A DNA stretch of 64,000 bases from Neelides folsomi (lineage: Eukaryota; Arthropoda; Collembola; Neelipleona; Neelidae): NCBI GenBank assembly GCA_034687125.1, contig JAQGBZ010000003.1:496001-560000 (forward strand). Direction: 5' to 3'. The position numbers were made by a program, and so were the translations under genes. The stretch's first letter is position 1. Each line of letters starts with the position of its first letter. The notes beneath the pieces are model-generated. The model did no database searches, was not told the origin of the DNA, and was given only the letters and a program-made list of their open reading frames with translations. Below, one piece after another: positions 1 through 64,000 of the stretch.

Positions 1-572
1 AAAGTCCAAGTTAAAATGAACCTTGAAAGCGAGACTAATTTGCCTGGCAGGTGTATAGCTAAAGAAATCGCTTACCTTCTTCATTTCACACAACACTCTC
101 AAAACTATCCCCCTTCTCCAATCATCACATATACAGAATTTACATCTTAATAGCAAATAGAGTTTTATAAGTTTGATTAAGGAAACTAATTTATAAATTA
201 CATTACACACGTAAAATTTTCACGGTCTTTCTTAATAATTAGTTGTTATCTAAAACTAATTAATTCGAATAAAGTGCATTTTTATATGGACATTTAATAA
301 ATTATGTTCCACACAACACTCTTAAGTTTAGTTTGATTTGATTTAGCGAATAATAACTTTAAATAAATACCGTGTATAATATTACCACAAATGAAAAGTG
401 GTTAAAGTTTATTTATAATTTTTGTGTCTAAAAGTTGAGTTTAAAATAATCATCAAATAAAATATATGGTATAATATATGCCTATATAAATAAATAAAAA
501 TCATTTAAATCATTAATAAAGTTTTAAAATTATAATAAAGTGCACCGTCTGTCTGTGAATAAAGTGCTTACA
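1..572. other. AT-rich upstream region, no gene seen
   Basis: This stretch lies upstream of the elongase start. It is very AT-rich, with short frames only. I see no convincing exon or repeat. It presumably holds the elongase promoter and 5' UTR. Confidence 0.6.
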
Positions 573-2069
573 ATGCGAGGACTTGTTAGAGATCTTGGGA
601 GTAATGGAACGTGGGTTGAAGGAGAATTTCGCGAACTTCTCCTCGTGGACCGTGAATACATTCGTCCGTACCCATTTGAAGAAATGGATATTAACGCATG
701 GAGACGTTGGATGGGGCGCTATTGGATTTACAGCATCTTTATATCGCTATTTTACATCTTTTGTATCTTTGGTGGTCAAAGGCTAATGAAGGATCGCAAA
801 CCGTTTCGTCTTCGTTTAGTTTCCCTCGTATGGAATACAGCATTTGCCATTTTTTCTTTAGTCGGATTCTTTAGAGGAATTCCCGAATTTTATGTTCTTC
901 TCAAGCAAGATATCTTTCAAGGATTCCATAATTATGTTTGTACATGGTGAGGGTTAAATAAAATTTTATTATAAATATTAAATCATTATTATAAGTATAT
1001 ATAATATTTATGGTAAATATAAAGTTAAGGCGTATGGTCATTAACTATTCGTAAAATTGCTATATTATATTATAAATGAATGAAAATTAATATATTTGAC
1101 TGATAGGGAAGAACACAACACTTCCGCGGCATTTTGGGTAATTTATTACCTATTTATTACCTAATAAAACATAGTTTCACACAAAGTTACTCACGGTATT
1201 ACTCAATTATGTATTTATTATGCAGTTAGATAATAACATTGAATAGGTATAATAATATATTTTATCAATTAAACTAACTAGGGTGGTGTTTATGCGGCAT
1301 CAAAATTTACTGAGCTAATAGGAACGGGATTAATCATCTTGAAAAAATCCCAGTTGCACTTTTTACACTGGTAAGTTTATATTTTTTACCTAAATAATTA
1401 TAAAATTATTTATTTCCTGTCTGAAGTCTGACGTAAGAATTCTATATTTGTTAAAAGGACTCATCATGTTACAGCATTTGTATACTGTTGTTACATTTAT
1501 GAATCCTACGACACCACAATGAGATGGAGCGGATTAACCAATTCATTTGTTCATGGAATCGTCTATTTGTATTTGGTCTTAAAGGTTGAACTTAACAATT
1601 TTAAACTTTTAATCACAGTTTAATTTCTTTTATAGGGGCTAGGGGCGAGTTTTGGGTATGAGGTTCCACGACACTGGGCTGTAAAAATGACCACTTTACA
1701 AATTGTTGAAATGCTCTGCGGCGTTCTTGTAAACTTCTATACTTTAAATGCAAAAAGTAATTGAGAGTTTTGCTGCGATAATCTTTATAAAATTAATATT
1801 TATATATCCCCTGTTACTTATATATACTTACCAATACTTTAAAGTGCATATATTCATATGATATGAGATATTAGTAGGTACAATTTATGTATGTTGTATA
1901 TGGTTTTATAAAATCTCATTGTCTGGATGATTTTTTAGCTAACGGAAAAAAATGCTACAGAACACTATTTCACATCAATTTGACGCTGGGACTCTACGCA
2001 TTCTTCGCGCTTCTCTTCATTCAGTACTTTTATTCAAGCTACATGAAGAAAAAAATGAAGAAAGAATGA
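573..2069 (+). CDS. ELOVL-family very-long-chain fatty acid elongase, six exons, 290 aa
   Basis: This is a 3-keto-acyl-CoA synthase of the ELO family, which catalyses the condensing step of fatty-acid elongation in the ER membrane. The exons are 573-946, 1107-1137, 1282-1370, 1458-1584, 1636-1756 and 1939-2069, with GT-AG borders and 873 nt in total. The catalytic histidine box HXXHH appears as HWTHH across the exon 3/4 junction. It follows a KFTELIGTGLIILKK segment that matches the ELOVL KxxELxDTxFxxLRK motif. Hydrophobic segments run through the whole protein, and the C-terminus is lysine-rich (MKKKMKKE), as expected for ER retention. Length is normal for the family. The overall pattern resembles the ELOVL3/6 branch more than ELOVL1/7, but this was judged by eye. 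The ATG at 573 was chosen as the first Met in the frame; a GTG lies upstream at 540 in the same frame. Confidence 0.9.
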
Positions 2070-3119
2070 GACTTGTTATTCGTAACATATTTTATGCTAG
2101 GTCTTGAACTTGGGTATTTTACATAATATAAGTACTTATATAGAAAATACACATGTCTTGATATCAAAAAATTTTTGTGCAATACAATTTTAATTTATTA
2201 GGTAAATACTTTGCTATATTTATAATAATATTAAACTATTTCAAATTATATTCCTTATATCCATATTCTACCCAAATTGTGATACAATAAAATATTTAAT
2301 ATATCTACGTAGGTACTAATCGTATTCCATACATTAAATACATACAATTAATCTATAATTTTATTATTCTTGGAATTTATATCAATTAACGCTAAATTAT
2401 CCAACAAGTTATCTTCGTATATTGAACTGAGATTTAAAATATTATGAACTAATGTATAACATGATTAATGTATGCTAGCTATAAGGTATTTAACTGATAT
2501 TATGTAATGTTGAAAAAGAAGAGTTTTGCCATTTATGGCAAAAGGGCAACAGTTATAACTGTTCTTGTACTTGTACAACCTGTGAAATATATAGTAAGTT
2601 GGATTCTAAATAAAGCGAATAACTTTCTTTGTCTTTCTTTGGTAGTTGACTCCATTTCACTACAATCGTTCTTTCTTTTTTTGCAAAAGGCCGACATTTC
2701 GTTTTCTGTATAACAAAGTTAATTCACCTTTACCAAAGTTAAATGCATAATTGTAATTTGAATTTCATTATTCACTTCAGAATATAATTTATTACTGAGA
2801 AACTGAGATTAAATGCTGTATTCAATAGTCTAAAGTCGCTAAAGGTTAGTTGGAACATTTATCAAAATTTCAATTTCACAACCTTTCTCTTTATGCTTTT
2901 CATTTTCTCCATTTTCTCTCTAATCCAGTTCATTTGTTTAACCATATATTTTTTATTATAAAATCATGAATCATACTATTTGAATAATTAGTAATTTCTT
3001 CTGACAAGTGTTTCATAAGTTTAATTTGTAATGATTGTCATTTTGTATATAAGATTATTCTGTGGATTTTTGTGGGATTTACTAACAAATTTATTTTATG
3101 TATTTTAAATTTGATCACA
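2070..3119. other. Intergenic region, elongase to SIAH-like gene
   Basis: AT-rich spacer of about 1.05 kb that includes the elongase 3' UTR (an AATAAA lies near 2287). Short frames here lack codon structure or splice support. I see no gene or recognisable repeat. Confidence 0.6.
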
Positions 3120-4573
3120 ATGAAAAAATATTTAATTGGGCGTTTTAAGGCAATGGACTCCAATCTTGAAGAATCTGGTACTGACGACGAGTATTTGGAG
3201 AATGAAACGATTTCGATTTCGACCAAAGGCATTTCCTTGTTGGGCCTCTTTGAATGTCCAGTTTGTTTGGACTACGCCACACCGCCCATCAAACAGTGTA
3301 GATCGGGTCATGTGATATGCAAAGACTGTTTAGATCAAATGACCATTTGTCCATCTTGCCGAATTCCACTAAATGGTATCCTATTTTCATATAGAATTTT
3401 TAAAGAAATATTACATATTATCTAGGTATTTGCATATTTTTATAGTATTTATTAAGTATCTATGTAATATGTATGTTAAAATACTTACATTCTACACAAT
3501 TTCTATTATTTACATAAGTAATTTTTTTAAATATTTTCCTTTCTGTGAGTCAACTTGAATCAATGATTGCAGGTACAATTCGCAATTTATCGTTGGACAA
3601 AATTGCGAGTTCGATTGAACTGGGTTGTAAATTTTCTGAGAATGGATGCACAAGACGAGTGAAATTAATAACAAAAGCATTACATGAAAATGAGTGCGAG
3701 TATGAACCATTCAATTGTCCTGTTGAGCCATTTTGTACTTGGGGTGGATCAACAGCAGAAAAGGATGTTCTTGAACACGTCGATTCTCATCTTGGTGTCA
3801 TAAATCTTGGGAATGCATTTGGTAAAACGTGGATATATTTGTATCTCTATTTCTCTTTATATCTTAATTTTCTTAATTGGGCGTTAATTTGGCATTTATT
3901 TCCGACTCCGACAGAGACTTTTAGTAAAATAAGTACATTTGATTATCTATACTGTAATTATAATCTATAATGCAATGTAAATTTAATTTTGTAGGATCTG
4001 ATGTTGAGTTCTCTGTTGAAAATGCAGTGACTCTTTTAAACGAAAAACAACGTTGGGTTAAAATTCAACATTTTGCTGCATTTGGATGCGCTGCGATTTT
4101 TCAACTTCAGAAACTTCCAGCTACTATTCAACGAAGGCAAATGGAGTATTTTGCTACACTTCAACTTGTAGGGTCAAAGATGAATACAAAAAAACTTGTC
4201 CACCGGTGAGAAAAATATAATAATAACATATTTAAATATTTATTGTAATTACATATTAGATGATATATTCTGTAATTTATACTCGTGCTCTTATAAGTTA
4301 CATTATAATTATTAAATACCAATTACTGAATTACTATACATTATAACATATTTCATTAGGATTGTAGTAGAAGGAAATAGCCGACGGTTTTGCTTTGAAG
4401 GACCATTGCAGTCAATTCACAACAGAAAAGCTGCTCAGAATGCATCATCAATGAGCTTGAACGGTCTTCTCATTTCACAAGAAATTGCCGAATTCTTCTC
4501 TGCTTGCGAGATAGACAAAGGGAAAGCTGAAGGAACGCTGGTCTTCAGCACTAAGATTGATGAGATTGACTAG
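3120..4573 (+). CDS. SIAH/seven-in-absentia-type RING E3 ubiquitin ligase, four exons, 309 aa
   Basis: A RING E3 ubiquitin ligase of the SINA/SIAH family. Exons are 3120-3375, 3573-3821, 3995-4205 and 4360-4573, totalling 930 nt. Exon 1 holds the RING finger (ECPVCLDYATPPIKQC, HVICKDC, CPSC), which binds two zincs and recruits an E2. Exon 2 holds the two SIAH zinc fingers (Cys and His residues from GCKFSENGC to HVDSH). Exons 3-4 form the substrate-binding SINA domain, with YFATLQLVGS and an RRFCFEGP segment matching the SIAH RRLTWEATP region. The SINA part is divergent from vertebrate SIAH1, so substrates cannot be inferred. The start at 3120 gives MKKYLIG; a second in-frame Met at 3153 is an equally plausible start. 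Confidence 0.85.
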
Positions 4574-5181
4574 ATCTCCAGATGAAGACAACATACTCTA
4601 CATATTACATTATATAGGATATTTGATTTAACTTTATAAAACTATATTTTTAGTTATTATTACTCATTTTTAGAAATTATTATTCTCCATTTCTTTCCTT
4701 ATTTTTTATTGTTCTCTGTTGAATTTCTATTGGAATTTTATCTTAAATTGCTTTTGTGCTATAATAAACTCACTAATTAGGTATTACTCGCATAGTATTG
4801 TTCTATAGTCTCATAGACCCAAAATATTAAATACACTAAATTATTTTACCTTTACACATACCAATACTACTGTTCCAATTAGCGATTAACTTTTTACTTA
4901 CGGATGAAATAAATTTTTCCTTTAAGTCCCTCATTGCTCGACTTATTTCAGCCCTCTAAGAACCTTCAGACCTTTTTATAAATAAAAAGAAAAAATAAGT
5001 GGTTAAGTGGATTTTTATGTTCTACCTGTACTGATGGATTTGAAGAGAAAGCGATTTTTATTGCGGTACCTTTTTTCAATCCCTCCCTTAGTTCAAAGAC
5101 CCTTTTCCATTTCTTAAATGCTTCCTCTGTTAAATGCGGACTTGGTTTTCTGTTTCATTTCAAACTCGCATCTCTTTGAAA
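4574..5181. other. Intergenic region, SIAH-like gene to LPMO
   Basis: About 0.6 kb of AT-rich sequence with the SIAH-like 3' UTR (AATAAA near 4762) and, presumably, the LPMO promoter. I see no coding signal. Confidence 0.6.
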
Positions 5182-6693
5182 ATGGACTTCCTCTCAGTTT
5201 GCTTAACTTTTCTTCTTCTCATATTAACTAAGGTTCACTTTGTTCGAATTAATTTTTTCTCAAAAAGTATTTAACTTAATTCTGTTATTCTTGTTTTAAT
5301 TTGGTAGACCGGTGTTGAAAGTCATGGGCGTCTTATGAATCCTCCAGCAAGGAATTCCATGTGGAGAGCAGGATATCCAAATCCTCCAAATTATGAAGAC
5401 AACGAGCTTTTTTGTGGTGGGTTAAATGGTAAGAACTTACTATTTTTATTAGATTATGAATTTACCTACTCTTAATTTAAAATTCTAGGAACTATTATAA
5501 AGGTAATTTTATTAAATTAGTCCAATGGTCACAAAATGAAGGAAAATGTGGAGTTTGCGGCGACGCTTGGAACGATTCACCCAGAGAGCACGAATATGGT
5601 GGGAAATATGCGAACGGAATCATCACGAGGACTTTCAGTCCTGGCCAAGTATATTAGTTTAAATGTCTCTTATAAACTAAATGCTCATTTACTATTCCTT
5701 AAAATTAAAGGTTATTGAAGCTGAAATTGAATTAACGTCAAATCATTACGGAGAATTCGCCTTTCATCTTTGTCCATTGGAATCAGATTCTCATGAAGCG
5801 ACCGAAGAATGTTTTAATTTGTGAGTTTTTGAAATTAAATTACAATACTACAATTATATCCAAAACAAGATTACAATTTAAAATTATTAATATAATTTTC
5901 AGAAATGAATTGGACGTCACTGGTTTGAACGGCACATCGAAGATTTACAAAGTTCCCAAAACTTCACCACCAAAAGCGATGTTCAAAGTTAAAGTTCAAC
6001 TTCCATCAGTTGCTTGCGACCGTTGCGTTTTTCAATGGAGGTACCGTACAGGTTAACTACCATAACTTTGTATTTAAAACTATTGAACCAATTCCTATAA
6101 ATCTCTTAGCTAATACATGGGGTGAAAACGAAGAAGGACAAATTTGCACTGGATGCGGACCACAAGAAACTTTTATCAACTGTGCCGACATCAGCATTCT
6201 TACAAATAGCCACACAGGTTTTCGACATAAGAGATTCCCAAATCTCCTCTATTGACATTGATAACAATTAATGATCAATTAGGGGACGCTCAACCTGAGG
6301 TGCTCGACAACCCATTCCTAATTTATGATGAATTTTCTAATAAACCCATCGTTATAAGGTACAATTTAAACAATTGCAATTATTGTAAGCAAAAAATATA
6401 TTTAAACTCTTGAACTGATTTATTGTATGTATTGTATAATTCAATTTTATAGATCTCAAGCGTGCTATGGAACACCTGGAATTTTCTCTACTGTACAAGG
6501 AATGAATGATTGGTGTGAGGAAAATTGTCTCGTTTATCCACCAAATTGTCCCAAATCTCATTGCAAGTGCTACGACAATTGTGAGCCGCTTCCTCACTTC
6601 AGTATTGTCAACCCAAACGCCCATTACTTCTGTCTCGAAAAATGCCTCGTGCGGTCAGAAAAATGCCCTTGGGACAAATGTCATTGTTTCTAA
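5182..6693 (+). CDS. AA15-family lytic polysaccharide monooxygenase (chitin/cellulose), secreted, eight exons, 327 aa
   Basis: A copper LPMO of family AA15, which cleaves chitin or cellulose oxidatively outside the cell. Exons: 5182-5232, 5308-5428, 5521-5648, 5711-5820, 5903-6051, 6110-6217, 6283-6358, 6453-6693 (984 nt). Exon 1 encodes a hydrophobic signal peptide. Cleavage after TGVES would expose HGRLMNPPAR, so His1 supplies the N-terminal half of the copper histidine brace. The second brace His is in TSNHYGEFAFHLCP, and the FCGG, CGVCGDAW and CGPQETFINCADI stretches match AA15 Cys positions. After the catalytic domain comes a linker and two tandem Cys modules of identical spacing, CX3CX6CX4CXC, ending in CHCF. 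The gene converges on ODAD3 and has AATAAA at 6756. Substrate preference cannot be told from sequence alone. Confidence 0.92.
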
Positions 6694-6886
6694 TTTTTAT
6701 TCAAAATTTTTATTCTCACAATTTTTTTCTTTAATGGTCCCATTAAAAATTACTAAATAAAAATTACTAAACATTGATCACACTTTTAAATCATAATAAT
6801 TCATAAGGTGTCATGTCATTTCTTATTGTGTCATTGTAAAATATCGATAGTATTGATACGCCATACGATAAACAACATTTGGAAAA

Positions 6887-9198
6887 TTAATTACTGAATG
6901 AGGGAGATGGCTCAACAGACTTAATTCCCCTTTTCAATAAGGATTGATGTATAAATCGAGCTGATTGGGATTTGATCTCTTCTCTGGTTGGAACTTTAAC
7001 ATCAAAAAATTCCTCTTCTTCGGAGTCATCAGACACTATGGGAGTTCCCACCCTGATGAGTCTCGCAGGAGGTGGAGGATTTTTAATATAGAGGCTGTAA
7101 TTCTTTGTAGGAGCATCATGAAATAAATGTTCTAATTCATTTTTCTCCCTCAACAATCTCTTCGCTTTTCCAAAAATGAGATTCATAAGTAAAGGCAAAT
7201 TCCCCTTTGTGCTCGAACGACGGCGTTTTCCATTGTCAAGTTGAGCAAGGGTAGAGGTAGCTTTATAAATTCATAATACACATTAAATTTTTAAGTATAA
7301 ATTTTAAATATTATTTAAATCTATCAATATCAATTTTTGAATGTAAATGGAATTTACCAGAGAGTCGAATATTCATGTAGATTCTTCCCAACCTGACAGT
7401 TTTGGCCATAAGCTTTTCATTTTCATCGGCAGTCTCTAAAATGGCATTGTTGAGGATTTCTTTTTGGGCATCATGAAGAGCTCCGTCACTATATCCACTA
7501 TACCTCACTTGACTTCGAATCATTTCCAATTGATCACGTTGTTTAATTAAAAAGTCTCGATGAGCTTCCTTAGATCGAGTTTCTGCTTTTAATCTTCGCC
7601 CTAACTCCAATACTGTATTCATTCTACACAAATAAAAATTAATAATTTATATGCAATTACCAATAAAATGGACTAAATATACTTAAAGTTAGTATAGCAT
7701 GCAGTAAATTCATACTGTAAGTTAATGTAAGTAAATATAAAGTTCATATAGACTTTTGGTAGAATGTCAATCAGTCAAAATTGAAACCTTTTAGGAATGA
7801 ACGTCAGATCCGAAACTCGCATGATTTCCATGAGTTTCCTTCCTCGATCTTGATATCGTTCAATAAGACTCCTCTTTTCCATCAGAGTGCTGTTGATTTG
7901 GGAGTCAGTCATAATGGACATTATTGATATTTCCGTATCGGTGTGTTGGGGTGGCTTCCGGAAAGGAGCCATAATCAAAGATTGATGTTGTTTATTCTTC
8001 AACTCATCTTTTTCTTCAATGACTCGCTGAACGGCTCGCTTCATCTTGGCCAGTTGTCTCCTCCTTGCTCTCCTATTCTCACTCGCTTCTCTTTCAGTAA
8101 GCGTTAAATTGTTCATGGCTTCTTCTCGGAACTAAAAGCAATAAATGATCAATGAATTTCAGGATACTTATCGTTAATTTTAATATAAACCAGTTAAATT
8201 GATTTTAAAATCCACCATTAATGTTAATTTAGTCACATACATATTTAGCGTCGGCTAACATTGCTTCGAGATTTTTCAATTCAAGACGAAGAGTTCTCAA
8301 TTGAGCTTCTTGTTGTCGAAGAATTGGCTCATACCGACCGCGCTCGTGAAGGAGAATGAACTTCATCGCATAATATTTAGAATTGAGAATGGAAGCAGTT
8401 TCTTTTTTAACTCTTAGCTTTTCCAAAAGCCCCTCCACCCGCTTGAGCTCGTCATGAAGTTCTTGTTCAAATGGAAGAGTTCCAAGACGAGGATAAGCTT
8501 CGAGTTCTTCCACAGTCATTTCAGCTTCTTCGAGAGACTTTCGTTTGTCTCCGAGACGCCATATGAGCTCGTTGAATCTCTTTGACACGTCAAACAATTT
8601 ATCTTCCAACCAGCATATGGAAAACTACAGATAACATTTAATTTTAACTTGTTCTGATAACAAAGAACTCATCTCATTCTTTTAGTATTTAATTGCATTA
8701 CATAATTAAAGGTTATTAGTTGTAAATGTAATTTAGTGTTAAATTTTAAAATACATGATATAAAAGCATTTCTAACCCTTGGAACTTTATCTGACATTGC
8801 TAGTTGGAATGTTCTGTGAGTTCTCAATGCATTTTGAACGGCCCTTTTCTCTGATTCAATAGTTTCAATGAGTTTAGTCCGGAGTTCGCGAGTGGAGTTG
8901 TAAAGTTCCTTAACATATTGGTAAACCCCGTCGGAAGAAGCTTGGGATTCTTCTTTCAAAACTCGATTGTATTTTTCTAATTAAATGAAATTCGATTAGG
9001 AATTTAATTATAAATACAACTTGAGATTGATTTAAAATGAAAACCTTTAAGAGCTATTTTAAGCCTTAAGGCTTCAATTTGTTCTTGAATAGGAATGGAG
9101 TCTTCTGCATCAAAGTCAATCGTGGCATGAAATGGTTGACATTTTTCAGGCTTTTTGATAATACGGCCATATATTGATGAGGTTTTTTTAATGAACAT
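6887..9198 (-). CDS. ODAD3: ODAD3 (CCDC151)-like outer dynein arm docking complex subunit, six exons, 573 aa
   Basis: A coiled-coil protein of the complex that anchors outer dynein arms to axonemal doublet microtubules in motile cilia and sperm tails. Minus-strand exons: 9198-9045, 8976-8777, 8624-8241, 8131-7788, 7623-7358, 7260-6887 (1722 nt). Length is close to human ODAD3 (595 aa, from memory). Most of the chain is charged heptad-like helix starting with IQEQIEALRLKIALKG. Matches to ODAD3 that I recognise are the RYSG segment in the last third and a C-terminal acidic run SDDSEEEEFFDV followed by TREEIKSQSARFIHQ, which parallels the human DEESEEED...LKIRSQKLIES tail. ODAD1 and CCDC63 are related alternatives. 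It diverges from the stalk-only dynein gene across about 0.9 kb. Confidence 0.8.
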
Positions 9199-10076
9199 TT
9201 TCCACCCCCAATTACTTTAATTTAATTGTAGTCTTTTAATTAAAATCTATTAATTACAAATCAATACTTTAGGTCGATACTAAAATTGATGGATAAAATC
9301 ATAATAGAAAATCATTTTCTTTCACAATTTTCATTGGTTTTATTTTAAAGTTGCTTCCAGTAACAAGTTCGGATTAGTTTTTGATTAAACGGTTAGAAGG
9401 ACCATAAGACCCATAATGTTTAAACTCGTTAAACTGTCCAAGATTATATGCAAATTAAATAATTGAACTATGAGGAGAATTAAACATGAACTTGAAACTT
9501 GAGCGAGCACCTGCGATTACAAGTTGATTATGGAAGTAATTACCAAAATACTTTGTCGTGCATAACGTAGAGTACGATATTTCTAAAAACTGACTTTCTG
9601 AGTAAAAACGATAATGGATATGAGCAATACTAACGGAAGTATAGGACAAACAATTACTACATTTCCAAGTTCAATAAAAGAATTTAAGACGCAAGGACGC
9701 TTTCGAGATTTTGATCAAGATTGGAATCCAGAGGTTTAGCAAGTTGAGTATTAAATCAATGAGTTAAAAGGTTAAACACTCTTTCTCCTATAAAAGCCAA
9801 ATGTGTAAGGTACTTTACTAAAACAATTTTATGCTTACAGTTAGGTATATTATTATTTTATTATGAGCCCATTGATCCATGATCCATGAGGCATTCCGAG
9901 AACTTGACATTCAATTGGGATTGGGAAGGAGAAAACGCCAGTTGTTTCCATCCGTTTCTTTGAGACACACACACGATACATTTATTCTGCAATCACACTT
10001 CCTCAACTTTTCACCATGTGTTAAATATAACTTTATAAATTTTATTTACCATTAATTAAATAACAAGCAGTTTAAA
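9199..10076. other. Divergent intergenic region, ODAD3-like to dynein-stalk gene
   Basis: About 0.88 kb between two divergent genes, a candidate shared promoter for two flagellum-linked genes. It contains a 41-codon ATG frame (9614-9739) that could be an exon or chance. No repeat recognised. Confidence 0.45.
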
Positions 10077-11076
10077 ATGGAAAACGACAAAGAATCTAAA
10101 ATTCCACTCAAGTCCTCACATAATGTTGAGGCTGACAAGCTCGTGCGGTTCACCGACTTCTCTTTCTTGGAGAAGGTGGATGGTGCTGACAATGACAATT
10201 TGAAAATATTTCGTGAAAAAGAAGAGTCGGCGAAGAAATCTTTGCCAACTGCAATCGCCATCATGGAAGAACTCGAAGTTGAGCTGAGAGACTTAAGACC
10301 AATATTGAAACTTTCAACTCTCAGACTTCGAATTCCATGGGCTGATGCAGGTTCACACTCTTAAATTTTAATTATGTTAATCTTGATTTAATTTTAATGT
10401 TAATTAAAATTTTCAATATGGAATATTAATTTCAAATCAATTGCATAATTTGACAGAGGCAGTTCGAAGCAGAAGATGTAAACCCCCACAAGGTGTACGT
10501 GTTCTAATGGAAGCTGTATGTATTCTGAATGGAATTGAACCATGGCATAAGTTTGATAAAGACTTGAATAAAATCGGAGATGGTGATTATTGGGTTCCAT
10601 CAAGGCGTCTTTTAAGAACCAACTTTGGAAAATTTTTGAATGAAATGAAAGATGTGGAAATCAGCGAGGAAAGGGTTTTAAAGTTTCAACAAAATTTCAC
10701 TGCAAATTCAAAATTTGAAGCTTCAAGAGACCAAATTTTTGGTACTTTTAGACCGGCTGGAGGTAAAGAAATTTATAAACAAATAATTACGTAAATACTA
10801 TATGTGACAATATTTCACAGAGGCTCACTCAAGTAATCTTTATAAGCTAATGTGATATTTTTTGTAGTTGTCTATCTGTTTCTTATTGGAGTATTGCAAT
10901 ACCAAGCTGTTTTAAGACTCATGAGGGAAAAGCGGCGTCAGTATGATAGAGCAGATGAAATTTACAATCAAGCTCTCAAGTGTCTTCCAGCCATAAGGCA
11001 AAGAATCAGAAAATTGGAAAGAGATGAGGAAGTTCGCATAGCTTTTGGGCAATTCGAAACTGAAAAAAAGACTTAA
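10077..11076 (+). CDS. Stand-alone dynein heavy-chain stalk/microtubule-binding-domain protein, three exons, 262 aa
   Basis: The protein resembles only the coiled-coil stalk and microtubule-binding tip of an axonemal dynein heavy chain. Exons 10077-10350, 10457-10762 and 10868-11076 sum to 789 nt, ending in TAA-type stop context after ETEKKT. A family-specific N-terminus of about 55 residues precedes a helix (stalk arm 1). CKPPQGVRVLMEAVCILNG then matches the PPxGVxLVMEAVCxxxG hallmark of DNAH1/3/7/12-type heavy chains, followed by DYWVPSRRLLRTNF (cf. DYWGPSKKML). Exon 3 (YQAVLRLMREKRRQY onward) resembles the returning stalk arm. No AAA+ ring, linker or tail is encoded. An alternative in-frame acceptor for exon 3 lies near 10893. 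It has its own Met, intact frame and stop, so it looks like a gene rather than a leftover dynein exon. It would bind tubulin without motor activity, if it binds at all. Confidence 0.75.
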
Positions 11077-11490
11077 AAGTTTAGAAAACTTCGTCCACAA
11101 CAAACGTCCTAAATTATGAGTTTCGGTTTATCCAAATCTAATGAATCTATTTACATTTGAATGATACATATTTGATATTTGAATATAAATATTATATTTT
11201 TACATAATAAAAATTGTACTCCTTGTCATTGTACTTAAGGCTAGCAATAAATTAAATAAAATTGTTAAATAAAGTCAACATTCATAATGGATTTTCAAGG
11301 AAGCATCTCTGTTTATTGACTTTGTTAAAAATGTTTTCAAACTTGGGAATTTCGTTATTATGTATAAGAATAGTGGATTCATATTTTAATGACTAAAAAT
11401 AATAAGGGACATCAAATTGTTCACTCAAAATTAGGAGTCAAGAGTCTTGAGTCTTGACTCCTAATTTTAGTTCCAAAGGCTCTTGTGTAG
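11077..11490. other. Convergent intergenic spacer with perfect hairpin
   Basis: Spacer between the ends of the dynein-stalk gene (+) and the Cys-rich gene (-). AATAAA motifs occur near 11206 and 11249. It contains the inverted repeat described separately. Confidence 0.6.
11427..11468. repeat. 17-bp perfect inverted repeat with 8-nt loop
   Basis: The left arm AAAATTAGGAGTCAAGA (11427-11443) is the exact reverse complement of 11452-11468, with an 8-nt loop. It sits between two convergent gene ends, 23 bp beyond the proposed stop of the Cys-rich gene. It could fold as an RNA hairpin in either 3' UTR or be a relic of a small palindromic element. No direct repeats were noticed at its edges. Confidence 0.8.
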
Positions 11491-14048
11491 TTAACACCGA
11501 ACTCCTTTAAAATGATAAAAAGGAATTAAAATGCAGTCATCCAATAATTACAGGTGAGAATAGAGAAAATGAAAATATGGTAGTTGTTATTATTAGATAA
11601 CTATAATTTTAAATGTTTACTAACCTGATAAACGGCAGGTTGGTGGGCAGAGTTTAACGCTAACAAAGCATTGATTCTCCTGTTGAGGAGGGCAGCAAGG
11701 TTTTGGGCAACATTGAGGAGTCTGAGGCTGAGGGCAAGTGGGTGGAGGAATGTAGCAAGGAACGGTGCTTTGCTTTAATTAGTAAATTGAACATTAATAT
11801 TTTTTATTCACTTTAATAAATCAATGATTAGTGAATTGCAATTTAAATAATACCAAGCTAATGCAAAGAGGTCTTGGGCAACAGCGAGGATCAGAAGGCT
11901 CACAGCATAGATCAGGGCAGCAAAGCTGAATAATCGAAAAAGTGTTAAATTCGGTTAGCTTATAAAACTTCAATAGTTTGACAAGAGATTCGGGAATTTT
12001 ACTTGTGGTAGTCGACAGCAAGGGTCAGGACAGCAAGGTTGACATTGCTTAACTATCAATTATAAGCTTTGAAATAAAATGTCCTTTGAAATCAAATATC
12101 TGCAATATGAAACTCACCAACAATGCAGCACGGAGGAAGAGGATTGCAGCATGGGGATGGGCAACAATCTTGATTTGGTGGGCGAGAGAGAGGAGGGCTG
12201 CAGCTAATTATACCGTAAGATAAAAATCATTATTATTACAATAATTGCACAAGAAAAGTCGACGTGAAAAAAGATTAAATTGTCTTGGTTTATGTTCCGC
12301 CGGAACCATAAACGGGGCCCGGTGTATTGACTGATGTTATAATGTTTACTAAATGAATTTTGAATTACTATAAATTGTGACTATGGCATTATTTAGTGTG
12401 TTGCTATGTTTTGTTATAATATGAATATGAAAAAATGATGATTTTTATGATTGTAATTTCCGACAAATAAAGTCGCACTTTTTCATGTGCAAATTCTAAC
12501 TATAAAGTGCACCGAAATCTAACTATAAATGAAGGAGACAATGATATAGAAAGTAAAAATATAAATATTCATTTCCAAACCTATGACGAATAGGTCGAAC
12601 AATCATGCTTGGTGGAGGGCAGCAAGGATCAGGGCAAGGACTGGAATAAAACAAATTTTTTAATAAACGTTATCAATTAATTGACTCAAATCATATGAAA
12701 TGGCATTTACCCGCAAGGTGGTGGGCAACAATTGCCACCTCCGTAGCTATTGCCACCTCCACCGCCACAGCTATTTCCATATCCGCCACCATTACTATTT
12801 CCGTATCCTCCGCCGCCTCCGCAGCCACTGCTTGTATTACAACCGCCGTAGCCACCACCGCAACCGGCTCCACGAGCTCCGCAACATCCACCGCCACCGA
12901 TAATGGCACTGCTGCTTCCGTCACAACACCGACGACCGCAACCAAGGCCGCCTCCTCCGCAGCCACCTCGTCCTTAATTAAAAGGAACGTTACCATCAGT
13001 ACCTTTCAACATGTTTCATTTTCATAATTATTATTTTAAAATTTATTTTAAAAACCAGAGGAAGAGCCACAACAAGGAGTTCTATCTTGACAACACGGGT
13101 CTCGGCATTGCCTGCATGGTGGGCAGCATGGAATTGGAGGACAACACCTTAAACATAATTAATTAAATATGAATTCTTGAACTTGAATATTTAATATATT
13201 TTGCTAACAGTTGTTGAATTTCGTATGGTATTTATTTTAATGAATACCTCGGTGGGCAAATGGGAGGAGAAATGACCAAGCACATTCGTTTGCAACAAGG
13301 AACTTCCGGACATGGGGGCGGGCAGAAACCTTCATAAAATATGATTATTAGCACAACAAGTAGATCGAATATCACCATTGAAAGATATGAATATTCATTA
13401 GCGAATAAATTAAATCTCATTTCTAGAATGATGCCTTACATCTTCTTGAGAGTTGAATGCTAATGAAACAAAAACCACATTAAATCACATTTGATTAATT
13501 GTATTAATTAGTGAGTAAAGATAATTATATTCTAGATACGAATTAATGAAATTGAAATTCATGAGCTAACCATGGATCAGGACAGCATGGTGGAGGACAG
13601 CAAACCTAATAAAATAAATGTTGATTATTTCACTTCTAAAATATACGATTAGACAAATAGCCAATATAGTAGTTAAAATGAAACGTTAAATACCTTTGGA
13701 AAACATGGCATTGGTGGACAACATTGTGGAGGAGGTAGTGGACAAGATCTACAGCATGGTCGACATGGATCCGGAGTGCCTAAAATACAAATCAATTTAA
13801 TTGTCTTAAATTAATGTGTTAAAGCAATGAAAAATCTACGGTTTAAACAGTAGTACTTACAAAGGGTTAAGCGTGGAGGACAGCAACATGGCGGAGGGCA
13901 ACATTTCCCAATCCCACATGGACTCCCAGCCTATTAAAAATCCAAATTTGATTATGTTTACTATGCTTACACATGGAATTACGAGCAATTAAAATCAAAA
14001 TTGTGAATTTACTCTTGTCTGGTTTGATGAATAACAGCCACAAGCCAT
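11491..14048 (-). CDS. Cys/Pro/Gly-rich structural protein, 14 small exons, 370 aa
   Basis: Not recognised as a named family. Minus-strand exons: 14048-14013, 13930-13861, 13779-13694, 13605-13571, 13459-13440, 13329-13248, 13147-13056, 12972-12711, 12640-12581, 12203-12118, 12052-12003, 11925-11854, 11772-11625, 11504-11491 (1113 nt). The protein starts MACGCYSSNQTR with no signal peptide, so it is probably intracellular. Most exons encode one or two CCPPPCCP- or CCPDPCC-like modules. The largest exon (12972-12711) encodes a Gly-rich block with CGGG, GYGN and GCCG repeats ending CCPPPC. Composition recalls disulphide-crosslinked proteins such as keratin-associated proteins, SMCP and the Drosophila Mst sperm proteins, but this is composition, not homology. 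The first and last exons are short and least certain; the core is well supported by conserved frame and splice phase. Confidence 0.7.
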
Positions 14049-14458
14049 TCTCTTTTGATGTTATTAGAACGGGAAATTTTGAATTTTACTTTGAATTTAG
14101 AAAGAAAATGAAAACGAGGAAAATGAGATGCTTCCTTATAAAATTAATGAATAATTTTTCTAGGGTCTAAGTGTTTTTATAACTATTTCCTTGGTAAATT
14201 ATGTACTGATTAATTTAAAGATTTTGGACTTTTAAACTATCGATTAACCAATTTTAATTAAAAATGTCAGAATAATAAGTTTTTAATGTTTTATTTCAGA
14301 TAAATGAATCACATCAATTAGATCTAACAATATTGAATAGCTTTTTGCATCTTAGCCAATTAAATAGTAAGAAATTTAACATTATTAAGGTCACTTGCAC
14401 TTCATGAAAATGTTTGTATAGCTAATCATTAGTGGAAGTTGTGAATTAAAGCTGAAAC
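14049..14458. other. Spacer between two minus-strand genes
   Basis: About 0.4 kb, AT-rich. It contains a 65-codon plus-strand frame without splice or family support, which I do not call. Probable promoter region of the Cys-rich gene and 3' region of nothing else; no repeat seen. Confidence 0.5.
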
Positions 14459-15522
14459 TCAAGCCCGAACATCACCACTGCCACGTTTAGCAGCAAAAGC
14501 CTTGGCCTTCATGTCCCCCTAAAGGTTAGGTTAATCGGTAGAATTTTCATAAATGAAGATGAACAAAAAGTTGAATAACCAAATTAAGTTAGTTATATCA
14601 ATGAATAATTGATAATAATGTAGGTAATAACTAAAATTAAAACTTACATCAGGGCCAGAGGAAACTGAATTACCCTCATCGCCACTTTCTTCTTCTCCCT
14701 CCTCCTCATCGCTTGAGTATGAGAGACCAGCAAACGGATCAACTGATTTAAAATACAAAATTATTTCAGAGAAAAATGTCAATTTAATAATGAAAATTAT
14801 ACATTAAATTAAACAACATATTTGATAAAAGAATCTTTTAATTATTGGAATTACTGATAAGTTGCTCAGCAGTAAAGAACACTGGGCCTTCGCCACGTGT
14901 CAGAGTCAGTTTGCAGTAATCAGTCACTGTGAGCTGAAGATTCGCTTGAATTTCAGTCACCAAAGAGTCATTTCCATTCCGTCCATCGAGAGCCACAATT
15001 GGAGTCGTGTAGAATGTCCCTGCCTTGGCAGGAAGTTCCATGTTGACTCGATTCAATCCTTTAACTCCATCCCCAAGAATGACCTGGAGGATCATTACCA
15101 AAGTATAAATCAACCACTAATTCTCAATTTAGTGCTCATTCGAAGTGCATAAAAAAGTTAATAGCCATACGCGGTTCAATTTCAATTGGTAAATGAAGTC
15201 ATAAACGTTCGGCATCTCCTTTGATTCCAATTCGTCGGGTTTTCCTTTCCAGATGTATTCGCGATTATTCCCATCAAGAACAATGGCTAAAATGTACAAG
15301 TTGTTTATTTATTTAATTTTATAACAATTGCCAAACAAGTTTTTGGAAGGGACAAAGATGTGATAGAACATATACCAAAATGATAATAACGATATCCAAA
15401 AGTTATGATTAATTACGGATATTCGTCGCAAGACAATTGTAGTTAGAGTTGGAAAGCTGCGACAATCTTGCTGCATCCGACTGATCAACCGACAATTGCG
15501 TTTGTTGATCTTGCTTTTCCAT
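14459..15522 (-). CDS. Unrecognised conserved-looking protein with acidic C-terminus, five exons, 201 aa
   Basis: Function unknown; I do not recognise the family. Minus-strand exons: 15522-15417, 15286-15171, 15083-14855, 14742-14648, 14518-14459 (606 nt). Protein starts MEKQDQQTQLSV. The middle is well structured in appearance, with IPIVLDGNNREYIWKGKPDE, MPNVYDFIYQL, AKAGTFYTTPIVALDG and ANLQLTVTDYCKLTLTRGEG. The C-terminal part holds a serine/acidic stretch (LSYSSDEEEGEEESGDEG) and ends MKAKAFAAKRG. No signal peptide or membrane helix. The start is uncertain: the Met codon follows directly after an acceptor AG, and a 27-nt upstream exon at 15664-15638 (SLQQKFQLK) would join in frame, so the true N-terminus may lie further upstream. 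Confidence 0.65.
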
Positions 15523-18500
15523 CTACAATTAAGATGTGTGTTAATATCCCAAAGAAAATTTCAAAGCGTTCATCAATACAAATTATTAATATGGTTAACA
15601 GAAAGAGCAATATGGTTATTACAAGTATTGTTCGTACCTTCAGTTGGAACTTCTGCTGCAGCGACTGTAACAAGGAAATCAGAGTGAAAATGGAAGTGTT
15701 TGAAAAGGTTTGTAAGTTTCCTCAGAAGGAAGAGAAAATGAAGAAAATGAGTTTAAGTTTAAGGAGATTTGTTAATTTTTTAAGTGTTTTTATGGATACA
15801 AAATATATAAGTAGACAAGATTATATCAGTTGATCATGATTAAGAAATTGAGACTTACGGAAATCAAGTTGGACAATGAGAAGAATCGTCGAAGAATCGA
15901 GAAGGTAAGATCAAAGAAGACTCGAACGAAACTGAAACTGGAAGAAGAAAGAGAAAGTCAAACCCTCGATGGCGTTTCTTTTCAACCACTCTTTAGGACC
16001 GGGAACTTTCAAATAACGGAGCTAAGTATAAAAGCATTTCATTTTATTTCATTTTCGTTTAGTATATATCATATTTCGTATCGTGATCATTAATTTTCTT
16101 ATTTATAAATTATTTTACAATTCATCATTATTGTCTGCTACTTCAAAATTCAAAAATATTACAATGAAATATACAAGAACTGACTATGCTACATTGACCA
16201 TTAATAGTTATTTTATAGCAATTAGTCTTGGATCATTACTATTCAATTTTAATAATTTTTTTATTATTTTGGGGACAGCGTTCAATCGGAGTTTGCTGTA
16301 TGCAGTATTGAGTGATTGGACCAAATCTCTATTCTTAAATACCCTAATTGGCTTAAATCAAAAGATAAATAAAATCAACGTTTAAGAGGATGTTTTAAAC
16401 CGTTCATCCGCTGATAAAAAGGTATAAATACGAATAATAAAATTAATAAGTTAATAAATAACACTATGAATAAACATAATAAACAAACACTATACATTGT
16501 AATGTAATATAAAAATCTCCATTAATATGTACCATAAGTTAATTAATCGTCTTTTCACAATTTTATCTTGAAAATCATAATTAAAATGTTCTTTATTTGA
16601 ATAGAAAAAAATAAAACAATTGGAATAAGAGCCGTATTTGATTGAGCATGGGCTGGAGAGTATCTGTAAGTAATTTTCTAATATCTCGTTTTTAATATAT
16701 TTTTAAAATTTTTAATTATTTTACGTTATACAATAATTGTATTTAGAATGTATATTAACCAAGAGTAATTTTTCAGTACTAACAAAGTTTCATTTTATGT
16801 CATTTTTCAGTGAGCCGTTCAAATGTGAAGAGGGCATGAAGCATAGAAATTGAGCTGTACACTCCAAGAGTTCCATTCGCAATCCAATTTGGCTCCACAT
16901 TCCATAAGCTGACTCTGAAAGAGGCGGAGCGAAAGAGGTAGAAAGAATTTCGCCATGTCACACTTTTTGTCTCTTACCCGGTTCCGGGATTTTTATATAT
17001 GTGAAACGTCTGTCGTCTCCGTTTTGCCAAAAAGCTCGTCTAGTTGAATGAGTCACCTTTTAGGCAGCCAGGGTGCTCACTCGACATCCTCCTCGTTTCC
17101 CTTTCCTTTGGCCCTATCTTCCCCACCACCAAATCCCCGACAAGTCGAGTGAGCCCACTAGAGACGAAAGTGCAGTTGCACTTGCACTCCCATGCAAGAT
17201 TGCAGTCTGCAGGCAGAATCTGAATTAAATGAAAAAGACTCGTGTGTGTGTCTGTGTATGTGTGAAGAATAAAAAAATTACTACGTACTCTTTTTTATTA
17301 GGATTCCAACTGTACTTCAATAAGTAATGTGAAGGAACTCTGGGGCCTTCCTCGTCAATATCATTATTTAACTTAACCAGTGCCCACTGTCCTCATTTGG
17401 AAATATTCTTCAAAATCATTAAAAAGGTATTTGAAATCAATAGTTGTTATTGCTATTTGGTGGCCCAATTGTTATCTAACAGTGATTGACCATGAGTGAT
17501 GCAATTTGTGTTTTCTATTCCAATTAAAGGGGAATTATAAGGAAGTCAGCTGGAGAATTCTTCGTTTTATTTTTTGGATATTATTTGAATTACAGCTGAT
17601 TCGATTTTTGGAACGTTTACTCATCATCAAGAAACTAAATAAATTCAGGTAATTTTAATTTACAGTTCAACTGTTTCGCCAATAAAAATTAATCTTAAAA
17701 CTAGGAATTGTGATGAAAAGATGTAAGGGAATATAAAAATCGATTGGATAATGAATAGTCAATAGTTAAATATTTACTTAACAGCTCCGCACAATTAACA
17801 GTTAGATTATTGACTCAAACCTTAAAAAATATGAATGGTCGGAGTCAGATTTAACCAGAATAACAATTGATAATTTTCTAATTTGTTTCATACTGGTATA
17901 AAAAATTGCGTTTGATTATTGATAGCCATTAAACGATTTTCATTCAAATAATCATGAAACTGCATAGCGAATTAAATAAATTCGCTATCATTCAAATTAA
18001 ATATTTATACATTCAATTTAATTTGCAATTATAATATTGGAATTTTTTAAACGAATGATTTCTTAAACGTACAAATTCAATTTCAATTCCTGAATTGATC
18101 AGCATGCAAGCGTTGAACATTAAATCTTATTATAATAAATTATAAGATTTACCTGACCTTCTCATGACCAAAGTTAGCATTGATAATATAAATCACCGTT
18201 TGTCACGTTCCATAGTTAATCATTTCCTATTCTTCGATCCATATCGATTTCTTCCACACGACTGTATTATCTATGAACTAGATCAATTTGGAATATTTGT
18301 CTCATTTTTTCATTTTCTATTCCACAGCGCAAGAATGTCAGGATGAAGAGCGAAAGTTATTTTAATAGCTGAAATTGACACTGAATAAAATGAAAGCGTT
18401 CACAAATTGGAGCGAAATGCCAAAGTAATTTTAAAGATGAAACACATCAGCAAGCAACATTGAAGACTGAAAACACTAAATCACTACAAGACTTACCTCT

Positions 18501-18859
18501 AAATAAAATAGTAAATATTCATTCAAAATTGCCCATTTTTCTTGAATCAATACAAATACAAAAATATGGCTAAAAGTTTTTAATCAGTTCGTTTAAATTT
18601 TGTTTCATAGGTTGGTGAATTGAAAAATGAATTTTGAATCGAAAATTAAAATCCTCTGAAATGTTTCAGTAAAGAAAGAAAAAACTTTATTAGATCTCTG
18701 AATAAATAAATACAATTCTACTTTTCTAAAGAACGAGAAATCATCGGTAGACGAAATGGACATAAAGTAAAATAAGATTTATTCAAAATTTCGGGAGTTT
18801 CCTCATTTCTGTTTTCCGTTGGATCTGGAATAACAACTGGGATCCAGGATTTATTGAAA
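15523..18859. other. Long region upstream of WNK, no firm gene
   Basis: About 3.3 kb. Near 15.5-15.9 kb it may hold 5' exons of the unrecognised minus-strand gene, including a perfect GTAAGT donor on the minus strand at about 15858. A GT-AG pair on the plus strand, 16666-16810, and the more GC-rich stretch 16.9-17.2 kb suggest a non-coding first exon and promoter of WNK. The plus-strand frames at 15.83-16.39 kb lack support. No repeat recognised. Confidence 0.4.
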
Positions 18860-21800
18860 ATGAACAAGAATCGACCGGAGGGAGGACATGGGAATGGAAA
18901 TAACAACGGAGAAACTCCTTCAACGACCACGGCCAATTCTCCAACATTCTCTAATTCAATCACCTCAAATGCAAGTCAACAAAATTTTAAAACACCTCCA
19001 ATTCCACCCGGAGGAGGAACCAAAGGAAAAGGTGGTGGGAACTCAAGTAGCGGCTCAAGAACTAGGATTTTCACAGCAACAAAAAGAAGTGTAAGTCTTT
19101 CTAATAGCCATTGTGGGAACAACGGAGGAACTGGACGTGGGGAATCTTTCCGAAGGAGTCCAACACCCTCCAACAATTCATCATCATCCTCCACGGGCAG
19201 CAGTGGAAATAACGGAAAGACGACCGGGAGTTCAAGAGGGAGAAATCGTAGAAGATCTGCACCAGCTAGTCATCCAACATCACAAGAGTCTCCTCCATGT
19301 CCACGGGCTGCAAGTCATCAAAATCCTTCTGGAAGGTTCAGATTTTCCTTAATGTTTTCTTTAAAAGTCTTTAAGTATTAAGATTAAGGCCCTTTTAGAG
19401 TTGAACAAAACCCTATTAGACTTTTCATAAGTTTTAAAAGGTCATAAAAGTCTCATAAGACTTGTTGTTCGGAGAAGAAGAAAAATGGACTTTCCAGATT
19501 TTCTATTAACAACCTTCAACGACCCTACGTATCAATTTCCAATCACATCACCTTTGATTCATAGTTGTGGAATTTAATTTATTTCACATTAAAATTTACT
19601 GTGAATGGGGGAAGATTATTTGATTTTTATCAGCGAATTCTCCGTCTCATTCAATGTAAACACACTTGTAGTATTTCCTTATCTATTTCATGTTTCCCAA
19701 AACAGACAAACACGAGTTGGTTGTATGAGCCCGTCTAACTTCAAATCAACACTGTTTGAGCAGCTTATCTTCTAAAAGCCATTTAACTTTAAAAAAGTTA
19801 TTTTATAAAATCAACAACAATTGGCGGCTAATTTATCGTAGTTTTGTTATGCAGGGTGGATTATTTGCCTTCATTTTAGTTTATTTATGTTTATCTTATA
19901 TTTGAAGATTATATTTTGATATGAATGATATGATATGTTTGACACTTTGAGTTGTTTAATTGACCATAGTCAAGCGTTAGTTGTCATTAATGTTCAGAGG
20001 TTTTCAGGATTGAAGGCGCCTCTGTTTAAGTATATCAAATCACTATTTTATCCGTCCTAGACATCTCTCTATAATTTATGCTATAAAGTTTCCACTATGC
20101 ATTTAAATTAATTAAATTATCATTTTATCTCGAGTCATTAAAAGTTCAAGCTTCATTAAAATTGTTTACTTTTGAAACTTTTGATACTTTTCCCTTTATA
20201 CGTCTTCATTTCAAATCTATTAATTAAATGGTCAATGCCATTCAAGATTTTTTTTAAATTTTAGAATATTTATCTTTGGAATTAAAATCTAGATCGATGT
20301 GTGATGATAGCATAGCCAAAATAGAGAAAATGGTCTTTGAGTCATTAGAGGAACGTGGAAATGAGCATTAAAAGAACATTCCTGAACTTTGAAGTTATAG
20401 AAAAAAGGAAGTGGTGAGATGAGAGTATGTCTGTTTGTAAAAAAGGAAAAAAGGTTCAACGTGTGCTTCGTTTCATACTCATTCTCACCAGCAAGTGTGG
20501 GACCGTCTAGTTCTATAGAATTCTCCCAATAGTATCTAATATACATGTAGTAGAATGCTAATTTTAGTCCCTCAACCAAACCAACTTAACTCACGAGGCC
20601 AAATCCCAATTCATCCACTCATTTTATTCTCAGATTTTTTTCCTCCACCACAAACTCCTTTCCTTAAGCTCCTCATTTTCTCTTATATCTTAATCCTAAC
20701 TTAACTTAACTATCTCTTCCCCAGCCTCTCAGCCCTGAAGAACGTTTTCAATGGTTCTAAAATCATTTCTCGCTGAATCTAAATCGGAATATATAGTTTA
20801 AAACTACTTTTTATTATTTTATTAGTAATCTTAAATATTGAAGGAACACATGGCTAAAGTCACGTCAGATCAAAAGTGACATGAGACAGCACCTGTCAAT
20901 AATAAATTCGCCACTCCTCAATTTTTATCTTAATATAAAGTGAAACTGGACTCTTAATTAAATAAACATTCAATTTATTGGTCAATTCAACTGGATTTTT
21001 TTTATAAATTACTAATTAACAATATTATTGGTCATTTTGATATCGCATCATTTGAATACTGAATCTCTAAATGTAAGAGGAGACTGAACTTTGAATATTT
21101 TGAAAAATGTATTTGAGATAAATAACATGAAACGACTAAAGTTTTTATATGAAATGACTTGAACTTGAACCCTCAAGGAAAATGATGAAGAGGACGTAAA
21201 TGAGTAATTTAGTAAAAGTATACATTTATAATGTTAATTGGAGTGTGGAACATTTCAGTTTGTAATTATCTTTACAAGAGTCATTGAGGAATGAATGGAG
21301 GGATAAGGCGAGCCTCGTTAGTTCATCATCCTCGATCCTTTAATGTTCTCATGATCAATCTCCATCATCACATCATCAAACAACGCGGAGTTGTAATCCA
21401 ATTTAAATTACTCACATAAATACTTATTTAAATATACTCAATCAGACCATCACCATTTTTTGCTCATTTGTCACATTTATTAGTCATATAATTATTGTTA
21501 TTTCTATACACGCTCGTTGTCAAATTCAATGGTGAAGTTCAAGGGTATATTTGATTTTGATGGGGACATTTTATTTAGCTAAAACCATTTCTATAAAAGG
21601 CATAAATTATTGTCACTGTGTCATTTAAAAGACTCACCTTTATTTGGCTCATTTATGCAAAACAACATGTAGCATTTTATTTGAATGATGGAGAGGATTT
21701 TAAATGACTCAATGGTTTACTAGAAATTAAATATTCATTTATTTTCAATTTCGCTTCCGGCTTCCTTTTATGTACGATTTTGATTTGGTCATATCTTTGA

Positions 21801-24800
21801 ACTCATTGTCAGATTATTTTTTGTGATTTGGATATTGACGTAACAATACTGTCAAATAGCCACGAAGAGATTTGGCGTAATTTAGATGATTAAATATTAA
21901 TTAGGAACCAATTGAAATATGAAAGAAATATATAAAAATTTTCCTCATTTGGATGTGACGATGAGTATGGCTATTAATGAAATGAGTTCGTGTTGTTGAA
22001 ATAAATTATGAATACTTTAATGCCCGAAGACCTTAATGGTTTTTTGACATGCTGAGTAAAATTGAATTGCTCATCGTTTCTTCCCCCATTTTTCACTCAC
22101 AGCAAATTACTCATGGAACATGAAAGTTCCCTTGTTTTTAAACCTTGAGTTTTATTGTACACTTTTACCAGCTAATTTAAATTGACATCCGGTTCTCTTC
22201 TTTCAGAATTTCATTTGCCGAACATGAAATAACTTAATGCTATTTACTTTTATTATTTTATCAAAGTTGGCGAAATGAAAAGATAATGAAAATGGCGAAT
22301 AATTTACTTACTTTATACATTCAAGAAAACTTATAGTGACTTTAGGGAATTTTTACTCAAGCTATTGAATCACTTATTGCAGAAATGGCCATATTTACAA
22401 TACATTTGGATGTACTGAATTGATATTAGATATAAACTACATAAATAAATACATTAAGCCAAACATTGTAGAGTTAAATAATCAGAGGGAGTGAAAAGAT
22501 AAATATTACAGAATGCGCTTTACGCTAATTCATAACTAAATACATAATTTTAAATTAAGTCTTCTTCATCAGTCTTTCACAATACATATTAATTGTACAG
22601 ATATGCAAATGGCGCAATTGTCAAAGCCGTAAATGGAAGTTTTTCTATGTCATTTGGATTTGTATGTAAAAACTATTTGATTAAACAGTCAACAGTAGAG
22701 AGGACAATGCATCGAAGTTTACGATAGTCGAAAGTTTATTTAGGAAATTAGAAGGCGTACTTGTGCTTCAACGCAATTTTATTATTCCACTCTCACATAA
22801 GGGTGTTAAATCAAGAAAAGAGAAACTGTCCATTACATAATATATTTGCCATACATAAAAAGATCTCCGTCTCTCATGCATCACTTGAGATCTTAAGATT
22901 CAGCCCTTTTTCATATTATTAACAAATTATTATTATTTAAATCTTACAACTCGCTAAACTTCATACATCTAAAAAAACGAAACCTTTGTTACACATAACT
23001 AAAGAGTTGGACTCCAGTGAGTCGAAGGTAAAATTGTCTGCGAACTTTTTGCACATCGCGACAGACTGAGCATTTTTCACCGACTTCATCCCGTGCATTG
23101 TCTTCATTTCATGAGAAAGGACAATAAAGTTTGTGAGTCCTTGCAAACATACGATTCCGTGCCCTGTAACAAAAGACATATTTTTATAGGAGAAACTTCT
23201 CTTGCTGAGTCTTCGTTCCAATAGTTCTTGGATTGGGTCGGGTCGTAAAGGAAGAGGAAAAGCAAATAGAATTTGCAGTTTCTCCCAACAGATTCACCAT
23301 TACTCTTCGGGAGATTTATCGCTTCATTAACATTTACAAAAACGTCAATCCACACACACTCACAGACGGGAACTTCCTCCTTTCAATTCACTTTTTTTCT
23401 ACGAACGCGAATGTAAATTACACCAGAGCCATAATAATAATCGTCGACGAAGCATGTGACAAAATGCATTTAGTAAGATGGGGATGTTATTAAAACTCGA
23501 ATCTATCCATTAATTTATGTGGTCTTTTAACAAGTTTTTTTGTTGGGCAATTTATTATTTTCAAATGGGTTACTTACCGTATTGAACCGATTTTTATCCC
23601 CGGGCTTAAATTAAAAATCAGAGGTTGGATGAGGGGCTATATTTCGGACAGGGCTTAAATTCGGGCTGGGGCTAAAAATTCCTCATTAGCAAAAATAAAT
23701 TAAATGAAAATTTTTAATATAAATTAAGTTAAGCTTTATTTCATTCATTTTCTGATTCTTAATCGCTGTCATTCTCGCTCTCTTTAGACATTCCATCACT
23801 TTCTTCTGTTTCATCTTCACTCTCAGAAATGACAATCTCATTCATATCATGCTGGTCATCATCTTTGAGATTTTGTTCAATTGGCTCATTGTTTACATCT
23901 TCACGAAATTGTCGAAGAAGATTTCTTCCTTCCGAACACTTCCCATCTTGCTTAAAGCTGTTATATTTTGTCTTGATAAATTATCTAAAATTCAAATTAA
24001 ATTAAAGTACTTTTACAAATTATTGTAAAGGTGTTTATTGTTTAATAAATAATTTTTTGATTAAGTTCTTACCAAGTTTAAGTTTTTGCTTTTTCCATTC
24101 TCTGACTTGTTTGGGAGCAATTTTAAAATGATCAGCAGTATTGTTTTGTGAATGTGTTTCAGCGTATTTTAAAGCTTTACGTTTAAAGTCAATTGAATAA
24201 TGCCTTCTCGGCATTTTGATTATCAAATTTGATTTAGATAAGTTTGAGCTAGTTTGAGCAGAAGCGTTTCGTTGTTCAACTGAATTTGCTTTTAACATAT
24301 CTAACGGGGGCTATAATAAGGGCAGGGGATAAACATTGGTTCAATACGGTATGTGGAATTAATTAATTGGAATTGCTCATATTATTCAATTTCAATGAAT
24401 GAATGGATACCCTTGCATTTTGTCTGTCAATTCATTATATTATACAATTAAGCATAAATAATATATCATCCTATGTTTCTAATTCAATTGTCAGTCATAT
24501 TTATATTATATTTAATTTAATTTCAATGAGGAAATGTGCGATTAACATTTTACGCTATTGAGGAAGTTACTTGCTTATTTTACACGTCGTTTTCCTCTTC
24601 ATTACTCACTATTATTACCAAAGACTGAACAATAACTTCCCCTACTTCCAATACTTGATTTAATAGGAATAAAAAGTGTGTTTTTCCGCTAATATTTGAG
24701 GAATTAATATTTTAAAATATACAACTCATAATACTAATGTATGGTAATATGGTTGTTTGATTAAATTAAATACTTTCGTAAATGGCAATGTATTGATATT

Positions 24801-27800
24801 TTTCTTATATCTAGTAGATTATACCATAAGTATAATTTCTATATATGAAAATATAAATATGGATATATGAAAATTTATGCTTATCCTTACATTTAGTGTG
24901 TTATTATTATTAATAATCATTACAAAGATGTTTACAGTAAAGAGTTTACTGTGTATTGTTTTCATTCTTAAGTTCCCATTTTCACTACCTACATAATATA
25001 CATAAATTAGTTACTATTATGTATGTAGGATAACAAATTAACAGACCTTCGCTTGGTAATGTTGACCATAATGCAACAATTATAATTTAGTAATTGTGGG
25101 GTCTGGGAGTGTATGTAGAGACAATTGAAGGCACGTACTCTAACTGATACATATACATACCTAACCATACTCTATCATACTCGTATTATTATAGCTCGTT
25201 CTCCTATGCTTACAAATGCACATCAGTACAATTGTTGTTTTCTTCCTCTTGACTGTTTCAATATCTCACCCCGAGTATTTCCATCAAGTGTGGAGAAGGG
25301 AATTGTTTATGATGAGAGAAGCTTATAAAAAGTAATTATAATGGATTATAACGAGGATAATCAGAGCAGCTAAAGCTGACTGACTCTCTAACAACATATT
25401 CTTCCAAATGAGTTGGATTGATGAGAGAGCATTATGATAAGACCATGGTTCTCTCTGTCTTTGGGATGGGTTGTCTAGTCCAAAGCTAATGTATTTGTGA
25501 GTATCCAACTTGCCAGTTGTCCATATCCTCCTTCCTCCAAACTTCTTCATTCATTGAGTGGGTTGAGTGAGGACGGTCGTCCTTTACCTCTCTTCTTCTT
25601 TAACTTCATTCCTTTTCAAGTTTCTCTTATAATTTCACATATAAAAATATTGTGCTCCTTCGTTTTCTCGAGTGATTCATAGTTTGACCTCTATTTTTGT
25701 TTATTTGGGATTTTTTTCGAAACCTTTTGCTAATTGTAAAAATGATTTGAAAGTGTTAATTGATTTACGAGTGTAGTAGTTAAGCCAGTAGAAGGTGATT
25801 GATTCTGATTTCTAGTGCTTTGGTTCGCTGTGGAATGTTTAAGAATTGGAGTTTAAATATTGGAATAATAAGTTATTCACAATCAGTGAAGTTATTAAGT
25901 GAAATTAGGATTAATTACATACTCTGGATGTTGTCTGATAAGGTGAAGTTGATAATTGATAGGAATTTCTCAATTGTTCGGAGATGTTTTTAATGGGGAA
26001 TGTGAGGTTTTTCCTTGACACAATGTTCGATCCGAGTCTCATCTATATCCCAGTGGAGTAGGGCTTGTTTGCGAATATTTTCTTTTCCCCACACATTGTG
26101 AACGTGTTGAGCTTGGCTGTTGTTCCATGAGAACCGGCCGACTTTTAATCCACTGAGGAGACCTTGTCATTGTTAACGAGACTGAACATCTCCTGAGTAA
26201 AAGATACTCATTTTGACCTCGAGCCAACTCACGTTGGAAGAGACAACGAAGCTCTTGAACTTCCTCACTTCTCACTCCAAAGGAAGTCGGCAGAGTTGAA
26301 ACGAAAACATTTTTTATTATAAAAATTACCAAGCTCCACACAAGTTGGCTATTGAACTTGGGCGTTTGAAAATAGATATTTTCGGTAATTACGACAACAT
26401 TGGCATGTTCGTATTGTTTACCATTTTCCGGTCCCATTTTCGAATTAAAATTCATTTTGATGGATTTTAATTCGAAAGTTATGAAAGATGAGAAGTCAGT
26501 TTATTTATTTTATGTCTATCTCCTCTTGTATGACGAATTGAATGAAAGATTGAGCTTTTAGTGGAATGGGGATGGAGGACGAAGAGCTCGAGAGTGATTG
26601 TGATTCGTGAGTAGGCCTGTAATTTATTTTTAAAATTTTAAAATTCATTTCGTCTATATCTACCTTGATTATTGCAGAACGGAATGAATGAGCGATTCTC
26701 ATTTCATCCGAGTCACCATTTGATTTCAAGATTACCTGTCTGTTTATAATTTATCCTTTTAAAAAGTTTACATTAAATTGAATGGTCTATTTAAAAATTA
26801 TCTAGCTTATTTATATCAATGCTATTAAAAAGAAATTCTTTAATTAGTACAGATAAAAATACAAATAATATTATAAATATTTTAAATATAGATTAATAAA
26901 TATTAAATATATATTGTAAACAAAACTTGCTATTTAATTAAGAAAAGAGCGGCTTCAACAATTTATTAACCTAATATTATATACAATTGGATATGTAATA
27001 TGCATTTATATAGGATGGTAGTTGTATTTTATAGGAGAATTTTAAGAGAATAATAACTATTTAAAGTCTGTTAATAATTGGAAGTCGAGGGTCTGAAATA
27101 TTACTACCTAATATTCTACATGGAAAAGTACTGGCCTCGGTAGGCTCAAACTGCCTGAGGTCCAGTAACTTGATAATGGAATGCATAAAATAAAGTATTA
27201 AACAAAGTAAATATTGTATCACAAACATCTCGTTTTTAAATTAAAAACATTTGCAAATAATAGGTGAACTGTTTTTAATAATTTCTTAAATAGAAAAGAA
27301 TTAGACCAAAGTGAGTCAGAAAAATGTTTACAACTTTATAATTAACTTCAAAAGTAATGATAACCTCTCGTTCAAAAAATGTTTAATGTTGATGGGTGAA
27401 ATTATAATATTCAATTTGCTATTGAGTCATCCTCCCCAGTCCAGCATTGCTAATTCGGCCGAGGAGAATCTTTACGAGCTTCGAACTTCTAAAGCCTATT
27501 TATGAATTTCGAATTTGACTTCTCCCCTTTAGCGTAAGTTATTTGGATAATGGGCCTCTAAATGACTTCCATTGTCTGCCGACTCCTCCATGTCCCACCA
27601 ACACATCACACATACTCAAAGTGAGATACTTGTACCCAATTCACACCTTTGTAAATAATTTAATCCTCTACTGAGAAATGGACTTAAATTTTCAATTTTG
27701 AAATATTTCAAATCATATAGAATTGTATATATTCATTTATCTGTTTATTTAGGAGTCATATTTTATGTAGCATAATCTTCTTGTTTTGGTTTAGTTCAGT

Positions 27801-30800
27801 GTAAGGTTTAAAATCCCTAAAGGGCAATGACTAAAATAGTATTTAATTAAGTAAATAGTATCACAAGAAAAAATATCGTAAATTTTTTAAACAATAAATT
27901 TTAATTTGTTTTTTATATTTATTCAGGAATTCTTCTGGTAGAGGAATTGTTCCACCAAGACGAAGTTATTCAACTCTTGATAAACCTGACTCACCACAGA
28001 GTTTCACATCATTATCCGGGAACTCGAATCATTGTCGGAGCACTGTTTCCCTCTCAGCTTCTCAGTTCACCAACGAAGTGGTTGAAATCCTTGATGAAAA
28101 GGAGTTGAAGAGAAATGGACCGCACTGCAGTGGTTTCATCTCTCCTGATGCACCTGGAGGAGACGGGAAGGTAGGCGGGAGTAAGGGGAAACGTCGTCAC
28201 GGTCCAACTGAACCACCTGAGGGTGATGTTGATGAGGAGAACAAGGAGCTTGGAATCATCAAAGAGGAGCAACAGCAAAAGCAAATCCTCGATCCTGATG
28301 AAGAAGATGTGAGGATGGGGATGGTCGACACCGAACCTCCAAACACCCACATGGCCAACGTCGAGAAGCCGACGAGCGACGGGGAGGAAGGGGAAGAAGA
28401 AGCCGTCGATGTTAGTCAAGATGGCCGATATCTTAAGTTTGATGAAGAGATCGGGAGAGGAAGTTTTAAGACCGTTTATAGGGGATTGGATACTCAAACA
28501 GGAGTTTCTGTTGCATGGTGTGAACTTCAGGTATTTTTGGAAAATCAATATTAACACATTTCAAATTATTTGAAACAATCTTGGTTTTTACACAAATCTT
28601 AAAAATTGCATGTATAGGAGAAGAAGCTTAGTAAAACGGAAAGGCAGAGGTTCCGGGAAGAAGCAGAAATGCTTAAAGGTCTTCAACATCCAAATATCGT
28701 CAGATTTTACGACAACTGGGAAATGGCGACGACAAAAAAGAAATACATTGTTCTCGTTACCGAACTCATGACCTCGGGAACTTTGAAAATGTAATTTTAT
28801 ATTGGATTCTTCTTTTAAATTATTAAGACTTAAGACTTTGGAGATTAAAAGTTATTCATATTTAATATAAACAACATATCAATTTTTTCTAGGTACCTTC
28901 GACGTTTTAAGAAGATCAACTTAAAAGTCCTCAAGTCCTGGTGTCGTCAGATCTTGAAAGGCCTCCACTTTCTCCATTCAAGAACTCCTCCGATTATTCA
29001 TCGAGATCTCAAGTGTGATAACATATTCATTTCTGGAACAACGGGGTCTGTGAAGATCGGGGACCTCGGTCTCGCCACGCTCAAGAACCGATCTTTTGCA
29101 AAGTCAATCATTGGAACTCCGGAGTTTATGGCCCCAGAGATGTACGAGGAACATTACGACGAGAGTGTTGATGTCTACGCCTTTGGAATGTGTATGTTAG
29201 AGATGGCGACCTCAGAGTATCCCTATGCTGAATGTACTGGACCAGCCCAGATTTATAAGAAAGTAGTTTCGGGTGTTAAACCAAACAGTTTTGAAAAGAT
29301 TGAAACACCTGAAATCAAAGATATTATAGACCAGTGTATTCGCTTGAATAAGGAAGAAAGGCCGAGTGTGAAGTCCCTTCTTAATCACGAATTCTTTGCC
29401 GAAGATCCCGGATTAAAAATTGAACTAATGTCGAAAGAAGAAGCTGTTAATTCAGATGCTCGGAAAGTTGAGTTCAGGCTTCGAGTCGTTGATCCTAAAA
29501 AGAGGAGCAATAAATATAAAGAAGACGAAGCCATTCAATTTGAGTTTGATATTGAATCTGACAACGCTGACGAAGTGGCTCAAGATATGGTAACCATTCA
29601 TTCTGAATATTTATTTCATTCGTGAAGGTTCTGATTCTTCTGATTAAGATAGACAATGATTAAATAAATTACTGATACAAATTAATATAAAAGGTAATAA
29701 TAATATTATTATCATAAAGGCTAAAACTGACTTGCTCGTAATTGGAGAAGAAGACAGCAAAGCCATAGCGAAAATGCTGAGGAATCTCATTGGAAATCTT
29801 GTGAGGGATCGGGAAGAAAGGAGAAAGCAAGCAGCTGTGGATTACCATCAATCTCAGGCTCAAAATCAGCAGATGGGTTTAGTCAATTTAATAGGTCATC
29901 AAATCCCGATTGGAATGGGTGTTGGGATTGTTCCTATCGAAGGCCAACTAACAACTGATCACCTCAACTTCTCTGATAATCTTGCTGAGCTTCAACTCGA
30001 CCCTGGATATGTGACAATGCAAACGGGAGACCATCAGCATCAACATATCATTCAGGCTGCTGGGCAAATTTATATCCAACAACCTGTGCCAGTAAGAATT
30101 AAATTGCATTTAAGGCCTTTAAAACGCTAACTAAAAATTGTCTAATTAAATTAATACAGATTAAACAAATACATTATTTTAATTTCAGGGTCAGCAGCAG
30201 ATGTATCCTCAGAGTTATTTTCAAGTTGCTCCAGCAAGTCAGTCAACTGTTTTTGCAACGAATAATCCCCCATCAACGTTCATTGGAGATCCTTCTCAAT
30301 TTGCATTTCCTGGGTCTCCTGTTTACGTCGCAGCGGGTTTCAATGGTGGACAGTCGTTGGTTCAAACTCCTTCTGTTGTTGTTGTCCCTCAGCAGGTACT
30401 TTAAAATTTTAATTGATATTTTTTTAAAGACAAAAAAGATAAACGATCAAACGTGACTTGCTTTGCTTTTGCTCTCATATTAAAGTTTTAAATTGTTTTT
30501 GGATCTTTAATAACATTAATTAAACAGTTGTTTTAAACATTAAAAATTTAATTATATCGTTATTGTTTGAATTAATAATCAGTATATTTTGATTAATGTT
30601 TGTATAACACATGAAAGTAATTTAAGTACGTTTAACCTTTACCTTTTTAGTTAAATGAAATTGTTAATACTAGTATTTAATAAAAAAATAATATTATGCT
30701 TGAAGTTTGATTTTTGGAATGGAATTTGTGTTCAGAGTCAAGTATTGCCTGAGCGAAGAACCGAAGGCGACAGTGGGCATGGAAATGGGAGCATGTCATC

Positions 30801-33800
30801 GACGGCACCCGCCACTAATTCTAATCCTCAGCTAATACTCCAACAACAAAAACCACCAGACCCGCCAACTAACACCATTAATCCGCAACCACTGGAGTTG
30901 AGTGAAATTCCTCTCATTCCTCCTGATGCCTCACGCCAAGGGCCATCAGATCAACCCGATTTGTCAACTGTCCAAGGAACCGATCCTTTAGAACAAAGGC
31001 CTCCTCTTGTAGTTCAACATTCCATTTCTCAATCCACAATTTCAAATAATCAGGTTGACCAGCAGTTGAAAATCCCGCAACCCCATCATGAATCCCAAAT
31101 CCCCATCGAACCTTCACAAGTTCAATCCGCAATTGATCCAAATATTCAAAAGGTTCAACCTTCTTACTCGAATACTAATAGTCAAATTACACACGAACAA
31201 AAACCAATTGTCGTTGAATCCCCGCAAGTTGAACCCCAGCCAATTCCTCCTGTAATTCCCTCTTCAATTCCACATGAATCTCAACCTCAAATGAGCGTAA
31301 GTCAACCGTTGAATGCATTCGATTCTCAGCAGCAGCAACAAATGATCGAGTCCCAACAACAGCAGCTAATAGAAACTCTGCAGAGACAAAAAATACAAGA
31401 ACAACAGCAGCAACAACTCATAGATGCCCAAAAACACCAAGCACAACAACAACAATTATTAGAAGCCCAACAAAAGCAGCAACTTGAAGCTCAGCAAGCC
31501 ATGCAACAGCAGCAAATTATTGAAAACCAGCAACATCAATTACAACAACAATTCCTAGCGTCTCAGCAAACTTCTCAGGAACCTCAATTTCCTTCTTCAC
31601 AACACCAACCTCCAAATGAGTTGCCTCAACAGATACAACAAAACGTTGAAATCTCTCAGCAACCCCAACAGCCATCAATCGAAGTCTCTCAGCAACAAAA
31701 GCCTGTTGACTCTAAACAACAACAACCGCAGAAAATTGAGTCTCATCAGCATACTATGATTGAAACTCAACATCAACAGCAAATTCTTGAAACCCATCAG
31801 CAAAAAATGATCGAGACTCAACATCAACAATTACTACTAGAGTCGCAAAAGCAGCAACTTCAATTGATGATTGAAACTCAGCAGCAACATCAACAAATCC
31901 TTGAATCCCAACTACAAAATACTCAACAAAGGATTAAGGAAGTTCAATATCAACAGGCTTCTCAACAACAACAATTAGAATCACAATTTCATCCTCAGCA
32001 GTTGACCTCCATTGAACCTCATCCACCAGTTCAAATTCCAGAACCTGTTAAATTACCTGAACCTCCCTTAAATCCCCCATTAGATCCACCACAAGTCCAA
32101 CACCCTCCTACCACTAGACTTGAAAAACCTTTAGATGAAGTTAAACTCCAAACTAATAATCCTCCTGACATTTCCTCTACACCACAACCAGTAATTAACA
32201 ATGCTAATAATTATGACACAAACGTTCATACGATGCAGTTGACATTAGGGAATGTTTTACTACAAAATAATGTGGGGATCTCACAGGTTCCACTTCTTGC
32301 TACTGCTGTTGAAGGGCCCACATCTCCTGAGGATCAATCAGAAAATCCCAACGTTTTCAACAATTCGACAAGTTCTGAAAAGGAGAGTCGCCCATATACC
32401 ATTGAAGATCTTCAACAGAAACTTCAAGATTTAACTCATCAAACTCAACCCGAACCCGCTGCACCTCCAACTCAATCTTCAACAACGAATGTTGAGCCTA
32501 GTGGCTCTTCTTCTACTGCTACGAATGTTGGTGGTGGAACTGGGAGTCAGCCTCAAACACCCCAAGCTGGTCAAAATCATGAGGGTTATATGGTGGCTCT
32601 TCAGCAGCGCTTGGCCCAGTTGACAACTTCTCAGATTGGGAGCTCGGGTGATGGGAGTGATGGAGGAGGAACTCCATTGCCCGAGTTAAACCAATTGAGT
32701 TTCGGTGCTGGAACGGGTACTGCTACACCTGTAGCATCTTCATCAAGAGATGAAAAAAGTACGAAAGCACGTCCAGCTGCAATTGATCTTCATGACTTGG
32801 AACAAGAATTGGAAAAAATTCATTCGAGAGGTCACCAACAGCAGCAACAACAACATCCTCAACAGACCATTCAGCCCATTCAGATTGCACCGACCACTTT
32901 GACCTACGTTCCATATCAACCCTTTGTTGGAGTTCATCCTCAGCCAATTCTCACGGGGGGAGATGGAATGGGACAAGTTGGGAACTCTGGGAATATGCAA
33001 GGGAGTCTTGGACATCTTGATGGAAGTAATTTGGCGTTTATTCATCCGATTGCTCCAATGGGAATGACCCTCACTCCTGTGCCATCAACAATCGCTCAGT
33101 TTGTTCCAATAAATCGTAAGTTAAACATTTTCATTTTAAATTCTTTTACATTCTATTTTATATTATATTTAATGGAGAAGCTTTTGAAGGAGACAATTAG
33201 CATATTTAAATATTAGACATGGTGGCAATTGGGATTTAAATGAGCCGTATGGTAAATTATGAACCGTTGAAGGGTCATTAGCATTATGAAATAAGTTTTT
33301 GAGCATAATAAAATATTTAGCGGGTCCTGTGGGTTCTGCAGCCGTTGGTGTTGGCATGAGCCGGATGGGACTCGTCGACCCTTCCATTTTCCACCTTCAG
33401 CAGCAACAGCAACAGCAGCAACAACAACAACAGCAAATGCAACAGCTGCAGCAACAACAGCAACAACAGCAGCAGCAATTACATGAAGAACAGACAAGAC
33501 AAAATCAAGGCTACGATGAGATGAAATCACAGGAGGACGAATCTGGGAATGATTCACCAACGAGGAAAATTTCAAGGTTCCAAGTGAGCGTTGTAAAAGA
33601 GAAGGATAAAGAAGGTGAGAATATTTATTTATTCAAAAATTATAATAAATTCAAATTGGTTAGAATTATTCGCTAAATCGGACAATGGCAATTATGATAC
33701 CTTATGTGACTAACTAAATGTTACTAAATGTAACATGTTACTAAATACGACATATAGATTTATGTTGTAATATTTTTTTAAATGTTAAATCATTTTATTT

Positions 33801-36800
33801 TATCAGAAGCGAGTCCAATTCGGAAAGGAAGATTTAGCGTTGTCACTCACCGTCCAGAAGATAATGAAGAATCTTCTGATGGGAGGAAGAACGATAATTT
33901 CGATTCTCCTGATGTCCCCAAGCACCCCATGAACCATCAACTTCAACAAGGAATTCCAATGCAGATGCCGTTGATGGCCCATGCCCCGCATTACCTTCCT
34001 CAAGGAGCCCAAGGAATGATGACTATGGCTGGTCCTCCTTCTGCCTTCGTCCCTGCCACTTCCTCTATCCAGGTAAGGATTTTTTTTCTCGCATCGCTTT
34101 GCCTTCAAGTTTGCCGTGTAAATGGTGCCAAAAGCCAATGCTTGTTTAACTATTAAAATACAACCTTAAAAAACCTTTAGTTGATTTACCTCTATCATAA
34201 ATACATGAAAAATTTCTATTCGGGAAGTGGTTCTGGTAGGGAAATATATTTGAGAGATTCAAGATCGAGGTTTTATGAAAGAAACTTAAATTAGGTTCTA
34301 CTGGATGCGAAGCAGTCGGTCCCTTCAGAGAACTCTGGTCAGTTCTACGGGATCGTGAAGTCCCCGGAGCACGTGGTTTTTGGGTCCTCGGATATTCCAC
34401 CCCGACCTTCTTCGGCCCTCAGCAGCAACAATGGACAACAGGTAAAAGGAGATAGCAAAACACGAATCACACTTTTACCACATCTACTACTACACACCAA
34501 AACAATTCAGGCTACTTACCAAACGCAATTAACAACTGCAAAAATGAAACATATGTATTAATATGGGCTGAGTGCGAAAATTATTGAGAATTTTTTATTA
34601 TTTAAATTAAAAGCATGTTAATTTCAAATAACGTGTGCCAACATAATTTTCATTTTAGGAGTAAACTCATTTTTATTTTTTGCGTGCGTGTGTTTGAAGC
34701 CCATTTATCTGTTTTTAATTTTTGACAAAATATAGGTGGATATTAATATAGAAGGCTCGTAGGGATTTTAAAATATTATTATTTATCTTCGTCTTATGTT
34801 TGATAATTATTGTGTTATCTGGACTAATGAAGCGGTACGCGCCGTCGTCTCTTATGACTAACATACAATCGTCACCGCCTGGTCCAGGTGTCTCAATTTC
34901 AAGTCCGCCTACGAGTCCAAGCCGCTATTCCGGTCGAGAGTTTTTGTCCCAGAGCATCACAGACTTGCCATCGGCTCTTTCCGAAATATTCTCTTCTCAT
35001 GCATCTATTCGGGACAGTCGAGATGGGTTAAGATTAATGAAACCGCTAACGAAATCATGTGCTGATTTGCGTCGCACTAATTCTGATGAGCTTTCCCCGA
35101 TCTCTCCGACCTTTTCAATAAGTGAGAGGTCAAGGGATGGAACTGGCGGATCGAGTCCTGCATCTCCACAAAAAATTGCAAATCCATTTTTCGGATCTTC
35201 ATCTTCATCTCTTGTTTCTTCACCTCCGCGCCCTCATGCTATTCCACCCGGTGTGAGATATCCTTATCAGACCATTCATTCCATTCCCGAATCTTCAACT
35301 CTTAAGATGTCTTATCCTCGTCGAATGTCTTCGGATACTTCTGATGACGAGACGTTGAGTTTAAATATTAAAGCAAAGAAAATCCCTGCAAGAGGAAATT
35401 TTTCTGATGATCCTTCTAGGCTTCTCAAAGCTAAGTTGAAACACGCTCACTCGCTGAGTAATTTACCTGAAATGAGTTCACAAGAGCCGACAATGACAAC
35501 AACTGATGAAGGGAAAGAAGATCCAATGAGTAATGAACACAGTTGGACTCGGGGTCGCGGGCAGTCGCATTTCTCTCGCCATTTACCTGTTGATTATTCT
35601 GTTTATCATACTGTTCATGGAAGTCCGAATTCTCCACCTGATTATTATAATAATCAGAGAGGGATGATGGGAAGTTGGAAACGACGAATGGTTGAGGATC
35701 AATTTGACATAGAAGATTATCTTGTGGAAGAGGCATATGCGGAAGAGGATGGGTTTTACAATAATAGGAGATCAGGGAGTCCATCGAGTGGCTATCGGAC
35801 CAACAACACCACCGTCTCGTCCTCGTCATTCTTTGATCCTTCATTGGCAAAAGTTCTTAGAGACAAACGGACGTTGGGACACTTCCATTTGGTAAATAAG
35901 TCCAAAGAACATTCAAAGCCTTCCCATGCTTTGGAAAATGGAAAATCACTTGTTATAGATTTTAAACGGTGGCTTAAATGGGATGGAGGCATTGGACCAA
36001 CATAGCTTTTCCTTATTAACATATGCATACTATATGGTTGATGTACAGTCACTCTCTTTCACATGGACTTTCGAATATGTGAACATTTACTTTAATTAAT
36101 TTCTAAGCTGGTTATAAAATAATTTAACAATAAGAGACAGTACGACAGACTCAAGGGGCAATTGTCGCTAAACGCAAAAAAACATTGTGGATTACAATGT
36201 AAAGGGATCGCACGCTTAAACTTTTTTGTAATATTGCACAGAGTTTACGTGCAGTCTGTACAAATGCGCTAAAGACAAAAATGACTCAATGTTTAAATAA
36301 CAAGTCACAATAAGATTAAGATTAAAATAAATAACATAAATGTCGAAACAAAAATTTTTGGTAAGGGTCCTTTACTTAAGGATACTTATTTTATAAATGT
36401 TCTTACGTGGCATTGTTAAATGAACATGATTTATGGGCGATTATACTTTGCTTTCAAGGACAATAAATGTTATTAATGGCAATATGAATATAAGTCATTT
36501 ATAACGACTCAATAATTTCAATGTATTTAACAGGAATACAAAATACTTTTGTACATATTTAACTCCGACAGTACCTCACAAAATACACACATGCTGCTAA
36601 TTAATTGTGTGAAAACCAAATACTAATATTTAAGCTTTGTCAAGATTCGACGGCACTCGCCAAAAAAACTTTTTTATTTGCTTCTTCACTTGGGTTTGTG
36701 GCTTTTAGCGTTGTTGAATTTAATAAATATTGTTTAACAGAGAGAAGAAGATCTCGATGGACCTCACGACCCCTTTGGCTTTCATTTAATGGAATTTGAT

Positions 36801-38064
36801 CCAGAATATCAAATGCTTATTGACAGGTTGGATTTACGATTATTAAATATATATTATAAAATCAGAACAAATTAATGTTTACTTGTTAGAGAAATGCTTT
36901 TATTTTTATGTATTTGAATTAAATCAAATATTTCTTTTTTATAGACAAAAATTTGAAGAAGAAGAGCTGAAGAGGAAACATCGAGCTGAATTCGAGAATT
37001 ACTACATGAGGAGGAAAGCGAGGTTAACGGCAGCATCCCAAGGACAGTATTACCATCCACCACCACCACACACGCCTTCTTTTTACCCGGTTCAATTGGC
37101 TCGTCGAGCTTTCGTACCATCGGGGAAATACATCGGTGGATTGCCGCAGGATCCCCAAATGTTCTCCCAATCTGGAGGTTCATCAGGAAATTCGAACAAC
37201 ATGACCCCAACTGCAAATCCTTCCAATGACATTCAATGCCAAGGGCAAAGCTTCTCCGCTCTTCCAACATCCTCAGCTCCACCGACTTCAACATCTCCTC
37301 AAGGAGGATCCACGAATCAAATGCAATCATTTGAGAATCAAGTGAGAAACAATGAAAGTCCGGATAAAAACCGGACAGTTTCTTCTCCGGATACTCCAAC
37401 GAGGAATGTTGGCCTCGTTTCAATGATTCAACATACTCCCCAACAACAGGTTAGTATTTTAGAGAAAATCTAACTTTGAAATAAAAATTGATTATAATGT
37501 CCATTATGTAATTAATTACATTGTAATTATTCTTTAATTGTAGACAATGATGGAAATTCCTCAACATCCATTTACTCTTGGTCATCCGCCATCTCCTTAT
37601 GGAACTTTTCGACCAATTTTTGCACATTCGACTGTTCCGCAATACCAGCCGGCTTTCACTGGTTATTATTATCCGACACATGGGTTCATGGGTAAGATTT
37701 CGTAATATTAGTACAGGATAGGAAAATATTCTATATTCAAACAATTCTTAATTTTCTTATCAATTACTTTTATGTTAACTCCATAAGGTTTATTGTTTTC
37801 AAATCTAGAATTTAATTAAACTTATTTTTTGTTAAAGGCGTTCAACCTCAAATTTATCAACAAGGGATTCGTATGATTCCACCTGGAGGAGGCGGACCAA
37901 CGATGATTTATGGGGCCGGTGGACCATCTTGGGCTCCTGGAAATTACGTTGGTCAGTCAATGGGTCAGATGTCGAGCAGCGGAACTCCCAACCAAGAATT
38001 TGGGCATGAAACTGGCGGAACGAACTCACCCATTGTTCAGCAAACATATTCACCGAACAACTAA
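18860..38064 (+). CDS. WNK: WNK (with-no-lysine) serine/threonine kinase, 15 exons, 2546 aa
   Basis: WNK kinases sense chloride and osmotic state and activate SPAK/OSR1 (Fray), which control cation-chloride cotransporters. Coding exons: 18860-19335, 27927-28530, 28618-28790, 28893-29589, 29720-30091, 30189-30395, 30736-33115, 33321-33614, 33807-34072, 34295-34441, 34833-35891, 36741-36826, 36945-37449, 37544-37691, 37838-38064 (7641 nt). WNK hallmarks: the ATP-binding Lys is in the glycine loop ([11 protein letters not shown]) while the usual position is Cys (VAWCEL). Also present are [15 protein letters not shown] (chloride-site type) and activation loop [13 protein letters not shown]. An OSR1-CCT-like autoinhibitory domain follows ([10 protein letters not shown] to [10 protein letters not shown]). 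Two RFxV docking motifs (RFQV 33575-33586, RFSV 33830-33841) flank intron 8. A huge Gln-rich exon 7 and a C-terminal charged coil ([17 protein letters not shown]) complete it. Exon 11 runs open past its donor to a stop at about 36005, so intron retention would give a shorter form. Confidence 0.9.
19336..27926. other. WNK intron 1, 8.6 kb
   Basis: Large first coding intron. It contains the deleted pogo-type element at 23577-24349 and otherwise mostly AT-rich sequence. Patches of higher GC near 25.1-25.6 kb and 26.0-26.5 kb contain frames without known homology, including a 138-codon ATG frame on the minus strand (26455-26039) and minus-strand frames around 22961-23355 with a plausible acceptor. 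They may be alternative WNK promoters, nested genes or chance. Confidence 0.7.
23577..24349 (-). mobile_element. Internally deleted pogo/Tigger-type DNA transposon with TA target duplication
   Basis: The terminal inverted repeats begin CCGTATTGAACC and continue for about 26 bp with few mismatches (23577 onward; reverse complement ending 24349). They are flanked by TA on both sides (23575-23576, 24350-24351), as for Tc1/mariner/pogo elements. On the minus strand, 24298-24035 encodes a helix-turn-helix of the Brinker/CENP-B-like kind used by Tigger transposases (core [15 protein letters not shown], then QVREWKKQK). A separate frame near 23970-23758 encodes an acidic tail ending in ESENDSD and a stop. 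The DDE catalytic core that should lie between them is missing. Subterminal GGGCTTAAAT-like motifs repeat near the left end. The copy cannot move by itself. Confidence 0.8.
31321..31990 (+). repeat. Gln-codon-rich low-complexity stretch in WNK exon 7
   Basis: Dense CAA/CAG codons encode imperfect units such as [21 protein letters not shown] and [17 protein letters not shown]. The repeat unit looks like Q-rich spacers separated by (I/L)(I/L/M)E(A/S/T)Q about every 10-12 residues. That is compatible with a Gln-rich coiled coil or a condensate-forming disordered segment. Confidence 0.9.
33399..33482 (+). repeat. CAG/CAA polyglutamine tract in WNK exon 8
   Basis: A run of almost pure CAG and CAA codons just downstream of VDPSIFHL, interrupted by MQQL, encoding more than 20 glutamines. 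The mixed codons argue for a fairly stable tract rather than a fresh triplet expansion, but length polymorphism is likely. Confidence 0.9.
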
Positions 38065-40122
38065 GAACCTTTAATATTTCTATTGACCTTTCAACTTGGA
38101 TAGTTGACGAAGGTTTGAACAACTTTAACTTTAAATTGTGTTTAATGACTTCTTTATATTATTATTGCAATTATTTCGTTGCTCTTCATTGAAGTCAAGC
38201 GAAGGTTTGAAAAATGGTTTTAGTACTCAAGCTTTTGCATTTTAGCTCCCTCTTCAATCTCGTGTTTACCATGAGATTCAACTTGTGCGTATTTATTTTA
38301 CGTAAATACTTAATTACAATGTATATAATTATTTTAATTATTCATTTACGATATATTTAATAATTTATAATAAAAGAATTTCGTTTCTTTTGAGTATTAT
38401 ATTTAAAAGGCATGTTCGGAATCAGAAGAATGCAAAAGAGTGCAATTTTACTAATAAAATATTATTACCTATAAATGCTACAATGTGGAACATGTCATGA
38501 AGTTGAAATTGGTGAATGTACATAATTCATTGCAAATACGAGAACTTGAAAGCTCCTAGTCAATTCTCAATACTACTTATATTTATTATGCGTATACCTA
38601 CATAAATTATAAAAGATAATCCCGTGTATTTACAAAGCGCCGTATGTTTAATAATTAATAATAGTTATGTTAGTTTAAAAACGAAAGATTTTGACTGGAT
38701 CAAGATACATACAACTATTATATGTATATTGTAAATGACGTATAACATTGATGTTAAAAATAAAGCTACTGAAATCTAACGATTCTCCTAAAGTAGTTAA
38801 ATTGTAAATTGCAGAACATCAATTATTTTAATGTCAATTCCCTAATATCTTATTGTATTACTGAAACCGATAATGTGTCAGATGTGTTCTTAATTAAATA
38901 ACTTATTTTATAGTTCCTTAAGGCGTTAAGGTTGAAGTATTTTTCTCGGTTATTCACAATTTAACTTTAATTTCGCATTATTATTTTATTTAATGAAACA
39001 AATCTATTATGTAAGTATATAAAAATTAATTTCTCTTAATTTGTCAAATCTTCGAGGATCAAAAATGTATTTAGGTTTTACGCCTTTTTTCAATTTAATA
39101 TATTATAACTTATAACTATTTGAAATCAGTAAAAATTGTATTTTAATGACGATATGGTGCTTTTAGTTTTTTAAGTTCCTTACTCAGCCATAAATTATGC
39201 ATATGGTAGATTTAAGTTAAATGGAAATCTTAAAATATAGACATTTCTATAATATTATTAAATACATAATTGCAATTGTCTCACTTGGTTGAGTTAAAAT
39301 AATATTATTCACTATTTTATAAAATGTGATGTGATGCTTTTTGTTTTGCCAATAAATGTTAAATGGACTTGTGAAAGTAATTAAATAACAAAAGAAAATG
39401 CAGCGCGAGTTGGAATATTTAGTATTTTGAGAATGGTGCAATGATGAAAAATAAATTATTGTTCTTCTTAGAAAGATATTAAAATGCAAGCTTTTACTAC
39501 TCAACATTAAATACGTTATAAATCATTTAATCTTAGATTTTTAATCTTTAGTGATCAAGGTGTTTCTTCATTGCTACAATTCTCATTTTTGTGTTTTAAG
39601 TTAATAGGTTTATTGCTGATTGTTTAAGTAAATTAAGTTATTTTGAATAGTAATTTGCTTTTAACGAAGGCGTTTGAACACCTTAAAATACTTTAAGCAT
39701 AATAGTGATAGTGGAATCACTCTATTGACATATGACACTAAACATTTTAACTAATTAGAAATCGAAAAGAAATGTTTAATATTTATATTCTATTTACATA
39801 TAGTTTAAATACAATGCAACATATTCGATGATCATTTCGTGTTTTAAGATTAAAACTAATTAATTGTAGTTTTAAATCATAAAAAATGCAGATTGTAGGT
39901 TGAACGGTTATGTACTTTTATTGACTTAAATCTTGTACTTGTAGAAATATTTATGATACATTTTGCCCACTCTCACATTACTTTGTACCAAATGCGTTTA
40001 AATAATTATTTTAGAACGAGTGAGATTTGCGTACATTGTAAAATTATACAAGGATATTTCATTAAATGTTAATGATATATAATATTGAAAAATGAATAAA
40101 ATCGAAGACTGAGATTTAACTA
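38065..40122. other. WNK 3' UTR and intergenic region
   Basis: About 2 kb of AT-rich sequence downstream of the WNK stop, with several AATAAA/AATTAAA hexamers. I see no coding frame with support and no clear repeat. Confidence 0.6.
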
Positions 40123-41363
40123 CCCTAATCCCCCGCAAGGTAGCCGCCCTCGCATACAACCCGCCCTCTCCTATTACCCGCAGGATGAATTATCCAAAAT
40201 AAATGAAATATAGAACCCGCCCTCGCCTATAAGCCGCATAAGCTACCTACATGATAAATAATGTCAGTCATGCCAAGTTTAACTATGAATTTGTACCTAC
40301 CATGTTTATAACTTCATTTTCATATTCGATCTCTCAATAACATAATACCTTAATATCTAAAATTAAAAATATTTTTATCAAAAAAAGTTTAAAAATGTCC
40401 GATCAAGGAAAGAAGAGCTGTAAAAGTTATCCCAACTTATTAAAATTAAAGGTAAGTGTTCAATTAAGAGAATTTTTATAGGATGTAAACTAAGATTCAT
40501 GTTTAATCAAAAATAATAATAAATCTTATACATAAATACAGGGTTGATTATTGCTATAAGACCACCCAAGAAGCTCCGATATCATGAGTTCTAATAACGT
40601 TAGTCGTGTGGGTTTTGGGCGGGAAGTTGTTTATACAACGACAAACTCGGTCAAATTTAGATCCATTAAAAAATTTGTAAAAATGGGTCCTAAATTTAGT
40701 GCTAAAGTTGAAGGTATGATTCGGGGGTTTTCCAAGGCCTCTTATAGTGAAAGAGAGATTGTGGAATTAATGAAAGAAGAAGGTATCAAGATTTCAAAGA
40801 CTGGAGTTCATAACATCATTAATAACAAAGAAAATTTAAATTTTGCATTGATTTTAAAGTATTAAACTAGTTTAATGATGAAGGGAAAAAACGAGAGGAA
40901 AAAGGCAGAGGTTTGCCAACACCACCAAACCAATAACCACGACGGAAATTGAACTCTCGAATTGACTCTTCTCAAGAGTCGAACAAATGTCTGAAACAAG
41001 AGTGGAACAAGATCGACGCTGCCAAGGCTCAAAGAGTCTACCAAGCATGGAAAAGAAGATGCCGAATGGTGACTCAGTTGGGTGGACAACACATCGAGCA
41101 AATTAACCAAATTCATTCCCATCGGATCTAGTTTAAAACCCGGGTAGTAAAGTGGTCTTATAGCAATAATCAACCCTCTGTATTTCTATAATGAATGACA
41201 ACAGTGGTGATGAGTTTAATGGTTGGGATTAAATTAATAAATAAAAATTCGTTATGATTTAATTGCAAATTTATTCTCAACTATAAGCCGCCCTCGCATA
41301 TAAACCACTCTGTTACCTCTAAATTTCACTTATAAGCCGCAGCTTCCTTGCGGGGGATTAGGG
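40123..41363 (+). mobile_element. Deleted pogo-like DNA transposon (host element of a nested insertion)
   Basis: The ends are perfect 18-bp inverted repeats, CCCTAATCCCCCGCAAGG at 40123 and its reverse complement ending 41363. Subterminal copies of an AAGCCGCCCTCGCATA-like motif occur at both sides. Coding remnants on the plus strand are a short N-terminal frame from 40395 (MSDQGKKSCKSYPNLLKLK) ending at a good donor, and a C-terminal frame after 41190 ending DNSGDEFNGWD and stop, typical of the acidic tail of pogo-type transposases. The middle is lost and is partly occupied by the nested Tc1-like element. I could not see a clean TA duplication on the right flank. Similar GC-rich subterminal repeats suggest kinship with the WNK-intron element at family level only. 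Confidence 0.7.
40539..41180 (+). mobile_element. Nested Tc1/mariner-like element, internally deleted
   Basis: Inverted repeats CAGGGTTGATTATTGC extended to about 27 bp (left at 40539, right ending 41180 with a 2-nt insertion near its tip), flanked by TA on both sides. The 5' frame (40584-40865) contains a paired-like helix-turn-helix (SKASYSEREIVELMKEEG, then SKTGVHNII), as in Tc1 transposases. The 3' frame (about 40949-41131) resembles the C-terminal Tc1 helix (CLKQEWNKIDAAK, then QLGGQHIEQI). The DDE core between them is absent. It lies inside the older pogo-like element. Confidence 0.75.
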
Positions 41364-41802
41364 CAAAAGCTATCTTATATTTTAATCTTTTTCTTTATTC
41401 ATAATTTTTACAATTAAAAAAAACGGCATCAACCCTGAGAGGCCTGAATAAATGTTAAATCATTTTCATGTTTGTAATAATTTAATGATTTTAATAACCA
41501 AAAATCCGCCAGAGATCTATTAAATTTAGTTTAAAATGGTTTAACTGTGCTTAACCCAAACAGTAAGTAATATACATAATGAATAATCGTTTTTCTACGA
41601 ACAAGAAGATTTATTTGTGGAACAATTTATTGAAGAAAGAAAATTGAAAACCAATAATTTATATAAAAATGTAATATAAAATTATAGTAAATTGTTAAAT
41701 AGTAGTAAATACATTATAAACCATTAACTTATTTTAAACATGGAGATCCAATTAAATTAAGTTTAAAACAAATTAAGTGAGTTTTTATAATAGTTGTAAT
41801 TA
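41364..41802. other. Spacer after the nested transposons
   Basis: About 0.44 kb of AT-rich sequence forming the 3' flank of the minus-strand gene that ends at 41803. Nothing recognisable. Confidence 0.55.
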
Positions 41803-42888
41803 CTAATCAACTCCAAGATCGAAGTGTTTGTAGTCACCTTCATCTTCTGAATTTTCTGCATCTGAATCTGGGAATCTCTTGGCATACAAATGATCTGACT
41901 CCGGGATGGAAAGCTCTTTCTTTTTCTCAACTTTTCGCTTCTTTTTAGGTTCAGGCTTGGACTCGTCAGTGGTTTCAATTTCAATTACCTGTTGAATGTC
42001 GTCAGGTAAGATGTCCGGATCTCTTTGTTGGGACTTTCCCTTTCCACTGTATCCAGCATCCGTGGAATCGTCTTCATTGACCTTTCTGCCGCTCTTCAGT
42101 TCCCTTCGAATATAACGTCGCTTGCGATACTTTTTGATTCGCAGGTCGTCGAGTTTCTCCGCGAGGACTCTCATGTTTGCCATTGATTTGTTGAGAGCCA
42201 CTTCATTTCGTCTCTGAAGTTCCTTTAAAGCCAAGAGAGCCTTTGCTAACTCGTAATTTCGCCTCCTTAAGATCATCATCTGATAGTTCAGATCGCATTC
42301 TTCTACTAACGAGCTTTCAAGATCCTTTACCAATGAAAGCATCTACACCACAATATAATTATTTAAGATAAGGTGCGATTTATTTATAAATGGCTTTACT
42401 TGTAAAATTATCGGAATAATAATAAAAACATACACGAGGAGTCACACCGAATGTAGCTTTGTAGCTGCAGTTGTTGAAGGGACTCAACTTTTTAGATAAC
42501 CTAAAATATAAAAACACCATTAACCAAAACTCAAAATATCATCTATTCAAAATATGCATTTATATATTTTTTCATTTCTCACGACTGCATTGTTCCAATA
42601 TAACTTTGTTGTGTTTATGATCTTAAATTCTATTTTAGTTAGGTTTTATTAAATGTAAAATTATGATTTTTGTATGCAATAAAGTTAATACCAGGATGAT
42701 CGTATGAGCTTTTTCTCAATGGAGTAATTATCCTTGTCGTTAAAAACCTTCGGTGAGATGTTCCTCAACTTCTTGTATCTCGCCATTTGTAGAATGATGT
42801 GATCACTCCAAATGTTGATCTTGTCCACGATCTTCCTAGCTTGCTCTTCTTCTGGAAGGCTCTCAAACTTCTCAAGGACGTTTCCCAT
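41803..42888 (-). CDS. Unrecognised helical protein with basic/acidic C-terminus, three exons, 267 aa
   Basis: I do not recognise a family. Minus-strand exons: 42888-42692, 42500-42434, 42342-41803 (804 nt). The N-terminal third has LPEEEQARKIVDKINIW and ARYKKLRNISPKVF. The middle is a helical, probably coiled-coil region (LVKDLESSLVEECDLNYQ, then ALKELQRRNEVALNKSMANM). It is followed by KKYRKRRYIRRELKSGRK, a likely nuclear-localisation-type basic patch. The last 70 residues are charged, with KPEPKKKRKVEKKK and an acidic DSDAENSEDEGD tail. KKKRKV matches the classical SV40-like nuclear signal, so a nuclear role is the best inference. It is divergent from SLC30A9 across about 0.54 kb. Confidence 0.7.
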
Positions 42889-43427
42889 CTTATTGAGGAT
42901 TAGCTAATTGTCCAATTAAAATAATTTGAATTGGAACAACGCGAACTTCGCTCTCACTTTTAGAGATAAATGGAGAATAGTGAAAGGGATGAGAAACGAA
43001 GGAAGCAAAGGATTGGACAAGGAGAGTTTTTAAAAACGCTCTTTTGAATCCCCGCTATTGCTCAATTTACATTTGGACAAACTTTAGAAAATCCTTGCGC
43101 CAAATATTTTCCATTAATTTTTTAATTGGATTAATAAGCACTAAAATTTTAATATTGATAATTTTGCACTGAGAGGGCCGGGTTGTTATAATCTACATTT
43201 TGAATTAATACTTGGGATTTGGATCGTCATCAGAATATTTTTTACTTTATGTACAAAGAGATAAATTGGGCGTTCCTCTAGAAAGTCAAAAGGTAATAAT
43301 GTAATAAACCACAATGTTAATTTTGAAATAATTTAAAATGATTAAATTAATGTTGATATAATTGAATATCATCATTAATTCTATCATGGTCATTTAAGTT
43401 TAATGAGTAGTGGAACTTAAGAGAAAA
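42889..43427. other. Divergent promoter region
   Basis: About 0.54 kb between the unrecognised nuclear-type protein (-) and SLC30A9 (+). Likely bidirectional promoter. The part next to the minus gene (42.9-43.1 kb) is less AT-rich. No repeat seen. Confidence 0.5.
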
Positions 43428-45969
43428 ATGCAAAGTTATATTACTAAACGTACATTTTCAACTAGGAGACTTTGTCACACTTCAGCAGTGTTTCGCCAAG
43501 AGAAATTATTATTGGCTAATTTATCGTCATTCAAACGATGGGAGAGAAGCGAGAAAGAGATTTCCAGATTGAGTCGCTTCATTTGGACGACGAGGGCGAT
43601 TGGAAGCGACGAAGTAAACAATATTCTCAAAGAATATAATAAATGCACCCCAACAAAACCAGTTTTAATTCGTGAAAAATTGGATTTTCTTAAAAAGAAC
43701 GCAGCTGTAACTAAAATCATTATAATCAAAGAAGGAGAAGTTAAAAATGACATTGAGAAGCCGCTTGAAATTTTACCAGACGAAGCGTCAAAATCTAAAG
43801 AGAAACTAAAGTTGAAAAAGAGGCAATTCGAACACGTATCTTTAGATCGAAATTTCATAACACCCGAGAAGGCGAGGCACAATTATCTTCTCAATTCTCA
43901 TGATCTCGATGGGTTGAGAACGACGATTCGGCGATCACCACATGGGGACTAATCTTCCATCGTTGTTTTATGGAGAAAGGACGTCATCGCCAAGTACGAA
44001 TATAAAATTTGATTAAATGTTTTCATTACTCTTTTAAACAATATCAATCTTTCAATTTTTATAACTTTCTCACTAAACATTAATAAACTCAATTTTGCGT
44101 AATTTGACTAAATTAGAGCTACGGAAGTTTGGGGAAGCTTGGAAGTGATCCACAATGAAAGGTCTAGAAGATTGGAATGCAAAGCAAAAATCGACGAAGG
44201 TGATGAACTCTTTACCTTTAATTATCAATTTTATTAAACATTGTGTATTTAACTGTAGTGAACAATATTTTTTTGAATTATCAGACATTTCACTCTTGAG
44301 AAATCTTATTTCAAAATACAAAAGACGTCGTGAAACTGAATGGGACATTGAAGAAAAAGAAGAATTTCATGATTCCAAGCTTTTAGTTGGTTCAGGGAGA
44401 ATCATTCTCGTAGCTATTGTCGTGTAAAAACCAAACAAATTAAGTACTTTTCTAACAAATTATGTATTTATCAAACTGACACATTACAATAGACATGTAT
44501 ACCAAATTATCAAATGAAAGAAATGATTCTGATGTCACTTATGTATAGAAACGCTTCAAACTTCATAATTAAATTATGGGCTTGTTGGATGACTGGTTCA
44601 CAAAGCATGTTCGCCGAAGCTGTTCATTCTCTCGCTGATACAGCGAATCAATGCATTCTTGCTTACGGAATTCACGTATCCGGAAAGCGGGCAACGAAGC
44701 TTCATCCTTATGGATATGCGAATATGAAAAATTTAGCATCGCTCGTTTCTGGCGTCGGAATCTTTTGCGTCGGGGCTGGACTTTCTATTTATCATGGAAT
44801 CCACGGGTTAATTACACATGCGACTCTACAACCAACTATGTGGGTATGTCATACATATCATATTATTATTAGCTTCTGACTTGAACAAGCAAAACTAATC
44901 AATTTTTTAAAAAATTAACAAATTAATCAATTTTGTTTATATATTTGGCGTATAGGCATATTTCTTACTGGCAGGAGCTGCTGTTTCCGAATCAGCTCCT
45001 TTGATAATGGGAATAAATGAGATAAATAAGAAGGCAAAATCGTTAAAAATTTCATTTAAAAATTTTGGTGAGTTTGCATTTAAAGAATTTAAAATTTCAT
45101 GTACAAGTTAGTGTTAACTTTAACTAATTAAAAATGCAGGAATTGAATTTAATAATTTAATTATTCTTTTTAAAAATTTAAAGTTCTACGAGGAATTGAC
45201 CCATCATTGTCTGTATTACTTCTCGAAGATTTTGCTGCTTTATTTGGTGTTGTGATTTGTGGAACTTGCATTGGATTATCAACATATTATAAAATTCCCA
45301 TTCCTGACGCTATAGGTTCATTGCTCATTGGGACTTTGCTAGGTAAAAGTTTCTTAATGCATCTGTACTCCCCTGCCTTGTAGACACTTTTAACATTATT
45401 GAACTTTTATTTTTAGACATGGTAATTTAATCAATATTTATGCATTTTGAGCTTGTGTTGCAACGTTTATTATTAAGACAAATGGCGCTGCTCTCGTTGG
45501 ACGTTCCATTCCAATATGTAGTCTCGAGAAGATGACAGCTTCACTAGAGTCAGACGTCATGATTCGAGCTATTCATGATGTCAAAGGCATTGACATTGGA
45601 AATAATCAAGTGAGATACAAGGCTGAAATTGATTTTGATGGGAAGGAACTCACTAGAGCGTATTTGGACAAACAAAACATCGAGGAACTTTTAAATGTTA
45701 ATATTTATTATATTTTTTCTATTCAATTACTTATTGGAAAATTTTTCATCATTTACACTTGTTTTACATAATGTTAAGATATGTAGGACTAATTTTTAAT
45801 CTACAAATAGGAAATTAAGAAATTTGATAAATTGGAGGATGTTGAGGATTGTTTTTTAAAGCATGGAGAAGCAATCGTTGATACAATTGGAGCAGAAATT
45901 GATAGGATAGAAATGCAACTGAAAAGAGAATTTCCAGAAGTCAGACACGCGGACCTTGAAATTTTATGA
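43428..45969 (+). CDS. SLC30A9: SLC30A9/ZnT9-like mitochondrial zinc transporter with one in-frame TAA, eight exons
   Basis: A cation-diffusion-facilitator protein; vertebrate SLC30A9 exports zinc from mitochondria. Exons: 43428-43993, 44117-44199, 44285-44423, 44549-44843, 44956-45067, 45184-45342, 45452-45696, 45811-45969 (586 codons). N-terminal Arg-rich sequence suits a mitochondrial leader. Family matches are NFITPEKARHNYLL, GLRTTIRRSPHGD, zinc-site helix EAVHSLADTANQ, LLEDFAALFG, VRYKAEIDFDG and the terminal VRHADLEIL, which nearly equals human VRHVDLEIL. In exon 1 a TAA at 43950-43952 interrupts the frame, yet the 14 codons after it (SSIVVLWRKDVIAK) align without gap to human ESFTVYLRSDVEAK. 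So the stop replaces one residue in conserved sequence. Options: base error, null allele, readthrough, or early pseudogene. Confidence 0.85.
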
Positions 45970-46309
45970 AAAATGATTGTTAATTTTATTTTTAAAATGT
46001 TTATTAATTTTTTGATAGTAAATATATTCGCACGCCACTCTGTAATTTATTTCAAAGATATGTTATTTAATTTTTCTTATTCTTACGATTAATTTTGATT
46101 TTCTCTTCGATCACCTTTCTAAAGTATTTACATTTCCAAGTTAAAATCGAGACCAAAGAAACATTGCAATTTTACATATATTGTAAATGGATTGAAATGC
46201 CATTTTTGGATTTTACTGATTTTTATTTATTTCGAAGTTTAGTTTAGTTAGGTTAATTTTTCTTAAAATTTCATAATGACAATGGCAGCTGAGAGAGACG
46301 TTTCCTGCG
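45970..46309. other. Short intergenic spacer, SLC30A9 to MsrA-like gene
   Basis: About 0.34 kb of AT-rich sequence. It contains an ATG at 46276 that opens a short frame overlapping the MsrA-like start in another frame, a possible upstream ORF. Nothing else seen. Confidence 0.5.
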
Positions 46310-47142
46310 ATGGTCTCTACTACGAACCAGACATTTGGGATGAATGGTTTCACCACTCCTGAAGCCATCATGGGTCTTGCAAATGGTGTAATTCGGACAC
46401 GAGTCGGTTACGCCGGAGGAACTTATATCAATCCGACATATACTCGATTGTAATTAACCTTAATCACTCATTTAGCTAATTGATATTAGGATGTTTTAAT
46501 TCATTATTAAGAACTATTTTCTTTCAATATAGAAACGATTACAACGAGACAGTTGATCTCGAGTTTGATCCATGTGAAACGGATTACAAATGTCTTCTTG
46601 ACCTCTTTTGGAAAAGTCACGACCCTTGTGTTCAATGCCCTCGCCAGGTTAATTTAAATAATTTTATTTATAATTTAATAATAATTATTACTCTTGATTA
46701 TGATCTAGTTTTAATTTAATATTGTAAAATTGACAAAATAATTAACATTTTTGTATTTATATCAGTATCACTCAATCATCTTTTATCATTCAACCGAACA
46801 ACGTGATCTTGCCACAGCAAGTTTAAAGAAAGAAACGGCGAGAAGAAATAAACCACTCAAGACTCGAATTTACCCCGCTAAAGAGTTTTACGAAGCCGAA
46901 GAGTAAGCAAATATCTTTTAATTTGTATTAATGTGTTCTTCAACGACTGGCCTCATTTTAATAACATTAATTTTAACTATTAATTAATTTTATCTTATTT
47001 GGATTATAATGTTTAAAGGTATCAGAAGTTTTTCCTCCAGAAGTATCCCTATCTGCTTCAATTACTCGACATCAAGGTTGGAATGACGCTCATCAGGTCA
47101 AGAGTAGCAGCTCGACTCAACGGATTTGTCGGTGGCTTTTGA
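46310..47142 (+). CDS. MsrA-like protein lacking the catalytic Cys, four exons, 171 aa to a TGA, 36 further codons in frame
   Basis: Related to peptide methionine-S-sulfoxide reductase. Exons: 46310-46449, 46533-46647, 46766-46902, 47019-47142. TFGMNGFTTPEA aligns with the MsrA TFGMGCFWGAES, so the catalytic Cys of GCFWG is replaced and the Trp is lost. The GDHTE motif is also changed (LNDYNETVDLEFDP). VIRTRVGYAGG, QYHSIIFYHS and AARLNGFVGGF are well conserved. Loss of the nucleophile implies no classical reductase activity. The frame closes at TGA (47140-47142), at the place where relatives have Gly. The next 36 codons (TPESFEREWNRLGL onward, to TAA 47251-47253) still look like the MsrA C-terminus. 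Single-base change from GGA, readthrough or Sec insertion are possible. Confidence 0.75.
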
Positions 47143-47970
47143 ACCCCTGAGTCTTTTGAAAGGGAATGGAACAGACTCGGCCTTTGTTGTACTGCCGTTG
47201 AATACGTGAGGAAGTGCATTATGCTCAACTGGAGGCCTAAAATTGGAGCTTAATATATTTTATGTCAAAATGCATGCTTTTTCAACGTCAAATTGTAAAC
47301 GCGTAGTAAAAATTTGTAATGCTGTAATAGGATTGCTTAATTAATTAGTAGCTTTACTTATTAGGTCATACACCTAATTACGATGAAATGTTTGTAAACA
47401 AGTCTATTTTGAATAAACAAGGAAGCTGTTGTAGTTGGTTGGATTAAAATACATGTATTTGATAGGATAATTAGCTTGGGGTAATATGTGATATTGATGT
47501 TTATGAGAGCTTAAAGTGAAGAACTTTTCTCCGGTTCAATAAAGCAATTCAAACGCTTGTCAAAGTCAAAATACGCAATTTTCATTTTCTATTGTATCTG
47601 ATGATCTTATCGTCCGCAGAGGTCAAGCGGATGATGGAGGTCGAGAGGAAGAAATCATTCTAATTAGTTTCAAGGAGGTTTTGACCCTCCGCATAACCAC
47701 AAGCCCCTCCTTTATATTCTGCATGTCTTTCATTGTTTTCGGTCAATGAGATTTTCATGTTGAAAATTGAATGTTCTTTTACATCACAGGAATTTACAAA
47801 TCCGTATCAATTTGCAATATTTTTAACAAATATCAGAGAGTCTTGTTGAAGTAACAGTGAACTTTGTTTTATTTTTATTTTACTTTTATTGCGAGGAGAA
47901 AATACTTCATTTTTTACAAATGAGAGAACAATTTTTTAATTCGAATTGAAATATACAAAATTAATTGAAA
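47143..47970. other. Post-stop MsrA-like codons and spacer before PAN2
   Basis: The first 111 nt hold the in-frame MsrA-like C-terminal codons up to TAA at 47251-47253. The remaining 0.7 kb is AT-rich with AATAAA near 47412 and 47540. A stretch at 47.6-47.7 kb is less AT-rich but shows no frame. No confident SECIS structure was recognised by eye. Confidence 0.5.
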
Positions 47971-50900
47971 ATGTGTAAGTTTAATTTTTCTATTTTATAA
48001 TTAATGTCTAATGTTTAATTTATATATAACTATTTAATTTAAAAGGTCGAAATTTTATTTTATTTAATCAACCAGTTTTCTTGTAGATTACGGTGAAATT
48101 GACCCTGGAAATGGCGTCGAAGTGACAGGGGAAGTCGACGAGTCGCTCGTGTTTCCTCAAAATGGAGAATTTCAAAAGTTGAGTTCTATCCTTGTCGATG
48201 GAGGAGATCGATTTGGAGTTTCTTCTGTCACTTTTGACCTTCAAGAAGAATTGGTTTGGATGGGAAATCAAGGGGTGAGTTTGGTGACATCATTATTTAA
48301 CGATTAAATTCTATATTTTACGCCCACTTAAAACTTTTTCTATTTGGATTTTTATTTTAATCGGGTACATAAATAAAAATGAATCTGTAACAGTTAAATA
48401 CGTAAATCATTTTATTTTATGTAATTTTTTGAAATGAGAAACGATTTAATTTCAGGGCCACGTTACATCATATTATGGAAATAATTTAGAAAAATATACG
48501 TCATTTCAAGTTCATCCAACTCAAGAGATTCGTTCAATCCTCACATTTGATGAAATTATTTTAATTCAAAGTCAAACTCAGCTTAGGGGTCAAATTCGAA
48601 GAGGATTACCATGCTTCAATTACACGTAAAACATGCTATTGATTTTTATTAAAATAATAAAATTATACAAAACTAGCACTTTTAATTTTAATATAAACTA
48701 GCACTTTTAATTTTTAACAGTTCAGAGACCTTGCAAGATATGCAATGCATGATGCCAACATCAAGTAATACAGTTCTTATTGGCGGTCAGCAAATGGATC
48801 TCGTGGAGTTCGACGTCACGACTAACACGGAACTTAAATCAGTACGTTCTCAATTCATTCTAAATGTTTATTAAATTATTAATAATACATATTTATTACA
48901 TAATAATAACCTATAAAAATTAATTTCTTGTCAATTTCTTCTTTAGGTGTTTTTAAGCGACGTTGGTTGCACGTTGTTGAGAGGCCAAGGGCTTCAAGGT
49001 CAAGGTCGATGGATTTGTGCAGGAGAGCCTTCTGGAAATATTCATCTTCTTGATTTAAGAACTTACGAAGCTGAACACAGTCTTGAAGCCCACAATGGAT
49101 CTCTTAGCGACTTCGATGTTCATGGGAATTTAATGGTCACCTGTGGGTTTTCAAGCCGACATGGAAATTTGGCCGTTGATCGTTTCGTTAAAGTTTATGA
49201 TTTGCGAGCGTTGAGAGCTATGGCCCCAATTCAACTTTCAATAGATCCTTTTCTCCTTCGATTTCTTCCCAGCTTTTCGTCAAGAATCATTTCCGTCTCG
49301 CCAACAGGACAAATGGAAATTCTTGAGACTCAAGCTGTGTCTCAAGCAGAGATTTGTTTATACCAGGTAATTTTTAAATAATTAACTTTGGTTAATAAAT
49401 ATAGTATAAAAGAACAGATCAGTTTAATTATTGCTTAATTTAAACAGGTAACTTCGAATTCATCAATGTGCAATGCATTTGATGTGAGTTCTTCATGTCA
49501 TCAAATGGCGTTTGGAGATTCAACGGGTCAACTCCATCTTTTTTCTTCGAATCCTTCAGCCGTTTTCAACTCGTTCTCTCGAGACACAGAATTTCCTGAT
49601 CCTATCCCCCAATTTCCGTTCATGGCCTACACAGATGAATTAGTTTCTTATTCAACAATTCCTCTTCCGATTCCAGAGGGTCCTTTAATGTCTGATTGGC
49701 CTCCTCATCTCCTTCGTCCAACCTACCGTGCCGTCCCTGCAATTGACCCTACTGTTCTAAATTCAATGAAAATGGTCGGAACAATCGGCTACGCTCCGAA
49801 TCCTGGAACTTTTCGTCGAAATCAAGTGATGTACAATTTGAATGCGAGTTCCTCTCCACTTCCCTGGTCACCTCAATCAATGGGGGAAGATCCATATGCT
49901 GAGACAAATTGCAATGAATTTCGATCTCAGGGTGGGAAAATGCCAATGATGCAAGTTTCCCATCAGCCCATCCAATCCCCAATTTTGGGAATGGGTGGAA
50001 GTAAAAGAGGAGGAAAAACTAAATATGGTCCTCGATCTTTAAATTCACCTGGACGGGTCAACATCCCTAAAAGATACGCAAGACTTGAGTGGAAAAAAGG
50101 AATTCTTGAGGAAGAAGCGTTAGAGGGATTCAATCGAACCAAGTTTTCTGGGCTTGAAGCCACACAAGCGAACGCTTATTGTAATGCGATGCTCCAAGTT
50201 CTATTTTACATTGATGGGCTGAGGAAAGGAGTTTTATGTCATTTGTGCAAGAAGGAAGCGTGTTTGTCTTGTGAACTCTCTTTCCTATTTCATATGATGG
50301 GACATAGGAGGAATGGTTTGCCGTGCTTGGCAAGTAATTTCTTAAGAGCCTTTCGACTCGTTCCGGAAGCTTCAGCCTTGGGCTTAATTTTACAAGAAAG
50401 TCAAAGCAAACAGAGAAGCGCATTTCTTCGTCTCATTCAGGTAACTTTATTAACAATTGTTTTAATTTTTGCAATTCAAGTTGGATAATAATTCTGTACC
50501 TATTTTATTTTATACCTTACAATTTTATTACGACAATTTAATTTTAAGTTATTAGAAATGAGGGTAGGTACAATATAATAATTGTTATTTACAAATTACG
50601 ATTTACTGATAATAAGTATTATTCGTTGGTTGAATGTAAGTTGGCTGAGTTGCTGACAAAGATAAGATTTTATTTTATGGAATATTTAAATTACCAGATT
50701 TTAAACATTTTTTACAATTTTTCCCACCACACTTTTTCCCACAAGTACAGACTTCTTCGGTTGATTTATCGGCTTGACTATTAAAACCAGTTGCAAATCC
50801 GTTAGGTAGATTGACAGGTTTCTGTGGACCTTTTTGATTGTTATCTTGTTGATTAACGCATAGTTTTTTCGCTTTAAGAACATTCTTCGGGGCTATGAAA

Positions 50901-53900
50901 CCATCATAATATTTGGGAGAGAAAACAGTTGGTACATTTTGTGGTTCAGATCGGGTTTTAGTTACAACTGTATCCATCGGTATTCCCATTCTGTTCGGTG
51001 TCCTGAAAGAAAAAGTCCTCCTATTTGTATAAGTGAAGTCACGAGGCATGGACATGGCTTTCTTTGCGTTAGCACAGGCTTCTTGGAGCATAAGATTTAA
51101 TCGGATTTTATTGACGTAATTGTAAGCAGCAGTTGCTCGGCAGACGGGACAGTGACAATTTTTTAGTTCTGGGATTTTGGGGATGCAACAGCAGTTCAAT
51201 TCATTGCAACTGATTAGGGATTCATAATTCGGATCTTCTGTAGATTTCCAGGGAGGATTTAATGAACAATATTCTACATTATTCATTTGGTCCGCTTTTT
51301 CAAATGCTGTTTAAAATCAGATTAATCCATGATCAAAAATTATTTTTTAAAACATTAATTAAATAAAATAGGTTAATATCTAGTGTACAGTGGAATCCGG
51401 TTATAATGAATCCGTTTATAGTGAATATCCTGATATAATGAATTAAAAATTTTGTCCCCTCATTTGAAAAATCATATACAAACAAGTTAAATGAACTTCG
51501 GCTATAATGAATATTCGGTTATAATGAACGTAAATGGTCGGTCCCTTGAGATTCATTATAAACGGATTCCACTGTATTAAAATTGATATTTGTAAGCTTT
51601 AAGTAAATTTTAGTTGTTTAAACCTCGAGCTTTGTAACTTTCAAGTCGTTTGCACCACCCATTGAATTTATTACAACGATTCGATCGATTTCCAACAAAA
51701 GGGCGACGAAGTTTGATTGTTAAAGGTGCCCCTGAGAATTTTCTTGACGTTGGATCTGAGAGGCGAAGGGCTTTCATGATGTCAGAGTCAGGAATCCAGG
51801 GATCATTTGGCCCTTGTTGAGGAATGTCCTTTTTATCTTTTTCCCATGCGACGCTGGGAATCCTATTAACGTTAGCATTTTTATTAATTTTCCATTCATC
51901 TTCACTGTTCATGTCATTGTATTGGGAATTAGGCTCTTTTGATTGTATAAAAATGTGAACTGTCTCCCTTCTCGTCCTTTTTCCTTTTCTTGTCGGTGTT
52001 TTTGGACTGTTTGGATTTTCGGAACTTGGCCTTACGGATGGGGTGGATTTTGATTTTGACTGGTTCGTCTTTTGCTTTTGCTTTTTATCATCTTCCTCAA
52101 TTTTGTTAATTCGGTTTTCGAGGTTATTTTGTTCCATCTTTTTCTTTCCTATTTAATTATTGTATGATGAATTATTTTGATTTAATCGTATAATTAATTA
52201 AATCCAATTTTAGAAATTTATCCAAGTTAGAAATTTTAAGTTAATAATATAAAATTAATAATTTAATTAATAACTTTTAACTATTATATTATAACTTATA
52301 ATAATAAAATGGAAACATTAATCTTTGGCACCTTTGTCATTTTTCTCATTCGTTGGCCCTTTTTTGGCTTTGGTGTTGAATGGAGTTTTCTTGGCCGTTG
52401 TGACAGCGTAAATTTGGATTTCTTCGTGTGGGAGTTCTTGGGGTTGTACTTTTATTTCCTCTTCTTCCTCCTCCTCCTCTTTATTGTTGTTCTCGTCATC
52501 GTCGTTTTCTAATTCGTTGTGGTTCTCTTCATCCTATAATTTTTGATTATTTAGCCCATTTTAATTGATTTGGGTATATTTTAATTAGAATGAAAAGGTA
52601 TATATTATTTGTGGTAATATTTACTCCTGAATCTGAAGAATAGTCGTTGTCGTTTGATGATGACATTATTAAGAAGTTAAGAGCTTTCTATAAAAACGTG
52701 ATCTTTGAGACTGTTACAATTTAAAAAAATATATTTCAATTTCTTTATTTGATGACTGATTAATTATACTTTAAAATTTTCAAGTTAAATATTTTTTTGA
52801 TTTTTATTTAATAATTTTATTATAATTTAATTTTGTTAATTATTTTACATTAAAATCATTTCCTTTTCATTGAGGTTGCAATGATTTTTTTGTTTTCTTA
52901 CAAGTTTCTATGAATTAGGTCCCTTAATTGATCATGATTTTATTTAAAGTGTGGATTTTATGCATAATCTAGTTAAATAAAAAAAATAAACTTAAATTCA
53001 AGGTTTTTTAAATGATTTTATTTTTTAATAGAATTGGAATCGTTTTATTCTTCATCAAGTGGAGATGGAGACCAAGATCGAAGGAGTTGAGTCAGATCCT
53101 GTGAGAAAGCTCTTTGCAATGAAACAACAAAACAATTCCCGTTGCGGCAAATGCGGACGAGAGGAGAAAAAGGAATCAGTGGTTTTGCTGAGCAATTTAC
53201 TTTACACGCCTGATGCCACTTGTGGAGGAAAACGCTGCAGATTTGTTGAAATTCTTCAAAGGTCTTTATGCCCCGAGCAAACGACCCCAGCTTGGTGTGA
53301 AGGTTGTGAAAAATATCAGCCAACATTTCAGTCAAGAGTTCCAAAGGCCCTTCCGACTTTCTTGGCTCTTAACACTTGTCTCGATGCTCCGCATGATTTT
53401 CAAACATGGCGACATGCACTTGAAGCTCTGTTACCTCAAGAAAAAGCTATTAAACCAGAGAGCCCAAGACATTCACCAGCACCATCGTTTTTAAAATCAT
53501 GTAGATATGGAAGAAATTGCATGAGACACGATTGCAAATTTTGGCACGAGGGAAGATCCAATCAAGGAAAACCTGAGTCAGGTAAAATTATTCAATTTAC
53601 TCTTCAATAATCACATGAAGTAGTCAAAGCTGATCCTTAAAGATAAAAAATATTTTTATAAAATATTTTAATTAACATTTTAATTGGCTGATTTTCCTTT
53701 CACAGTAGGAAAACAATCGGAATTTGAAGTGAATCCAGAATTAACAGTTAAATGGCTCTCTCCTGAAATTCGAGTTTCGATTGAAGAAAACAGAAGGGTT
53801 CGTGTGCTCGACATGGACAATTTAGAAAAGCCACAAGCAATTCCAGAAGATAAAATTGCATCAGGGCTTGCTTCAGATTATAAAATATTTGCAGTGGTTG

Positions 53901-55078
53901 TCTTCGCTAGGGATTTTGAACTTGAGGAGAAAAATAATATTGTTGCTCTTATCAATGTTGATCCAGAATATTCAGAACGATTTGGGCAACCAAAAGGGAA
54001 ATCCAGTTGGTACCTTTTTAATGATTTTTCTGTTCGTGAATCAAGTTTAGCAGAAGCAACTTCATTCAATCCCAAATGGAAAATCCCTTCAGTTGTTTAC
54101 TACAGAAAGGCCCATTTAGAGCCTGAAACTTACATCAATGACAACGATATTCCATGTCCCATTGGGCCAGAAGTCTTTCAGAGTGTTCCATCGACAGGGA
54201 AGAAATTGTTATATAAACCACTTGAACCGGAAGAAGTTCCTAAAAAGGGAGAGCTCGTTGCGATGGACGCTGAATTTGTCACCTTGGGTCAAGAAGAAAC
54301 GGAGTTGAGGAGCGATGGGAAATTAGCCACAGTGAAGCCCCAACAACTCACTGTTGCACGTATCACATGCGTCAGAGGTCAAGGACCACTAGAAGGAACA
54401 CCCTTCATTGATGACTATATTTCCACGTCTGAAGTCGTCATTGACTACTTAACAAAATTCTCAGGAATTAAACCAGGGGATTTGGATGCGAACTTTAGCT
54501 CGAAGAACGTCACAGGGTTGAAAACGGTTTACTTGAAGCTTCGTTACTTGATTGATTCAGGGGTCAAATTTGTGGGTCATGGGTTATCAAACGATTTCAG
54601 GTAAGGTTTAAAATTACAAAACCATTGTATTTTTTATAAAAAGTAATAGAGATATTTTCAATTATGAATATGAATATTATTATGATAAATTTTTGAATTT
54701 CTTATTTTTAGAGTCATCAATTTAATTGTTCCATCTGATCAAGTAATTGACACAGTAAATCTTTTTTATCTTCCTAACCAAAGGATGATTTCACTTCGTT
54801 TCCTCGCATGGCACTTTTTAGGTATGGGATTTAATTCTTGTGTTGTGGCTCATTTTTTTATTAAAATTGTTTTGATCTTTATAAATTAATATTTGCTTTC
54901 CTTAGGATTACAAATTCAGTCTGAAGTTCATGATTCGATAGAAGATGCACGTGCGGCTTTACTTCTCTTTAGAAAATACGAAGAGCTTAAAAGAGATGGA
55001 ACTCTCGAAAACGAACTAGAGAAAGTTTACGATGCAGGGAAAAAAGCATGTTGGAAAATCCCAAATGGTAGCCCTTAA
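47971..55078 (+). CDS. PAN2: PAN2, catalytic subunit of the PAN2-PAN3 poly(A) deadenylase, ten exons, 1207 aa
   Basis: PAN2 shortens mRNA poly(A) tails in the cytoplasm together with PAN3. Exons: 47971-47974, 48087-48274, 48456-48625, 48721-48841, 48947-49366, 49448-50440, 53032-53581, 53706-54600, 54712-54821, 54906-55078 (3624 nt; human PAN2 is about 1200 aa). WD40-type N-terminus ([24 protein letters not shown]), then [14 protein letters not shown], the inactive ubiquitin-hydrolase-like domain ([20 protein letters not shown]), and a DEDDh exonuclease. Its catalytic residues are visible: [13 protein letters not shown] and HDSIEDA. Exon 1 carries only ATG plus T before a perfect GTAAGT, giving MYYGEIDPG, close to human MNFEGLDPG. 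Inside exon 7 lies a finger [16 protein letters not shown] (CX5CX4CX3H). Intron 6 (2.6 kb) contains two antisense genes. Confidence 0.93.
50675..52137 (-). CDS. Unrecognised Cys-containing protein nested antisense in PAN2 intron 6, two exons, 381 aa
   Basis: Function unknown. Minus-strand exons 52137-51624 and 51306-50675 join in phase (1146 nt). The first exon encodes a charged, Ser/Lys/Pro-rich N-terminus ([31 protein letters not shown]) and [18 protein letters not shown]. The second starts [14 protein letters not shown] and has two Cys clusters: [12 protein letters not shown] with CHCPVCRA near its start, and [15 protein letters not shown] at the C-terminus. Cys spacing could bind zinc, but no named motif fits. 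The 317-nt intron between the exons holds a 187-bp MITE. No signal peptide. The gene lies entirely inside one PAN2 intron on the opposite strand. Confidence 0.7.
51388..51574. mobile_element. 187-bp Tigger/pogo-type MITE with TA duplication
   Basis: Inverted repeats CAGTGGAATCCG continue for about 23 bp with one or two mismatches, and TA flanks both ends (51386-51387, 51575-51576). The interior repeats the motif TATAATGAA several times in both orientations, as in Tigger-derived short elements. No coding capacity. It lies in the intron of the antisense nested gene, which itself lies in a PAN2 intron. Confidence 0.9.
52318..52666 (-). CDS. Small acidic protein nested antisense in PAN2 intron 6, two exons, 85 aa
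   Basis: Not recognised. Minus-strand exons 52666-52625 ([14 protein letters not shown]) and 52533-52318 join in phase 0 (258 nt). The protein has an acidic core (ENDDDENNN, then EEEEEEE), followed by a lysine-rich tail ending KNDKGAKD. It could be an independent gene or the first cistron-like part of a longer antisense transcript leading to the 381-aa gene, whose start is 181 bp downstream. Low complexity makes coding status less certain. Confidence 0.5.
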
Positions 55079-56369
55079 ATTCTCTTCATAAATGGTTGAA
55101 CAGGTCATGTCGGTCATGTTCTTTGTTTTTAATTGAAACTTTTATTAGGCGATGTGCATAGTGGCGGAGATCGAAATTGTGGCACCAGTATTCATTTTTA
55201 ATTTAATATATAATTAAGAAACAATAAAGTACCTACGCGTATACAACAAAATATTGTCAAGCATGATTTTGGTAATTATGAAACATTTAAAAAAATATAA
55301 CATTTTTATCACTCTTATTTTGATATTATAAAAATTAGAATGGATTGCATGAAATAGAAAAACCTAATACTACTTAATTTATGTAGTGAACTATCAACTA
55401 CTATCATGTAGTGACATTTAATGGAACATTAATTATAGTAATAGTATTCATTTACTGTTATTTAACAATTTTTAATGATTGTGAATCAGCTATTACAAAT
55501 ATTATTAATATCGCAGTCTATTCCTGTTATGAAAATGGTTATACTAATAGTATTTGAATATAACATCTAATACGCGAGTACCTTAACTAAACTATTAAAT
55601 TATACAATAAAAGAAAAGGAATGAATAGATGAGTGAGAAACTCAAACATATCATCACCAACCACATCATTAAGTTGAAATGAAAAGGTCAAGTATTTTAT
55701 AGGTAGAGAATTTTATTTGTGATGAGAAATTAATAAAATTGTATGAAATAATGGTTTGGTAAAGCATGAGATTTGATGATTCGTTAAATATTTATATAAA
55801 TTATGTTAACTATTTATTTATTGTATTTGGTGTATTTGGATGAAAATAAAAAGGATTGCCTAAATAATTTATTTCATTGTATATTTAATTTATTTAAGAT
55901 GGATTTTAAAATATCTACAATGTAGAGCCTCTACAAAGTGAATATTAATAAATCATTATTTACTGTTCATTTTATGTACTTTATTTAAACCTTTAACAGA
56001 TCGAAAAACTTACATTTTATTGAGGAAATGATTGATAAGTCTAATGTAAATGTTGTTCAAATAATATTTAGATTTGACTTGTCTTTTTATTCAATTAATT
56101 ATAGTTGTCTTATTTTAATTACTTATTATTAGTTCTCTCCCGAGTTCCAAATATTAGATTATCTGAAATAAAAGCAAAAAGAATAGTTATTGTCAATGAA
56201 AATGACTGATTTATAGTTCATTAAGATTGGTCATTTCCTAAAAAATATTTAATATGTAAGGTACCTAAGTATAACCTACCTAATACATTTCCCTCTTTCT
56301 CTGCATTGACCCGAAATTTCTGCATCATTGACCCGAATTGTCGATCTTGAACTCTTGCACTCTCTCTCT
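55079..56369. other. Convergent intergenic region after PAN2
   Basis: About 1.3 kb of AT-rich sequence between the PAN2 stop and the end of the Lys-rich minus-strand gene. AATAAA at about 55224 fits the PAN2 polyadenylation site. No frame or repeat with support. Confidence 0.6.
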
Positions 56370-57735
56370 TCAATTTCTTCGGATTGCATTTTTAATGATG
56401 ATTTTCTTCTTCTCTTTCCCATCAAAATACTTATTTGAAGGTTCATCTTCCAAAATGTTAACCCAAGAAGGACGTTGAGAAATTGGGACAAGAGCCTTTT
56501 CATATTTCTTCATTATGTATTTTTTCCATTTCGTGTCCTTTTCACTTCGTTGGTAAAATCCTGTTTTTGAAGCAGCCAAAAGAACCAAATTGTCCAAATC
56601 CTCTTTTTCGGCATCATTTAAAATGGGAGAAGAATCAGATTTTTTAAAGTTGTATTCAAATTGATCCGCTTTGCTAGTGATCGATATTTTCTTCTCTGAT
56701 TTCTTCATAAGGCTTTTCCTATTATTATTAGTCCTAATTTTAACATGCTTGCTTTTGTTGATGTTTGAGGTCATGGCCAAAAAATTAGTTGGTTCAAGCA
56801 AACTCGAATAAATCTCAGGATTCTCGTCCCAATTCTCCGCGATTTGATTCTTTTTATTTTTGTAATTCCCAACCATTTCTGAACGTTGTTTTTTGGATAA
56901 ATCAAGCCAGTAATTGCTTCCTCGTTTAACATTTTTTCCATTCAACATGACCCCGGATTTTTGTGAAACTTTTACTGGAGATCCTTTCCTATTGTTATTG
57001 TCAGAAATATGAGAATGAGTTGATTGATTAGGTTGAGGTGGAGGGAATGAAACTTTCTTTGATTTTGCATTTCTTTTCTTTAATTGACTTGTATTTGGAT
57101 TGCTTCTTTTCGCATTATTCTCTTTGGCATTGGTTTTCTTTACGGTGTTTCCTGGCTCTTCTTCTTTTGCTGGAGTTGTTTTCAAAATATATAGCGATTT
57201 TTCGTATTTGTCTTGAACTTTAGGGATTGACTTTGATTTCGTTTGTTTGGGATTGGGCTGTTCTGTTGAAGTTGAAGGAATTTGTTCAGGTTTTGGCTTT
57301 TTCTTTGGAATTTTCACTTTCATCTTCACAACTGGAATCTCTTCTGCTTCAACAGGAATTTCCGATTGAATTTTAACTACTTTCTTCTTCTTCCGTTTAC
57401 GAACGTTATGATGAGAGAAATTGTAAAGAGCAACCTTTTCTGGTTTGCGAATTTTAGGTTGAGAATACAAGGAGGTTTGGGATTCTTCCCTGGATTTGAT
57501 CGTTTCTTTCAATGTTGAGATGCTCCTCTCGCTGATCTTCAACTTCTTTTGCTCAGCATCGAACACATTGTCAACCCACGAACCCCATGACCGAACCTGC
57601 TTATTAATATATTTATTGTTTATAAGATTCATTTTTATTACCATTCATTTTAATTCATATCATCATTGGATTTTATTCATGATCGTTGGATTTTACTTCT
57701 TTGATGAGCTCAGCTTGGTTTTCATCAGAAGCCAT
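56370..57735 (-). CDS. Unrecognised Lys-rich protein, two exons, 421 aa
   Basis: Function unknown. Minus-strand exons 57735-57697 (MASDENQAELIKE) and 57596-56370 join in phase (1266 nt). Folded-looking segments are VRSWGSWVDNVFDAEQKK at the N-terminus and, near the C-terminus, LVLLAASKTGFYQR, KKYIMKKYEKALVPISQRP and SWVNILEDEPSNKYFD. The middle is disordered, with many Lys/Pro stretches (KKPKPEQ, KNAKSKKVSFPPPQP). KRKKKKVVK is a candidate nuclear signal. No signal peptide or membrane segment. The KVSFPPPQP site recalls PP1-docking KVxF motifs, which is inference only. Divergent from the V-ATPase gene across 0.73 kb. Confidence 0.7.
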
Positions 57736-58466
57736 CTGAATTGCCTTTAAAAGCTCTTAGCTCTGGGAATTAAAAAAATGAGCTAGAGCGATTATGAAAA
57801 TGATGATGCGCCAATTGTCCTTTTATTGTCAATTGTACTGATGACATTACTCTTACACTTGATAATTTATCTAATGAATCGTTCGTATAAAAAGAGAATT
57901 CCAATAATACCAACAATTTTTCTCCACATTTTTATAATTTTAAGGGGGTTAAAATTTTGGGGGATATTTTTATTTTATTTTTCTAGCCGAAAATTGACAT
58001 CTTGTGCTCATAAAATATTTGCCTATAAATGAGTAACCTAGATTATTCAAAATTGCATATTCCCATTTGCCATATTTATGTAATAAGGGTATTGCCGGGT
58101 CCGGTACAGGCATTTAACAATTGACGTTAAGATAAGGTACATATTTATTTATTAGGTAGACAGGTAGACTTACAGGCAAAGCTTACAGGTAAATTAAGAA
58201 AGATGAATGAACGTTTGTTCAATATTACGAGATTGAATCGGGGCTAAGTTGGGTCATCTGGCGGTTCTTGGGCTATTCTCACCTGTTGATTTCCATCTGT
58301 TACATTATTATCACTTCACTTTAGCTCTCTCCAGTCTCATTACTTCAATATTTACAAAAGAAGCAGTGTGACTTCATTAGACTTCATGAATAATTAGTAG
58401 GAAGGAGTGGGCGTTGGCTCAGAATTTTAATCGTCGCTCGGTGTGTCGTCTAGCCTTTGACCCACC
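57736..58466. other. Divergent promoter region before V-ATPase subunit a
   Basis: About 0.73 kb between the Lys-rich gene (-) and the V-ATPase gene (+). A plus-strand frame at 57826-58032 is hydrophobic but unsupported. The last 250 bp are less AT-rich and probably hold the V-ATPase promoter and 5' UTR. Confidence 0.5.
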
Positions 58467-61400
58467 ATGTCCTCCTTATTCCAATCGGAGGAGATGACCT
58501 TGTGTCAACTCTTCTTGCAATCCGAAGCAGCCTATTCCTGTGTTTCAGAACTGGGCGAACTCGGACTTGTACAATTTAGAGACGTAAGGCGTACATATAT
58601 TACAATGAGTGTATTTATTACAATTTGTGATATAATAAATAGTTCTTTTTGCTCTTATAAAAACAAATATTTTATATGTAATTTAATTAACACTGCTCTC
58701 ATTAATTACAGCTGAATCCTGGTGTAAATGCGTTCCAACGAAAGTTCGTTAACGAAGTTCGGCGATGTGATGAAATGGAACGGAAACTGCGATATTTGGA
58801 GAAGGAGATCAAAAAAGATGGGATCCCGATGCTTGATACAGGAATTAACCCGGATGCTCCTCAACCAAGAGAAATGATTGACCTCGAAGTAATTTTCAAT
58901 AATTTTTCTATTTTATTCGATATCGAAATTTTAATTATTCATCAAGTATTTGTATTGGTGAAAAATAATATAATGCATTAAATTATATAATGTTTATTAG
59001 GCTAATTTCGAAAAACTAGAGAATGAGTTGAGAGAAGTCAACTCAAATGCAGATGCACTCAAGAGGAATTTTTTGGATCTTACGGAGCTAAAACACATTC
59101 TAAAGAAAACACAGGTTTTCTTTGATGAGGTCAGAAACTAAATTCATTAATTTTATTTTAAATTGAACTGTAACATAGAATTAACGTAGTAGATACAGAT
59201 ATTAGAAATGCATATGACATACAAAGCTTATTGCTTTTCATATTAATTTTTAACCGTAATCGTTTCACTTTTGAGGCTTTTTCTGTACAATATTACATAA
59301 ATGTGAAAACACACTATTCAGAATTTTTTAGTTGAAAGCAATCACTCGATTCATTTATTTTGAATCATTGCCATTTTTCGCACAATGCTCGCTCGATTTG
59401 CTCCAAATTCGCTTTAATCAAAATATTTTTATTTATCCGAACAAACAGCTTTAATTTTGAAATTGTAATTTAACTTCCAACAACCTTTAACCTTGAATTG
59501 ATCATCAGCTTACTTTAACTATTTCGTTTCGACTTTATCTTGCTCTATCTTTCATTCTTTCTTTCTTACTTTATCATACTCATTTTGCTTACAAAGTACG
59601 ATTTATTAATTAGAACATTTATTAACTGTTATGTTATTCAACCATCAATTTCAAACTTTAACACGTTTAATTATTGTAATGCAAATAATATATTTGTAAA
59701 TAGGAATGTTCTTTTCTGCATGTTTATTCGATTTATGATGATTCTTACTGTTATAAATTGTTTTAGAAAACACTTGTGTCTTTCTTGTATTGAATATCTT
59801 GTCTTATATGAACTCCTTATTTTATTCTAATATTCTTTTTTGCAAAATGAGTACATATTAAAAGTTTGTGCCTAGATTATTGCTCAGATATTAATGTATC
59901 AACTATTGTATCGTAAATAATTTAATATGTATTCATTTTATATTTTGAATGCCTATATCACATTTAACTATTATGTACTGTACTATACTTATTTTAGCTA
60001 TCTTATTTTAACATTTTTGTAAATATTAAATATGTAAATACAAGAGTAGGCAACTGTAAGATTAACGCAACATATGACAATTAAGAAAGTAAAGTAAAGT
60101 TTTTAGTAAAATACCCCATACGAGCATGTCGGTATCAATAGAGAATGTAGATTTAAGAACGGTGTTGGTCGGTCGAATGAAAAATAAAGGGATTTGGGGA
60201 ACTTGTATGTGTGGAAAACAGGCCGACTTTGCACTTCAGATGGGGAGCGGAGGTTCGAGTCCGGAGAGTCGGACCGAAGAAACTGTTGGGCTTCTCTCTG
60301 AAGAAGGACTTCGTGGGGTTGGGCGATCGGCAAAATTGGGGTAATTTTTCTCCTCTCCAAACTCTTTGGCTTTGATTCTCAATTTAATTATCATCTTCGG
60401 TGCTGGGCTCTTTTCTCTACAACTAACTCAATTCCTTTTTCAAAACCTCAGAATCAATTCAATTTTATAAATTCACTTTCCAAATTGGAATATAATTAGT
60501 GAACGCAAACCATAAAGCAGCGAGGTGAAATAAAGAAGTAGTAAAACGCTCATTTTTGTCTACACATAGTATGAGTATGTAGACGAAAGCAAAAATCATT
60601 TTTGCAAAAGCTAATTTTTTTAGTAAATCGCTGCAAAGCTATAAGCAAAAGCATTTTTTGATAAATATAATGATTTTTTAAGTACATTTAATGTACTTGA
60701 CTAGTTTTTTTTTATATAATAAGTGTGTTTCGTACCGGTGTTTTTGGCTTGAACATTTTTGAATAGAAAAAGGAAATATTTTTGTTACTGATAGAAAATG
60801 CGGAGTTGAGATGTTCATTGTGACTTATTGAAAAACAAATTTTGGTTTGGGTAAAAATTGGAGTTCTTTTTAATATTCAATTTGCGATTTGACCAAGAGA
60901 GATTTGTAATTAAATTGGGGGGATGAAAATTAGCGCGAGTCGGAGGAGACCGCGAGCAGAACGTTGTTGAGCGAAGAGCCGTTTTCGGGGAGAATCGCGC
61001 CTGGCACAGCCCCAGCCCAATTGGGGTACAAACACCTTTCGACCCATCACGCAACAATATCTTATTTTTATATAACATCTCCCTTGTCCCGTCCCTCACA
61101 TCCCATTTTAGATTTGTAGCCGGAGTGATCCTTCGGGAGAGATTGCCAGCCTTTGAAAGGATGCTTTGGAGAGCCTGCCGAGGAAACGTCTTTTTACGTC
61201 AAGCAGAAATTGAAACCCCTCTTGAAGAACCTCTTACTGTATAATTAAATATTTCATATTCCATAATTACTGATAATATTAAGTATAAAATAATATTAAT
61301 TAACATTATTTTAATATTTAAAGGGAGACAAAGTTTACAAGACAGTTTTCATCATCTTCTTTCAAGGAGATCAATTGAAGACGCGAGTGAAGAAGATCTG

Positions 61401-63900
61401 TGAAGGTTTTCGAGCCACTTTGTATCCATGTCCAGAAACTCCAACTGAGCGACGTGAAATGTCAATTGGGGTAATGACAAGGATTGAGGATTTAAACACG
61501 GTTTTGAGTCAAACTCAAGATCATCGCCATCGCGTTTTGCTCGCTGCAGCAAAATCTCTCAAAGCATGGTTTGTCAAAGTAAGGAAGATCAAAGCCATTT
61601 ACTACACTTTGAATCTCTTCAATCTTGATGTCACTCAAAAGTGTCTCATTGCTGAAGCTTGGATTCCTGTTGTTGATCTTGAGAGAATTCATGGAGCTCT
61701 TCGACGTGGAACTGTAAATTTTTATTTTATTCAATTTTTAATTTCATTATATTTATACTTTTATGTCATACAATTTTACAATGGTTTTTTCTATTCATTT
61801 TATGTTGCCTCTATATAAGATTTAATTGACAATTTTGTATTAATTTTGAAAGGAACACGCTGGGTCTTCAGTGCCACCAATTTTGAATCGAATGGATACA
61901 AAGGCCGAACCACCAACATACAATCGTTTAAACAAATTCACTCGAGGATTTCAAAATCTCGTTGATGCTTATGGCATTGCTTCATATCGGGAAGTGAATC
62001 CGGCTCCTTATACAATCATCACATTTCCATTCCTTTTTGCTGTGATGTTCGGAGATGCAGGACACGCGACTCTGATGCTCGCCTTTGGGGCATGGATGTG
62101 CATTAAAGAAAATACACTCGCACAGAAAAAGAGTACTAATGAGGTAACGAGGATTTAAATAGTCAATTCTTTAATTGGCATGTAATGATTTTATTACTAA
62201 AATTATTATTTTATTATCTAGATTTGGAACATTTTTTTCGGAGGCCGATACATCATTCTTTTAATGGGTCTTTTCTCCTTCTATACTGGCATTATTTACA
62301 ACGATGTTTTCTCAAAGTCTCTGAACATTTTTGGATCTTACTGGTTTGTAAATCGAACGATGTGGCCCACTGGAGATGATCTAACTCTTCACAAGGAAAT
62401 CATGTTAGATCCCAAGACCTGTTATTTCCAATTTCCATATCCGGTTGGACTTGATCCGGTTTGGCAAGTAAGCAGTTTAAGTTATTTGGATTTAATTTTA
62501 TACACATAGGTAATCATAATGTGATTTGCTATTTAAAACAATTTGAAGAATCAAAAGTAATAGTATTGGGAGTATGGTATGAAACAATTAATATGATTTT
62601 TAGGTTGCGGACAACAAGATTGCATTTCTCAATGCATATAAAATGAAGATCTCAATTATTCTTGGAGTTATTCACATGTTATTTGGAGTTCTTCTCTCAC
62701 TTTGGAATCATATTTACTTCAAACGTCTCATCAACATCTTTTGCGAATTCATTCCTCAACTCATCTTCATGTTGTTTCTCTTCCTTTACTTGTGTATCTT
62801 GGTGTTTCACAAGTGGATAAATTATTATCCATTAGGAGGTCAGTTTCAACTCAATACGGAATTAATTACACAATAAAAATTGAATTAAAATTAGTATTAC
62901 ATATTAAATATTTATCTGGTAAATTAATTTGGATCTTTGAAAATTTTAGATTTTGAGAATATGGGACCCAATTGCGCACCTTCGATTCTCATCACTTTCA
63001 TTAACATGGTTCTATTCAAAGGAGCAGAAAAGAAAGTTGGCGAATGCGAATTTTACATGTTCTCAGGGCAAGAAATTCTTCAAAAGATTCTCGTCTTGTC
63101 CGCTCTGTTATGTGTGCCATGGATGCTCCTCATTAAGCCATTCATTCTTAAGAGTCAAAATGCAAAGAAACTTAAAGGGGTAGAAATGAATAAAACTTAA
63201 GATTAATTAATTAAGATAAAGTAAATCATTTTTAAAGTAAATCACTTTGTATGTAATTTACAATTAAATAACTTTGCAGGGACCGAGTGTTGTTGTTACT
63301 TCGTCAGATGAAGAAATGGGTAATGGTGGACCCGATAATCATGTGGCCAATACAGATACGGCAGATGGACAGGGAGGTGGTGGTGGACACGGACACGGTG
63401 AAGAATTCGAATTTTCCGAAATCATTATCCATCAAGGAATTCATACAATTGAGTATGTGCTTGGATCCGTTTCTCATACAGCATCATATCTTCGACTTTG
63501 GGCCTTGTCACTCGCTCATGCACGTATGTAACTTTTTAATATAGATACCATAATTGGTATATTTTTACATAAGGGAAATTATAAATTTTTTAATTTGTGT
63601 TTTAATTTTATTTAATTTATGTTTTTAGAGCTTTCTGAAGTTCTCTGGTCGATGGTGATGAGAATTGGGCTCCAACAAACAAGTTACTTCGGAGGTGTTG
63701 TTCTTTGGGCTATCTTTGGAGCCTGGGCTGTTTTGACTGTTAGCATCCTGGTGTTGATGGAGGGTTTGTCGGCTTTCCTCCACACTCTTCGTCTCCATTG
63801 GGTTGAGTTCCAGTCAAAGTTTTATCTTGGTCAGGGCTATCTCTTCACTCCTTTCTCATTCAAGGAGATCCTCGATGCTGCGGATGCTGATGAAGAGTAA
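58467..63900 (+). CDS. ATP6V0A1: V-type H+-ATPase 116-kDa subunit a, twelve exons, 858 aa
   Basis: The membrane subunit a of the vacuolar proton pump forms the proton half-channels of V0 and the peripheral stator arm. Exons: 58467-58583, 58712-58888, 59001-59129, 60222-60340, 61112-61238, 61324-61713, 61853-62143, 62222-62467, 62604-62838, 62950-63179, 63280-63523, 63629-63900 (2577 nt). Conserved blocks: [59 protein letters not shown], the membrane domain with [14 protein letters not shown], and [20 protein letters not shown]. The last contains the essential Arg ([12 protein letters not shown]). Exon 4 is more Gly/Ser-rich than in vertebrates, and the 63280-63523 exon has a GGGGGHGHG loop. 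The start is supported by CACCATG and by the family N-terminus. Complete and apparently intact. The symbol refers to the family; the paralog was not resolved. Confidence 0.95.
59130..60221. other. V-ATPase subunit a intron 3, 1.1 kb
   Basis: The longest intron of this gene, AT-rich. The frame 59540-59830 is hydrophobic low-complexity sequence without support. Nothing else recognised. Confidence 0.7.
60341..61111. other. V-ATPase subunit a intron 4, 0.77 kb
   Basis: AT-rich at its start and more GC-rich at 60.9-61.1 kb, where minus-strand frame 61099-60815 is open. I see no family match, so it is treated as intron. Confidence 0.6.
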
Positions 63901-64000
63901 AGTCAAGTTGCCATATTTGTAGTTTTTGCTTCCTGTCATCATTCCTTTTGTTCTATTGTGATTCAAACTTATCATAGGAAATTTATTGATCTGTAGTGAA

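Follow-up and report, generated by a model that had tools for sequence, protein, structure and literature searches.

Stand-alone dynein stalk genes in the genome of the collembolan Neelides folsomi

Introduction

Can the microtubule-gripping tip of a dynein stalk be encoded by a gene that has no motor? The question is raised by positions 10077-11076 of a 64,000-nucleotide stretch of N. folsomi DNA (assembly GCA_034687125.1, contig JAQGBZ010000003.1, positions 496,001 to 560,000 of the forward strand), which we call the window. An initial annotation, made from the letters alone, had proposed here a single three-exon gene for a motor-less stalk and microtubule-binding domain (MTBD) nearest to those of DNAH1, DNAH3, DNAH7 and DNAH12. 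In dynein, as described in PMC4987762, coiled-coil registry normally sets the grip and is itself driven by a ring at a distance of about 25 nm.

Dynein surveys can miss stand-alone stalk genes; one, according to PMC2239267, dropped sequences of fewer than 1000 aa as fragmentary. A search of the open-access literature by title and start of abstract, with partial coverage, found no description of such a gene, and automatically annotated homologues may well exist in other arthropods.

Gene structure and dynein homology

The spliced frame of the window gene runs from ATG to stop codon through three exons on the plus strand and encodes 262 amino acids (Table 1). The stop-to-stop frame around the ATG starts at 10056, so an in-frame stop lies upstream of the ATG, and the terminal stop is at 11076; the proposed gene model, with its own start and stop, is supported. 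In the frame used, exons 1 and 2 contain no stop and exon 3 only the terminal one, and the other frames contain 4 to 10 each. None of 20000 mononucleotide shuffles left all three exons open (one stop permitted in exon 3). The GC content is 0.39 in exons against 0.21 in introns.

Table 1. Coordinates of the window gene, its neighbours and related features elsewhere in the genome
Feature	Position	Strand	Description
Exon 1	10077..10350	+	Open frame with ATG and phase-1 donor; variable N-terminus and distal coiled-coil 1 (CC1), aligned to dynein CC1
Intron 1 (phase 1, GT/AG)	10351..10456	+	Absent from sister genes; the sister i1 position (after MEAVCILN) is unbroken in the window gene
Exon 2	10457..10762	+	CC1 end, conserved PP, MTBD helices H1-H5, hairpin at the DNAH flap place (alignment, AlphaFold2, Foldseek)
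Intron 2 (i2; phase 1, GT/AG)	10763..10867	+	Shared, in place and phase, by all seven family members and the C399 and C117 heavy chains
Exon 3	10868..11076	+	Helix H6, proximal coiled-coil 2 (CC2) without junction proline, stop codon
Candidate polyadenylation signals, 3' of the stop codon	11206..11273	+	AATAAA/ATTAAA at 11206, 11246, 11251, 11255 and 11268; consensus match only
KxW arrays, upstream of three stalk genes	L022 7145-6285 (-), L025 5690-5041 (-), L027 9757-8454 (-)		
Window, coiled-coil-rich open frames	7311-9216	-	Divergent from the stalk gene
Window, small frames adjoining the stalk gene	11601-13435	-	Cysteine/proline-rich and glycine-rich
Window, protein kinase	28849-29625	+	With OSR1_C domain, WNK-like
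Window, UCH_1 and RNase_T domains	49439-54604	+	In open frames of one stretch
Heavy chain on C674	18754-20109	+	AAA1 match; no match to MT, AAA4 or AAA5

Residues 33-245 of the window protein matched the DNAH1 stalk 8i3j_A in a phmmer search of the PDB (E = 5.8e-11), followed by the Chlamydomonas chain 8glv_Kg, further DNAH1 entries, DNAH12 and DNAH7. At E <= 1.4e-4 the search returned 17 distinct sequences, each of which is a dynein heavy chain or its MTBD as judged by length and alignment; one of these, 9fqr_Xx, bears the wrong molecule name. These matches indicate that the window protein is dynein-derived and not a chance resemblance. Two of its sister proteins, introduced below and named by their contigs, showed the same kind of stalk homology, C724 at 6.1e-17 and C95 at 2.2e-7, the latter over part of the MTBD. 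The alignment was significant across CC1, MTBD and CC2 for the window protein, for C724 and for a profile of the whole family.

The Pfam stalk model (MT, PF12777), to which the initial annotation had looked for confirmation, did not provide it: a Pfam scan of the window protein returned 0 families at E <= 1, MT included. Among the six sister proteins only C486 matched the model (E = 4.1e-5), at 23.2 bits and so under the curated 24-bit cut-off, and the other five gave no MT match in that scan.

We modelled exon 2 alone (100 residues) with AlphaFold2, using a nine-row alignment of contiguous exon translations, and obtained a mean pLDDT of 79.4 and a pTM of 0.65. The predicted topology is a helix, a two-strand hairpin and then four helices. 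The best four Foldseek matches of this model in the PDB were dynein MTBDs, DNAH7 (6rza) first, then 8i3j, 2rr7 and 6l4p, with probability 0.99-1.00, query TM 0.52-0.60 and E-values of 2.8e-3 to 3.8e-2, none of them <= 0.001. An MTBD fold is thus predicted for exon 2. The predicted hairpin lies between H1 and H3, the position of the DNAH7 flap, which contacts the neighbouring protofilament according to the available part of PMC6629372. The sequence evidence as a whole indicates that the locus is a coding gene for a distal dynein stalk and MTBD from which the motor is absent.

A family of stalk genes

The gene proved real, as proposed, and not single. A search of the organism's own 75.1-Mb genome with the window protein gave 13 matches, which fell on the three exons of the window gene itself, on six further stalk-like genes, on a heavy chain of contig C399 (0.012) and on C89 (0.955). 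The C89 match was excluded by eye as an unrelated frame. A second query, built from one sister, recovered the same seven genes and a weak match to a heavy chain on C122 (0.338). The seven stand-alone genes lie on C3 (the window's contig), C95, C724, C486, C360 (one on the plus and one on the minus strand) and C157. The number is to be read as at least seven, the genome search scoring the best candidates only. With six more such genes in the same genome, the window gene does not stand as an isolated fragment.

In all seven genes the spliced core is open from CC1 onwards, and each ends with a stop codon in its last exon; this exon directly follows i2 except in C95, which has one further exon. 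Start codons could be placed for the window gene and C724 and less surely for C95, whereas C486, C157 and the two C360 genes have no fixed start. The window protein is the most divergent member, with an MTBD identity of 30-34% to the other six, and FastTree supported monophyly of the family at 0.997.

Partial content and strong divergence are what one would expect of pseudogene fragments of heavy-chain genes, yet seven open frames with splice sites, family-specific residues shared between members and a pN (0.37-0.54) below pS (0.69-0.87) in 21 of 21 pairs make such an origin extremely improbable. Synonymous sites are saturated in these comparisons. The neutral decay of the frame that the initial annotation had named as evidence against its proposal was accordingly not seen within this genome.

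Beyond this genome, pattern searches gave 10 matches in prokaryote genome contigs and 16 in viral contigs, with 0 confirmed, in collections that hold no eukaryote genomes.

Motor domains

Whole-genome searches with Pfam models of the dynein ring matched AAA1 (PF12774) on eight contigs, C122, C399, C44, C66, C674, C117, C500 and C453, and AAA4 (PF12780) and AAA5 (PF12781) on the same contigs minus C674, so that seven carry all three domains. The sole further match in these searches was on C263 (E = 1.25). On the contigs of the family (C3, C95, C724, C486, C360 and C157) there was no AAA1, AAA4 or AAA5 match, including across the window's entire 678-kb contig. The family thus has no AAA+ ring in the same gene as far as AAA1, AAA4 and AAA5 are concerned, the three domains on which the absence of a motor rests. 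Joining of the stalk exons to AAA+ exons, the other observation that would have counted against the initial annotation, was likewise not seen. The heavy chains have stalks of their own, since the MT model was found on the same seven heavy-chain contigs.

That the stalk genes are pieces of a broken heavy chain was rejected on the lack of AAA1, AAA4 and AAA5 matches on all six family contigs. The heavy chain on C674 may be cut by the contig end.

Origin of the family

A profile of the seven cores matched 60 sequences at E <= 0.01, with DNAH12 at 1.1e-26, DNAH3 at 5.0e-24, DNAH7 at 6.7e-23 and DNAH1 at 2.3e-22. DNAH6 (1.0e-9) and DNAH2 (3.5e-8) followed, and cytoplasmic and outer-arm chains were weaker. 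The profile and the phmmer match of the window protein bear out the proposed kinship with the DNAH1/3/7/12 group.

Introns point the same way. The heavy chain on C399 is of the DNAH7 type (9.8e-173), and its stalk region contains i1, in phase 0 after MEAVCILR, and i2, in phase 1 before the H6 tryptophan. The place and phase of i2 in C399 recur in each of the seven family genes; i1 recurs in five, and the window gene and C95 lack it. Six other heavy chains were read for comparison, C674 being excluded: C117 has i2 and not i1, C66, C500, C44 and C122 have neither, and C453 is without i2 and unreadable at the i1 site. We infer that the family probably began when an inner-arm heavy chain of the DNAH7/3/12 type had its stalk exons copied at the DNA level.

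The family's branch in the FastTree tree is long and neighbours cytoplasmic dynein (0.714), not DNAH7, so the tree does not confirm a DNAH7/3/12-like origin.

The DNAH12 chains 8j07_g1 and 9fqr_PW in the PDB align to the C399 stalk over the whole stalk and MTBD, at E about 1e-67. This contrasts with the description of DNAH12, in the accessible text of PMC11949491, as being without a typical MTBD.

The family's kinship with DNAH3/7/12/1, motors that would run on the same track, is also what one would expect of competitors that limit or tune inner-arm motors, either by taking up MTBD sites on the doublet or by pairing with the stalks of heavy chains. Such proteins would be expected to retain tubulin-facing residues most strictly, yet the start of H6 is altered in all seven members, and we consider this role improbable.

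Residues at the stalk tip

Residues were counted in a 17-row alignment of the seven family members and ten heavy-chain rows, four of them from this genome. All ten heavy-chain rows have the proline at the CC2 junction, and none of the seven family members does. The serine that starts H6 in all ten heavy-chain rows is F or Y in all seven. Outside this alignment, C117, C500 and C44 retain the CC2 proline, and by eye the H6 serine is present in C117 and C44 and not in C500. The PP on the CC1 side is found in 17 of 17 rows, so the family has junction prolines on one coiled-coil strand (PP in 7/7) and not on the other (CC2 proline in 0/7). A basic residue (K/R) in H1 is kept by five of the seven members, with Q in the other two, and by nine of ten heavy-chain rows. 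The H6 tryptophan is present in six members and replaced by F in the window protein. All members also have a proline 14 residues before the PP; it was rejected as diagnostic since a proline occurs close to this position in DNAH3 and DNAH12 too.

PMC4987762 tests by simulation a proposal that conserved prolines close to the MTBD, on both strands of the stalk, act as hinges. Loss of the CC2 proline may accordingly reflect release from motor coupling.

The same residues bring in the main rival to a microtubule-binding family. Since the H6 and CC2 junction changes affect residues invariant in the heavy-chain rows of the alignment, and two of seven members have Q in H1, tubulin binding may be weakened or lost. 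The stalk-tip fold would then be retained as a scaffold, with the proteins binding other partners, for instance one another, a dynein or a different complex of the axoneme. The high divergence of the window protein and its missing H6 tryptophan fit this, and the H1 K/R in five members, the PP in all seven and the flap-position hairpin predicted in the window protein speak against it. On balance we regard a scaffold that no longer binds tubulin as unlikely, if a serious contender.

N-termini and KxW repeats

The N-termini vary from member to member. Short open stretches 5' of C95, the minus-strand gene of C360 and C157, on the coding strand, contain a motif like LKLIKMKKSIKAWLK, five per locus. 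This KxW repeat is basic, amphipathic and tryptophan-containing. C95, C360 minus and C157 also form a clade in the FastTree tree (0.970).

Repeats were counted with a scoring matrix in place of an earlier, looser regular expression, which had also matched C486 and the opposite strand of the window (2) and C360 plus (1). The window, C724, C486 and C360 plus loci contain no KxW motif at the equal matrix threshold. The 14 seeds of the matrix were drawn from the three KxW loci, so 14 of the 15 matches fall there by construction; the sole independent match is in C157, at 19.1 bits. On leaving out one seed at a time, 11 of 14 scored at least 15 bits and three scored under 5. In control sequence totalling 143 kb, taken from the window and eight other loci, a single match scored 10.5 bits. 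When a 52-residue stretch with two copies of the motif was searched against the genome, only C360 was listed (2 matches), the query being too narrow to show how far the motif is spread.

The arrays probably belong to the same transcripts as the stalk genes, and the repeats possibly bind calmodulin or tubulin. Their position, together with the unfixed starts of four members, would suit a stalk tip that is one domain of longer proteins whose other exons have gone unrecognised. The stop codons in all seven genes, the in-frame stop before the window ATG and the lack of AAA+ matches (AAA1, AAA4 and AAA5) on the family contigs argue against larger genes, which we rate as quite improbable. Were they real, the length of some members would change and the absence of a motor would not.

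Neighbourhood of the window gene

The initial annotation had placed the stalk gene next to an outer-arm docking gene on the minus strand, an identification that found no backing: the coiled-coil-rich frames there had no PDB match at E <= 1 and in Pfam only a GAT match (E = 0.002) below the cut-off, a weak absence given a rough query of joined frames. Two of the small frames on the other side were scanned, with no Pfam match at E <= 0.01. The UCH_1 and RNase_T pairing further along the window is as in PAN2. An Rfam scan of the window gave 0 matches.

Elsewhere in the genome, TTAGG repeats gave 28 overlapping matches and a reversed-pattern control 0. Frames on the mitochondrial contig, read by eye, show nad1 on the strand opposite to nad2, cox1, cox2, atp6, cox3 and nad3, and a gap of roughly 40 bases separates cox1 from cox2. 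These features suit an arthropod, probably one that lacks the pancrustacean tRNA order usually seen; ARAGORN, run with the bacterial code, found 0 tRNAs on this contig.

Discussion

We find at least seven paralogues in which a dynein stalk tip stands behind member-specific N-termini with no AAA+ ring, and that they bind microtubules without acting as motors, and descend from an inner-arm dynein gene, is the explanation we prefer and, in our judgement, an even call. A bolder reading is tentative, at somewhat less than even confidence: copies of inner-arm stalk exons escaped ATP control, gained new N-termini (with KxW repeats in one clade) and now serve, in at least seven genes, the sperm or sensory cilia of arthropods as independent proteins that associate with microtubules or cross-link them.

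On the preferred account, the stalk exons of a DNAH7/3/12-type heavy chain would have been duplicated, with the fold kept and the motor-coupling features lost. The part encoded would be the end of CC1, the MTBD and the start of CC2. The MTBD would dock on tubulin, and the N-terminus, a KxW array in three members, would hold a partner. Because a short coiled coil has no ring to shift its registry, binding would be ATP-independent. We infer tubulin binding, this independence of ATP and a use in sperm or sensory cilia. Against the account stand the changed residues in H1, H6 and CC2, the poor decoration of microtubules by a DNAH7 MTBD construct (below), the modest Foldseek E-values, the FastTree placement, the saturated synonymous sites and the lack of a confirmed relative among the prokaryote and viral contigs searched.

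Non-motor microtubule-associated proteins of the axoneme are a general class, and ATP-independent attachment to microtubules is the role proposed here for the stalk family. The window protein and its six sisters match no such axonemal family in Pfam.

Compared with the stalks of DNAH3, DNAH7, DNAH12 and DNAH1 (solved in 6rza, 8i3j and 2rr7), the family is alike in the sequence of the CC1 end, MTBD and CC2 start, in an MTBD fold that is predicted to carry a hairpin where the flap sits, and in two intron positions common with the genome's DNAH7-type gene. It differs in having no linker or AAA+ ring (AAA1, AAA4, AAA5), in its short arms and own N-termini, in the lost CC2 proline and in the aromatic residue that replaces the H6 serine.

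A parallel in design is the engineered SRS-stalk-MTBD fusion made for structural studies (PMC6629372), likewise a motor-less short coiled coil that carries an MTBD. Those fusions are artificial, their registry being fixed by seryl-tRNA synthetase, and such pieces can decorate microtubules. The same source reports that the DNAH7 MTBD on its 12-heptad SRS-fused stalk decorated microtubules poorly and needed the stalk of cytoplasmic dynein instead; strong binding is thus not to be taken for granted. A natural family that keeps the grip domain without a ring, with stalk-junction changes common to its members, would amount to a set of evolved experiments separating the residues for binding from those for motor coupling, and would show that a motor gene can seed microtubule-associated proteins through exon duplication.
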